Source: Escallonia rubra
Lineage: Eukaryota > Streptophyta > Magnoliopsida > Escalloniales > Escalloniaceae
Length of the DNA stretch: 64,000 bases
Direction of reading: 5' to 3'
Assembly: GCA_033065855.1 (NCBI GenBank)
Contig: JAVXUO010001427.1
Coordinates: 62,001-126,000, forward strand
The notes under the pieces are model-generated. The model worked only from the letters and a program-made list of their open reading frames with translations. It ran no database searches and was not told the origin of the DNA. This document shows positions 1 through 64,000 of this stretch, piece after piece. The position numbers and the translations under genes were made by a program. Numbering within the stretch: position 1 is the stretch's first letter; every line of letters begins with the position of its first letter.

Positions 1-1557
1 AATAGTTCATCTACTCGTTAAACATCAAAATCAGGAGGGAATGAGCCAAATAAACCTTCCTTCATGAAGGTTAATCGTAAAACTTAGGAAGCACAGACAC
101 CACCACAAGACACGACTACAAGACACCACTACAAGGCAATATATACGTGTCCCACAGCTACGGGACAATCGAAAATGAGCAGTCATTGAACAGAAGCACT
201 TTCCTGCTGAACTATCGTCTCTGATTTGAAAATAAAGATCACTTACCAGAAATAACCAGCAAATTCTACATCTACTTCTTTCATTATGCAAAGAAAGACA
301 ATGTTCAGAAACATTAAAATTGTATATCTTTATTTCTTTATAAAGCAAGTATATTATCTCCAAAGGACCTGTACTAAAAAATTATACACTAATGGCCATC
401 TATCCGTAACGATAAGCTATCCCAGAACTCAAAAAGATAGCTATATCAGAGCCAAACGAAAATGCACACGGCGACAATCTTTCTGCTTAAAACTTTTCTA
501 TTACATTTGCGCCATACAATCTAGAAAAGAAAAGCAGGGCAACATCTCAAAACACCGTTTCTGCCAGTTCCACCTCTATAAAGACCCAACTGCAAAGAAG
601 CTCTAGAATGACTGAGGCATAATATCAAATTACAATTTTATACATACCCCCCTATGCACGTAAGAAATAAGAGTAAATTGAAAAGCATTATTTTCAGGCT
701 TTGCTAACTTTTTTCACAGCATAGTTTTGGCTATCAATTTTGATCTTTTAATCAAGTAGTTAAGGCACAGACGTCTAAGTGCTACTCAAAATTAATGTAG
801 AAAACTAATTCAAACAATCAACCCTATAAACTTAGATACTTTAACATCTAGCCAAAAATCAACTGCAAAGACCAATTTCACTAAAAGATGAGCTAGCATA
901 TAAAGTGAGATACCAGATTTCCAAGCTTTCTCATTCCGATTTACATTCCTGAATCAAGCTTCTACCATAATCTGAGATATCGAATTTATGACTAAATCGG
1001 TTTCTAATCCTTGGTGTCATTCTCAAGACAATGACTACGCAAAGCATCCACTGTAACTGAGCTTCTAGCAAATAGGTAAGATCTCTAATGCGTTAAGCAT
1101 ACACTCATTTCTACTCCAAATTTACTGATACAGACGACCAATACTCTTGAAAGGACCCATTTGTCCACTAAAACCTCATGCCAAAGCTTGTAGTCTCACT
1201 ACCATACATGGTAAAAGACAAACAAGATGTACCAGAAAGAAAACAGGACCCATTAATCACAAAGTCAATAGTAAACAAACTAACTAATTGTTCGTCTAAA
1301 GAAAATTCATAGCATTTAATCTCAACCACGAACAGCAAGGCAAATACACAGTTGTACTAACATCTCACCCTTTGTGCTAATCTTGGCCTGAGAGGGAAAG
1401 AAACGAAAAGCAAAGAGGTGAGAACAAATTGCCCAATAAGAGCTTTTACCCACAGAGGGCCAAAATGGATACATAACTGAGTTATCAAATAGAGCCAATG
1501 AATGGGAATTTAGATAACTGGATTAAATTTCACATACGAATGATAAAAGTGACCAAA
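1..1557. other. AT-rich stretch, no gene recognised
   Basis: Short open frames occur here on both strands but none shows a family motif or a convincing pair of splice sites. If NRPA1 is intact, this is part of its seventh intron, because the next exon was not found before the window edge. A GTAAGT donor-like site on the minus strand near 242-248 follows a short open stretch, but no good acceptor lies upstream, so it is not called an exon. Confidence 0.5.
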
Positions 1558-2040
1558 AGGGGTTAAGCTATGAAGCACGGGTGCTTCAAAAGGGGGGAAG
1601 TATCGGGGTCGGACACGGGTGCGGCTCGGGTGTGGGTCAGGTGCGCATCCGTTATTTTCCCTTTATTTTTTTTATTTACTGAATTTAGAGTACGGCTCGG
1701 GTGCGGATCTGACACTTTTGGGTCAAAAACATAATTTTCAAAAGATGTTTCGGGGCTTGAACATAGGACCTCATTTTTGTGGGGGTGAAAACATAAAATC
1801 AATATTAGTAACACTATCCAAAAATTAGGGTAGAGGAGTCTGATAGAGAGAAAGAGAGATAGCGGCAGAGGCAGTCGGATTCGCAACCACCCGGCGACAC
1901 CGGCGACCAACCGCGAAATCATTGACTTCCCGCGACACCCAGCGAACACCCGCGACCACCCTACTCACCTCCGGCAGCATTTCTTCGAATGTATATCTCT
2001 GATCTCCTCTCCGTCTTCCTCTCTGTCTTCAATTTTATTT

Positions 2041-3182
2041 AAGGGTTAATTACAAAACTGTCCCCTGAGGTTTACACGTTTTTATACTTTGCCCCCTGTG
2101 TTTACAACTTTTGCAAAACTGTCCCTCGAGGTTGACAAAATCGTTGCAAATAGCTCCAAAATTGGACGTCCGTTCAATTTTGGACGTTAAGTGATCATGT
2201 GCGGTGCACATGCCATTTTGGCATGGGCAAATTTGTAATTTCCCTGCCCCTTCTTCCCCACTTTGGCAAATTTGTAATTTCCGGTAGCCAGCCCTAGATC
2301 GGGCGGTGCTTATGCCAGATCTCGGCAGCCCCACTTCCGGCCACGCAAGTAGCCACCGGCGACAACTCCGACTACGCACCTTCGCCGAAACACCATTGCT
2401 TAACGTCTCTGCGAGCACCGTGCCTCGATCAATGCCCCACTGCTACCATCGCACGATATCACCGGCCAACCAAAAATTCCGATCGAGACCAAACGACGAC
2501 CATCGGCCAGTCGTCAACCCTCTTGTTCCCCATTCTGGCAAATTTGTAATTTCTGGCAGCCGGCCCTAGATCGGGCGGTGCTTATGCCAGATCTCGGCAG
2601 CTCCACTTCCGGCCACGCACATAGCCACCGGCGACAACTCCGGCTACGCACCTTCGCCGAAACACCATTGCCCAACGTCTCCGCGAGCACCGTGCCTCGA
2701 TCAACGCCCTACTGCAACCATCGCACGATATCACCGGCCAACCAAAAATTCCGATGGAGACCAAACGACGACCATCGGCCAGTCGTCGACCCTCTTCCTC
2801 TATCCACCGAGCAGCCGCCATGGCCACCAGGACCTCAAATTGCCGTCACCACTACAGTTTCACAGCGAGCCAAAACGGCAGTTGTCGATCTCTAACCTTA
2901 ATTGCCGAAATCTACAACCATCGGTGACAGTCCGTTTGATGAACAGAGAGAGAACAACACAGTGAGGAAGAAGGGGCAGGGAAATTACAAATTTGCCCAT
3001 GCCAAAATGGCATGTGCACCGCACATGATCACTTAACGTCCAAAATTGAACGGACGTCCAATTTTGGAGCTATTTGCAACGGTTTTGTCAACCTCGAGGG
3101 ACAGTTTTGCAAAAGTTGTAAACACAGGGGGCAAAGTGCAAAAACGTGTAAACCTCAGGGGACAGTTTTGTAATTAACCCTT
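2041..3182. mobile_element. Nested long-TIR element (Mutator-like)
   Basis: The first about 215 bp (2041-2255) and the last about 215 bp (2968-3182) are near-perfect inverted repeats starting AAGGGTTAATTACAAAACTG. A 7-bp TTTTATT direct repeat flanks it when one extra base is included on each side, but the flank is AT-rich so this is weak. The GGGTTAATTAC start is also seen in the H2B-carrying element at 44372, so the two probably belong to related MULE families. The core is GC-rich and internally duplicated and may be captured gene sequence of unknown origin. Confidence 0.75.
2255..2810. repeat. 272-bp tandem duplication in the element core
   Basis: The segment with GATCGGGCGGTGCTTATGCC at 2297 recurs at 2569 with only scattered substitutions, and similarity continues through the AAACGACGACCATCGGCC stretch. 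Open frames of about 100 codons run through both copies on the plus strand, but they have no start context, intron pattern or family motif and are treated as non-coding. Confidence 0.7.
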
Positions 3183-3897
3183 TATTTTATTTTTTGTTTC
3201 TGTTTTGTAAGGTGTTTTTGTGAATTTCTAGTCTCACTTCGCACATCACAGTAAATTGGAACCAATTTGTGACAATGTATTTTTATTGTGTTAAAGGCTT
3301 AAATTAAAGCAGTGGTTCAGTGATTATTCTGATTTGATTCATGTCTAAAATTTTGTACTTTGATGGAGTACTTTGCTTGTTTGATAGTTTGAACCAATTT
3401 GTGACAGTGTATTGATGGAGTACTTTGCTTGTTTGATAGTTTGAACTTTGATGCTATATTGGTACTTTTGTTATGAATATGATGTAATTTGGTGGTGGTT
3501 ATTATGTATTTGATGGTATTGTACTATTGTTGAATGGTTAAATTATATAGCATTATGTCTTTTTATGCACTTTCTTAAGATCCAAATTGTTTAGAAATTA
3601 AATGCTAGGTGTACATAGTAAAAAATATATATCATATATATAAAATATATATATAATATTTGCCATATCCCCGCCTCACCCGTATCCTAAAATTTTCAAA
3701 ATGCCATATCCGCGTATCCGCACCCGCACCCACCCGTGCTTCTTAGGGGTTAAATGACCAATAACCAAATATCTAATACAATTTGTCTAATCTAGTGGGT
3801 GTCACATACACAATTGCTTATTATTAAACATCACAAAATCATGGTTATGCTATATCAAATATCGCAACCGACACATCACATTTAAGTACTATCTGTC

Positions 3898-4898
3898 TAT
3901 GAAGCACGGGTGCTTCAAACTAGGTGAAGCACCGGGGTCGGGTGCGCGTCGGGTGCGGGTGCGGGTGCGGGGTGGGTGCGTGTCGGGTACGTGTCCGATA
4001 TTCTGGTTTTATTTCTTTTATTTCCTAAATATCGGGTGCGGATAAGACACGGGTCGGGGGCGGATTGGACACTTGAATGAAATTTTCGGGGGTCAAAACG
4101 TAGAACAGAAGTTTCCGGGGATCAAAACATAAATAAAAAAACTTACACTAACCTAATTAACGGGCAGATCTGGAAGAGTAGAGAGACAGAAAGAGAGAAA
4201 AGCGAGAGAGAGCAGCGGCGGCATTAGGCATCAGCTACGAGGCAACCACCGGCGACCACCGCGACCAGCCTCGACGACCAGCCCTTACCTCCGGCAGATA
4301 TGTAAAGCGGGGAGAGACTAAGAGAGAGAGAGAAGCGACGACAAATGCAAGTTATCAGCCGGCGTAGAGATCGACATCCGCCGCTAAGTCGTCGTCCGTC
4401 TCTCTCTCTCTCTCTCTCTCTCAATCTCTCCAGTCCCCACCTTGACTCTTTGGCTCTTGTGCGCCGCGAAGTCGTCGCCGCTTGAACACACCTGTCTTTT
4501 TGTGGATTCATCTTCAAATATCTCACTCTAGCTTTCACACACGAGAGATATGGAGTTATATATAGGGACTTCCTACTTTGAGGCTTCGTTTGACTCCAAA
4601 AATAATTGGTTTGTGTTTCTCTTAAGCGCTGGCTTGCTAATATTTTGGCAAAATTTTACTTATTTGTTTTGTATTAGTTATTGGCTTTGTATAATTTTTA
4701 AAACAAACTTAGATGTGTTTTTTACAAAAATAGGATTTACTTTTATCGTCATAAGATTTAATATGTTTAAAAATTCAGGGTATATAATTAAAAAAATAAA
4801 TATAAAATTTGTCGTATCCCCACTGCACCCGTATCCTAAAATTTTCAAAAATTCCGTATCGGCATATCCACACCCGTACCCGCGTCTGTGCTTCATAG
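3898..4898. mobile_element. Second copy of the CTATGAAGCACGGG TIR element
   Basis: The left end at 3898 reads CTATGAAGCACGGGTGCTTC and the right end at 4880-4898 carries its imperfect inverted form. It starts only about 150 bp after the copy ending at 3744, in the same orientation judged by the GGGTGCGG-rich left arm. The flanks CTATCTGT and TTATTTGT are only partly alike, so the target duplication has decayed. The core has (GA)n and (CT)n runs near 4320-4420 and no transposase. Confidence 0.65.
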
Positions 4899-6320
4899 TT
4901 ATTTGTGAAAGTGACTTTCAAATTCAAATATCACCCACAATTTAGTATTTGATAGATATATCTATTATCCATTTGAATTTCAAAAATAGTAATTGTAGAC
5001 TCACATTGAAGAAGAGGACAAAAATATGAATCTACGAAACAAAAATCAGCTCAATCGGAGATCGGATGAGTGAGATTTCGTCAAAAGAATTTCGGGTGAA
5101 AGTTCAAGGCACAAAAGACGACGAAATTCTTAAAGGGAAAGGGACAAAGCAGAACGTGACACGTGGCACAAAAACCAAATACCATAGGTAGAAAGTTGAT
5201 GTTTAAACGAGACAACTTTTGATGTCATGTTATGTACATGTGCATATATGCATACATGTGCAAGGATGTACCATGACAAACATAGACATGGTAATCAAGG
5301 GAAGTGTGCAATGCCAGGTCTCAGAAAGATTTAACAGCAGACTAAGTTTTCGGTACACCAAAAAATTAACATTGACGTTAATTGACTTAAAAAAAGAGCA
5401 ATACAACAAAGGTAATGACACTGATTTGCACAGAGGAAAAAGAGTGCATAAGAACCCTTACCTCAAAGAAGCAAATTTAGCGTCACAAGTGTCCTTATCT
5501 TAATTCGATTACAACCTTTTGCATGAAAACCCAAAAGCATAACTAGGTCTTTTTCTTCTCCTTTGCCTCTCCACTAATATATCAAGACTTTTATGTCTTC
5601 CTCATTCTTATATCGTTGCAAATGTAGTATGACCTGAAGGCCTAATTGCTAATGCAATTATAATATGTCTCAGTCCAAGTCAAAATCTCTTTATATGACT
5701 AGTCAAATTACAAGAGCGACTAAATAATATCATATGCTAATTTGTCACTAAAATTACTTCCAAACAAGTTTCCTAAGGCCCACAAAAGAAAATTTTGGGT
5801 ATTAAACAGCCCGTAAAAATAGTTAGTTTCAATTTCACCAAAGCAAATTTATGAACGACCCACTAGAGTATGCATTTAGAATCGCTCAAAGCACAGTTGA
5901 CAAATAAACTTACCTGGGAACAAATACAGGATGCAACTAGAAATCATATCGATAAAGGTTTAGCCTAGTGCATGATGCTACCGCACTGCGGATTCCAAGG
6001 GCAGATGCACGCATATCCAAAGATAGGGTTTCTAATATTTTTCAAAGTCCCTTCACATACATGTTCATAGTAAATATGTCAACAATTTTCCTTTAGGGAG
6101 TCAAAGAAAAAAAATAAAACGGCATGGACACCATGTTCAAATTGTATACAAATTTCTGAAACACTATATGTGAGGTAAATGCAATTATCTTGTTGGGCTA
6201 GCCAATTGGTCCAAGGGAATCAAGTATTGAGCAGATCTATATTTTAGTCGAAATACTTGTAGCAAAAGGGAGAGTATACTAGAAAAAGTAACAACACAGA
6301 GTGTAGAAAAAAAGACTCAC
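4899..6320. other. No gene recognised; probable NRPA1 intron 7
   Basis: AT-rich DNA after the last NRPA1 exon found. I looked on the minus strand for the expected next conserved block (bridge region before the catalytic Asp motif) and did not see it. An element-like sequence with AGGGCAGATGCACGC lies near 6000. Confidence 0.5.
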
Positions 6321-9300
6321 CCGTTGCAGTTTTTTTGTCAAACAACCCATTTATAGATTGTTGGAGATCCATCCGGCGTTTAACGACATTGGAACTCTCC
6401 GACTGGTTAACAAGAGTGTTTCTTAAAGCTAAATTCAACTGTAACACCTTGCCCAATAGAACAGTATGAGGATGCTCCATGACCTGAAGAAAGCAGTAAT
6501 GTAAGAGATTCGATTTGCAAAAGACATGACAAACTCTATACACTCCTCAGGTAGGTCTCCCCAACCTGTGGAAAAGGATACAAGAACCAAGTTCTGAGTA
6601 GGTAGAAAAATAAGATGGGAACATACTATTCAACAAGTTCCCCTGCCACATTCAAACTGGAGAAAATTTTGACCTCACATTAAAGGAGAAGCAACATTTT
6701 ATCCAATACCTAGTCTGCTTTTTTGCTTGAGTTGCAAATCTAAACATAAAATTAGCTCCAGCTAGTTCGCCTCTCAAAGTTATTTCACAAGGAAAACAAA
6801 GTCATAGGAATCTAGGCGAAAAGGCATAGATAGAATGCCGGTCCAAAGTAGCATACTTACAGAATCACCACTCTTGGATGCAGGACGGAATTTGATAGGA
6901 GGTACGAGAACAGCCTCTAGGAAAAACATGGAGTGACCTGTCTTGCTTGATATGTTAATCCCCTCCCGATGGACATCACAGATGAAGGAGCAGAGGTCAG
7001 CCTCATTTTCCCATAAGCGCTTTACCATATCTTTGACCTGCAAATTAAAAAGAATGAAAGTTTAGCATGGACTTCCAAGTTTCTAAGTCTACAACGTCAA
7101 ACAGGAGCAAGTACACGGCACAAGTATACCTCAGACGGTGAGAGAGATCTGGAAGATAAATCCTTCTCCTTTTGGTACTCAGAAGACACCTTCGCCTTTT
7201 TCTTTACACCCTTTTTTCTGGTAGAATCATCGATCCCATCAGAGGTAGCTGTAAATGAACTGATTTCAGCAGTGTCACAACCATTATCCCATGTGCAGTC
7301 ATTTACATCTATCACCTCGGAGGAGGTCTTATCCTCTCCACCATTGTATGGCTCTTCTAATTTGGAACCCCTGATTATATTTCCTCTTCTCTTGGCACCA
7401 GACATATCATTCTACATATGGTTCATAATAGAAATATAAGGGCATACGAAGCTTAACAAGGCAGAAAAACTACACATCGCATCAATTTATCCATTTTAGG
7501 GGAAGGAAAGAAAATCAGCACGAACTAATTTATGACGTGAATTACAAAGTAAGACAACAATTACTACTAATAACACGAAATTACAAAGCAAGGTTGCAGC
7601 GAAATCATCCCCTAATTGAGGATCATAAGCCAAGGCCTCTCATCATGCATAGACGTCCTAAAATTCTATTAGACTCCAACTGTATCATTATAGTGGTCAA
7701 CTTAACCTCTTCTTAAAGTGTTCCAAGGGTCATAAGCGAAACTTTATTTTTCGGCCATGAAATTTTTGTGAGTTTATAAAACTCCCTTTAAACGTCACGC
7801 GATTTGGCAAAGTAAAAAAGTAATAATCCAACGTCTTTAATTTACACATACATAAATGTAACGTGGGTGAGGGTATATACACACCCTTTCTACCCCCTTT
7901 CAAATTTCATTGTCGCAAAAAGGGTGTACAGTTAGCTTCACCCTATGACATTCATGTAGTTCAGTTTCTCATATTTATATTATTTGAACACGTAATGACA
8001 TCCATATAGCCATAATGTCTCTTATTCTGGCAAGTAAGAAATGTTTCAGATACCCCCCAAAAAAAGGGGCCGATGGTGTATACTAGGACCAACTATAAAG
8101 GATAAGGTTCTGAAAAAAAAAAAAAAATCCTGACAAAACCCCTGAAAAAAACCAAGTCCCCGCCGCCCCAGCACAAAACTCAGTCAAAAAATATGCAAAT
8201 GCCATAGTCAAGCCATGAAAAATCAAAAGCAAACCAAAGGAAAAGGACAACTTGCAAGTGTATTAAAGTCAACTCATCTCCAACAAAAGTGTGCCTGCTC
8301 CTAGTCCAGACAACAGACATCGTAAGCAGCGGTGCCACTCTCCACCTCTGCAGAAACTTTTAAGGAATCTACACCCTTCCCCGCCCATGAAAGATTGAGA
8401 GCAATGGAAAAAACAAAGCCCAAACTTCCAAATCACCAGCCATTGATTTGTGACAGGATAGAATAAATAGATACCATTCCAAAAGATGCACAGCATAATC
8501 AATCATAATCAGACATCAGACAGATGGAATGGGCGAAGCTGTCAACAAAAAAATTGGCCAGTTTCGAAGCAGCAGAAAGGATATCATGTCACGTACCACA
8601 TAAAACCATCCAAATGCAGGTGTAGTGACCTTCGGATTCTTAGCACCGCAATTTTCGCACTTTGTGAATTTTGGCTTCAGAAATTTATTCAAAACAGACA
8701 TAGCCTCAGTAAACTGAAGAGAGGTCCAAGATTGTTTCTTTTGATGCTGGAACGTGCCACTTTGTGCACCAGAGTGCACAGTAGAACATGAAACATGACT
8801 CCCATCACTCTCCTCTGATTGGACCGGTTCGCCTAGTGAAACTGCTTCCAATGTTTTGGCCCCCAGGATGTCACCCTTGGCTATCATTTCCAATTGAGAA
8901 GTACATGTCTCAACCTTACACAACAATTATTATTTATTTCAAAAGGGGTGCGGGGAGACAAAAAGTTGCTCTCAACTTAAAAATGTGTGTATGAGAGTGA
9001 GAGGGAGGGGGAGAAGGGGGGGGGGAGAATTGAGTGAACGTACCTGAAGTCTATCTGCCCTAAAATGAAGGCAAAAGAAGCAGGTCCGGTTTAGAAGATT
9101 TTGAAGCATATGAAATAGCAAAGGATTGTAGACCGGTGTAACAAGATCAATATGACCACAATGACCTGGGCAGAAAAACGCGCGCTGCCCACATGATTTA
9201 CAACTGCATAGACAAAAGTACGATTATAAGGATTAAGGACCAATTTTCTTTTTTTTTAAATTCTGATTATAGTAAAAATAACCCCAGAGGAGAGGCAACA

Positions 9301-12300
9301 CGTGTACAAGCACAATAAATAAAGGTCCAAAGCACCAAGATAGTGCTCGGGAGTTACAAGAAAACACAAAACATCCGACGGCACACCTCTCGAGAACCAC
9401 TCAGAGAATTACAAAGCTGGTCCTAGGTAGAAATCATCCAGAAAATCTATCAATTTGCAACCCGATCTAGGGATTCCTCCATAAGCCAGAAGAAAAGAAA
9501 AAAGAAAGCAACGAGAAATTAGGAATCTCCTCGCCATCAAAAGTTACAGCTTGTTTCTCTCCCGCCAAACGGACCAAAAAAGTTACAGCGGTGCTAACCT
9601 CCACCTTTTCCATGAACTCTTTGACACAGTCACCCCTATCCAGCTCAACAAAAAATCCTCAACCGATCTCGACATTACCCAAGCCACATCCTTACTATAT
9701 CACAATGAAGAAGCAAATGATCAGTAGACTCCTCCTGCTTGCACATATAACATTTCTTATTAATGATCATGTTCGCCTCCTCAAGTTATCAACAATCCAC
9801 ACAAAATCTGATTGGAGTTCCATTCACCACCAAAACAATAATATTCTTCACAAACTCCATGCACCACTAACTATGTTATTCCAAAAACCCACGCTGTAAC
9901 AAAGACTAGAAAGGTGGGAAATCCGTCCGAGATATTCCTTTCCAAACCTACACTCCACCACTTTCCTCCACAAAGAACTTTCCTCCTAAGAGAACCTCCA
10001 CAACCACTTCCCTAGAAGGGCCCAATTAATTTAACCCCAACCTACCTACATAGAATGTGCAGAGTCTCCCAATTCACCAAGTGATATTTATAAGACTCTT
10101 CCTTCTCTTTCCAGAGAAAGAATCTCCTAGTGGGAAACAACAACACATAATAACTCGGAAGGCTAGATAGAGTACTTTTAATAAGTGTAAGCCGAACTCC
10201 ATTAGAAAGATATTGCCTCTTCCACCCTGCCAATCCAGACTTATAACAAGCAATGATAGGATCCCAAACTAACCCTATACTTCCTTCATGCTCCCAAAGG
10301 AAGACCTAAGTAAGTAGAAGGAAAAGAAGCCACCTAGCACCACAAAATATCAGCCAGCTACCTTACATTACCTAAGTACACGGACAAATTATTATATCAT
10401 AAACACAATTCTTGAGATGTAGGGGGGCGGAAGAGGGAAAGGTGAAATTTCACTGGGAAGGACAAAAAAAATATAAAAATTTACTGGACTTATCTGCAAT
10501 TTTGCTAAAAGAAACATGGGTCACTATCTCAGCAATAATTTTCATGGTGTTCTTCTCCTCAGGTGGTCACCCTCAACTTGAATATTTCCACTACTAAATC
10601 ACCTTTTGGACTTAAAAATTAATTCCCTGTTCAATTTGATTCACCTCAAATGCTCATATAAGCATATATTTCTCAACCTGCAACAGAAAGTAACCAATGG
10701 GCAGTAAGAAGACTAGTGAAGTCTTGCGGCGTGATCACACAGAACAACAAAAAACGTGAGTCAGCTTCACCTAAGGAGTTTCACTTTTTGTTAAGCATCT
10801 CGTGTGTTTTACAAGATGAAAGTATCAGCAACCAGGTTGCCATACGAGAACCACTCCATGGAAGCTTGCCAAAGTTAATAAACTTAGATAGGATAACACT
10901 TTGGTACAACATGAATGGATCATAAAGGATAAAATTGAACCACTGAGCGCGACAAGTGAATTAATAGGGGTTCGCAGGTCAGACAGCACTACCACCCCAC
11001 CCCCACCCCCCTTCCCCCGGGACCGAATCCCCCATAGGATTATGTAGTTTATCATTTCCACTGGACAAAGAAGTCACTCCCAAATAAAAGGGCATTAAAC
11101 ACTTTCTGCATATTTCCCTCTTCTGAAATACTGGGAATTAGCCATATTAAAGCAGCTATAATGCCAGTGGCATGTACGATCCTAGCATAATAAACTCGGT
11201 GGTAAACACGAAAGAGACTAACAAATGATATAGCAACAGTGAAAAAGTGATTCATCCAATTATCTTGCATAGGAATATAGAGATAACATGTTGTACGTCC
11301 AAATGGCAAGTCTGAACTGTTTCTCACAATCATAAACTCAGGTAGTTATGAATTATACACAATAGATACACGCAATTAGAAAACACTCACGATGTCTGGT
11401 CGTCGAGTGGGCCCAATGCTGGGTCATACAGTCCTCCGGGCACTGGCTTCTCCATGGTATCAAGTAAAACGGGGTTTGTAACATTCAAAACACTGTGCTT
11501 CCTGACCTCTTCATCTGTCATGAAACTAAACCGAACTGCCTCAACACTCTCGGAAGCACCCTGCATAAAGCACATAATTAGAAACCAAAATCTGAGTGAT
11601 TGCACGTGAATGCATTAAAATGCATAAAAGCCATGTCAGAATTACCGGCTATAAAGGCACTTCTTAACCAAAACTAGTTGTTTTGTCTACTTTGCCGGGC
11701 TAAATGCAGAGGCAGAAGCTAGGTTGTGTAGCATCATGGGGATGACTACGAATCACTTTCTAGCAAAGTATCAAGGAGTTTTTCTAATATCTACTAAATC
11801 AGAATATAAGAAGGTTCAACCATTATATCTACTTGGCCTGGCATCGGGCAGCTGGCTATACCTGTGCTTTGCAGCATTGAAACCTATTGGAGTAGCTCTT
11901 GGAGAACATTTCACGAATTTTGGGGCTAAAATCAAAAGTTTTAGGAGCTAAGATAATAAATGCCTCGAAATCATATATGCCTCGAAAAAACTTAAGGAGA
12001 CTTGTCTGTAACAGACGAGTATGGTTAAGCTTCTCTGCATGAAAGTTATGTAATTGGCACATTATTTGTTGTCGGGCGGTCAAACCGAGGCGAGGAGACA
12101 GTGATATTTTCATCTCCCTCAAGATGTTTTTTTGACATGGAGAACTCTGGCCATGCATCAGATTAGTAACTAAATATTCACGTGCATTTCGCCCACCTTG
12201 CTGTGGACATCTTTGGCCATAAGTACAATGGGAACTAAGGTTTCTGACGGCATAAGCTCATATACTTAAATGGTGCTATTCGTAAGGACTGATTCAGAAG

Positions 12301-13977
12301 TTGGTTGTCATGCTTACAAAAGGTAGATAATATGAAAGCTCATATTAGCAGCAGCTATCTACTTTTGGCTATTTATGAGGTGTCAGTAGCAGTTCAATGC
12401 AGCTGCTATTGTGCTTTACGGGTTGGACCAAAATATTATTCCGATGAGAGCGTGTAACAAAAACCTGTCCCTTGTGCCTCTAGGCACCGGCTTATCTCTA
12501 AACCTCAGGTTATCCTTAAAAAAAAAAGCCTTTACTCTAGCTTGTATAGGTTATAGCTAGGTTGCATTCAATGTCTAGTTGTTTGGGTGATCCCTTCTTG
12601 GTTACTTTAATCGTTGTGCTTCTCAATTAAACCCTTTACTTCATAACTTTTGTCCCCTTTGACTTATTTGAACATGTAGACAATGACTTTACTCATTGTT
12701 TCTGCCCATGTTTGACTTGTCACCTAAAACTACTTAATTAGTAATTTCTCTTTCAGAATGACTGCGAATCACTTTCTCCAGTGAAGTGTCTATGACTTTT
12801 TCTTATATCTATCAAACTCATATACGAGAAGGTTAACACCAATATGGCCAATTGGTCTCGCATTGTGCAGCTGGCTATACCAGTGATTTGCAGCATCGAA
12901 ACCTAGCTCTTGGAGAATGTTTTATGTATTGGGGGCTCAAATTAAAAGTTTTGCGACTAAGCTAGATCGAAGATATATACGCCTCAAATAATTGAAGAAA
13001 GCTCGCTTTAGAAATCAGTGCAAGTAAGCATCTATGCACTAAATTTAGAATATTTGGCAGGTCAATTGGTGTCACACTGTCAAACCCTATGTCCTGAGGG
13101 GAGCAACCAGTGATATTTTCATGCCTCTCAAGATGCTTCTCGACATGGGAAAAACTATAAAATGCTGAGTCACAAATCAGATAGGTAACAGCATATTGAC
13201 GTGCATTTCGCTGGACTTAACTCAGAAAGATTTGGCCCATAGAGCCAATTATGTTGCAGCCAAGTATAAAAGAAACTAAGGTGTCGCAATGTAGTAGAGG
13301 AGCCAGATGGCATCAGCTCACAAGTGTGAATGGTGCTATTCCAAAGGACTGATCCAAAAGTTGATTATTTTCATTATAAAGGCAGAGAATATGCAAACCC
13401 AAATTAGCAGCAGCTATCTACTTTTAGCCATTTTTATCAGGTTTCAAAGAACTTTTCAATGGCGGAATGGAACAAAATATTACTTCGATGAGAGACTGTA
13501 AGAACATACTATCATAAAATGCAATTCCTCTAACTTGCGTAGGTTACAGCTAGCTCATAAATCAAGCGTAGTTTTTTTTTCCTTTTTCCAACCCCTTCTT
13601 GTTATTTAAATCGATGCGCTTCTCAATTGCTCCTTCCATTCCAAAACTTTCATCCTCTCGTAATCTTTCCAAATCCCTAGAATAGGACTTCGAAGATGTT
13701 ACAATGACTGTTCATTGAATTGGCCCTAGTTTGACTTGTCAAACAATACCTCCTTCATATGCAATTTTTCTTCTGAGTTAGATTAGATGCTTAGAAGTTC
13801 GAATTTCACCTTAGGTACTACGCAAAGAGTCAAAGGGGGCAGAAACTATGGAACAGACAGATTCAGTTACCGAACAACATTAAGCGACAGCAAAAATAAT
13901 TAGAAGTAAAGAGAAATTAGCTTCAGTTAATTGAAGAAACAGAAAGGGACAGATACCTCTACTGCTAAAGCAGCCAT
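6321..13977 (-). CDS. NRPA1: RNA polymerase I largest subunit, N-terminal part
   Basis: This is the catalytic largest subunit of Pol I, which transcribes 45S rRNA genes in the nucleolus. Seven exons fit GT-AG rules and keep frame: 13957-13977, 11391-11560, 9044-9203, 8597-8914, 7130-7411, 6861-7037 and 6321-6483, giving about 430 residues. The start is MAALAVE, followed by the conserved PVPGGLYDPALGPLD segment. A CxxC-x6-CxxH zinc site at residues 65-78 (CKSC, CPGH) spans the exon 2/3 junction and is typical of the clamp core. A second CxxC lies in exon 4 (CENCG). Exons 6 and 7 carry FFLE..LVPPIKFRP and MEHPHTVLL, characteristic of Pol I rather than Pol II or III. Plant NRPA1 is about 1,650-1,700 residues, so the catalytic DFDGD block is absent here. 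Either a long TE-filled intron leads out of the window or the gene is truncated. Identity is sure; completeness is not. Confidence 0.92.
9590..10335 (-). mobile_element. LINE remnant in NRPA1 intron 2
   Basis: On the minus strand, 10335-10050 encodes the end of a plant non-LTR reverse transcriptase (LAGWKRQYLS then LTLIKSTLSSLPSYY). 9780-9680 encodes a zf-RVT-like C-terminal segment (CYMCKQEESTDHLLLHC). Stops and frame changes interrupt it. A short T run on the plus strand at 9246-9256 could be the old poly(A) tail. No clear target duplication was found. It is 5' truncated and dead. Confidence 0.65.
11735..13790. repeat. About 1-kb diverged tandem duplication in NRPA1 intron 1
   Basis: Blocks recur in the same order about 1,016-1,059 bp apart. 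AATCACTTTCT occurs at 11751 and 12767, CAGCTGGCTATACC near 11850 and 12870, ATTAGCAGCAGCTATCTACTTT at 12344 and 13403, and TTTGACTTGTCA near 12712 and 13730. Divergence is substantial, so the duplication is old. It accounts for most of the 2.4-kb intron. No coding potential was seen. Confidence 0.75.
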
Positions 13978-14005
13978 CTTTAACGTCGAACTGGCACTTG
14001 CGGAA

Positions 14006-14111
14006 ACAAATTAGCGTCTCTCCGTCAGAGCTACTCTGAACCGGCGGAAGAGTGTGTGACAAATTAGGGTCTCTCCGTCGGAGCTCCTATGAAGCGGCGG
14101 AAGAGTGTGTG
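14006..14111. repeat. 53-bp tandem duplication in the NRPA1 5' leader
   Basis: 14006-14058 and 14059-14111 are two head-to-tail 53-bp units (ACAAATTAGSGTCTCTCCGT...AGAGTGTGTG) with few mismatches. They begin 28 bp upstream of the NRPA1 ATG on the minus strand. Neither unit contains an ATG in the sense direction, so no upstream reading frame is created. Confidence 0.85.
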
Positions 14112-14234
14112 TGAAGAGAGGGGAGACAGAGAGAAGAGAGGCGCTGCAAAACATACGGCAAAGGGTTGGTCGTTTAAAAATTTGCACAAGTTTTATAAAT
14201 AGTCCACCTTAACTTTAATCATGCCCTTCGCTCT

Positions 14235-14445
14235 ATAAACTTTTGATATTATATGTCGCGCCTCGTATAGTAGGGATATTCAAGGGTAATTTGTATCACC
14301 GTAATAATATAGTTGTGAGCTTAGTTTTAATCTACAATGATAAACTTTTGATAATTTTATGTCGCATCTGGTTTAGTAGGGATACTCGAAGACAAGTCGT
14401 GTCTACGTAGAAGTACAGTTGTGAGCTTAGTTTTATTTTTATAGA
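14235..14445. repeat. About 105-bp tandem duplication, intergenic
   Basis: ATAAACTTTTGATA...TTAGTAGGGATA...GTTGTGAGCTTAGTTTTA occurs twice head to tail (about 14235-14339 and 14340-14445). The rest of 14446-15020 is AT-rich with no gene. 14800-14935 has GGCCCGTC-type repeats that look like a decayed hAT end. Confidence 0.65.
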
Positions 14446-15029
14446 CATTTTGTTGGACGCGGGTACATATATTTGAATCCATTAGAAATTTGGAATATGT
14501 ATGGGTAAATCTTTTTTCAAGTTTGTTCAATCTGTGAAAAATATACAGTCCGTTCACTTTTTATATAATATCTTTTCTTTAACCTTTGAAATCTTCATAG
14601 ATTTTTCTTCATAATAATGACTTATTACTAGTGTCATATGATAATTGATATGTTTAAAATTAAGTAAGTAAAATTAAAGACTAATTAGTATGATTGAATG
14701 GTTGATATACTTCAAAATTAAGTAAACGAAATCTAATTTGTAGTCACGGATAACTTTTGAGCAGCTCATGCCCACCAAAACTTTCATGTATCGATTAGAC
14801 ATGTATTATTTGGCCCGTCGATGGGCCAAACTGTGCATGCCCACAAGGTTTTGATAGTGAACTGGACATGGTCTAGTCATGGCCCGTCCGACCCGCCCAA
14901 CTTGCAACCCTATCGTTCAAGTATAAGTTAAAAAAGTATATTGGAACTTATGCATGCGTCAGGCACATGCCACTATTACAAGAATATTTTGGTAAGCCAA
15001 CGAAAGTTATGAGATAGTTAAGGGTGTAA

Positions 15030-15475
15030 CTTTGGTCGGCTAAGTCGGGATTGGTTTGTACCCAACTCAAGAAAACTCATGTGCTTCTCAAGCCAAAGAG
15101 CTTCGAAAATGATTGAATTAGATGGTTGGGTTAGGGTGGGTTGATTGAGTGAGTATTTTTGGGTTTCAATGAGTTGCTCAAAACAAAGTAAGCATTTTTT
15201 TTTTTTATCTAAACAAAACATAGAGTGGCGGTGGCTGTCATCGGCGGTGGTGTCAAACGTTGACCGACGTCGGTGTGGCGGTAGACGGTGGTTCCTATTT
15301 ATGGAGTTACCAACAAAATATGAGTTAATAAGCAAATGAGTTTTAAAAGTCAAAACCCAATATAACCCACCATAAGATGAGATAAACCCATCCTAACCCA
15401 TTTTGTGTTAAGTAGGTTGCATTGGATAAGAAGTTTGGATTTTTCTTGGATTGAGTTGGCTAAACTATAGTAACA
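15030..15475. repeat. Dispersed repeat with CGG-rich core, copy A
   Basis: The left part (TTTGTACCCAACTCAAGAAAA) and right part (ACCAACAAAATATGAGTT, then TAAGTAGGTTG) match a second copy at about 58335-58870. Between them lies a GGTGGCGG-rich core of about 80 bp. Open frames on both strands through the core are not supported as genes. Confidence 0.55.
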
Positions 15476-15972
15476 AATTCACAAGTTGGAAATAATTCGG
15501 CACAAGAAAATTTTCAGAATTTAGAAATTATTCGAGTAATTTTTTAGAGAAATCAGAAAAAACGAAAAAAATTGCGACAGTGTAATCAAATTCATGAAAT
15601 CCTGCAAGATTTATTAGCAAACTTATTCGATAATTAGTCGCCAAACTTACTAGTAAATTAAGATAAATACATTATCAAAAAATGCTTAGTAGTTTTTTAT
15701 GTTTATTTTATATTGCATTCACAGTTTTTTTTTTTTTTTTTGCCATGTCACATGCATCATAAGAACAAGATTTCACATCATTTCGTGCGGTCTTGGACAA
15801 ATGATATTTAATTCTTCTTATTCCTCCAACAAACACCTCAAGAAAAACCAGTAACAAATTTTTTTCCCATCCGTCAAGTACATATTCACAAATAGGATCC
15901 CTCTATATCTCCGCATTCTGATATACAATCAAATGAATGGGAAATCAGTAACTAAACAACTGAAAAAATATA

Positions 15973-16514
15973 CTCATTCAGTCCCACATAAATTAATCAT
16001 ATTGGGCCGTCTTACAATAATTGCTCACTTTTCAAATTAAGAAATATTTCATATGTGTTTTTTTTTTCATATTTACCCTTTTTCACACTCTTTTTTATTC
16101 AATTTCTCTTCCATATCTAACTCTCTACCAACTTATTTTCTCTATCCTGCTCCACTTTCTTATAAAATTTTATTCTATTTCTCTATTCACGTTTAACATT
16201 CCACAAAACTATTTTTTTTCTCCTAACTCACTTTCTTCCCCTTCTCTTTCTAAATGGTAGAATGAAAACCACACAATATATGACCTAAATCATTAATCTG
16301 CTTACAAAATAAAAAGTAACCGATTTATGTGAAACGGGGGGAGTATATTGCATTTTTCTCATTCTACCCTTTAGAGAAAAGAGGGGAAGAAAGTGGACCA
16401 GAACAGAGAAAATAAATTAGTAGAGTATTAAATATGAATAGATAAATAGAGTAAAAAGTGCAAGAAGGTGGGGTAAGAGATAGAAAATGAGTTGGTGGAG
16501 AGTTAAATGTGGAT

Positions 16515-16562
<48 letters not shown>

Positions 16563-16657
16563 AAAATACCTACATAATGTTTCTTAATTTAGAAAGTGAG
16601 TAATTATTGTGGGGCGACAAAAAAAAAATGTGATCAATTTATGTGGAACGGATGAAG
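15973..16657. mobile_element. Stowaway-type MITE with a nested inverted partial copy
   Basis: The left end CTCATTCAGTCCCACATAAA and right end (revcomp CTTCATCCGTTCCACATAAA) match the CTCCCTCCGTCCC signature of Tc1/mariner Stowaway elements and are flanked by TA. An extra right end at 16331-16343 (also followed by TA) closes a complete first element, 15973-16343. 16346-16657 is an inverted partial copy, so the locus can fold into a long hairpin. A (TA)n tract lies at about 16518-16560. Confidence 0.75.
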
Positions 16658-17759
16658 TATGCCAAATATTCTTAATATGCATGCAAAATAAGAAAAATGA
16701 TTGAATTATATGGGATAAAGTGAGTATTAGTAAAAAATGAGAGTAGACTTTTTGCAAACTAAAAATTTTATCATTATAGACATTGAATTGGTCACTATTT
16801 TTCCCATTATCTGATATATGATTAACATTTTGAGTTAAATTCCGTGTCTAGACGTGCGGACTTTATCTTATGCATTCACAACAAGTTTTTTTTGTCCAAA
16901 CATCTCCACTCCTCGCCTAAATAACAAAGGAAATATCCACGCGCAGGCACAAACAAACGTATTTACCTATAAATTGAGATGGAATACCTTGCCTTTCGTG
17001 GATGGTAAGGTTAACCCCTTTAAGAATCGGTTGCCCCAACTCGGTGATTGTGGAAGAAGAGTCTCTAACTTCCAGAAAAAAGCTTGGGAAAATCGCGGCG
17101 CCCGCAGTGGAAGCCGAAGAGGATTCCACAACGACGGTGGTATTTATTTAGTTTAGGAAACCGACAACGAGTGGGAATGGAGGGGGGGGGGGGGGTAAAT
17201 AAGAGGGAATTGGATGTCGAGTAAATGAGATGAAGAGCGATGGGGAAGGAGTTGATAAGCAGCAGGAGTGGAATAGAGCCATTGAAATATACATGCTTCT
17301 TCACAAATTTAGTATCAAGCTTCTGATACCAGCGTGCCATTTATAACATTGTCGATGTAGAAAATGAATATTGTCTTTTACATGACAAATATATATATAT
17401 ATTTTTTATATGTGGAATGTGGACTTTCATTTAAATAGTCTAAACTGGACTAAGGTGTTCATCTTGAATGCCTTTAACGTCATTGGTTGCAGTTCTACGT
17501 GTAAATGAGGGTGGGAACTAAAATAATAGGAATTCCTTGCTAAGGACGCGTCCCTCTTTGGCAAGCTAATCTGCACACGTATTTGTTTTTCGATGAACAT
17601 GACTTGCCCGAACCTTAAATAATAGCCCCAATAGCCACTTGCGATAAAGTTGTTAAGTTTGAATTTTTAGCGTTTGAATTATTCATAATCGCAACTATAG
17701 GTTCAACAATCATCTCCACAATTAGCTTGGTATATTAGGATGACAATTTGATCCGCACT
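16658..17759. other. No confident gene
   Basis: There are 70-100-codon open frames on both strands at 16854-17340, a G14-like run near 17184-17197 and a TGGTATCAGA motif on the minus strand at about 17330 that resembles a Met-tRNA primer-binding site. No LTR pair was seen, so a retroelement is not called. Confidence 0.4.
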
Positions 17760-17767
17760 TTGCCAGA

Positions 17768-18233
17768 TAGTGACAAAGGGAATGAGGTGGCACATTGGGC
17801 ACGTGCCCACCCCCACCCTTTGGCATGAAGTAGTCTTGTGCCCACCTTCACCCTTGAAGTAGTTTTTGTGCTATGAGTATTATATTAATAGTCTGTTACT
17901 TTGAAGCCCCTCCGAAAATTTATGGATTTCAATTACCCTTTTGAAACCATTGTTCTTTTCCGGTGTACACAAAATTATTTTTATCACATAACAATCAACA
18001 AATTCTATCACTTGGTTTTACTTTCACTTTTTTCGCTATAAATATATAGTAATACACATAATGCTTTTAGGAATACTTTATTAATTTTAATGTCCAAAGC
18101 ATATTGCAAGTACAAAAGATAGAATGCGAATTTTACTGTAAGCTTCATCTTTGTTAGTTTTAAACTAAACACGTTAAAGATACCTTTAAAACTTTGGTGC
18201 CCACCTTATAAAGATTTTCTGGCTCCGCCACTG
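17768..18233. mobile_element. Non-autonomous hAT element
   Basis: The right end reads CTGGCTCCGCCACTG, the complement of the CAGTGGCGGAGCCAG hAT terminus common in plants. The left end is a decayed TAGTGACAAAGGGAATGAG. A perfect 8-bp target duplication TTGCCAGA occurs at 17760-17767 and 18234-18241, the hAT length. It is 466 bp with no transposase. Confidence 0.85.
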
Positions 18234-19499
18234 TTGCCAGATATCCGATTCATTCTGGTTCTGTATGACCGATTTTTTTTTATTTGACCCAGTTGTGGGG
18301 CGGGCATGCCAATTAAGTTTTAAACCTGTAGCGGGTACAAGTCATATTTGGTGGTTGGTCTAACCGCTCTAGTATCCAACCAGCCTCGTTGACATGCAAC
18401 TGCCCTGTATATTATTCATGGTAGTTTTGATTTAAATCTTAGACATAATTTTATTGTGTAATCTCAGCTATCCATCTCCAATAATATAATTTGTGGACAA
18501 AACCCTTATATATACTGAATACAAAATACTTAGCGGCCTTCTATGGTCGAGAAGACTCAGGACCATTTCACACCTGATTATTGATAGCCAATATATGCTA
18601 TCACAGGTTCCTTCTAGTCCAAATAAACAAATATATAAATAAAAATAGCTCCCTAGTTTTCTTTCTTTAGAAGCGTCCAAATATGCAAAATAACGAGGTG
18701 AGATACAGTTGATGGGATGAATGCCGAAGGCTTTGGGGGATAATTCCAGATCACTGGTTCCAATCTTTGAACAAATAAGTCATATAAATTACAGTTCTAA
18801 TCATTGAAAAAAAAAAAGAAAAGGAAAAACTCGTTCGTGTTTAAAATTCTACTAATGGTTAGATTCACAATACTTGCTCCCTTTTTCTTTTCGTTTTTGG
18901 GAGAGATATCTTTTTTTTTGCTTTTTAGAGAGCCCTTTTTGTTTTTTTGAAAACAAGGAATAAAGGGCAACGATACACAACTTCATTACCTTAGTGCGAA
19001 GCTCCTTACACAAAACGAGTGAAAGATATGCTATAAATAAATAAACAACACCCGAAGACTACCCTACTATCAACTCAGAATTAGACCCCAATCCGACCCC
19101 AAGCTTTTGTCCATGCTACGATAAGAAAAAGAATTAATCTCAAAGCTTTCATATTGAGAAGTGAAATTCTGTTAAAAATATACTCCTCAAGCAAGCAAGC
19201 AGTGGGAACCCATGACTGATTTGGGCCGGTATGGGCTAGTCAAGTTGGATTCCATTTCTTACAGGCTTAAGGGACCAAAAGCCCAAATTGAGTTGTCTCT
19301 GTGAAGCCCAAATCTTTTCTTTTCTTTGCGCCCACAACTGAGCCTACCCCATATCTGGGGCGATCTTTTTGGGCACATCCCAAGGATATTTCTTACAAAG
19401 CCCTCTTCTTTATTTGTGGATTCTAATTAAGAGAGCCAAGTCCGATCCGATCCGATCCACAAAATCGTAGTTCTAACTTAATAAAAATGTTATTGAGAT
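18234..19499. other. No gene recognised
   Basis: AT-rich intergenic DNA with short open frames only. No splice-consistent exon and no RNA gene was seen. Confidence 0.5.
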
Positions 19500-19775
19500 T
19501 GTTAGGGTAAAACTACATTACTTTGCGCAGATCATCAAGAAACTCTGGAGTATGTGCTTATGGAATGCAATTTTTGTAGAGAAGTTTGGAGTAAAGTGTT
19601 GGAAAAGCTCTTTAGAAGTTATGCTCGGAACGTAGCTCCAATAGTTTTACATTAAACATCTCCACACCGATACATTGTGAAAGTGAGTTCAGAGGATCTT
19701 CTTATGTATAAGACGTCTGTATATTTTCAGGAGCAATAAAATGACATTTTACATAGAAAAAATAAATAAATATGA
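19500..19775 (+). mobile_element. LINE 3' scrap
   Basis: The plus strand at 19530-19660 reads DHQETLEYVLMECNFCREVW, matching the zf-RVT C-terminal pattern of plant LINEs (E..EH.L..C....VW). It is followed by an AATAAA-containing, A-rich tail to about 19770. It is strongly truncated. 19776-20315 holds no recognisable feature. Confidence 0.55.
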
Positions 19776-20319
19776 ACTTTATCCTGAATATCATGCATTT
19801 TGATGGTCCGCCAGAAGCTATTCAAAAATTGGACGAGTTATACGTTCCCTTAATCCCCCTCCACAGTATTATACGGACGAGCATGAATTGAGAACAAATT
19901 CGTTACCAGCTTTTCTATCGTACGATGGTCAGTGGTCACCATGGCACAATAAAAGCAAAAAATCTTACCAAGCATAAATTATCCTCGTCCTCGCCGGCCT
20001 CCATCTTTAAATATAAACATGAATTCTTGCAAGTATAGTAGCACAATCAATGGTGGTTATGGTCCTGCCAGGTTCTTTTTCAATGCAAAGCCATGCTACC
20101 TACAACTCGGGACATACCCTACCATGTGACTCCATGATGCAAACTTTATGTAGAAATTATAACAAGATTTGACCTTCTCTTTTGAAAATCAAACAAGTCA
20201 TCATTTCCTAGGGTAAGACCAAATTTCATTGCTGAATACGTAGCACATGAACTAGCAGCGATCACAATCTACAATCTAGCGACAAACCAAAAAACAGTGT
20301 CCTTGTTCGATAGTCTAAG

Positions 20320-21075
20320 GGTTCGTTTGACAAAATTTTTTTTTTGGTTTTCAGTTTTTAAAGAGCAGTTTTTTAAAGAGCAGCTTAATTTTTTTTTTTT
20401 ATAAAAACAAGTGGGTGTTTGATAACCCCTTTTTTTTTAGGTTTTTTTTTTTTGGTGTTTGGTAACCTTTTTTTTTTTGACTTTTTTTTTTTTTGGTGGT
20501 TTGCGGTGGCGGTGGTGGGGTGTAGCGGTGGTGGCGGTGGTGGCCGGCGGCCGGAGGTGGCTGCCGGCAGTCGCCGGCGGTGGTCGCCGGCGGCCGGAGG
20601 CGGCTGCCGGCAGTCGCCGGCGGTGGTCGCCGGCGGCCGGAGGCGGCTGCCGGCAGTCTCCGGCGGTGGTCGCCGGCGGCCGGAGGCGGCTGCCGGCAGT
20701 CTCCGGCGGTGGTTGCCGGCGGCCGGCGGTGGTCGCCTGAGGTGGCTGCCGGCGGTGGTCGCCGGCGGCCGGAGGTGGCTGCCGGCGGCCGGAGGTGGTG
20801 GTGGTGGCCGGCGGCCGGAAGTGGCTACCGGCAGTCTCCGGCGGTGGTCGCCTGAGGTGGCTGCCGGCGGTGGTGGCCGGCGGCCGGAGGTGGCTGCCGG
20901 CAGTCGCCGGCGGTGGTCGCCGGCGGCCGGAGGTGGTGGTGGTGGCCGGCGGCCGGAGGTGGCTGCCGGCAGTCTCCGGCGGTGGTCGCCGGCGGCCGGC
21001 GGTGGTCGCCTGAGGTGGCTGCCGGCGGTGGGAGGGTGGTGGTGGTGGTCTAAGAAAAAAAACCAAAAGTTGAAA
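20320..21075. repeat. GC-rich 43-bp minisatellite inside an A/T-tract element
   Basis: From about 20500 to 21040 the DNA is almost entirely C, G and T in the motif TGGTCGCCGGCGGCCGGAGG and variants. The basic period is about 43 bp with shortened units and (GGT)n runs. It is bordered by T-rich arms with GGTTTTCAGTTTTT on the left and AAAACCAAAAGTTGAAAA on the right, suggesting the arms of a MITE that opens with GGGTTCGTTTGACAAAA. All six frames are partly open because the repeat lacks stops, which creates artificial 200-codon frames on both strands. Confidence 0.8.
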
Positions 21076-21429
21076 AAAAAAATAGTGACAATCTTTTTAC
21101 GTTAAAATGCATTTAACGTCACATTTCTATCATAGATGTGAGATGAGGATCTAGTATAACCTAATCTTACGGCATCAAGTCCCTATATTGTCGTTCGGGT
21201 TTGAAATTCGATAGAAAAAGTAAACTCGACAGAAAAAGTGTTCGTCTGAAGTCGACCAAGAACTATGACATCACGTCCTCAATAATTACATTTTGGGCCT
21301 GAAATTCCCTGCTGCTCTTAGTAGGTTACATGTGCTATACTTTTGGAAATCCAAAACCCAAATCCAGCAAATCTCCATTTTTATCTTTGTGCTTTTGCTG
21401 GCAAGTCCTCTTTTAAACTTTTCACTCAC

Positions 21430-21905
21430 TACATAAACTCCTCTCCATCTCCTCTCTCTGTCTCTCTGGATTGTTGGAATTCCTAGTAAAGAAGATTGAA
21501 TCAAAAGCTGGTTGGTTGCAGTTTTTGTAAAGTCCTTCAATGGAGTCGCCGAGATTGCCTTTTGGAGAGAAATAAAAATGTTCTTCGAATGCGTTTTCTT
21601 TTCTGGAAAAAAACAACCCAATGAATTTGAATTGAGAAGCTCACGAGTTTTATGTGAGAGAGGAAGAGTGCTGTTGAAGGGTTTGTTTCACTTCAAAAAC
21701 TCATTCTCTCATGATTGGCAACTCCTTTCTCCCTCTCTGAAACACACACACACACACACATTCACAGAAACATATACCAGAGGGAGCTAATTTGTCTTGC
21801 AACTTCTTCTCCAAATTTACTGCAGAGTGAATGTGCCTTAATCTATCTGGACTTGCGAGGCTAGAATTGCAGGGGAGGGACCATTTTGTGGGCGTTCTTC
21901 CTCCT
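21430..21905 (+). other. Probable non-coding leader exon of the receptor kinase
   Basis: A CT-rich stretch (21445-21470), then a (CA)n tract (21743-21762), leads to a donor-like CCTCCT/GTGAGTTT at 21905/21906. The matching acceptor would be TTGAACCAG/GAACG at 25143/25144, 66 bp before the receptor ATG. A long leader intron is an inference. Small frames inside this exon are not claimed as genes. Confidence 0.4.
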
Positions 21906-22585
21906 GTGAGTTTCTCATCAACTGTAGTTTTTGTCTTGATCACTTAATTTCTGATGCGTGTTTTGTTGATGGAGCTCATGCAAGTTCTTGTGTTTGGTTA
22001 ACAACTAGATCCATGCAAACTCTTTGTTTCGTAGCAATGAGCAAGTGTTGCAGTGATCGACTGAATTTAACAAATTTGAAAGATTTCACGATAGTAACGG
22101 TCAGTCGATCTTGTTAAATGTAAGACGTCCTTCCGTTACAACTGAAACTCTTAAGAATTATTCACTTGGCTCCGTGATAATGACATGTCATGAATGTTAG
22201 AAAGGCAACAAGATTTTGCCAAAAAAAATATTACTTCCGGAAAGTTAAACTCAATTATTGAAGTTGAATTGTGTCAATACTTACACATCTAATTTTTTTG
22301 TTGTTTTTCTTAATAATCGTCATTTGTATTTGTGCTATACCATTATTAATCATTTGCATTTTGCTTACACTTTTAATAACAATTTATTTATATATTACAA
22401 CATCAAAGAAGAGTTGCTGATGACCAACATAAAGCTCAAGTAATTAAGAGTTATGAGTTAAAAAAAATAATAATAATAATAAAAGAAAAAACACTTAACG
22501 CTCATTTTTGTTGTTGTATCGCATGTCGTCGCTAACTCATTTTCGTCGGATGTATCGCGTCATCGCTATCGACTTTTTTTTTTGT

Positions 22586-22969
22586 CTAGTCGTAGTTAAC
22601 AAGGCACTCGTCGGTATAGGGATGGCCCTGACAGAAGGACTCGAGGGGGTCCTCCTCCCTCTCCAGCTTCTGCCGGAGGTGAGCCTTGGCCTGGCTGATC
22701 TCCTCCACCTCGTCCCAAGCCACCCTGCACCCGTCGGAGTCTTTGTTATCGCCGCCGCACGCCTCCGTCGCCTCCACCACCTTGCTCTCTATCATCTCCG
22801 CCAGCTTCTTCTCCCTCATCTGCGTCCCCTTGAACTTCGCCCCTCCTCCTCCTCCTCCCATCGCCTTCACCCCCACGTACAACGACGTTGCTGCCGGTCT
22901 CACCTCTCTCGCGTTCAAGCTGACAGTAGGATTTGGCTTCACGTTTGACAAGCTGATCAAGGATGTCAT
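22586..22969 (-). CDS. CP12: Calvin-cycle regulator CP12, chloroplast
   Basis: CP12 is a small, largely disordered stromal protein that ties GAPDH and phosphoribulokinase into an inactive complex in the dark under thioredoxin control. This intronless frame gives 127 residues, the usual size. Residues 1-about 45 form a Ser/Ala-rich, acid-poor region consistent with a transit peptide, followed by a Gly run (38-43). The N-terminal cysteine pair is C71/C81, the core AWDEVEE is at 84-90, and the C-terminal pair C113/C122 lies in SFCQGHPYTDEC. All redox cysteines are present. The tail ECLVNYD differs from the common ECR.YD/E ending. It lies on the opposite strand within the likely leader intron of the receptor kinase. 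A CP12-3-like paralogue is possible. Confidence 0.93.
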   Translation of the reverse strand: MTSLISLSNVKPNPTVSLNAREVRPAATSLYVGVKAMGGGGGGAKFKGTQMREKKLAEMIESKVVEATEACGGDNKDSDGCRVAWDEVEEISQAKAHLRQKLEREEDPLESFCQGHPYTDECLVNYD

Positions 22970-25143
22970 ATCTCTCTTCCGATCAACCTAAAATTTGCCT
23001 AGCAATTCTTCAGCGAGACCAATGAATATACATTAATACTTAATTTTGTTTGGTCTATGTAGCTATCATCATTGTTCGTCATTTACGAGGTACAAAGATT
23101 TGTAGGGACTTGAGTACTATGAGCGTTATCTGTAGCAACAAACCTTGTTCCGGATAAGTTCAAAAACAACGGAAATATGTCATGTATTGTTTTTTTAATT
23201 TTTTGGATATATATGCTTAACGTTTAAGTCTTTAAATCTGTGTCGTTGGCCGATGCGATGCCGTGTAACTTAAGATATTATTATACGAATTTAAATATAA
23301 AAAGATAAATAAAAAAATGAGAATGAGCTTATCATAAAAATGGGAACCGAGAGAAGAAGGAACCGAGGAAATGGAGTAAATATCTTGATAGTTGGGTATT
23401 AGGTGGAATAGTTGGAATAACGAGGATGAAGAAGAAGTTTTAATTGTCGTGGGCTGAAGCAGCTATCAATAAATTTTATAAATTTTTTAACAATTACTTT
23501 GATCATCTTTTATTTGATTGGGAGTTAAGATATTACGAAGGGGTTGAGTTGGAGTTGAAAAAAGGCCTCGTCGCCATGTGGCACTCCCTCTTAATAATAG
23601 TACAAATGTATTGCCTAATTAACGGGGAAAAAGAGGGAAAGAAAAGTAGGAGTATTTTTTGGGGACATCAAGGAGAAATTCGATAAATTGATATATCATG
23701 TTTAATTTGCAGCGTAATGGCCAAACAACAGGAGAAAGGTAAAAATGATTTTACTAAATTGACAAGTCGCTCGTCATGGGGACTTTACGTTCTCTTAAAT
23801 TGACATGATGAACTCAAATGGGCCTAATTTGTTTTCGGACATATTGCATATTGGTGGCAAAATATAGTGTGCAAAATTAGTGACAATTATGTTACTTACC
23901 TGGTCTGAAGAGCAAATAGTGACAAATGTTTTGGTAACAATGGCCATGGTGAATATGCCATTCTGCACTGTTCTTGAAAAGAAAAGGTTGGGCATGTCTG
24001 TCACTTTCTTACTCTCTAGCATAGTATTCCTTACTTTATCCTGAACAAAGTATGAAGTGGACTTTTGCTTTTTCTTTATAATGACTTTTGTCATCTTTTT
24101 GGTTTGGTTCCTTATTATCACTAACCTTTTCTATGTGATTTACTTTTACAATAATTGTCTTTCTTAAGCTTTTTAACAAGAAGTGACCTCTGGTTTCCAC
24201 TAAGAAAAAGTCAAGCAAGAACAATTTGCTTTTTTTTTACTTTTACATATTTTAGCAAACAGTGTCTTGATCCCAAGCCTCACTGGATAGTCATATGTGG
24301 AAGCCACACCCTGTGCCCTTACCATGAAACATGAAGATGCATTTTAAGTCTCATGAACAAGTGCTAAGTTGTTTTGATCTCTTATTTGCATGTCTACTTC
24401 TAGTTTAGTTCCTCTTGTTCAACTTCAGAGCTCCCACTTTGTAGAAAATGACTCACATTTGGTAATCAGATTAGGAAAAAGGTTTGGTTTTAGATCATGG
24501 GAATAGTTGACAAAGAATGCCTTTCCACAAGAAAGAATTTGCAGAATTGAGTAGAAGCCATCATATCCTTGAGTTTTCAACATTTGCTTCACTGGTTCAA
24601 GTCTTCAACAACTGCTCAGTTAACATGGTACCTCTTGTGAGACTACCTTCAGTTTAGCAAAACGATGAAGCATACCAGCTCATGTGTTGCATCAGTAGTG
24701 CCCTACAATTCTTCTAATCTTCTCTTTGGATATTAATACGATACTTCAAATGTCTATGGATAGTCAAGCATTTCTTGGCCGTTGTACTTTCAAACTATGG
24801 ACAAGTTTTCAAACTTGAAAAAGAGTAAAAGACACTGTCTTCTTTGCTTCTTCCAGTAGTCATCAACATGTGCCGTTGTTTGGTCATTCTACAAGGTTGC
24901 TTTTCTGTCATTGCTTTTTCATCTTTTCTCGTTCTTATTCCTCGCACTCACGCTTGGAAGTTGGCACTGGTTTTCATTTATTTATAAAATGTTCATCTGC
25001 ATTAAGTCATTCATATTACTGCCATGTACTATAATGCTATAATGGCTCATCTAGTTCTTTTCCAAGATTGCAATCAATCAGATTATACTGTTTCCTTTCC
25101 CCTTCCTTTTGCAGTGGCTAATAATTAATTTGTTTTGAACCAG
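22970..25143. other. No further gene; probable leader intron of the receptor kinase
   Basis: AT-rich DNA on both sides of CP12 with T-rich blocks near the 25143 acceptor. A minus-strand open frame at 23795-24121 has no recognised motif. Confidence 0.4.
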
Positions 25144-25209
25144 GAACGAAAGCACGGCTGAGGTCTAATTCAGGTTTTTAGGTGTTGCATATAGCAAGAC
25201 TGAAAGACC

Positions 25210-28168
25210 ATGAAGCTTCGCTTCATGCCAGTAGCTACATCCCTCTTCTTCCTACTGCTTAAATTTCTGCTGATTTTTTCAGACCTAAACTCTGATAGAC
25301 AGGCCCTCCTAGACTTTGTTTCTGCTGTCCCTCATCAGCGAAAGCTCAACTGGGATTCTGCCACCCCAGTCTGCACCTCTTGGGTTGGCATCACCTGTAA
25401 TGAGGATGGAACCCGAGTAGTTGCCATCCATCTCCCAGGTGTTGGACTCTATGGCTCCATCCCAGCCAACAGTATTGCAAAGCTAGATGCTCTCAGGATC
25501 CTTAGCCTACGATCCAACCAGCTAAGTGGGCATCTTCCTTCCGATATTTCCTCCATTCCTTCCCTCCAGTCCATCTACCTCCAAGATAACAACTTCTCTG
25601 GTGTCATTCCTTTCTCTTTCTCTTCAAAACTCAGTATACTGGACTTATCCTTCAACTCCTTTACTGGATCCCTTCCACCCGTACTGAGCAATTTGACGCG
25701 GCTGATAATATTGAATCTCCAGTTCAATTCATTCTCTGGAGCTATCCCTGATATCAACCTCCCAAGGCTAAAGCTTTTCAACGTGAGTAATAACAAGCTA
25801 AACGGTTCGATTCCAAATTCCCTCCAGAAGTTCCCATTGTTTTCATTCAAGGGGAACTCTTTCTTATGTGGGCCACCTCTGACTAACTGTTCACCTTCTT
25901 CCTCCGCTGCAATAACCCAAAAACACAACGTGCCTAAGAAACTTGCGGCAGGCACTATCATTGCTATTGCAATAGGGGGTTTTTCACTGCTAATTCTTCT
26001 GGTCTTGATGTTCTTGTTCTGCTGTTTGAAGAAGAAATACAGCGATGCCAGTGGTGTGTCAAAAGGGAAGGTCACTAACGGCGGGAGGGGCGAGAAGCCT
26101 GAGGACTTTGGGAGTGGGGTGCAAGGAGCAGAGAAGAACAAGTTGGTCTTTTTTGGAGGGAGCACCTACAACTTTGATCTCGAGGATTTATTAAGGGCGT
26201 CAGCTGAAGTTTTAGGGAAGGGGAGCTACGGAACTACGTACAAGGCTATTTTGGATGAGGGGACGACAGTGGTGGTTAAGAGATTGAAGGAAGTAGCAGT
26301 CGGAAAGAAGGAATTTGAACAGCATATGGAGCTTGTCGGGAAGGTTTGCCTACATCCAAATATTGTACCTCTACGTGCTTATTACTATTCCAAGGACGAG
26401 AAGCTTTTAGTTTACGAATACATGCCAGCTAACAGCTTCTCTGCTCTGTTGCATGGTAAGCTTTACTTCAATCGTAATATCATGTTCCCTTATGTCCCTA
26501 CTTTAGGTTGTAATAATTCTTGCAAAGGATGCCCTACTTCAATTATCTTCCATGAAAATAAAAATAACATTTCTCCGTTGTTGTGAGCCACTGTACTGTG
26601 GCAAGTGAGGTTAGAATTTGTTATCAAAATGATATTACTTACTGTTTAGTTTCTCTAGGCTAAAATTGATATAACCATATTCCTGTGCATAGAGGAGTGG
26701 ACCAATGAAGAATTGTTATGCAGCTCAGAGTAAGCTTTGAAAATCTGTAGTTAATTTTCTTCTGATAGAGATAAGCCTGACACAGGTTCTTTGGCTTGAT
26801 TGCCTTGGTAATCCAGGCCATGTGTTTCTGTTAATCCTAGGCGCTCTTGCGTCAAGGGCAGACGCATAGACTTATCCTCGGAGTTGAGAACTTGCCTTCA
26901 TCATTCTCCCAACTAATCTTTGTAGATTATTTCATAATGGAGCTAAATAAGTTTCATTTTGGAGGGAACATTTGTGTAGTCAGAAAACCGAGAAGAGGTA
27001 GCCAAGAGGTGAATTTTGCCCCTAAAGCTTGTCCCTAAGAAGGTCGATTCTCTGAGGTGAACTTGCAACTAAAGGCCCGTGTTGTCGCCAAGTAGGTTGA
27101 TCAATTGTTAATTTTAAATGGCTAAATTTACTAATGCATGTTCTAAACGAACTCCAGAGGATCCAGATCCAATTCATTTTCCCCTCTTGCCAATTAGACG
27201 ATATGCACAAAAGTTTTCTTGATATAGAAAGCAAACATGGGCATATTGTCAAGAAGGTAAGAACAATATCATGTTTCTGGTGCCCTTATTGCTACAGATC
27301 GAGGTATAGGTTTTCTTTTTTCCATATGGAACCAACATCAATGATGTTAAGAACCACCATATACCAGATTTTAGCCCACTGCCCCTATGGTACAAATATG
27401 AATAGTACAATGTTCATAGGGACCTTCATTTTCTCTTATAATTTACTGGAGAGCACATGCTTGTGCACTCAAAGTATCATCAGCAATTCATCTTTGTTTT
27501 TGGTGTTTCTCAGACATTTGTTTTAATACCAATATCCAGGTAATAGAGGCATAGGAAGAACTGCACTGGACTGGGAAACAAGACTGAAGATCTCACTTGG
27601 AGTTGCTAGGGGAGTTGCCCATATTCATTCTGACGCTGGCGCTAAATTTACCCATGGAAACATTAAGGCCTCCAATGTACTCTTGACTAGAGATCTTGAT
27701 GGTTGCATATCTGATGTAGGCTTAACCCCGCTCTTAAATCTTTTGGCTACAAAATCTCGAGGGGCAGGTTATCATGCTCCGGAGGTAATTGAGACTAGGA
27801 AAATCACTCAGAAATCCGACGTCTACAGCTTTGGTGTACTACTCCTAGAGATGCTGACAGGTAAAGCTCCTCTCCAATCTTCAGCGCACGATGAGCCGGT
27901 TGATCTACCTAGATGGGTTCGATCTGTTGTCCGTGAAGAATGGACAGCAGAAGTGTTTGATGAGGAGCTGATGAGCTACCAAAATGTTGAAGAAGAGATG
28001 GTCCAGATGCTTCAAATTGCACTTGCATGTGTTGCAAAGGTGCCAGAGATGCGACCCACCATGGATGAAGTTGTTAGAATGATCCAGCAAATTCGAGAAT
28101 TTGAGTCTGAGAATCATACATCATCCCAAGACGACAAGTCTAAGGATTCTAATGTGCAGACCCCATGA
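25210..28168 (+). CDS. LRR receptor-like pseudokinase (class III, At5g58300/At3g08680 type)
   Basis: Two coding exons, 25210-26455 and 27540-28168 (phase 1 junction inside LLHG-N), give 624 residues. A signal peptide is at 1-24, then the N-terminal cap with W..C.SWVGITC (49-63), about five or six LRRs (75-205), and a Ser/Thr-rich stalk. A transmembrane helix lies at about 247-272, and a kinase-like domain from about 320 to 600. The Gly-rich loop [12 protein letters not shown] (335-346) and lysine K357 remain. The catalytic HRD is HGN (454-456) and DFG is DVG (474-476), so phosphotransfer is unlikely. This matches the plant 'probable inactive receptor kinase' group, which acts at the plasma membrane. 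The start precedes a good signal peptide. The 1.08-kb intron at 26456-27539 contains only decayed sequence. Confidence 0.95.
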
Positions 28169-28606
28169 TCCATATGACTGCTTGCTCTATGGATAGTCAT
28201 TTGAAACTACATTAATCATCTGTTTTTGGTCAGAGATTGAGAATTTGCAATGCATCCATTGCAAGACTTCACCAATGTTGCACATACCATAAGCTTTCTT
28301 ACTAGTCTCCAATTATGGTTCTTCTATGATGTCAAATTTTCTCAATTCAGTACCAAATGGAGATTCTAATTGTTATATTCAGGCATGCTGGAAAAGCTTG
28401 GATTTGGATACCCAAGAGCCATATTATCACTCTCTAAAATAAAGTTGAGCCGCTGAAGTTATGCTGCAAGTTTTAGATATGCATTGCTTTTCATGGCTTT
28501 AATTTGGAATTGCTTACAGGTTTTATTCAATTCTCAGTACATTAAAGGTTCACACTGTATCACAATTGTATACTCCCACGGTACATCTCTCTGTAAAGGT
28601 AAATGG

Positions 28607-29696
28607 TTACATGCTGAAGAAGGTCATTAGAAACAGTGCAGGTACGGTTGAGAAAAAGAGGGCAGATTTGCTTGCAGAAAACCTTCCGGCATTTGAGGCT
28701 GCTGCGTGTAGTCCTGTAAAGCCTGCAAGAATTGACAAACATTTTGGTTATCTATCGTCTATAACTCTTTGCAGCTACATCTTTGCAGGTGCTACAGTAT
28801 GTATCACATAAAGTGGGGACTATTGCTAGTGGGGACTATTGCTAGTAAAGACCGAACTACGATGGCTCTCACCACTCTTGTGGCACAAAACTGACAGAAT
28901 GATACTGCACATTAAGTTCTTCCTCGACTTAAGCTTAGAAATCCCACAAGAAAATACCGTTTGCACATCCAAGGGTGATGGTAGTGTTGAGTGTGTAGAC
29001 GGTGGTCTTATCGCCAAACTTGCAATCGCGCATCACTTCACGAATGCACCAGAGCACCGCCCTGGTGTGTTCTGCACACCCTCCTGGCTGACAGTAGGTG
29101 GTGGTGTCGGCTTGAGTTACGTTAACCCACCCTTTTTCAGTCAGCTGGTATTTGTCTGGGCAGCTAGTGGAAGTCTGTCACAAGAACAAGGCTCTAGGTT
29201 AAATACTGCTGAACGTTGCAGTGATGTGATGGAATTTTCAATACATTACAAAACCAAGATGCAGAAAGTAACAGAACCATAGAAGTATGAGCATATAGGA
29301 GTAGTTACATTTTGCAAGCATTCATGAACACTGATCCATTGTATAAATGGGCTCAAATTTTGATTTTGAGTGGGATCTGTGACTTTCTTGATGACGCCAT
29401 CTGCAAATAGAAAAACCAAAAACAAGTTAAAAACCGTTTCTTCTCCCATGGTTCTTGAGAAATTTTGTGCCACAGCATGTATCAAATTTGTGAACATTTT
29501 TGGTTTCAGTTAGGTAAATTTGACCCATATGAAAGCAAGAAGATTAACAGAGTTCTGAGCTCTATGTGCGTTGCGAATTGGTATTTTCAGCATGAGGGGG
29601 GAAGAGAGCGAGACCTGCATTGGTGTGGCAACAAAGCAGGAGTAAGGTCACCAGAAAGCCACAAGCCAACGAAAACTTCTTTCCAGACTTCTCCAT
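28607..29696 (-). CDS. Secreted Cys-rich protein, probably GPI-anchored (DUF7731-like)
   Basis: This gene was assembled from four short exons: 29615-29696, 29309-29400, 28958-29174 and 28607-28722, all with GT-AG borders and phases that fit, giving 168 residues. Exon 1 is a signal peptide (MEKSGKKF then a Leu-rich core ending HTNA). Exons 2-3 form the domain with LSPFIQWISVHECLQN, GWVNVT, YCQPGGCAEHTRAVLWCI and TITLGC, with seven cysteines and two or more N-glycosylation sites (NVT, NTT). Exon 4 is a short Ser/Ala linker then a hydrophobic C-terminus (ALFFSTVPALFLMTFFSM), as expected of a GPI signal. The domain pattern recalls a plant family of unknown function (DUF7731, named from memory). 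If exon 3 is not spliced, it would read six more residues to a stop at 28935. Its tail faces the receptor kinase and its head faces PHT1. Confidence 0.75.
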
Positions 29697-29874
29697 CTCA
29701 AAGCAAAACGCAGCTCTCAAGTTGGGAATACCAAGTTTGAAGCTTTGACAAACTTAAACTAATGGCAGATTCTTAAAACTCACAATGACCTTGGAAGCTT
29801 TAATATAAGAGATTAAACAAGTGAAGAAACCAATGAAATTCATCGCACATTACCGCAAGCAAGCATATTTAGGA

Positions 29875-29882
29875 GAATATCC
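29875..29882. promoter_or_regulatory. P1BS-type motif GAATATCC
   Basis: Matches GNATATNC, the palindromic binding site of PHR1-type MYB-CC phosphate-starvation regulators. It lies 529 bp upstream of the PHT1 ATG. Confidence 0.45.
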
Positions 29883-30065
29883 AAACAAATGAAAAAGCAC
29901 TCTATAAAAGCATTAGTAGCAAAAGATACAAATAATAATTAAGACGGATTTACCGATACTTACGATCCTTGTTATAGGAGAAATGATAGGCGTTCGGCAA
30001 ATGGAATATTAGACAAGATTGGGCAGAAAGTGGTGCGGCATAATCAGTTGAACACAATTCCCAAA

Positions 30066-30073
30066 GCATATTC
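30066..30073. promoter_or_regulatory. P1BS-type motif GCATATTC
   Basis: A second GNATATNC match, 338 bp upstream of the PHT1 ATG. Paired P1BS sites are common in phosphate-transporter promoters. Confidence 0.5.
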
Positions 30074-30353
30074 ATGTCGTCTAGTAGGCCTTGGCCTTTG
30101 TAAACATCAAAGGAATAAATTATGTCAACATGATTCAGCTGATGGATCTGTCTATGGCTATCGGTGACTAGAAGTTCAGAAGCACAGGCAGAGTAGGCCA
30201 AACCAGCACCTGTTTCCCAGGAATTCCCAGCATCATTGGTGCTAACGACATTAAGAAACAGCCGTTAATATCTAAGGGGAAGTCATAGTTTGGCTAAAGT
30301 TCTGAAGCAGACAAAGAAGGCCAAGCACAAGAGAATCAGCTGCTTCTGTTGCT

Positions 30354-30360
30354 TATATAT
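30354..30360 (+). promoter_or_regulatory. TATA-like box of PHT1
   Basis: TATATAT lies 51 bp before the ATG, which would place transcription start near 30385 and give a very short leader. No better TATA box is seen nearby. Confidence 0.45.
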
Positions 30361-30410
30361 CAATCCCGTATTATCCTTGAAAATCTCTGAAGCTAATCAA
30401 AAACTTGATC

Positions 30411-32084
30411 ATGGCTGACAGCAGTCTGGCTGTTTTCTCAGCTCTTGACAATGCCAAGACTCAACTTTACCATTTTAAGGCAATTATTATCGCTGGCATG
30501 GGATTTTTCACAGATGCTTACGACCTCTTCTGCATCACTGCAGTGACGAAGCTAATAGGCCGCCTTTACTACTACGACCCAGCAAGTCCTGAACCTGGGA
30601 AACTACCAGTCAATGTGAACAATGCCATAACTGGGGTGGCTTTGTGTGGAACCCTTGCTGGACAGCTCTTCTTCGGATGGCTCGGAGACAAACTTGGGAG
30701 GAAAAAGGTTTACGGGATCACTCTGGTCACCATGGTTGGATGTGCACTAGCTTCAGGTCTTTCTTTTGGCTCCACAGCGCACAGCGTGATCGCCAGCCTT
30801 TGCTTTTTCCGGTTCTGGCTCGGGTTTGGCATCGGAGGGGATTATCCGTTATCGGCCGTAATCATGTCCGAGTACGCGAACCAAAAAACCCGAGGGGCGT
30901 TTATTGCTGCTGTCTTCGCAATGCAAGGAGTGGGGATTTTGGTTGCAGGGGCAGTGTCCATGATAGTCTCCAAGGCCTTCTTGGCTGCTTTTCCAGCTGG
31001 CGACTTTCGACATGACCGCGTGCTCTCCACTCAACCACAAGCAGACTTTGTGTGGCGAATCGTGCTAATGTTCGGAGCAGTTCCAGCAGCTCTGACCTAC
31101 TACTGGAGAATGAAAATGCCAGAAACCGCAAGGTACACCGCGTTAGTTGCAGGGAACCACCAGAAGGCAGCTGCAGATATGGCAAAAGTGCTTGAAAGTG
31201 ACATGCCTTTAAAAGAATCAGTTACTAGGCCTCCTGTAAAGTTCAAACCCTCGTATGGATTATTCTCCAATGAGTTCCTCAGAAGGCATGGGCTTCATCT
31301 TCTTGGGACTTCTACCACCTGGTTCTTGCTGGATGTTGCCTTCTACAGTATGCAACTCACGCAGAAGGACATTTATCCTGCAATAAGTCTTATAAAAAAG
31401 GCTTCACATATGAATGCTATAGAGGAAGTGTACCAGCTCTCGAAAGCAATGTTCTTAGTTGCACTCTTTGCAACAGTGCCAGGATACTGGTTCACTGTTT
31501 TCCTCATTGATAAGCTTGGACGGTTCATCATCCAGCTTGGCGGGTTCTTGCTAATGTCGATTTTCATGGCAATTCTAGGAATCAACTACAGAGAATTTAG
31601 AGGTGACAAATGTTCCGCGGATTCAACCTCTAAATATGACTTCTGTAATGGCAAGCCCAAGCTATTCGCCGTTTTCTATGGGTTGACCCTCTTCTTTGCA
31701 AACTTCGGACCCAACAGTACAACATTCATTGTGCCAGCAGAGCTTTTCCCCGCAAGATTCCGTTCAACATGCCATGGGATCTCAGCAGCATCAGGAAAAG
31801 CAGGAGCAATAATTGGGGCATTTGTAGTGCAGAACTACACTCAGAAAGTATCAGGTATCAAACGGGCGATCATAACACTTTCTATAATTAACTTGTTTGG
31901 CTTCTTCTTCACCTTCTTGGTGCCAGAAACAAAAGGCCGATCCCTCGAGGAAATTTCTGGCGAGGACAAGGATTTTGGTGGTGATGGGGCTGAAGCCAAT
32001 GGGAACGGGAACGGGAACGGGAACGGTAATGACAAGGCACATGACACGAATATAGAAATGTTGCCAAGTAGCGACATAGTTTGA
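30411..32084 (+). CDS. PHT1: High-affinity phosphate transporter, PHT1 family
   Basis: A H+/Pi symporter of the major facilitator superfamily at the plasma membrane. This single intronless frame gives 557 residues (family about 520-560). The first ATG (MADSSLAVF) is used; an in-frame TTG two codons earlier is not. The MFS loop motif [10 protein letters not shown] is at 93-102, and the Pht1 signature [13 protein letters not shown] at 142-154. There are twelve hydrophobic segments with a central cytosolic loop around 240-300. [16 protein letters not shown] marks the end of helix 12. The C-terminal tail has five Asn-Gly pairs (530-540), encoded by a GGGAAC microsatellite. The usual tail ends shortly after the EISGE region, so this is a local extension. 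The exact PHT1 member cannot be told from sequence alone. Confidence 0.96.
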
Positions 32085-33124
32085 TTTTCAGTTTCTTATC
32101 TGTAATCGTATTTTGAAGGATTGCCAGTGATATGTACTCAATAACAACCTTTGAAGGACACTCTCACATTCCCTCAAATGTTATCTTTCAAATAACAAAT
32201 GAATAAGAATGATATTAATTCTTGTTTTGTATCATGAATAACTTCGCCCTCAGTTCCTCTTTACAAGGATGCCTGCACATACTCGCAGAAGCACAAGGAC
32301 CAAGATATGGAAAACCATAAAACGAAATCTGAAAGGAAGTTGAGAAATTGTCCAAAGTTGAGGTGCCTAAGAGTCCGACGATCCTGTATAGGAAGAACTT
32401 GTGCAATGCGATAGTAGAGTCCCCTTAATCTGTGTTATGTCGCATGAAATACAACTGCAGCAATGCATGTATGTACCAAAGATAAACAAACACATAAGAC
32501 TTCAGGGTTGGCAGCGAAAAGAAGGAAAAAGGGTTTCTGGTCTGCTCTCCCCAAGTCTTTTGCCACAAACACAATAATTAACAGGGAAATGCTATTTCCA
32601 CGCCTTTGTACGGTTGTCCGTCTCTTTTTGTCGCAAAAAATGCACTTTACTGACAAGTTTGATCTTTTAGTGACAAACAAGGAGGTGCATCTCTGGTCTC
32701 TGTCCTCTATAACGGATTGCTGGAAGTGTAGAGGAAGACACTGGAAGGGCAAGAAATGACATTAATTTCAGCACAATAACTCCACTCCGAAGAAAAATTC
32801 TTTCTGCTTAGTAAAGGCAAACACATATAGATCCCCTAGTATAGCACAGATTGCCAAAGGGCGGCATTGCTCAACACTGAGAACTGCTAGCGTCGGCAAA
32901 GAAGTTGTGGAGAACTGCTAGTGTAAGCAAAGGGTACAACTTCTTGCAGCCAAATATTGATTGGCAAAGCTATCCCAAATTCGAACGAAGTACATAGTTT
33001 AATTTATTTCTTCGTAAGTTCACAGAGTGTATCACGTACAAAGAAGGCAGGATTCAGCCATCAACTAACTCCACCTGCAACATTCCTATATTCTAAGCTA
33101 TACCTCTGAGGCTGACATGTAAAT
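32085..33124. other. Intergenic, no gene recognised
   Basis: Holds the PHT1 3' end (AATAAG/AATAAC-type sites near 32140-32210) and, facing it, the S6K 3' end. Open frames of about 100 codons at 32435-32759 on both strands overlap each other and have no motif. Confidence 0.5.
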
Positions 33125-35624
33125 TTACAAGAGATCATCCCTCTGCAGAAAGGGAGCAGCAGGCCTCATGTAAGTGAATCCCTCAAACAGGTTCTCACAG
33201 AATTTTGGACTAGCAGCTGGGGAATCGAGCAGCGGCATGTTTGTCCAGCACTCCTCAAAGTTGGCAACACACTGTTTCCCAGCAACTTTTGGTAAGAAAG
33301 TTGGCTTTATTTCTCGAGCCTCCAGTTTTTCCCAGTTGATAGACCTGAACCACTTGTGGCTTCTTATCTCATCACTACCACCCGGTTCACTGCCAAGGCG
33401 CTTGCTCGCTTCCTTCTGTAGCAACTGAAGGGCAAAACGATAAATATAGTTAGATCCTACAGAGTTCATTTTCTCAGCATATAATGGACACTTTACGACG
33501 GCAAATAAAACAAAAGCGAACACATCAAGCTGTTGCTTCATTGCCACAAAGGATGATAACAACCACAGATATTCCCAACCACCGACACTTACATCAAAGG
33601 TTTCATAACCCAAAAAGATGGTTTCCCTACAGAGAAGGGAATTAGCTTACCCCTTTCAAAAGTGAATGTGCTTCGCTTGACAAAAATGCTGGCAGCTTGA
33701 TCTTATCCTTTATTATCTTCTGCTGGATTTTCTGTCGGTTTCTACCAAAGAACGGAGGCTGCAAAAATAGTAATTGAAAGAAGATAATGGTCAAATAAAA
33801 TACATACTAAGATAAAGGTGCATTGGAGCTTTCATTTTCTTTTTCGTTAGGGCTAGTAATTCCAAGAATTACACAAGCAGAAGACTTCATGCTCATGAGA
33901 AAACCTTCATATTCACCTTTCCCGTTAGCATCTCATACATTAGAACTCCCACGCTCCACCAGTCTGCAGCCTTATCATGGCCCTTACCCAGAACAATTTC
34001 AGGTGACATGTATTCTAATGTTCCACACATAGAGTTGGATCTTGTACTCTCATCAAATTCCTTCGCCACACCAAAATCAGTCAACATTACCTGGCATCAA
34101 TGTCATTTCAAGCAACCAAACACAAAACTTAGTAATATTTCACACACACATGTAGTTTTTAAGTAACACACTGCATAATTTCATATCATGAATTAAAAAG
34201 GTGCAAGATCACTCCATCATGCCAAAAAAAAAACACACACCAAATGCACCAGTTCAGAGGGAGGCCAAATGAACTTGGCTCGAGCGAAACAGAAAGGACA
34301 TGATTAGTCAAAAATTTAAGCTGATAATGTACTACATGCATGTACGTGAGAGAGAGAGAGAGAGAGCCAAATGAACTTGGCTCGAGCGAAACAGAAAGGA
34401 CACGATTAGTCAAAAATAAAAGGTGATAATGTACTAAATGCATGTACGTGAGTGAGAGAGAGAGAGAGAGAGATGTTACATGCCCTTCTGCATCCAAAAG
34501 AATATTTTCAGGTTTAAGATCCCTATGCATTATGCCGTTTGCATGGAGGTGAGAAACAGCAGAAACAATCTCAGCAGTATAGAGACGAGCCAAATCCTCC
34601 CTGAAAAGTCATACCAAGTGTTAATGACTTCACAATCCTTATTTGTCACTGTTACACAAACAAAATTAGTAACACGTCATTACCTGAATAAGCCTTGACG
34701 ATATAGTTGAAAGAAAAGATGACCCCCATTCACAAAATCAAGCACAAGGTAGAGTCTGTATTTGGTCTGTATCACAGAACAACAGAAATCATAATACTAC
34801 CATGCCAATTAAACTTACTTCACATCCTCAAGAAAGAACCTCAAAGCGAATTAACTAGCTGTATTTATTATTTTAAGATCACACTTACTGTTCATAGTTG
34901 TAGTATTTGGCATATAAAGAATAAACATTCATCAGCGATGGTAAGCCTTTACCTGGAATGAGTATCGGAGCTGCACGATGAAGGGATGATCTACTTTTGT
35001 CAATATATCTCTCTCAGCTTTCATGTACTCAGCGTGATTTTTTTCCATAATCTTATCCTTTCGCATAACCTTCATTGCAAATATTTCAAAGGAACCGCGC
35101 TTCCTCACCTGATACACTCTGGCAAATGACCCTTGGCCAACAACCTTCAGAACTTCAAAATCATCAAGTCCTACAGTCTGGCTCTTCAGAGGATTCCCAT
35201 CAACCTGAATAATAGATTCCTCTGAAACAGCATGGCCAAGGGAAGATTCCAGAATTTCTTTGAAAGCCCCTCCGCTGACTCCCTCCATGAGTTCCAGATC
35301 CTCAGTCTCATGTAAGGCAAGCTTGCTGAGCTTCAATGACTGACTAACATAACTCGTGGGCCCCACCAGGGAACGGGAGCGACTGTAAATTATCGCTGGA
35401 TCATCATAAACTATATCATTTGCATCGAGTGCAAATTTTTTGGAATCCTCGCAGCCAAACTCTAAAGGTGCTTGAGCTGGTACAGGACCAAAGACATCAG
35501 AAAAATCTAACTCGACATGATCCGAAGGAAGATCATCAGGGGGTCCCACCGGAATAACCACCTGCTTCTCAAAGGCCTTCTGCAAGGTGTTCCCAGTCAC
35601 TTCAGAAAAGTGTGAGGCAACCAT
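33125..35624 (-). CDS. S6K: Ribosomal-protein S6 kinase, AGC family
   Basis: A Ser/Thr kinase of the TOR pathway that phosphorylates ribosomal protein S6. Six coding exons: 34953-35624, 34684-34766, 34480-34600, 33917-34090, 33651-33758 and 33125-33424, total 485 residues. The N-terminal [12 protein letters not shown] (38-49) resembles the plant TOR-recognition segment, followed by the SRSRSLVGP stretch. The kinase domain runs about 156-425: K185 in AMK, HRD at 277-279, DFG at 297-299 and PDK1-site S312 in TRSNSMCGT. The C-terminal hydrophobic motif FEGFTY has T470. Two departures from plant S6Ks as I recall them: the Gly-rich loop reads GQGSFA (third Gly is Ala168) and APE reads SPE (321-323). 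Length and exon pattern fit S6K1/S6K2. I expect it to be active, since lysine, HRD and DFG are intact. Confidence 0.95.
34260..34472. repeat. About 105-bp tandem duplication with (GA)n ends in S6K intron 3
   Basis: GCCAAATGAACTTGGCTCGA...GCATGTACGTGAG plus a GA run occurs twice (starting near 34262 and 34366). Each copy ends in its own GA microsatellite, as expected of unequal exchange between microsatellite tracts. Confidence 0.8.
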
Positions 35625-35639
35625 GCTGCTACAGAAGCA

Positions 35640-37092
35640 GGGGGTACAGCAGATTGACTTTTAATTCCTCAATTCAATGGATGAGTTCCCAAAGAAGACT
35701 CAAAAATGCGAACTGATGAAGAAGGACACCTCACAATGGCCTTAAACAACATAAAGCTCAGATAAACGACTGGGATTCCAAGGAATCTTGGGAACAAGCA
35801 AACCAAAATCCAGCCAAGGAACTTGTTTTTGTTTCCTGTTTTGCAGGAAACAGTGGATGCAGCAGCGCTTCTTGAAATCATGAAGATCATACAGCCAAAA
35901 CTGTGGTTTAAAGAAGACGTACTATCAGTTCCATTTAAACATGCCAAATCAGAATCATTGACGAATATATACAACAGTGACAAATGCTCAAGAAGCAGGG
36001 AAAAGTTAACTACTCATTATACATAGACTCAAGAAGCAGACCCAGCTAGCGAAAGAGCAGAAATTTCTAATTTCACTCCAGAATACGACTACCAAGAACA
36101 TGAAAGAGGTCACTGAAACTGTGACAAATGCATCATTCTAGACTTGGCAATGATAGCGGTAAATCACATAAACAACAATCAGAAACTCCACAGAGTCTTA
36201 ACAAAGGTTTGATTAAGCCTTCTAAATGACCGACCCCACGGCACCTTTTAGATTAATTCCTCCTCATTAACATAGTGATGTCACATGGCCACCTTTACTA
36301 TCTAGTTATTAGGTGGCTGAGATACAAGTGATCCTGAGATTCAAGTAAATCTGCGCTGCACACATTTTATTAGCCTGTGGATCTCAAACTTAAAGCTGTG
36401 CAGTCAGATACAATGATATTAACTTTCACTTAAGTAATGTAGTCCTCAAGAAAAGAAGATTTCTCACATTCCTGGCCCGAGTGCCTTTATTTTGTAAATA
36501 TTTCCTATCTCGCGTATTAAACGCTCTTTTCTGATATACAAACATTAAAAGGACATAAATCCATTACCCGAATTCATCCTCGCTTCTAATTGAATATGCA
36601 AATCAAAGAGTCTAATTGCATGAATGAAAACTTTATTACAATTTTGACACCATAGGTTTATGATTACCAAAAAAATAAAGAATTTTATTGGGAAAATTAC
36701 AGTCGTTACCCTGAGTATCGAGTTTAATACACTCGCTACCGCCAGTGGGAGGAGGATGTGGAGGGGAGGTGGGCTGCCTGTGGTGGGAGTTGGGACTTTT
36801 TGAATTTACGAGATAACTTAAGGTTAACATTTGAAAATTGGTTATTGTAAGGGTAATTAAGTCATTTCAACAAAAATCTAATATCATCTGACCGTAGGGG
36901 TGTTCAATATAATTTTCCGAATAAGACGGGTAGCGAGTAATTAAATCCAAACTTCAGGCACACAGAGTGTAATTTTTCCAAAAGAAATTTATGAATTAGC
37001 TCAATACATGCTGAAACATTGGGCAAACATCAGAATCCAATGGTACGATATAACGGAATCAACAGAAAATACAGCATACGACGGAAACTTAC
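35640..37092 (-). other. Probable 5'-leader intron of S6K
   Basis: On the minus strand a donor CTT/GTAAGTTT lies at 37093/37092 and acceptors TGTAG or AGCAG lie just before the ATG at 35624. No coding exon was recognised between them. 36700-36960 is GC-richer with a tract recalling MULE ends but no clear TIR. Confidence 0.4.
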
Positions 37093-37267
37093 AAGTAAAA
37101 TAGACCAAGACGATCCAGAAACGCACGAAAGACCCAATTTTAAACTTAAACTGAAAATCAAACCGAAAACCTAACGAAGTCCATCATACTTCCCAATCAA
37201 CAAATTGAAAAACAATACCAACAGAGCTCGTTGTTACACACACATAAACATATAATGTCTATATATA
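37093..37267 (-). promoter_or_regulatory. S6K TATA box and leader exon (inferred)
   Basis: A minus-strand TATATATA at 37260-37267 is followed by about 170 bp without introns up to the GTAAGT donor at 37092. This would be the core promoter and first non-coding exon. Confidence 0.4.
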
Positions 37268-38507
37268 CAGGAAGAATTTCTTATGTTACCAGAAGGAATA
37301 TGCAGAGGCAAGGCAAAGAGATGGCCAGGAACAGAGCTTTGGTGCCGCTTCGCCGCTTACAATGACCAACTAAATAAACCAACTCGAATAAAAGTTGAGC
37401 GAGGCTACGGTGGTTCAGCGTCACGAGCTTCTTTGTGTGAGAGCCGTTTGATGTGATGACTGCTCTGGGTCCTTGTACTGTATCGAACGGCTGGGAGAAG
37501 GACAGGCTAGCTTTTTTCCCGCGAAACTTGGTGGGAACATGATGCGTGATTCCACCGAAGCCGACGTGGCACGATTTGATTGATGCAAAGGATAACGTCC
37601 AGCTCATGGGAATGGCTTTCGTTGCTTCCACGCTTTACCTTGCAAAACGTTTCGGGGATGGACACCCTTTTGAATTTGGATTATTATCTCAAAACAAGTC
37701 TTCACGAAACTCGTAAATTTGTCCCAAACAAAATTTTTGTATGGAATTATAGGTTCGAGTCTCGTAGAGGTCGGGATAAGCAAGCCCTACTTCCCGTCTA
37801 GCCATATAGGGAAAAACAATACATATAGTTTCGAACGTAATACTTAATTTGAGATTTGATTTTTTAATAGACGAGCAGTTTTGACATTCGTTATTCGTTA
37901 CTAAATTGTGAAGTTATGAAAAAGTTATCGTGAAAATTAACTTTTGCACGCTCTCAACCTTATATCACGACACTCCTTCTTATCACTGAAGATCCAAAGC
38001 GTTGCTAATGAACATTGACAGTGTCGTCTACTGGTCTTTAAAGACGAAGTGAAGTGCGTGTGGTAGAATATTGAGAACAAATATCAAGTTTTTATCTTTT
38101 GTTATCAATAACAGTTTTAGTGACGATTTTAGACTTTGAGATGAATAAATCCTCAATCTTTCTTTTGTCTCCGTCGGGCTCGGCCTTGAGCAAATTGCGT
38201 TTAACCCCTTTTCTTTTTAAATAATGCGATCAAAATTCATGTTTTAACAAAGTTGACCTTCCTTCTATCACCTACATGGGCGATCTCATAAAAAATGATG
38301 CAATAAGCTAGACAATGATAGTTGCCTTGTCACCTTATTTTGTCCACCCGTAATGGATGAACTTCATTACCAAAAATATAAAAAGTGAAACATTTTTGTG
38401 TAGGCATGTTTTTGGGAGTGCAAGTACAAGAAGCCCAAAAGTTTAAGGGGCTAAATGTTATTAGCCATTTTCTCAAGTAGAATTTGCATCACCAGGGACA
38501 AAAGTTT
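37268..38507. other. Intergenic, no confident gene
   Basis: A minus-strand frame of 116 codons at 37281-37631 (MEATKAIPMSW...) overlaps the predicted S6K promoter and shows no family motif. It is most likely chance, although its start resembles a plastid transit peptide. The rest is AT-rich. Confidence 0.45.
38500..38503 (-). terminator. Pol III T4 terminator of tRNA-Ile
   Basis: A TTTT run on the minus strand begins four nucleotides after the discriminator base. Confidence 0.75.
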
Positions 38508-38581
38508 TGGCCCATGCAGGTCTCGAACCTGCGACCTTCGCGTTATTAGCACGACGCTCTAACCAACTGAGCTAATGGGCC
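38508..38581 (-). tRNA. tRNA-Ile, anticodon AAU
   Basis: 74 nt reading GGCCCATTAGCTCAGTTGG at the 5' end. The 7-bp acceptor stem pairs GGCCCAT with ATGGGCC. The D-arm carries A-box TTAGCTCAGTTGG, the anticodon loop is CTAATAA, and the T-arm carries GGTTCGAGACC (B box). There is no intron and CCA is not encoded. Confidence 0.97.
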
Positions 38582-39048
38582 AGATGCAAGCAGGTCTCTG
38601 TTTAATTTAGAATACCAATTTACTTCAGTGTTCTAATTCTAAGTGACTGCAATTTGAGACATCTCAAAGTTAAGGTAATCTGATTCTGAAGTAATCTTCC
38701 TCAAGCTTAAAAAAGAGCATTTTGTTTATAATCTTGTCAATGTCGTCTTTTACATGCAAGCAATCAGTATTGTCCTCTCCAAAAATTATAGACAGTTTTA
38801 ATCGTGGGAGAAAAATGAGGTGCAAGTTTAGCGCGCAGTAACATATAGAAGCTTTGATCGTACATCGAGCTATACACCCTGCAAAGATGAATAAATCTGT
38901 GCATTGCTTGAATTTAATACCATTCAAAAATTTGTACATTTACACGAAATGCAATCAATAGCCCTCACAAACACGAGGGGATTTTATTCGTCGAGAGAAA
39001 ATGCATCTGCACTCTATTCAAGAGTCCCTTTTAAATGGAGACTGAAGC

Positions 39049-42000
39049 CTAAATTTCCAAGGTGCATCCAACTGAAGCAGCAGCTCTAACAAGCAAGCCA
39101 AAGAGCACAAAGGGGGTCGAAAAAAAGGGGCTATGATCGCTTTCCAGAACGTATACTTTAGAAGGCGGCCACCTCTTGATCATCGCATCTTGTTGCTCCG
39201 GTCTAACAACTCGGTCGTAAAGCGTTGAGATGTATACACGAGGAACCGTGTCTATATCATCATTCTCTTCAGAGAATCGAGCAGACTGTAATGCTTGAAT
39301 TGGTCCTAGACGTAGAAGCATGGCAGCTAACGTCGAATCCTGGACCATGAATCCATTCAAAATGCATTTAAACACTGAAATCTACCGTGTCCAAATGCAT
39401 GAACCAACATGCGTCACCTCATTCAGTGTCAGAAGATGAATATTAATACTTTCGAGCCCGCTCGACAAAGTTAACCTCGTCGTATAAGGTTTGTAAACTT
39501 ATTTCTTGTTATCTCTCAATTTGGTAATAAATGTCAGGTGGGCTCAAAATAAAGTGATTAGAGATGGTCTTGAGTGTTGTTCTTCCTACCTAATTTGGAT
39601 CCCAGTGCTCTGTACACAATGTGCTGCATATCTGGAAGTGTTCAATCATGAAATGGACTCGGGACCAAGATCATAGAATTACCTCTTGAGGGCTCATATG
39701 GTAAATGATTTTGCGTTGAAGTTCTTTCTTGACAACAGCGGTGGTCGGAGGTTGATCGGCCCCTAATCCAAATTCTAAGTCGTATGCGTTGCCAAATTCA
39801 GATAAATCTGGCACTCCCTGTTCCAAAAGATGGTTATAAGTATTAAGCAGCTAAAATTCATAAGGCCAACATTGGCAAAATAGGATCTTCTGCAGTAACA
39901 TGAAAGTGACGCTAATTTGCACTATAACCCATAAAAATATTTACAAAATATTTTTTTTAAAATAATATTCTCTCACTAAAACTGTTACGATAGATATACC
40001 GTAGCTCCAAAAGAAAAAATAAGAGCTGATATTGAGCAGAATTTTACAGAGAGTAAAAAGGAGTTCATAGAACATGATACTCATCAAAAGATAATGTTAA
40101 ATAATGTATATCAATATTGGCAATTACCTTTTTCATATTGTCGCAAGTCTAGAGTATTCTAAAGCTCTCATAATGTAGAGGATTCTCTTTTCTGTTTATA
40201 TTAGGATATTTTTGTCATACAGTTATAAATGTCTCATTGTATACAGTGTTATACTGCTCAGTAATACAATTATCTTTTCCCTTTACCATTTCTATAATGG
40301 TACTGGATCCATACAATCCGCCGTTTTGAGAGTCTCTTAACCGTTTCCCTAAACTCTGATGGATGGCCTTTTGTCATTGAACAAACTTTGGCTCCTACTC
40401 GGGTTGTAAGAATCTTCATTCAACCCCATGTATAGTGACAATTAATTGTCGCTAGATGTTTCAATCGACCTGATTTCTAACACTTTTAGCAACAATTATT
40501 AGCAGCATTTTTTAGCGTTACTAAATAAAAGCCACTAGAAACATTTAGAGACAATTGATTGTCGCTATATAAGGGGTATGAGGAAGATTCCTCAAACCAT
40601 GGTAGCAGCCAAATTTTTTCCTTTGCCATACGCCCGACCAACTTTTGTGCTTTTGTTTGTTTTATTAATTTTCTTTTCTTCCTGGGTTCAAAAATTTTGT
40701 ACCGGATCATTTAGACCAATTTTTTCCTTTCGAGTGGTACAACTGAATTAGACTTGGCTTTCTCCCATCTTGAACTGGCTTCGACTTATATTCAATATTA
40801 TGACCCATTCCCACTACCGGTTTGCTTAGATTCTTTTTAGGTTTTTTTGTTTTGAGCCTCCCATTCGGTTACTTTGTTATTTGTTGCTTTCATTCTTGAT
40901 TCGTGGCTATTGTGGATCTTGCCTTTTGTCACTGGACCTTACCCACGATTTCAACTAAGTTCTTAGTTGCTGGACCTTGTCCTGGGAATCCTGCCTTCTG
41001 AGTCATTGGACCTTGCCCTGAGACCTTGAAGGTGATCATCAGACTCTGCCCTGAGACTCCTACTTTGTTCTTAGTTGCGAACCTTGCCTCGCGACTCTTG
41101 CCCAGTTCTTAGTCGTCGGACCTTGTTCTAAGACCTCAAAGGTCGTCAGGCTTCGTCCCGGGACTCCTGCTTTGCTGTTAGTCGCCGAACCTTGCCCCCA
41201 GACTTTCATGGTCGTTAGACTTCTCCGCATCTTTTATCATTGTCAGACTTTGCCCCATGACTCTATATCTTGTGTCGCGAGACTCTTTTCCTTTGTGTCG
41301 CCGAGCTTCGTCCTCGGGACTACACCATGCCGTGGACCTCCATTTTGTACCGCAAGACTACATTTGTGCCAAGGTGCTCATTCTCTTAGGTCGCTTGTTT
41401 GAATCTTATATCTTATGCATCGGACCTCAGATCTAGAGGGCCAAGATCTTAACTTGGATTTCATCTCAACTTGGATCTCACTTTTTTAGCACCTATCCAA
41501 ACTCCAGCTTTTTCTTCTCTACCACCTTGAGTTTGAGAAGGGATGTTATATAATACAGTATATATTAATATATATGACAATTACCTTTTCCCTATTGTCC
41601 TAAGTTTATAGTATTCCATAACTCTAGACCTGGCAAACGGGTAAACCCACCGGGTACAGGTAATACCCAGTTGGGTACGGGTAAAAACGGGCGAGGTAAA
41701 AATTACCCGAATTTATTTTTACGGGTAGCCATTTCTTAAACCCGTACCCTACCCAGCCGGTTCAGGTATTACCCGCGGGTAAACTCATTATTTTTTAAAA
41801 AAATAAAAATTCTTTTTAAAATTATATTCACTTGCTTATTTATTTTTAGAGTATTTTTTTCTTCCTTATTGGTTACACAATTATTATCGCTTCCTAATTT
41901 TCATGAAAAACACACACAAACAATCATCTCAAATCTCAAACCCCAACCAGACAACCAATAAGTACATATATCTTTAGAAACAGAAAATCACCTAAAAAAA

Positions 42001-44125
42001 TACATAACATTAATAAACAAATTAACAAAAAAAATATAGATAGACCAAATCGATTTGGTAGTCAGATGATTTCGTAGATCAAGGTAGATCTGTCAAAATA
42101 TCAGCCTTCATCAGTGAGGGCGGTGAATCTATCTTCGGCGAGTGGCGACGGTGAGGATTTGGCGGTGATCTGACTTTTGGTTCAAATCCGTGGTCAGCCA
42201 GTGCTTGAACGACGGTGGTGACGGATTGACAACTGACGGCGGAGCTGCGACTGAGCTGTGTCTTTAAGACGACAGTGACGGATTAAACGACGAACTATGG
42301 AGCGACCTTGGCACCGTCGAGTTTACTTGATGTGCAGAGCGATCGTCGGTGTATCTGACGTTGGGGGGAAAGAGAGAGAAAGATTGGTGTGCGATGTGGG
42401 TGGATCTGACTTTGGGGGGAAAAAGAGAGAGAGAGAGAGACGGGTTATGTGTGAGAGAATGAGCAAGTTTAGAGAGGAAGGAGGTGGCGGCGAGAATGAA
42501 ATGAGAGGTGAAAGTGAAGATAAAGTGAAACCCTAATGCTTATATAATAAACATGTGCGGGTAGCCTGGGTAACCCGGACAGGACCGAACCGGAATTTAC
42601 GGGTAGGTCCGGGTACGGGTAGAATTTCAGCAGGTCTGTGATTCTTGTACCCGTACCCGGAATTTTTTTACGGCTACGGGTAGACCCGCAGGTACGGGCC
42701 TTTTTTTGCCAGGTCTACATAGCTCTCCTAACTTATGTAGGACTCTATTTTCTTTTCTAGTAGGATAGTGATCATTTATCAATATAATATCTCATTACAC
42801 TCAGTTTTATAATGCTCAGTAATTTAGTTATCTTTCCCTTACAAAAGAAAATACAAAAATATTTTGCAAAATACGCTGTGCATGTAAGCCACATCCATGT
42901 GCAGCCTCTTGGAAGTGACGACTACATGCTTAAAAGTAGCAAAACGCCACTGATAATGGGTAGAACCGCAGAACAAATTTTGAATTGAATTCAGAGGGGG
43001 GTGGAAGTGCCGAACAACCAAGCCAGGCCAGAAGACAGTTGGCAACCAACTGCTCTGCTACAAAAGTCCAGTCTGATTGCCATTTATATGAGTAATTATA
43101 TATCCCCACACACAAGATTCCATTTTGTTTTCCCCATATTAACCTACTCTTGATCGCAACACCTTACCCTCTCATTTAACCTATCAAGTTCATAACTTAG
43201 AAGAATGTTGGAAAAAATATTCTAGAAATAACAGCTGGAAAAGAACACCTAAAATCCACATCATGGTACCAACATCGGTCATCAGTTTATTGAGTTACTA
43301 GTTGTTCTAAGAACTTAAACTATCGATCAGAAAATGAGCCCAACAAAATGTATCATGCTTTAACGAGGAGGGTGCGTGAAAAGCAAACAAAGTTAATCTA
43401 TATTTGCGATGAGAGCAAGAACGCATGAACGAAAGAAAGCGAGAGCAAGAATTGATAGCGGACATTTTGCCCTATTCTGGAAGGAACTTGGTGTATCGGA
43501 TTTGGGATATAACTTACATCTTTGACATCTTGGTCAGTCAGATACCCAGCCTTGAGCATAGTGGCAGCAACGTACACGGCCAGGCTGATTTTCTTTGCAA
43601 ACTTGTGAGTTGCCTGGGTCACACTCAGTCCTCCTGCACTGTGTCCAACCAATATCACCTGTGTACATACGCAAATAAGCAGGCATAATTACCTCATATT
43701 AGTCCAATCCTGATCATATGTGAAGCTTATATAAGCACTTCATCTAGCTAGTATGTAAACGAAGTACTGCTGCTTAAGATCACATATACTGCATTAAAAG
43801 TTGTATGTTGGTCTGACACAAAGATAAATGCTCTGAATAAGACGGTGGGATTGACTGGGACCTGCTCGTTATCGGGTAAGGCAGACATGAAGTCCATCAG
43901 AGGCTGGTTGTAATCTTGAAAATCAAGAACAGTGTTTGGGTTGGAGCGGTCGACGCCGGCACCTTTGAGGTCGAGACAGGAGACCTTGTAGCCGGAGTTC
44001 TCCATTAGACATCTGATTTTGTACCAGCACCACGATCCTCCGCTCAAGCCATGTATCAGCACAAAGTGTGGCTGCCTCAAGTACAAGCTGCTGATGGCCT
44101 CTTCGGTCTTCTTGATGATCAGCAT
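39049..44125 (-). CDS. MES17: Methylesterase, MES17-like alpha/beta hydrolase
   Basis: An alpha/beta-hydrolase of the plant MES family, which frees hormones from methyl esters; MES17 acts on methyl-IAA. Four exons: 43862-44125, 43518-43658, 39683-39817 and 39049-39339, in frame, 276 residues, the same length I recall for Arabidopsis MES17. PHFVLIHGLSGGSWCWYK (19-36) gives the oxyanion region. The triad is S95 in VGHSAGG, D222 in TLYDRV and H249 in ESDHSPFFS. The exon 1 donor is GTCCCAG, a weak site. Intron 2 is 3.7 kb and holds an LTR element with a nested hAT element; introns 1 and 3 are short. A TATA box lies 66-73 bp upstream of the ATG. The substrate is inferred from similarity only; a MES18-type relation is also possible from gene order. 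Confidence 0.93.
40095..42843 (+). mobile_element. Non-coding LTR element in MES intron 2
   Basis: A left LTR of about 195 bp (40095-40287, TGTTAAATAATGTATATCAA...) and a right LTR (from 41544, TGTTATATAATACAGTATAT, to about 42843) match along their length, except that the right one is split by a hAT element. A decayed primer site (TGGTACTGGATCC, compare TGGTATCAGAGCC) follows the left LTR, and a purine tract GAGTTTGAGAAGGGA precedes the right LTR. The interior of about 1.25 kb has degenerate CTTGCCC.GAGACT repeats (40915-41400) and no gag or pol. It is TRIM/LARD-like. The 5-bp target repeat was not resolved. Confidence 0.75.
41625..42717. mobile_element. hAT-type element nested in the 3' LTR
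   Basis: The ends are TAGACCTGGCAAACGGG and its inverted form TTTGCCAGGTCTA. The flanks CATAACTC (41617-41624) and CATAGCTC (42718-42725) agree at 7 of 8 positions, a hAT-length target duplication. Subterminal GGGTAACCCG/ACGGGTA repeats fill both arms. The 1.09-kb core has GCGACGGTGA-rich DNA and (GA)n but no transposase. Confidence 0.8.
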
Positions 44126-44190
44126 CTCATGAGTTTCTTCTTTCTGAGCCCGTCTCTTTCAACCTTCCCTTCTCCTGTGCTACTCCTTTG

Positions 44191-44198
44191 TATTTATA
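44191..44198 (-). promoter_or_regulatory. TATA box of the methylesterase
   Basis: TATAAATA on the minus strand, 66-73 bp before the ATG. It sits in a perfect 9-bp inverted repeat (TATTTATAG/CTATAAATA) with a 5-base loop, so a TATA box is present on both strands. Confidence 0.5.
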
Positions 44199-44212
44199 GT
44201 TCAACTATAAAT

Positions 44213-44365
44213 ACAAATCTTGGGGAGAAGAGAGAAGAAGCCACAGGAAAAAAAAATCTTAGAGAGAAAGAGAAGAAGCCACAGTTTCTTATCCAAATCT
44301 TGGGGAGGAGAGAAGAAGCCACATGAAAAAAAAATCTTAGAGAGAAAAAGAAGAAGCCACAGAAA
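44213..44365. repeat. 75-80-bp tandem duplication upstream of MES
   Basis: AAATCTTGGGGAG...AGAAGAAGCCACA...AATCTTAGAGAGAAA occurs twice head to tail. Related AGAAGAAGCCACA sequence reappears after each H2B element (about 45629, 47848 and 50050), showing that promoter-proximal DNA lies on both sides of the insertion. Confidence 0.7.
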
Positions 44366-44371
44366 AAAAAT

Positions 44372-45534
44372 GGTTAATTACTCACGGCACCCTTGAGATT
44401 TACCCTAAATTACACACGGACCCCCCTATCTTTTGAAAATTACACTCCGCTCCCCCAGGTTTGTACCCGCATTTCACGGAGCCCCACAAAATTGACGGGG
44501 ACCCTAACTCCATCTAAAGATTCTCTGACACCTTACTTTTTGGATTTTCATCCCCAAACTGCCCTCCCTTTCTTGAAAATCACCAACCTTTGAGGATTCA
44601 CCAGGAACATCGTAAACTTGGTCACCGCCTTGGTCCCCTCAGAAACGGCGTGCTTGGCCAATTCACCAGGCCAGAAGCACAAGCCTAACAGCAGTCTGGA
44701 TCTCGCGGGAGGTGATGGTGGGCTTCTTGGTGTACATGGCGAGCCTGGAAGACTCCTGGGCCAGCTTCTCGAAGATGTCGTTGATGAAGCTGTTCATTAT
44801 CCCCATGGCCTTGCTCGAGATCCCTATGTCCGGGTGGACCTGCTTCAAGGCCTTAAAGATGTAGATCTTGTAGGTCTCGACAGACTTCTTCTGATCTTTT
44901 TATCTCCGGCAGCGGTGGAGCCAGCCTCCTTGGGGAGCTTCTTGCCGGCCTTGGGCTTCTTCTCGGCGACGGTGGGCTTCTTCTCCTCCGCCGACTTCTT
45001 CTCCGGCGATGGACTCCGGCGTCTCCTACAGTGTACACCACGACACAACATCGGCGACCACCGCGCGAGATTTATCATCTGCGCCATCTTCGGTGCCATC
45101 TCGTGGTCAACCACCCCTCATCTCTGGCCACACCCCTCATCGGAAGTACCGCCCAACACCCCTGCGCACCCTTGCGACACCAAACACCGCACGACTTCAT
45201 CACCGGTGAACCCAAAGCCGCATGCCTGACACCGTCGCCCTCCATTGGAAGCACCACCCGCCGCAACCTCCAAAACAGCCATGGAATCACTACTGTCGGC
45301 ATCGTATCCGGTCCCCGATGGCCGATTCCGGCTAGTGTAGCCAAGAGTGAAGAGCCAGACAGTCCCTCCAAAATCCAAGACGATACTGTGTAGTTAATAT
45401 ACAAGGGTAAAAATGTCTTTTTGCGTCCCACCGTTAACACCGTCGAAGAAATGGAGCGGAGTGTAATTTTCAAAAGATAAGGGGGTCCGTGTGTAATTTA
45501 GGGTAAACCTCAGGGGTGTCGTAAGTAATTAACC
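44372..45534. mobile_element. Pack-MULE-like element carrying histone H2B sequence
   Basis: Left (44372-about 44455) and right (about 45451-45534) ends are inverted repeats of about 83 bp. They begin GGTTAATTACTCACGGCACC on the left and, inverted, GGTTAATTACTTACGACACC on the right, with CACACGGACCCCC inside. They resemble the GGGTTAATTAC ends of the element at 2041. No transposase is present. The core consists of a nearly full H2B coding region (minus strand) fused to about 380 bp of GC-rich DNA of unknown origin (45010-45390). The target repeat is obscured by A runs. TIR length, lack of transposase and a captured gene fit a Pack-MULE. Confidence 0.75.
44604..45006 (-). pseudogene. Histone H2B pseudogene, copy 1
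   Basis: The minus strand reads the H2B N-terminal tail ([17 protein letters not shown]), then after a frameshift at about 44895 (AGATCAG replacing the AAG run) the histone fold ([35 protein letters not shown]). A second frameshift follows VRLVL (near 44675), before ELAKHAV. The ATG and first residues and the true stop are missing. Two frameshifts make it non-functional as H2B. Plant H2B genes are intronless, so capture from genomic DNA leaves no intron trace. Confidence 0.88.
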
Positions 45535-46807
45535 CAAAAAGGGTTAAGGGAGCCTGGGTGTGTGAAGGTGGGGGGGGGGGGGGGGGAGGGGATACTCTAC
45601 AAATATGTCACATCTTGTACCTACCCAAGAAGAAGCCACAATTTCTTCTCCATTCTTTATTGCTGATTTTTATCATGGAATGCTGGGGAAGCAAATGTCC
45701 TTTTGGCCCCCTGATTTCCGGTGAATTTGCACACCAGCGCTCCACCATTGACGCTAGGCGACAAGGTTCTTTAAATCTTTTATGTTGACAATCATTTCTT
45801 ACTGTCGAGATTCAAGTAATTCTCCCTCTCTTTTCCTTTGCTCCTTGTAAATTACCAGCTTATTATTGCTGCTGTACAGAGTAACATCCACTGCTTCACC
45901 TGTCACTTGTGGGGAAAGTTCGCGTGGTGTTTTTCTTGATTTAAAGTATACGATACATTATTAAATAATTAAGAAGGTACTAAGAAGTTAAAAAAATACA
46001 CTATATTTTTGTGTGTTATTTTACTAATAAATATTTTCACTGATTTTAATATAATGTTAGCGCCCCCCCAAGATGAAATCCTGGCTCCGCCACTTTATAG
46101 TTGGGTCTTGTTTGATCTCTTTGGGGTGTTCAATATGCTGGTTGGAATAGTCGTAAGTGTGATAATTATCACACTAAAATCCATAGTTTGGTGATTGAGT
46201 TATGATAAGAGGATAAGTTTGGTGTTTGTATACTCAAATGTCATGATGAAGTATGCATTGCATGGAGTTTTGTACTCTCAATTTGTAGCATTTGACATTT
46301 GTTTGATAGTTAAGCTGTTGACCATTTCAAAATGTATTTGGTCTTCATGTTGGATTGATTTATCCACCTCAATTTTCTATTTCATACTTGTCTTTTCTCG
46401 CGAGGAAATAGATTGGCGCCGTATATTGATGACTTATTAGATTATTTTTGACAAACTTCTTTCAACTCTCTGTTTAGTGATAAAAAAATCATCACTAAAG
46501 CTCGTTGTGGCACTTCTAACAGTATTTTTAGCGACAAGCTGTTGCTAGCAATTTCGCCATTGTTGCTGAAGCACTATAGGAAGTGTCACAAAAAAATTTG
46601 TAGCAACCACTTATGTTGCTGAAAAGGAGGGTTGGGCAAAAAAATTCTCAAATTTTATAGTTTTTCGTCTTTCAAAATTCAATTCTTTACCACTTTTTTG
46701 AATCTCCAAAATAACAATGCAAAATCATACATTCATCTTTTCGATTTCTACATTGCAATGTCCCGAATGTCGTAAGAAGATGTAGAAGATGTACATGTTC
46801 TTTTTCG
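45535..46807. other. Non-coding spacer of the 2.2-kb unit
   Basis: Starts with a G-rich run (45571-45587), then AGAAGAAGCCACA-type DNA like the MES upstream region. A CTGGCTCCGCCACT motif (46081-46094) is like a hAT right terminus, and TTTTTAGCGACAAGCTGTTGCTAGCA repeats (46525-46560) recall CACTA subterminal repeats. 60-80-codon frames recur in all units but lack motifs. The same content occurs at 47750-49008 and 49950-51215. Confidence 0.6.
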
Positions 46808-46815
46808 ATTCACCA

Positions 46816-47218
46816 GGAACATCGTAAACTTGGTCACCGCCTTGGTCCCCTCAGAAACGGCGTGCTTGGCCAATTCACCAGGCCAGAAGCACAAGCCTAA
46901 CAGCAGTCTGGATCTCGCGGGAGGTGATGGTGGGCTTCTTGGTGTACATGGCGAGCCTGGAAGACTCCTGGGCCAGCTTCTCGAAGATGTCGTTGATGAA
47001 GCTGTTCATTATCCCCATGCCCTTGCTCGAGATCCCTATGTCCGGGTGGACCTGCTTCAAGGCCTACAAGATGTAGATCTTGTAGGTCTCGACAGACTTC
47101 TTCTGATCTTTTTATCTCCGGCAGCGGTGGAGCCAGCCTCCTTGGGGAGCTTCTTGCCGGCCTTGGGCTTCTTCTCGGCGACGGTGGGCTTCTTCTCCTC
47201 CGCCGGCTTCTTCTCCGG
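46816..47218 (-). pseudogene. Histone H2B pseudogene, copy 2
   Basis: It has the same structure and the same two frameshifts as copy 1, with a few private changes: KGM for KAM in the fold, and a TAC giving a stop-like change near 47065. Sharing the AGATCAG frameshift shows copies 1 and 2 are closest relatives. Confidence 0.88.
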
Positions 47219-49016
47219 CGATGGACTCCGGCGTCTCCTACAGTGTACACCACGACACAACATCGGCGACCACCGCGCGAGATTTATCATCTGCGCCATC
47301 TTCGGTGCCATCTCGTGGTCAACCACCCCTCATCTCTGGCCACACCCCTCATCGGAAGTACCGCCCAACACCCCTGCGCACCATTGCGACACCAAACACC
47401 GCACGACTTCATCACCGGTGAACCCAAAGCCGCATGCCTGACACCGTCGCCCTCCATTGGAAGCACTGCCCGCCGCAACCTCCAAAACAACCATGGAATC
47501 ACTACTGTCGGCAGCGTATCCGGTCCCCGATGGCCGATTTCGGCTAGTGTAGCCAAGAGTGAAGAGCCAGACAGTCCCTCCAAAATCCAAGACGATACTG
47601 TGTAGTTAATATACAAGGGTAAAAATGTCTTTTTGCGTCCCACCGTTAACACCATCGAAGAAATGGAGCGGAGTGTAATTTTCAAAAGATAAGGGGGTCC
47701 GTGTGTAATTTAGGGTAAACCTCAGGGATGTCGTGAGTAATTAACCCAAAAAAGGGTTAAGGGAGCCTGGGTTGGTGAGGGTGTTGAAGGGGGGGGGGGT
47801 GGGAGGGGATACTCTACAAATATGTCACATCTTGTACCTACCCAAGAAAAGCCATAGTTTCTTCTCCATTCTTTATTGCTGATATTTATCATGGAATGCT
47901 GGGGAAGCAAATGTCCTTTTGGCCCCCTAATTTCCGGTGAATTTACACACCGGCGCTCCACCATTGACGCCAGGCGACAAGGTTCTTTAAATCTTTTATG
48001 TTGACACGAGATTCAAGTAATTCTCCCTCTCTTTTCCTTTGCTCCTTGTAAATTACCAGCTTATTATTGCTGCTGTACAGAGTAACATCCATTGCTTCAC
48101 CTGTCACTTGTGGGGAAAGTTTGCGTGGTGTTTTTCTTGATTTAAAGTATACGAGACATTATTAAATAATTAAGAAGGTACTAAGAAGTTAAAAAAACAC
48201 ACTCTATTTTTGTGTGTTATTTTACTAATAAATATTTTCACTGATTTTAATATAATGTTAGCGCCCCCCCAAGATGAAATCCTGGCCCCGCCACTTTATA
48301 GTTGGGTCTTGTTTGATCTCTTTGGGGTGTTCAATATGCTGGTTGGAATAGTCGTAAGTGTGATAATTATCACACTAAAATCCATAGTTTGGTGATTGAG
48401 TTATGATAAGAGGATAAGTTTGGTGTTTGTATACTCAAATGTCATGATGAAGTATGCATTGCATGGAGTTTTGTACTCTCAATTTGTAGCATTTGACATT
48501 TGTTTGATAGTTAAGCTGTTGACCATTTCAAAATGTATTTGGTCTTCATGTTGGATTGATTTATCCACCTCAATTTTCTATTTCATACTTGTCTTTTCTC
48601 GCGAGGAAATTGATTGGCGCCATATATTGATGACTTATTAGATTATTTTTGACAAACTTCTTTCAACTCTCTGTTTAGTGATAAAAAAATCATCACTAAA
48701 GCTCGTTGTGGCACTTCTAACAGTATTTTTAGCGACAAGTTGTTGCTAGCAATTTCGCCATTGTTGCTGAAGCACTATAGGAAGTATCACAAAAAAATTT
48801 GTAGCAACCACTTATGTTGCTGAAAAGGAGGGTTGGGCAAAAAAATTCTCAAATTTTATAGTTTTTCGTCTTTCAAAATTCAATTCTTTACCACTTTTTT
48901 GAATCTCCAAAATAACAATGCAAAATCATACATTCATCTTTTCGATTTCTACATTGCAATGTCCCGAATGTCGTAAGAAGATGTAGAAGATGTACATGTT
49001 CTTTTTCGATTCACCA

Positions 49017-49419
49017 GGAACATCGTAAACTTGGTCACCGCCTTGGTCCCCTCAGAAACGGCGTGCTTGGCCAATTCACCAGGTCGGAAGCACAAGCCTA
49101 ACAACAGTCTGGATCTCGCGGGAGGTGATGGTGGGCTTCTTGGTGTACATGGCGAGCCTGGAAGACTCCTGGGCCAGCTTCTCGAAGATGTCATTGATGA
49201 AGCTGTTCATTATCCCCATGGCCTTGCTTGAGATCCTTATGTCCGGGTGGACCTGCTTCAAGACCTTGAAGATGTAGATCTTGTAGGTCTCGACAAACTT
49301 CTTCTTCTTTTTGTCTCCGGCAGCAGCGGAGCCAGCCTCCTTGGGGAGCTTCTTGCCGACCTTGGGCTTCTTCTCGGCGACGGTGGGCTTCTTCTCCTCC
49401 GCCGGCTTCTTCTCCGGCG
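49017..49419 (-). pseudogene. Histone H2B pseudogene, copy 3 (longest frame)
   Basis: Here the linker reads [20 protein letters not shown] without the frameshift of copies 1 and 2, so one frame (49076-49525, minus, 149 codons) joins 36 foreign residues ([12 protein letters not shown]...) to H2B tail and histone fold through [11 protein letters not shown]. It then hits a 4-base insertion and a stop, losing the last helix (ELAKHAVSEGTKAVTKFT lies in another frame). No promoter or expression evidence exists. Probably a pseudogene, but the only copy able to make an H2B-like chimera. Confidence 0.85.
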
Positions 49420-51215
49420 ATGGACTCCGGCGTCTCCTACAGTGTACACCACGACACAACATCGGCGACCACCGCGCGAGATTTATCATCTGCGCCATCT
49501 TCGGTGCCATCTCGTGGTCAACCACCCTTCATTCTCCGGCCACACCCCTCACCGGAAGTACCGCCCAACACCCCTGCGCACCATTGCGACACCAAACACC
49601 GCACGACTTCATCACCGGTGAACCCAAAGTCGCATGCCTAACACCGTCGCCCTCCATTGGAAGCACCACCCGCCGCAACCTCCAAAACAGCCATGGAATC
49701 ACTACTGTCGGCATCGTATCCGGTCCCCGATGGCCGATTCCGGCTAGTGTAGCCAAGAGTGAAGAGCCAGACAGTCCCTCCAAAATCCAAGACGATACTA
49801 TGTAGTTAATATACAAGGGTAAAAATGTCTTTTTGCATCTCACCGTTAACACCATCAAAGAAATGGAGTGGAGTGTAATTTTCAAAAGATACGGGGGTCC
49901 GTGTGTAATTTAGGGTAAACCTCAGGGGTGTCGTAAGTAATTAACCCAAAAAGGGTTAAGGGAGCCTGGGTGTGTGAGGGTGTTGAAGGGGGGGGGGGGG
50001 GGGGGTGGGAGGGGATACTCTCCAAATCTGTCACATCTTGTACCTACCCAAGAAGAAGCCACAGTTTCTTCTCCATTCTTTATTGCTGATTTTTATCATG
50101 GAATGCTGGGGAAGCAAATGTCCTTTTGGCCCCCTAATTTCCGGTGAATTTACACACCGGCGCTCCACCATTGACGCTAGGCGACAAGGTTCTTTAAATC
50201 TTTTATGTTGACACGAGATTCAAGTAATTCTCCCTCTCTTTTCCTTTGTTCCTTGTAAATTACCAGCTTATTATTGCTGCTGTACAGAGTAACATCCATT
50301 GCTTCACCTGTCACTTGTGGGGAAAGTTTGCGTGGTGTTTTTCTTGATTTAAAGTATACGAGACATTATTAAATAATTAAGAAGGTACTAAGAAGTTAAA
50401 AAAACACACTCTATTTTTGTGTGTTATTTTACTAATAAATATTTTCACTGATTTTAATATAATGTTAGCGCCCCCCCAAGATGAAATCCTGGCTCTGCCA
50501 CTTTATAGTTGGGTCTTGTTTGATCTCTTTGGGGTGTTCAATATGCTTGTTGGAATAGTCGTAAGTGTGATAATTATCACAGTAAAATCCATAGTTTGGT
50601 GATTGAGTTATGATAAGAGGATAAGCTTGGTGTTTGTATACTCAAATGTCATGATGAAGTATGCATTGCATGGAGTTTTGTACTCTCATTTTGTAGCATT
50701 TGACATTTGTTTGATAGTTAAGCTGTTGACCATTTCAAAATGTATTTGGTCTTCATGTTGGATTGCTTTATCCACCTCAATTTTCTATTTCATACTTGTC
50801 TTTTCTCGCGAGGAAATAGATTGGCGCCGTATATTGATGACTTATTAGATTATTTTTGACAAACTTCTTTCAACTCTCTGTTTAGTGATAAAAAAATCAT
50901 CACTAAAGCTCGTTGTGGTATTTCTAACAGTATTTTTAGCGACAAGCTGTTGCTAGCAATTTCGCCATTGTTGCTGAAGCACTATAGGAAGTGTCACAAA
51001 AAAATTTGTAGCAACCACTTATGTTGCTGAAAAGGAGGGTTGGGCAAAAAAATTCTCAAATTTTATAGTTTTTCGTCTTTCAAAATTCAATTCTTTACCA
51101 CTTTTTTGAATCTCCAAAATAACAATGCAAAATCATACATTCATCTTTTCGATTTCTACATTGCAATGTCCCGAATGTCGTAAGAAGATGCAGAAGATGT
51201 ACATGTTCTTTTTCG

Positions 51216-52555
51216 TATCATTCACCGTTGTGATAATCCGAATTTCTATATTAACAATCTCATGTTATTTCCCTCAACTTTTCTCTTTTCAGTTATTTAA
51301 GATGTCCAGTCCTACATCATTTATACGTGAAGTTTAAGATCGATTCTTATACACGATGGACTTTTTCCTTCTTTGACCATGCTTTTGAATTGTACAACAG
51401 ACTTTAACATAAAAGAATCACATATTCTTACAAAAAATCAAAACGTATGACATGTTACTTTGAAAATGCAGGCCAAAGATACCTATCAAAATTCTTGTGT
51501 GAACCAGACGGACCAAAAAGATCAAGTTCCATCACTCACATAGAGAACTCATCTAAATTACTAGGCAATTATGAAGATATATGTCCTTGGAAATGGAGAT
51601 CTGCCTTGGAATACAGTAGCAAGAATCTTGGTATGTTTGCTAGTCAGCTGAATCAAATGATATTTAAAATCAGAATTGTCGGCCTCCTGACATATTACTA
51701 GTTTGATTTGTTCAAACTACATATGTATATATGTTGCTTCAGCCATGGAGTGCAGGCCGACAATATCCTTGTTTTTGTCGATAGCCATCAATCCATTTAA
51801 ATATTATTTTTGAAGAAAGCTAGCTGTTTGCACTTATCTCTGCAATTTAAACTCTGAAAATGCCACAAGACTGGGGTTTTCACAGCTCATATGGAATGGG
51901 AATGCATCAAGACCCATCTTGCACAGTGCTTCTAATAAAGAAGATGGAGTGCAGCTATTTAGATTTGAGTGCAACTTTTGCCAACTTGTACAATATATAC
52001 TCATCAATGCATGTGAGTATTTATTTGCGCTTATCTTAACTTGACTTGCTAAACGATCTTTAATTTGGTTGACATTTGAGTTCAATTCGATGTTTATATA
52101 AACAAGTTTATCCTTACAAAAAATGAAGCGAAAGAAACTTATTAAAACATGATTAGTAGTAAATTAAATGAAGCAAAGTGTATCGCATCGTTTTGACAAC
52201 AAGACAATGCTTGGCGAACCGGTCACCTTAAATATAAAATACGGAATATGCTTGTTCGACATGCAATTGAAACAATTCACTCCCTTCCGATCTTTTGTAA
52301 TTTTTCGATTAGATAAATTTTTAAAGCTATATTATCATTCCCTCATGATTAACCCCTGACTTGTTCAGAAAGTACATACTGAAGGTGGGCTTTCAACGAC
52401 TGCAGCCAAAGTTTAGGTACCTCACCTACAAGTCTACGACCATGTTATACTTCTAAATCTTTTGATGTCAAAGGCATTCTATTATTGCTTTGAAAATTCC
52501 CAGCATTACACCCATCATGAAATGAAGTGAGCAACTGTTCAGAAGAAAAACCAGC
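51216..52555. other. AT-rich, one exon-like segment only
   Basis: 51472-51630 on the plus strand is an open 159-bp segment bounded by an acceptor (AAATGCAG) and a donor (CTTG/GTATGT), reading RYLSKFLCEPDGPKRSSS onward with ICPWKWRSALEY. The family is not recognised and no neighbouring exons were found. It may be an orphan exon or chance. Confidence 0.3.
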
Positions 52556-52563
52556 ATTATGAT

Positions 52564-53138
52564 TATGGGTGAGTATTTAAACCGTTAAAATCGATCCAAC
52601 CGTAAAAACCGAACCAATTAATCCCTCGATTTTCAAACTAATCTAAAAATCAAACGGTTTTTTTTTTCTTTCCCAAACCGTACATTTGGTTCAGTCGGTT
52701 CGGTTTCAATTTTTTTGAAACCGCATAAACCGAATTAACCGTATATAATACAACATATATATATTTTTACCTAATCCTAATTATTTTTTATTAGTTATCT
52801 AATCACTCATATAAAATAGGATAAACCCTAAATCCCTTGACGTAACAAACATTTTTTACTTGCTGTCTACATCTCACTAAGTGTTATTAATTATGATAAA
52901 AACAATCAGTTTTTTTTTAGCTTATTAGCATGTATAAGTTATTAATTTTTTGGCTTAAATTTGCCCAAAATTGAGTTTAGCCTAAATCGATTAAACTGTC
53001 CAAACCAAAACGTTCAACCCATTCAACCCGCAGAAACCGAACCGTTGAAACTGAATCGTTCAACTACGGTTCAGTTTTTTTTTTCCAAACCGAGGTTGGT
53101 CGGTTTGGTATTCAGCCTCCAAACCGTGCACACCCCTA
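52564..53138. mobile_element. hAT-type MITE
   Basis: The right end, inverted, reads TAGGGGTGTGCACGGTTTGG; the left end is a looser TATGGGTGAGTATTTAAACCG. A perfect 8-bp target repeat ATTATGAT occurs at 52556-52563 and 53139-53146. Arms are full of AACCG/CGGTT repeats. 575 bp, no transposase. Confidence 0.85.
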
Positions 53139-53146
53139 ATTATGAT

Positions 53147-55051
53147 AATGCTTGGTTATGATGAATGGAAGCCAGCAATATATGTACCTAAAAAGTCAAA
53201 TAATGGAGGCCTTTTCATCTCTATAATCCAAGGAGGAACTACAACAGATACAACCTATGCCTTAGTCACAGTATTAAAGAATCAGGAACAATGTAAACGC
53301 ATTTAATTTTACCAAACTATGAAAGGTGTGTTCTGGTTGGAATCTAGTTAACTTTGGCCACCAAAACCTAATTCTCAGAAAGGTGGATGAAAGCTATGCT
53401 CATGGGTATTGGGAGAATAGTAACCCCAAAATGCTGTGTAAGCTTCTGCAAGTTGCAAGTAGACGATAGAAAAGTGGCGAGAACAAGAAACATGGGGGTT
53501 TGGATTATTAGTTATTTGACAGCAAAGGCTACCTAATCCTCAGCTAAAATGTACTACTATCATCCATGATTGACAGGTGATAAAGACTTGGCCAATCACC
53601 CCGTAGACGATGAAGAAGCTTCCGGTACCTGTTCAGGTCAAATTAGGTAGTATTTTATTTTATTTTTAGTTAGTTGTGCAAGGCTCTTCCAAAGTTTATC
53701 CATTGTAACGTTTATAACTCATAAAATTGATTTTAACTATTTTGCACCACAAAATTTCACGAGTGTGGTGGCGCTGGATTTGACGTCGGGTGATGAGCCA
53801 AAATGGCCGTGGGTCGTGGTAGTTGAATGAATGGTTGATTAGAGCTTTGAGATATGGATATGTGGTGACCGGTGGATTGGTGGTTGGATCGGTGTTGTGT
53901 ATTGTATTTTATTGGTGCTGATGTGGGTACATGGTGGGTTTGATGCTGCCTGATGATGGGATCTGTTGTGCTAACAATTGCAGGCTTGTTACTAACAACG
54001 AAGTGATGACGGAGGTTTTGGTACAGTGGCGGTGGTTTGGGTGGCCGTTTTGGTTTTGGGTTTCATGAGACGACGGACCGAATATGGTTAGTTAGTTTGT
54101 TGGTGCCTGGTGGTGAAGTGGTTAAGAAAAAGATGTGGGTTTGTCGGTGACGGCATAGCGGTGGCAATTTTGGGTTCATGTTGGTGGACTCGAGGTGGCG
54201 GGTTTGTTGGTGTGCCTAGTGATGGAGCGATAGAGAAGAATATGAGAGAACATTGTTCCCCCATTTTTTATTTTGACTTGATCTTTCAAAAATACCACCT
54301 TAATCTGAGCCACGTGATTAAGTTAACCTCATGATTACAAAAAGAGAACCGAACATAAAGGTGGCTAGCAACAAGCATCAAATATCCTACTATCAACAGG
54401 GGAAAAAAAAAGACTCTTTTATTGCATGTGCTGAATGTGTAAGGCCCAAACTTATATGGTAATTATTGCACGAAGGTGCGCACGTCCTTCTGGCAATGCA
54501 CTGCAAAAAGTCCATCCCTTTAGGAACACAAAACATTTGTGGGCTGTAAACCATGAAAGCTGCAAAAGCTGTGCATGTAAGGATCCTCCTACGAACTGAC
54601 CGGTGGGTCTTGCTTTTTATTATCAACTCTAAAGTGGCTTGGCGATGCAAGTGTGCATGTGTCATGGATATCGACATAAAATGTTTCCTAAGCACACAGC
54701 TGAGAAGTGGCACTCACCCGGCCACGTTTGGTTGTCTCCACGAGTGCGTGAGTGTAGTAGTGATAGTCTTGCATTTGTCTCCCCTCAGTGCGTGAGAGGA
54801 GCGCCGGGGCCTAGCACTGTACACCAGGCTTTGCGCGGATTTTTCGCGTGGCCCAGACACTGAAACAATCTATTGAAAGAATGGTCTGTAGAGATCGATC
54901 TCATCGAAACGTTGTCAGCCGCATTTGTAAGAGAATGACCACTTGTCTGTGAATGATGATATGGAAATCTCAACACCTTAACGATACAACATGTTGCGCG
55001 CATGGCCTGGGGCGGTACTTACTCATGACCAAGGGGGATCATGGCACCCCC
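53147..55051. other. No gene supported
   Basis: 53750-54240 is GGTGG-rich with open frames but no motif. 54690-55010 is a GC-richer patch with inverted short motifs that I cannot assign; its minus strand has a 72-codon frame (54785-55003) with no known family. Confidence 0.4.
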
Positions 55052-57700
55052 TAGAGTTGTCATTAGGGCCGGGCGGCCCGCGGGCGGGCCCGGTGTGTGA
55101 ACAGTGACGGCCCGCGCGAAGAGGGCCTGAGGCCTGGGCCTGGACCAGGCCGAAAAATCTGGAGAAAATGGCCCGGCCCGGCCCTGTTGGCCCGGTTTGG
55201 CCCGGGCCTGGCCCGGTCTGCGGCCCGGTTTTTTTGGCCCGGTCTGCGGCCCGGTTTGGCCCCACTTTTTTTGAATCTCTAACTTTTCCCCCCCTTTCTT
55301 CCACCCCTTTTCCAAAATTCCACTTTTACCCCCCCAACAGCTATATAACGGCTAGTTTGGGGGGTATTTTAGTCTAACCAATATTTTTCACTCCTTTACA
55401 CTTTTACCCTCCCCAACAACTATAAACGGATAGTTTGTAGGGGTATTTTGGTCTTTTGTGAAGTTTCTAAAATCTATAAATTCACACCATTTCTCTCTAA
55501 TTTTTCACACCAATCTTCTTACTCTCTTCTTACTCTCACAACAAGCTTTGCTACTATTTTTCTCTCCAATTACTTCTCTTGCTAATTACTACTAATTAGT
55601 ATTCTTGTTATTTACTAATTGCTAATTTCTCTCTACTCTTGCTAATTACTACACTAGTCTTGCTAAATTTTTTTTAATTACTAACTCTCTAATATTTGTT
55701 ACTCGTTCATTCTTTTAATTGTTATTTCTTATTACTACTCTTATACTTGTGTATTTAGTTACTCTTACAAAGTTTAGCGTGAAATATGGCTGGATTATTG
55801 AAGAAAATGAGGCATGCATCGTCATCACGAAAAACGTCATCATCATCGCAAGCACCACCACCAGCACAAGCGCCAGCGCCACGGCCATCACAAACACCAG
55901 TCCAAGCACCAACACAACCATTCGTTCCTGGACGAATGAGTACAGGCTGTATGATAGATACCCAAGCCAATTGGGAGTTCAATCAAAACATTCCAGATTT
56001 TACATACACGCCTGATGAAGACCAAACGAATTATAGTCAAGGACGCAGCTCATTTGGCAAAGCTACTACTCCGTGAACTAATCTCAACCCTATGCCCAGG
56101 CATGATGAAGGCAGGCCGAGCAATGCCTCCGGTAACGTGCCAGACGTAAAAAAAAAAAAAAAAAGAAAGCCGAGTGTTGGAATCATTTCGACGAAGTTAC
56201 GGTGGACGGCATCCGAAAAGCTCGATGTAAGTACTGTCTTAAATTATTTTCGTCTGGTAGTGGTAATGGACATCTTAACAGGCATTACCCTCAGTGTGCA
56301 CCTCGACAAGGCCACGTCGAACCTACCCAAACGCAGTTATCTTTTGACGGTAAGTTATTTGTTTATAATCAGCGAGAGCAAAAAGACGGTCTCGCTGAAT
56401 TTGTTATTCATGATGAACAAGCCTTTTCTTTTGCCGATAATCCTAAGCACTCTAGATATATGAACACCTACGTTCAACCTTTGTACAAAAAGGTTCATAG
56501 AAACACAACTAGGTCCGATGCACTCCGACAGTACAATGCTGCCAAAGCACGCCTTATCGATTATTTCGATAAATTTGACGGTAAAGTTAGTCTTACTTCT
56601 GATATTTGGCAATCTCCTTATACTTTTGTTAGTTATTCTTGTGTGACCGCTCATTGGATTGATGCAGATTGGGTTATGCACAAGAGAATCATCGCTTTCG
56701 AGCACTTCCCTTATTCGCACGATGGAATGAACATTGCTACTCTTATATTAAAATCATGCACTACATTTAAAATTAAGAATAAAATTATAAGTGTTAGTTT
56801 TGATAATGCTTCTAACAATAAAGTTGCTGTTGCAGCTTTAAAGGAGACGCTTCAACCTGTACTTCATGGTGAATTATTTCATGTTCGCTGTGTTTGTCAC
56901 ATTATTAATTTAATTGTTCAAGATGGTTTAGCTGCTGCAGGAGATATTCTTCTCAAAATGAGGGGTATGACAGCGTATGTTAATAGCTCGAGTCCGAGAA
57001 CACAACAATTTAAAACGTTGTGTGTTCAATATAATATGCCTCGCAGGAGAGCAGTTACAGATGTGGTCCACATGTGGAACTCTACGTACCCCATGCTTTT
57101 ACACATTCTGGCATACCGACAAGTCTCTACGCATTTTCTACTGACCTAGTTCCCAGCCGGCTTGCTAACTCAAGAGGAATGGCAGATGGCCACATACCTA
57201 GCTGAATTTTTTGAGGTATTCTACACGTCTACCAATTTATTGTCTGGTACGTACTATCCCACCTCTCCTCTTCCTTTAATAGAAATTCTGACGATGGCTA
57301 CAGTGTTAACAGAATGCAGATATATAGGACCATTTAGGGAAATAGTACAAGTGATGGATGCAAAGTTCAATAAATATTGGCGTAAACTGCCTGCTATTTT
57401 TACTGTGGCTACTTGTTTAGATCCTAGGTTAAAGTTGCATGGCGTGAACGCCTCGATACAAGAGATATCAAAATTAATGTGCTACACAGCAGATGACACA
57501 ACCTTGCTCACAGCAAAAGTGAGCAGGAGGTTTGAGGGTAATGCCTGTTAAGATATCCATTACCAATATTGGCGTAAACTGCCTGCTTTCTGGCAATTGA
57601 CCTTACGTTAAAACACGAGTGGAACATCTGGTACTAAAAGTTTTCAAGAGCAAGTTTTGGACACTCATCTTAGTCATTTCCTCCGAATTCTGAAATGCTT
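55052..57700 (+). mobile_element. Decayed autonomous-type hAT transposon
   Basis: The left end TAGAGTTGTCATTAGGGCCG, followed by dense GGCCCGG repeats (55070-55265), is typical of a plant hAT family. The transposase gene follows (55786-57551). No matching inverted right end was found downstream, so the 3' side is deleted or rearranged. A 23-bp block AATATTGGCGTAAACTGCCTGCT occurs both at about 57373 and 57566, which may mark the break. Confidence 0.7.
55786..57551 (+). pseudogene. hAT transposase with BED finger, broken
   Basis: The first frame (55786-56076) is a Ser/Ala/Pro-rich N-terminus. An A16 run at about 56149 separates it from the next frame, which contains the BED zinc finger (WNHFDEV, CKYC, HLNRH; about 56175-56300). 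The RNase H-like catalytic region follows (SLTSDIWQSPYTFVSYSCVT, ISVSFDNASNN, HVRCVCHIINLIVQDGL). An in-frame TAG at 57147-57149 interrupts it. The frame then resumes with LLTQEEWQMATYLAEFFEVF and LPAIFTVATCLDPRLKL and ends at 57551. The C-terminal hATC dimerisation domain is missing. The frameshift, nonsense codon and truncation make it inactive. Confidence 0.85.
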
Positions 57701-58320
57701 GAAGCATAAGACATTGCAAGCTTACAGTGAACAGTGTGTGCATTCTGTTCACGTAAGCTGGCATTCAATAGCCAGCTTACCTAGTTAATTCGTGTAGAAA
57801 TTAAGTTTGGGAGCGAACGGAACTTCACTTCAGTATGGCAAATAAAGTGCTGATCAATCTCAAATCAACATGGTAGGTAGTTTTATCATGGATCGGAAGA
57901 TGATATATACACGATAATTCTTCTAAAAGGAAAGCAAGCATAATCAAAGAGCAGATAACTCTAGGCCTCTAATATCCATAATGAGAGTTTATATATAGTC
58001 AAGACGTCCTAATTCATGTCTGCTATATCCAAAGCATGAAAAGCAAATGAACTTCTTACCACGTTAATCTCAAAGTCTCGAATGTTGCAGGGAATTGATA
58101 TTTTACTCCACCATTCTTTGTCACTAGAATTTAAAAGTGACTTTAGATCTGTTACTAAACCTTATTTTGAAGTAAGTAAGCTAAAATTTTGGAGGGAAAA
58201 TTACGTTCACACAGTTACAATTCATATACTGTCATTTTCATTGAAAATCGACGGCTAATGGTCGGTTATATTTAGTGTTCTCTGAGTGGATCGGTTTAAC
58301 TTTTTCTACTTTTCTTGTAA
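57701..58320. other. No gene recognised
   Basis: AT-rich DNA after the transposase remnant. No TIR or exon was seen. Confidence 0.45.
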
Positions 58321-58334
58321 GTTCAGGACCAAGA

Positions 58335-58870
58335 GTGCAACTTGGGTTTGTACCCAACCCAAGAAAATTCACGTGCGCTTTTATACTCAACGAGCTTTAG
58401 TGGCTGGTGGCCGGCAGTGGTCGGCGTTACCAACAGATGTTGGCAGACGAGGGTCAAGGCGGCTACCGCGAGTGGTGGTGGTGCCGTGGCGGCGACGGCC
58501 GGTAGCAGACAGTGGAGGCGGCGGCCAACGATGGCAACAGTCAAGGCCAACAGTTTCTGACGGTAACAGGCGCTTGTGGTTTTCAGCGTTAACACTTGTT
58601 TCTGGCGGTAATAGGTGGCGGCGGAAAGCGTTCGACAACATGTGCTTGTCTGGTAGTGGTTCTTGCTTATGGAAGTTATCAACAAAATATGAGTTTTTAC
58701 ATAAGTAGATTTTACAAGCGCGACAACTCAAAAAAAAACTCACTCAATATTGGTTCAATCCATCCTCACTCACTCTGTAAGTAAGTAGGTTGGGTTGGGT
58801 ATGGTATAATTTTACATTCTTTTGGATTGGATTAATTAAACCCATAAGTTGGGCCAAGCCGAAGTGTAAA
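58335..58870. repeat. Dispersed repeat with CGG-rich core, copy B
   Basis: Shares flanks with the copy at 15030-15475 (TTTGTACCCAACCCAAGAAAA on the left, CAACAAAATATGAGTTTTTA then AAGTAGGTTGGGTTGGG on the right). The core (58400-58640) is longer and rich in GGTGGCGGCGG units, so cores differ in length between copies. 120-140-codon frames through the core are repeat artefacts. Confidence 0.6.
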
Positions 58871-59251
58871 GGGCCGACCTGTGAAGTTGAGGCCCGTACG
58901 CCGAAATTTTGGTTGGTGGGCCAGGGTGCAAACATACGTGACCTGGATCTTGACCTCACATGTTTGAAATGTTTGAGATTTTACCGCCAATCGTTGGGAC
59001 CCAGGCCAAAATTTCGCCGTAGGGGGCCCATCTCTCGTGATTATCGCTTGGCATATGTCGAGCCACAGTTATCGACTATTGAAGTACCACAATACCCCTG
59101 CGCTTTCAAATTTCAAATAAGTACTCTTTGCCAATTTGACGGTACAAATTTGATGCTATCTTATTCCCAAATATCAAAGAACCGGTAATTTTTGCGTCAT
59201 AGTATCATGAGGCGTGCATCTAAAAATTTACGCCCTTAGCCATAAACTCTA

Positions 59252-59608
59252 AGATAGCGTTTGAAAATTATTTGATTTTCTGTTTTTTATCTAGTTTTGT
59301 AAACTGGAGAAAAAAAACGCGTTTAACACATAATTTTCGTTTTTTTTGTTCCTTCAGTTTTGAAAATCAATTTTTTAAACATGATTGTTTTTTAAAAGTC
59401 CCATTTAGGAATTTTAGTTTTGAAACCACCAGCCTCCCACCGCCTGTCGGCCACTGTCACGCCCCATCACCGCCATTGCAACCACCAAAAAAAAAATTGA
59501 TAGTAAAAAACCCATTTGTTTTGTAAAAAATAAAATTAAACTGGTTTTGATTTTTATTTTTTAGAAACAGAAAATCAAAACTGGAAGTGATTTCAAACAG
59601 ACCCTTGT
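59252..59608. mobile_element. MITE with GC-rich core
   Basis: The left GCGTTTGAAAATTATTTGAT and right CAGAAAATCAAAACTGG...TTTCAAACAG are inverted arms of about 45 bp. The centre (59425-59490) is a CCACCGCC-rich patch. The target repeat is unclear (AACTCTA/AACTCTT). 59609-60100 has nothing recognisable. Confidence 0.55.
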
Positions 59609-60099
59609 AACTCTTTCTATTTGTAACTGTCTCAAAATAAAGTGCTCGCTCTGGAAGAGTTAGTCAATGTACCATTTTACTTGAAACGTTGATTTTCGAT
59701 AGTTAACACAAAAAGAATTAAAACAACCATCCTATATTAATAGGAGTATCAGTAATAATATAAGCAATTCTCAATCATGAAATCATATGTCGGGTCAAAA
59801 AAGATAGTTATTTAGAGATAAATGAGTATTAGTTTTTGATACTAGTAATAAATGTGGAACTGTGGAAGCAAGCTTCATATACTCACGAAAGACAGGGTGA
59901 CCGTTACAATATGATACAACAATTGTATAACGCACTCTGCTCTCTCAATAAGAAAACTTTACAATGTAAGAATTTCATTAGCATTGTCGCATTTTTGCTT
60001 TTGAAGGGTAACGGTGGAAAATGGGGAAACAATTTAACCAAGGGTAACTTCGGTAATCCAAAAGTTTGAAACCAAAAGGAGGGAAAACATGATGCCCCA

Positions 60100-60266
60100 A
60101 AAAGGTCTTGACCTTTATTAGGAGTTGTAAGGCCATCTATCAGACACCACTCAAAAACAACCACCCACCACCTGCTCCCTGCCTTCAAAAATCAATCAAA
60201 TCGTCTTCTGCAGTTCTGCTGTTCATTTTTGGGAATTTTCAGTTTGTTGAGCTTCTCGATCTACAG
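60100..60266 (+). other. Leader exon of the NET4-like gene (inferred)
   Basis: A pyrimidine-rich stretch ends in a strong donor CTACAG/GTAAGTC at 60266/60267. The matching acceptor CATTCAG/AGGCC at 62986/62987 lies six bases before the ATG. This gives a 2.72-kb leader intron in which no exon was seen, only one MITE near its 3' end. Confidence 0.5.
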
Positions 60267-62415
60267 GTAAGTCACTCCACTGAGCTACTACTCCTTTTTT
60301 TTTATTTTTTTTTCCTTCTTTTGTAGAGCTTCAGTTTGTGAGCTTCTCGTCTCTGAATGATTGATAGTTGTTGATTATGTAACCTCTGTTCAGATTTGGA
60401 TTAATCAATGCATTTCATGCATCCAAATCTGAAACCTCGAGTGCTTATCATTGGTTGATTGTTTATGTTTCGTAGCGATTTAGTGTTTCTATTGCTTTTT
60501 TGAAGCCTCTATTATGCTTCAAGCCTTCAACTTTTAGATGATACACACATGGGATAGATTTCCATGTTTTTGTAGAGTCGTTATTTTGGTCCTTTTTTTG
60601 TTTTCCATGTTGCTGTAGAGTCGTTCTTTTGTTTTCAGATTAGCGGCATATATGTCAATTTGATCGGACTTTCTCTTTGCTTTCGTGATTTCTTTCGTAT
60701 TTGGTGTTGTTTTGAATCAACATGTACTGACTAGATTAATAAGACAATTTTTTTTTCGCATTCATTGTGAGGATTCGACAAAGTCAATATTATTATTAAT
60801 TCGGCAGTTGGAAATTAAGGGTGATGCTGCTTGTATCTCTTTTCCAAAACCAATTTGTTGTGGAATTTAAACTGTTTGTTCGCTACTGGCCATTCACATT
60901 GGCTGTTACATGAGAGGTGAAGCAGTTGTGATATTCGTACCGGTAGGGAGTATAGGCACAAGCCAAAGGGTCTAATTTTGAATAGTGGCGGTCTCTCTGG
61001 GCCTTGGAGACTACTGCGGTGGAATTTGTGATATAAGTCCAAACAGCCTAATATATAAGCTTATGTCATGGTAAATGGTGTGGGTGATGAGAATACAACC
61101 AAGATGAGAATAGACTTTAGGTGACAAGGGGACTTTTAGTTTACAATCACCTACAATGATTAGTTGGCACTTGGCACTACATCCCCTTTTTCTTGTTTTA
61201 ATTGGAGACATATATCGCTAATTTATGCATATACTATATATGCTTGTTGACTAAATCGTTCTAATAAAGGCCAAGTGCTATCTAGGGATGTGGGAAGTAA
61301 GCCCAAGAACTGTATTAGCCATTGCGGTATGATTTTGATAGCTGCCATTACACACTAATTGGTGCAACTGATATTTAGAGTCACTAAGTCCTGCTTATTG
61401 ACAAAAGCCCTCAATTTTTTGCTCTGGATGAGGAAATGTACCAATTTTTCATCATCTTGCAAGCTCCCAGTCCCAGCGTTCTAAGTTTCTGGATGTGCAA
61501 AGAGGTGTTGTACTAGCTTGAAATAATGAGCTACTATTTTAGTTAGACGCAGGCTACACACTTGTTAGCTCATTCAACCATCTTGTCATATCGTCGTCAA
61601 CTTAGTCTATCAGCTCGGAATGAAACCCAACTCATTAGTGGACGTCCACACTGACATATATGCAATAATACATAGCATCTGGTAAATACATTCTAAAGCC
61701 TTGTGACCTCTCAATGAAGCTCCTTGTGTTCTTACTTCTTTGTATTACACAAACAGATGTTATTCGAGACTGAAATAAGTTGTGACTTGTTTCTAACTGA
61801 TGGCATGTGTAAATGATAATTCGACACTGTTACAATTAGTTATGGTTTTGAATTGATTTTTTGTTAGGGTCATTCTGGGTTACCTTGATCCCAAAACTAG
61901 GTGACTGAGCCCACTCAACCATCTTTTTCAATAGTCCTTAGCCTAGTCCACACTTTGCAACTGCTTATGTGTGCTACAAGGTACTCTAGAGCATGCTAAT
62001 GTTTATAAGCCGTCAAGCCTTGTTTTCCGAAAGTGGCAAGTAATGATTCTTCATTAGGTTACCTGACATCTAACAAGCTTGATATTTGAATGTTGAATGG
62101 CCTAATTTGGGATGAGTAGGAGGGCGTCATTCTTTTTGGGAGTTTCTGTAATTCAAAGGTCCTTTACTTTGGTTACAGTCACGATTTTCCCATTTTCACA
62201 ATATGTAGGTGTTTTAAGTCGGGCCCTTCATCTTATGGGCTGAAATAGTCTTTATAAATCACGTAGAAAAAGAAATTATGCATCTTAGTCAGTAACATGA
62301 GTAGACAACACTGTACATCCTGTTCAATAAATCATGAGTATAACTGCAAGTGGAATTATTCTTCTCAAACTAACTGGATCTGTGTGCACGAATATATAGA
62401 TTTTTCATCTTCAGT

Positions 62416-62763
62416 CTATGCGACATGGACTCTTCAAAATGCGTAAAGTACCCATGTCAAACACTCGACTCTTAGACATGGGTATGGGATATGTGTCCGA
62501 CACATCCTTTAAGATATGCCACTAAGAACACTATATTATAGTGTTTGTTTTCCTTTGTTATTGCTTTAAGATGATCTCAGTTCTAAATTGAAACAATGTG
62601 TAACTTTAAACACCATGTAAATCAAGGAACAGAAAAAAACAAGAACACGGAGAAATATTTTGCCGTGTCCCCGTGTCTTGGGTTTTGAGAAATAGATGAA
62701 TCCGACACTTGGACACGCATCCGACTCGGACACTCGTACCGAGTCCGAGTCCATGTAACATAG
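62416..62763. mobile_element. Short Mutator-like MITE in the NET4 leader intron
   Basis: The ends CTATGCGACATGGACTC and, inverted, CTATGTTACATGGACTCGG define a 348-bp element. Flanks TCTTCAGT (62408-62415) and TCTTCGGT (62764-62771) agree at 7 of 8 positions. The CTATG start is shared with the elements at 1567 and 3898. It sits 223 bp before the 3' splice site. Confidence 0.8.
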
Positions 62764-62992
62764 TCTTCGGTGCATATTAATAGCTGCAGCTATCATTTTA
62801 AAATTTTAAGTGGAGCTAAAAGTGGTTCTATTGGGAAGAGCTATACTACTTTTAACTCTTTGGTCCATTCATGATTAATTTCATAGTGCTTTCCCAGATC
62901 TTTTATTCTGTAAATGTGCTGTGTTATAAAGGAGACTGACAGCTAGTGAATACATTGTTGCTTTTAAGGTATACCAAGGCATTCAGAGGCCA

Positions 62993-64000
62993 ATGGAGAT
63001 TGTAGAGCCAAAATCGCGCTCTTCTTGGTGGGACAGTCACATGAGTCCAGAAACTTCTAAGTGGCTTGCGGAAAATATTGAAGGTAAACAACTAAGCTAT
63101 AACTATATCATCAAATTGATCTTTCAAAGGAAGAGACCTTGATGCAAAAGATATTGTGTACAGGGGTGGATCAAAGTGTCAAACATATGCTAAAATTGAT
63201 TGAAGATGATGAAAATTCTCCTGCAAAGGGTCAGAGGAGGATGGAGTTGATAGCTAATGTTGAGGAGTTTTGCCACCTGCACCGATTGCTGGCTGAGAGA
63301 TATGGCAATTTGACCGGAGAGTTAAGCAAGAATTTTGCATCCCTGCCCCAGTTGCAGCACCCTGAAATTTCTGGCACTTACTCTCCCCAAGCTTCACAAT
63401 TGCTAACTCCTGATCAGAAGTCAGCTCGGCAGAAAGCTGAACAAGCTGTTAATTTTGATTTTTTGCTAAGCTCTGGTGGAGGTAGCTCTGATATGTCTTT
63501 GAAGGAATACTCTGAGTCTGCATCTTCCTCTTCAATGTCATCAGACTCCGATACAGAATCTAGATCTTCTATGAAGAAGCGCTTAGTACTACTGCCAAAT
63601 GGTGATGGCAACGGGCTACATCAGAAACCTTTTGATCTGGAGACCAAGCAAGAGACTATAGATGGTACACCAAACATGATAGTCACTGACTACGAGGAAG
63701 AACTGAGGATTAAGAAGAAAATGCTTCAGTTTTCTGATGAAGAGATTGCCAGGTTGAAGGGTGAGCTCACAAAGAACGATTCTGTTACCGTGCTTCTGGG
63801 TGATTTGCAGGCTCAGCTTCAATCAGCACACCATGACAACAAAGTACTGGAGAGCACTCTTGAAATGGAGAAAAGAAAGGTGCTAGAGCTACAAAATCAG
63901 GTAGCTGAGTTAGAAACTCGCATTTGCGACTCTGATTGCAAGACTGGGACACTGGAATATGAGTTAGAGGTGACCAGAGAAAAACTTAGGACTTCAGAGG
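62993..64000 (+). CDS. NET4: NETWORKED 4-type actin-binding protein, 5' part
   Basis: NET proteins bind F-actin through an N-terminal NAB domain and tether it to membranes; NET4 members mark the vacuole. Exon 62993-63083 and exon 63164-64000 (continuing beyond the window) give about 309 residues. The NAB domain spans about 11-87: SSWWDSHMSPETSKWLAEN, then VDQSVKHMLKLIEDDE and LIANVEEFCHLHRLLAERY. After a Ser-rich linker (residues about 140-190), a long coiled coil starts near 215 (YEEELRIKKKMLQFSDEEI onward). The junction codon GGG is split 1/2. The ATG is the first after the predicted leader acceptor. NET4 is chosen over NET1-3 by the short N-terminus and NAB spelling. Truncated only by the window edge. 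Confidence 0.9.

Follow-up and report, generated by a model that had tools for sequence, protein, structure and literature searches.

A triplicated histone H2B segment in Escallonia rubra as a very probable decayed copy of a dispersed Pack-MULE family

Introduction

In passages of Ferguson and Jiang (2012; PMC3310237), MULEs are described as having typically long TIRs (100-500 bp) and a target site duplication of 9-11 bp, and some are described with more than two TIR copies per structure; in these multiple-TIR MULEs a tandem arrangement of the additional TIRs prevails, and amplification has occurred for some of the elements. The same passages give 14 copies for the tomato Pack-MULE family PM-ZIBP. 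Transduplication by cut-and-paste elements is described in grapevine for other cargo (PMC2528002), and the word 'histone' has no occurrence in that text. The animal Pack-TIRs of PMC8277862 include, in an excerpt of that paper, a TIR element involving an H2B gene, H2BC15, in which an intronic region was incorporated into the 3' UTR of that same gene. Among titles and abstract openings in the open-library literature we found no plant Pack-MULE carrying H2B.

Here we describe an H2B-bearing array in a 64,000-nucleotide stretch of the Escallonia rubra genome (contig JAVXUO010001427.1, positions 62,001 to 126,000; hereafter the window). It resembles Pack-MULEs in its inverted repeats, the 9-bp target duplications of its family, its captured host coding DNA, the presence of an autonomous-like relative that shares its ends, and its many dispersed copies, and is unlike them in that the cargo is almost the whole coding region of a core histone. 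The junction between H2B and foreign DNA recurs at about 70 loci, compared with the 14 copies of PM-ZIBP, and unlike the H2BC15 case the captured sequence is dispersed coding DNA and the host is a plant. The array is a striking example of an already known kind of gene capture, and we consider it very probable that a single decayed member of a dispersed Pack-MULE family has been triplicated locally in the window.

Results

The only unit of the array with both element ends is the leftmost one, in which a non-autonomous MULE (Pack-MULE) of 1.16 kb occupies positions 44371-45535; its limits, (T/G)GGTTAATTAC...GTAATTAACCC, are derived from relatives that have target duplications. The left TIR (44372-44453, plus strand) is present once and matches the ends of a MuDR-like element, L069, and the right TIR (45453-45534, minus strand) recurs in units 2 and 3 (47665-47746 and 49865-49946, both minus strand). 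The two arms enclose the H2B segment of unit 1 and are 94% complementary over 82 bp, so that the inverted repeat of the initial annotation is present at 82 rather than 83 bp. The strict inverted match spans only 82 bp, and the end sequences in common with L069 reach 206 bp and about 172 bp. A 22-base TIR core has four matches in the window, where 0.00 would be expected at random. The initial annotation had tied its reading to the TIR occurring elsewhere in the genome, and we find the tip at 1,262 sites (625 + 637; control, 0). It had also described the element as lacking a transposase, which agrees with its length, with the open reading frames listed, and with Pfam searches of two H2B reading frames of the array, which return histone families only.

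Target duplications of 9 bp, with at least eight of nine bases matching, flank 21 of 26 two-ended relatives, as compared with 11 of 650 mismatched control pairs; the 26 are drawn from 30 loci, leaving out two that are window units (L003, L012) and two for which no left TIR was obtained (L010, L013). Together with the TIR tip count and the MuDR-like relative, these duplications bear out the proposed Pack-MULE character. For the window copy no convincing target duplication is seen (four of nine bases match), which may reflect slippage in an A-run: an older repeat located upstream of an alpha/beta-hydrolase gene would have received the copy in its A-run. Part of this dispersed repeat lies at 45547-46094 and recurs in units 2 and 3; it had been overlooked in the initial annotation, which reported a repeated flank of 1.27 kb that is indeed present in the array. 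Five copies of the flanking repeat were fetched, of which L064, a related copy, is the only one clearly free of the MULE, and three aligned on the other strand and were uninformative.

L069, the one element fetched from the 5.6-6.0-kb TIR pairs listed, is 6 kb long and has the same ends as the window copy (206 bp at 94%, and 182 alignment columns at 80%). It has matches to PF03108 (1.1e-14), partially to PF10551 (2.4e-4, below the curated cut-off), and to SWIM (1e-4), with the transposase split over two separate open reading frames, and its flanks (left TAACATATA, right TTTTCAATT) contain no matching 9-mers; for these reasons we refer to it as MuDR-like rather than as a proven active element. 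It is a likely autonomous partner of the family as judged by its ends and domains, and the MuDR-type transposase of 6-kb elements with these ends would have mobilised the H2B-MULE. L069 matches the H2B-bearing element only at element positions 1-206 and 992-1163. The GC-rich segment (45009-45362) lies between H2B and the MULE end and could be either a second captured segment or filler.

Positions 44595-51215 are three direct repeats of about 2.2 kb (unit 1, 44595-46806; unit 2, 46807-49007; unit 3, 49008-51215), which are 96-97% identical and each contain a near-complete H2B coding region; outside gaps, identity is 98.1% for units 1 and 2, 97.4% for units 1 and 3, and 97.5% for units 2 and 3. 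Alignment of the units over their full length thus bears out the three tandem copies described in the initial annotation. Its proposal of local amplification is likewise supported, since the outer flank (46102-46806; query positions 568-1271) had no match outside the three units when 40 of 556 first-look candidates were scored, which argues that the duplication was local. We considered whether the structure could be a tandem-TIR MULE, with which it shares the presence of more than two TIR copies, and rejected this because its right TIRs, unlike those of tandem-TIR MULEs, are separated by about 2.2 kb that includes locus-specific flank, an arrangement that identifies the array as a segmental tandem duplication. 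The differences among the units form a mosaic in which units 2 and 3 group together over a middle block (2 of 20,000 permutations, with a statistic picked after the pattern was already visible), which contradicts the suggestion that units 1 and 2 arose by a simple later duplication. Each unit comprises the part of the element from H2B to the right end, together with 1.27 kb of flank. Judged from its sequence, the array arose when a single decayed copy was duplicated in place along with this flank, and sequence was later exchanged among the units. The first duplication may have occurred by end joining, with a 1-bp overlap at the junction, and the third unit and the mosaic would stem from unequal exchange and conversion.

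Almost the whole H2B coding region is present in each unit, as had been reported, and is on the minus strand in all three (44612-45008, 46824-47220 and 49025-49419); in unit 1 it corresponds to nucleotides ~27/31-440 of the 450-nucleotide donor coding sequence. A 2-bp insertion in units 1 (44893-44894) and 2 (47105-47106) and absent from unit 3 accounts for the frameshift previously noted as common to the first two copies, and unit 2 has in addition a stop at codon 68. An overlooked 4-bp insertion at H2B nucleotide 381 breaks the frame in all three units and removes the last helix, so that none of them encodes a whole H2B. The 149-codon reading frame of unit 3 (49076-49525, minus strand), with both ends altered, matches Pfam PF00125 (E = 3e-20) and numerous H2B chains in the PDB, among them 8kcb_D ('Histone H2B.10', 2e-46); its proposed use as a chimeric protein is countered by its GTG start as listed and its early end at the shared 4-bp insertion. 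That unit 3 is nearer to the captured state holds for the one indel at which it has the family state, but its identity to the donor is no higher than that of the others (95.6%, against 95.9% and 95.7%), and the tree lengths are equal (0.02 for unit 3 and 0.02 for the stem of units 1 and 2).

The chimeric junction between H2B and the GC-rich segment is found at 80 sites (39 + 41; control, 0) representing about 70 loci, showing that the capture is not peculiar to the window. The dispersed loci differ in their flanks and have their own target duplications, indicating that the family moved and multiplied as a unit; L010/L013 and L014/L015 share flanks and each pair is counted once, and L020/L022 share a 480-bp flank. 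In a midpoint-rooted tree, 28 captured (MULE) rows form a single group apart from the six host H2B genes (98/92). The tree omits six short H2B pieces (L021, L023-L027), and L054, a more distant match to H2B, was placed in neither of the gene sets. Because the root is a midpoint and the bootstrap has not settled, the reading of a single capture depends no less on the shared junction than on the tree topology. H2B would thus have been captured once by a MULE and then spread, which we infer from both.

The host origin of H2B is supported by a search of the genome's H2B genes, among which one on contig C1792 (L035, 392231-392644) is the best match, and by the tree. The copy reaching furthest past the stop, L028 on contig C333, aligns to this gene at 95% along 469 bp, a stretch that takes in the stop codon and the next 66 nucleotides; five other host H2B genes match L028 over a shorter reach. 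The retention of these 66 nucleotides makes the C1792 gene the likely donor. The captured stretch lacks both gene ends, including in eight of the 18 fetched full-span dispersed copies whose H2B frame is free of stops and frameshifts beyond the junction (L002, L005, L007, L008, L010, L016 and L028, with L020 judged from its translation). The family majority has two replacements within the histone fold, M for R and T for N, and reads AMYTKKPT where H2B has ARYNKKPT.

Private changes in the captured H2B were scored relative to the rates in the elements' own noncoding parts. The main counts omit window units 1 and 2, the noncoding rates and the multiple-alignment counts leave out unit 1, and unit 2 is absent from the alignment used for the noncoding rates. 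The amino-acid-change ratio is 0.62 (p 0.019) in 32 copies and 0.52 (p 0.001) in the 26 copies found by DNA query, and this stronger shortage in the DNA-query subset rules out protein-query bias as its cause. Broken and unbroken copies behave alike (0.63, p 0.046, in 24 broken copies; 0.57, p 0.048, in eight unbroken ones), and the host H2B genes have a ratio of 0.04. With a multiple alignment the values are 0.87 (p 0.44) when the badly aligned rows L029 and L030 are included, 0.73 (p 0.16) in 19 full-span copies, and 0.65 (p 0.035) in 32 copies; wrong reading frames of the same stretch give 0.78-1.03, with a smallest p of 0.23. An earlier count made without the noncoding standard also had silent changes above expectation outside CpG. 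There is thus a mild shortage of amino-acid changes, equally strong in broken and unbroken copies; because it is significant in several analyses and not in others, neutrality is unproved.

Discussion

We have weighed a dispersed Pack-MULE family against other accounts of the array. One is that H2B was captured at, or for, the window locus, as the initial annotation had it, with copy 3 as the ancestral unit encoding the 149-residue chimera. The existence of the array and the lack of the 2-bp insertion in unit 3 are in keeping with this, as is a 9-bp deletion that unit 3 keeps at the same position as L002, L005, L009, L010, L021 and L053, but unit 3 also has the 4-bp frameshift and the mosaic middle block contradicts a plain duplication of units 1 and 2. 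With an identical chimeric junction at about 70 loci and the compared copies forming one group, we reject capture at the window, which is highly improbable. The insertion of a reverse-transcribed H2B mRNA, later enclosed by chance between MULE ends, is more improbable still. Each of the six host H2B genes consists of one continuous reading frame, so introns cannot separate capture of DNA from capture of mRNA; yet L028 has no poly(A) where its match beyond the donor stop ends, 9-bp duplications are at the MULE ends (L028 included) and not around H2B, and a single chimeric junction is common to about 70 loci. We therefore reject a retrocopy origin, in line with the absence of retrocopy marks anticipated in the initial annotation.

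Two further possibilities concern what members of the dispersed Pack-MULE family may do. The H2B elements, including the array, might yield small RNAs acting on host H2B genes: the 33 fetched element loci together contain between 18 and 69% of the 21-mers of each of the six host coding regions, the window array contains 10-45% (longest shared run, 113 nt), and passages of PMC13317346 describe capturing elements of maize as siRNA reservoirs able to silence donor genes. The same passages note that essential donor genes may be shielded by selection, and shared 21-mers are expected from sequence likeness alone, so that such action seems unlikely. That some dispersed copies, though not those of the window, are used as H2B-like proteins with new tails would fit the eight of 18 copies that keep the frame and the shortage of amino-acid changes seen in several analyses, most strongly in the DNA-query copies. 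The shortage is as strong in broken as in unbroken copies, however, is not significant in two analyses and is much weaker than in the host genes, and the family majority is altered in the histone fold; we regard protein use as very unlikely. The captured copies give no firm sign of working as histones, and the H2B segments are most likely carried as passengers; a complete H2B cannot be made from any of the window units.

Several loci combine an unbroken histone frame with new N- and C-terminal tails, and the shared 21-mers amount to as much as two thirds of a host H2B coding region. A mobile H2B at about 70 loci might feed back on nucleosome supply or H2B control through chimeric proteins from a few dispersed copies or through small RNAs, a reading that we hold to be unlikely and for which our estimate joins those for small RNAs and for protein use. 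Several dispersed copies could be called as H2B genes by homology alone, a hazard for annotation. This one genome presents the likely donor, one capture end, the chimeric junction, some 70 loci, a likely autonomous partner and local amplification. H2B is an essential, dosage-sensitive gene family, and cargo of this kind makes these elements a good system for asking if the host silences, tolerates or uses essential genes captured in this way.

A family of Pack-MULEs carrying histone H2B

The H2B-bearing element is a family in this genome and not a single event. Searching the 566-Mb assembly (3,222 contigs; the window is on C2685) with element 1, the MULE in unit 1 of the array (44371..45535), gave at least 156 matches (the best 40 of 2,024 first-look candidates were scored); those beyond the window units are dispersed places matching one or both element ends, and among the 40 scored, seven extend over at least element positions 1-1161, with 88-93% identity. 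By the initial annotation, absence of the terminal inverted repeat (TIR) pair elsewhere would refute the capture reading, but the tip occurs at 1,262 genome sites at ≤2 mismatches (reversed control, 0). A 25-base pattern over the junction of H2B and the GC-rich foreign segment occurs 80 times at ≤3 mismatches (control, 0), giving 72 loci when sites are merged by proximity on one contig, or 70, window locus included, without two doubtful loci that have a 3-mismatch variant in common. We fetched 33 dispersed H2B element loci, the other junction loci being known by the pattern and some also by BLAST rows; two pairs have common flanks, each pair probably representing one insertion, and four H2B elements that have lost part of the junction (L009, L018, L020 and L055) are absent from the junction count.

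The element limits are (T/G)GGTTAATTAC...GTAATTAACC(C), bordered by 9-bp direct duplications in which ≥8 of 9 bases agree in 21 of 26 two-ended elements versus 11 of 650 mismatched-flank pairs. This is a Mutator-like size (9-11 bp; PMC3310237), and at the family level the Pack-MULE-like character proposed earlier holds under the definition in that paper. Six TIR pairs are spaced 5.6-6.0 kb apart among the first places listed, and the one fetched (L069, a 6-kb MuDR-like element on C388) has ends that match the H2B element's first 206 bp (94%) and last 172 bp (80%). The domains encoded in L069 are a MuDR DNA-binding domain (1.1e-14), a SWIM finger (1e-4) and a partial MULE transposase domain (2.4e-4, below the cut-off). 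It has no matching 9-mers at its ends, and is likely a relative of the mobilising element.

Several members have further rearrangements. The junction is repeated two to three times at ~120-124 bp spacing at C1041:336770-337035, C1235:119939-120205, C966:185707-185852 and C1674:278701-278849, where the H2B tail seems to be present in short tandem copies, and L011 has two additional H2B tail fragments. L020 (C1809), whose H2B frame is otherwise open, has KIYIF twice through an in-frame 15-bp insertion; its neighbour L022, on the same contig, has 480 bp of flank in common with it.

Structure and origin of the tandem array

The threefold repeat first described is present in the window as direct repeats of ~2.2 kb (unit 1, 44595-46806; unit 2, 46807-49007; unit 3, 49008-51215) that are 96-97% alike, each with H2B coding DNA on the minus strand. 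A left TIR (44372-44453) precedes unit 1, and the right inverted repeats in all three units are 93-94% complementary to it. The captured H2B corresponds to nt ~27/31-440 of a 450-nt host coding sequence.

The duplicated flank (query positions 568-1271) matches only units 1-3 among the best 40 scored candidates, and the array is therefore a local duplication, in support of the tandem amplification originally proposed. At the unit junction the flank end ...CTTTTTCG meets the H2B-side ATTCACC... with one base in common, a feature suggestive of end joining. No single history fits the informative sites (39 favour units 1+2, 22 units 1+3 and 16 units 2+3), and this points to exchange or conversion between units after duplication; 13 of the 16 units 2+3 sites lie within 45566-46003 (2/20,000 permutations, by a scan statistic chosen after the pattern was seen). 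A MULE with tandem TIRs was also considered for the array and rejected.

None of the three units has an open H2B frame. Copies 1 and 2 do share a frameshift that copy 3 lacks, a 2-bp insertion at which unit 3 has the family state, but a further insertion, of 4 bp at H2B nt 381, is common to all three. The 149-residue chimera predicted for copy 3 corresponds to a 149-codon ORF that retains the histone-fold helices and, because of this common insertion, lacks the C-terminal helix. The ORF matches Pfam PF00125 (3e-20) and PDB H2B chains such as 8kcb_D ('Histone H2B.10', 2e-46), presumably a plant H2B. A 15-bp and a 9-bp deletion of the window copy are also present in L002, L021 and L053, although the tree does not firmly join them despite these common deletions.

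The window copy looks to have inserted in an A-run of an older dispersed repeat; one of five fetched repeat copies (L064) has similar sequence on both sides and no MULE, the left flank being compared by eye. The 9-mers on either side of the window copy are the same at just 4 of 9 bases; slippage in the A-run may have caused the mismatches. A dispersed repeat of ~550 bp lies at 45547-46094 (best 40 of 556 first-look candidates scored), its far edge being CCTGGCTCCGCCACT. Minus-strand ORFs at 43398-44125 resemble alpha/beta-hydrolase exons (43748-44125 by a PF00561 match, 43398-43658 by eye); the hydrolase start is ~250 bp from the array and the H2B pieces have the same orientation, so the array now lies in the hydrolase upstream region. 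Elsewhere in the window are GC-rich direct repeats (20533-20990), 84% alike, inside a long low-complexity ORF, a minus-strand tRNA gene (38508-38581; Rfam RF00005, 68.8 bits), and a 315-codon ORF resembling, by eye, a hAT-type transposase piece (56202-57149).

The donor of the captured H2B

Six host H2B genes (L035, L036, L038, L040, L041 and L043) are complete ORFs, and their fetched flanks contain no such TIR. They sit on two contigs of neighbouring number, C1792 and C1793; at the DNA level L041 differs most (90% to L035), yet its protein is nearly identical, and weaker H2B-like places occur on C2312, C2475 (several) and C2502. In a midpoint-rooted tree, with bootstrap not yet settled, 28 MULE rows including the window units are split from the six host genes (98/92) and adjoin L035, L038 and L040.

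The element L028 (C333) aligns to L035 (C1792) over 469 bp at 95%, through a changed stop codon and 66 nt further, and less far to the other five host genes. In the other 17 dispersed full-span copies H2B likeness ends before the stop codon, at nt 439-440 (nt 410 in L004), so at that end L028 has retained most of what was captured. A retrocopy, the alternative raised at the outset, would be marked by a poly(A) tail, and none is present where the L028 match ends. The alignment points to L035 or a close copy as the donor, and capture was most likely at the DNA level. L028 also has ~125 bp between the MULE end and the H2B match (1307-1431), absent from other fetched loci and containing GTAAGT downstream of an exon-like stretch, which is possibly a third captured fragment.

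Coding state and possible role

Among the fetched dispersed copies, 18 cover the full length of the captured stretch, and in eight of these the H2B frame is open (L020 being counted from its translation). The nonsynonymous/synonymous ratio of private changes in captured H2B is 0.52-0.87 (p 0.001-0.44, several analyses), no different in broken (0.63) and unbroken (0.57) copies; it is 0.78-1.03 in wrong reading frames and 0.04 in host H2B genes. Captured H2B most likely has no role beyond being carried, and a mild shortage of amino-acid changes stays unexplained.

No plant H2B Pack-MULE was found in the open-library literature by title or abstract start; the only H2B case found there is an animal 3' UTR event (PMC8277862). 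The Pack-MULE kind is already known, and what is unusual in this family is its cargo together with its high copy number. Among 21-mers of the six host coding regions, 18-69% are also in the 33 element loci and 10-45% in the window array; a shuffled set gave 0 when its 21-mers were compared with an element pool then of 24-mers, which could not match and is hence no control. Capturing elements in maize are reported to act through small-RNA cross-talk (PMC13317346), and the 21-mers in common here make such cross-talk between the elements and host H2B genes possible.
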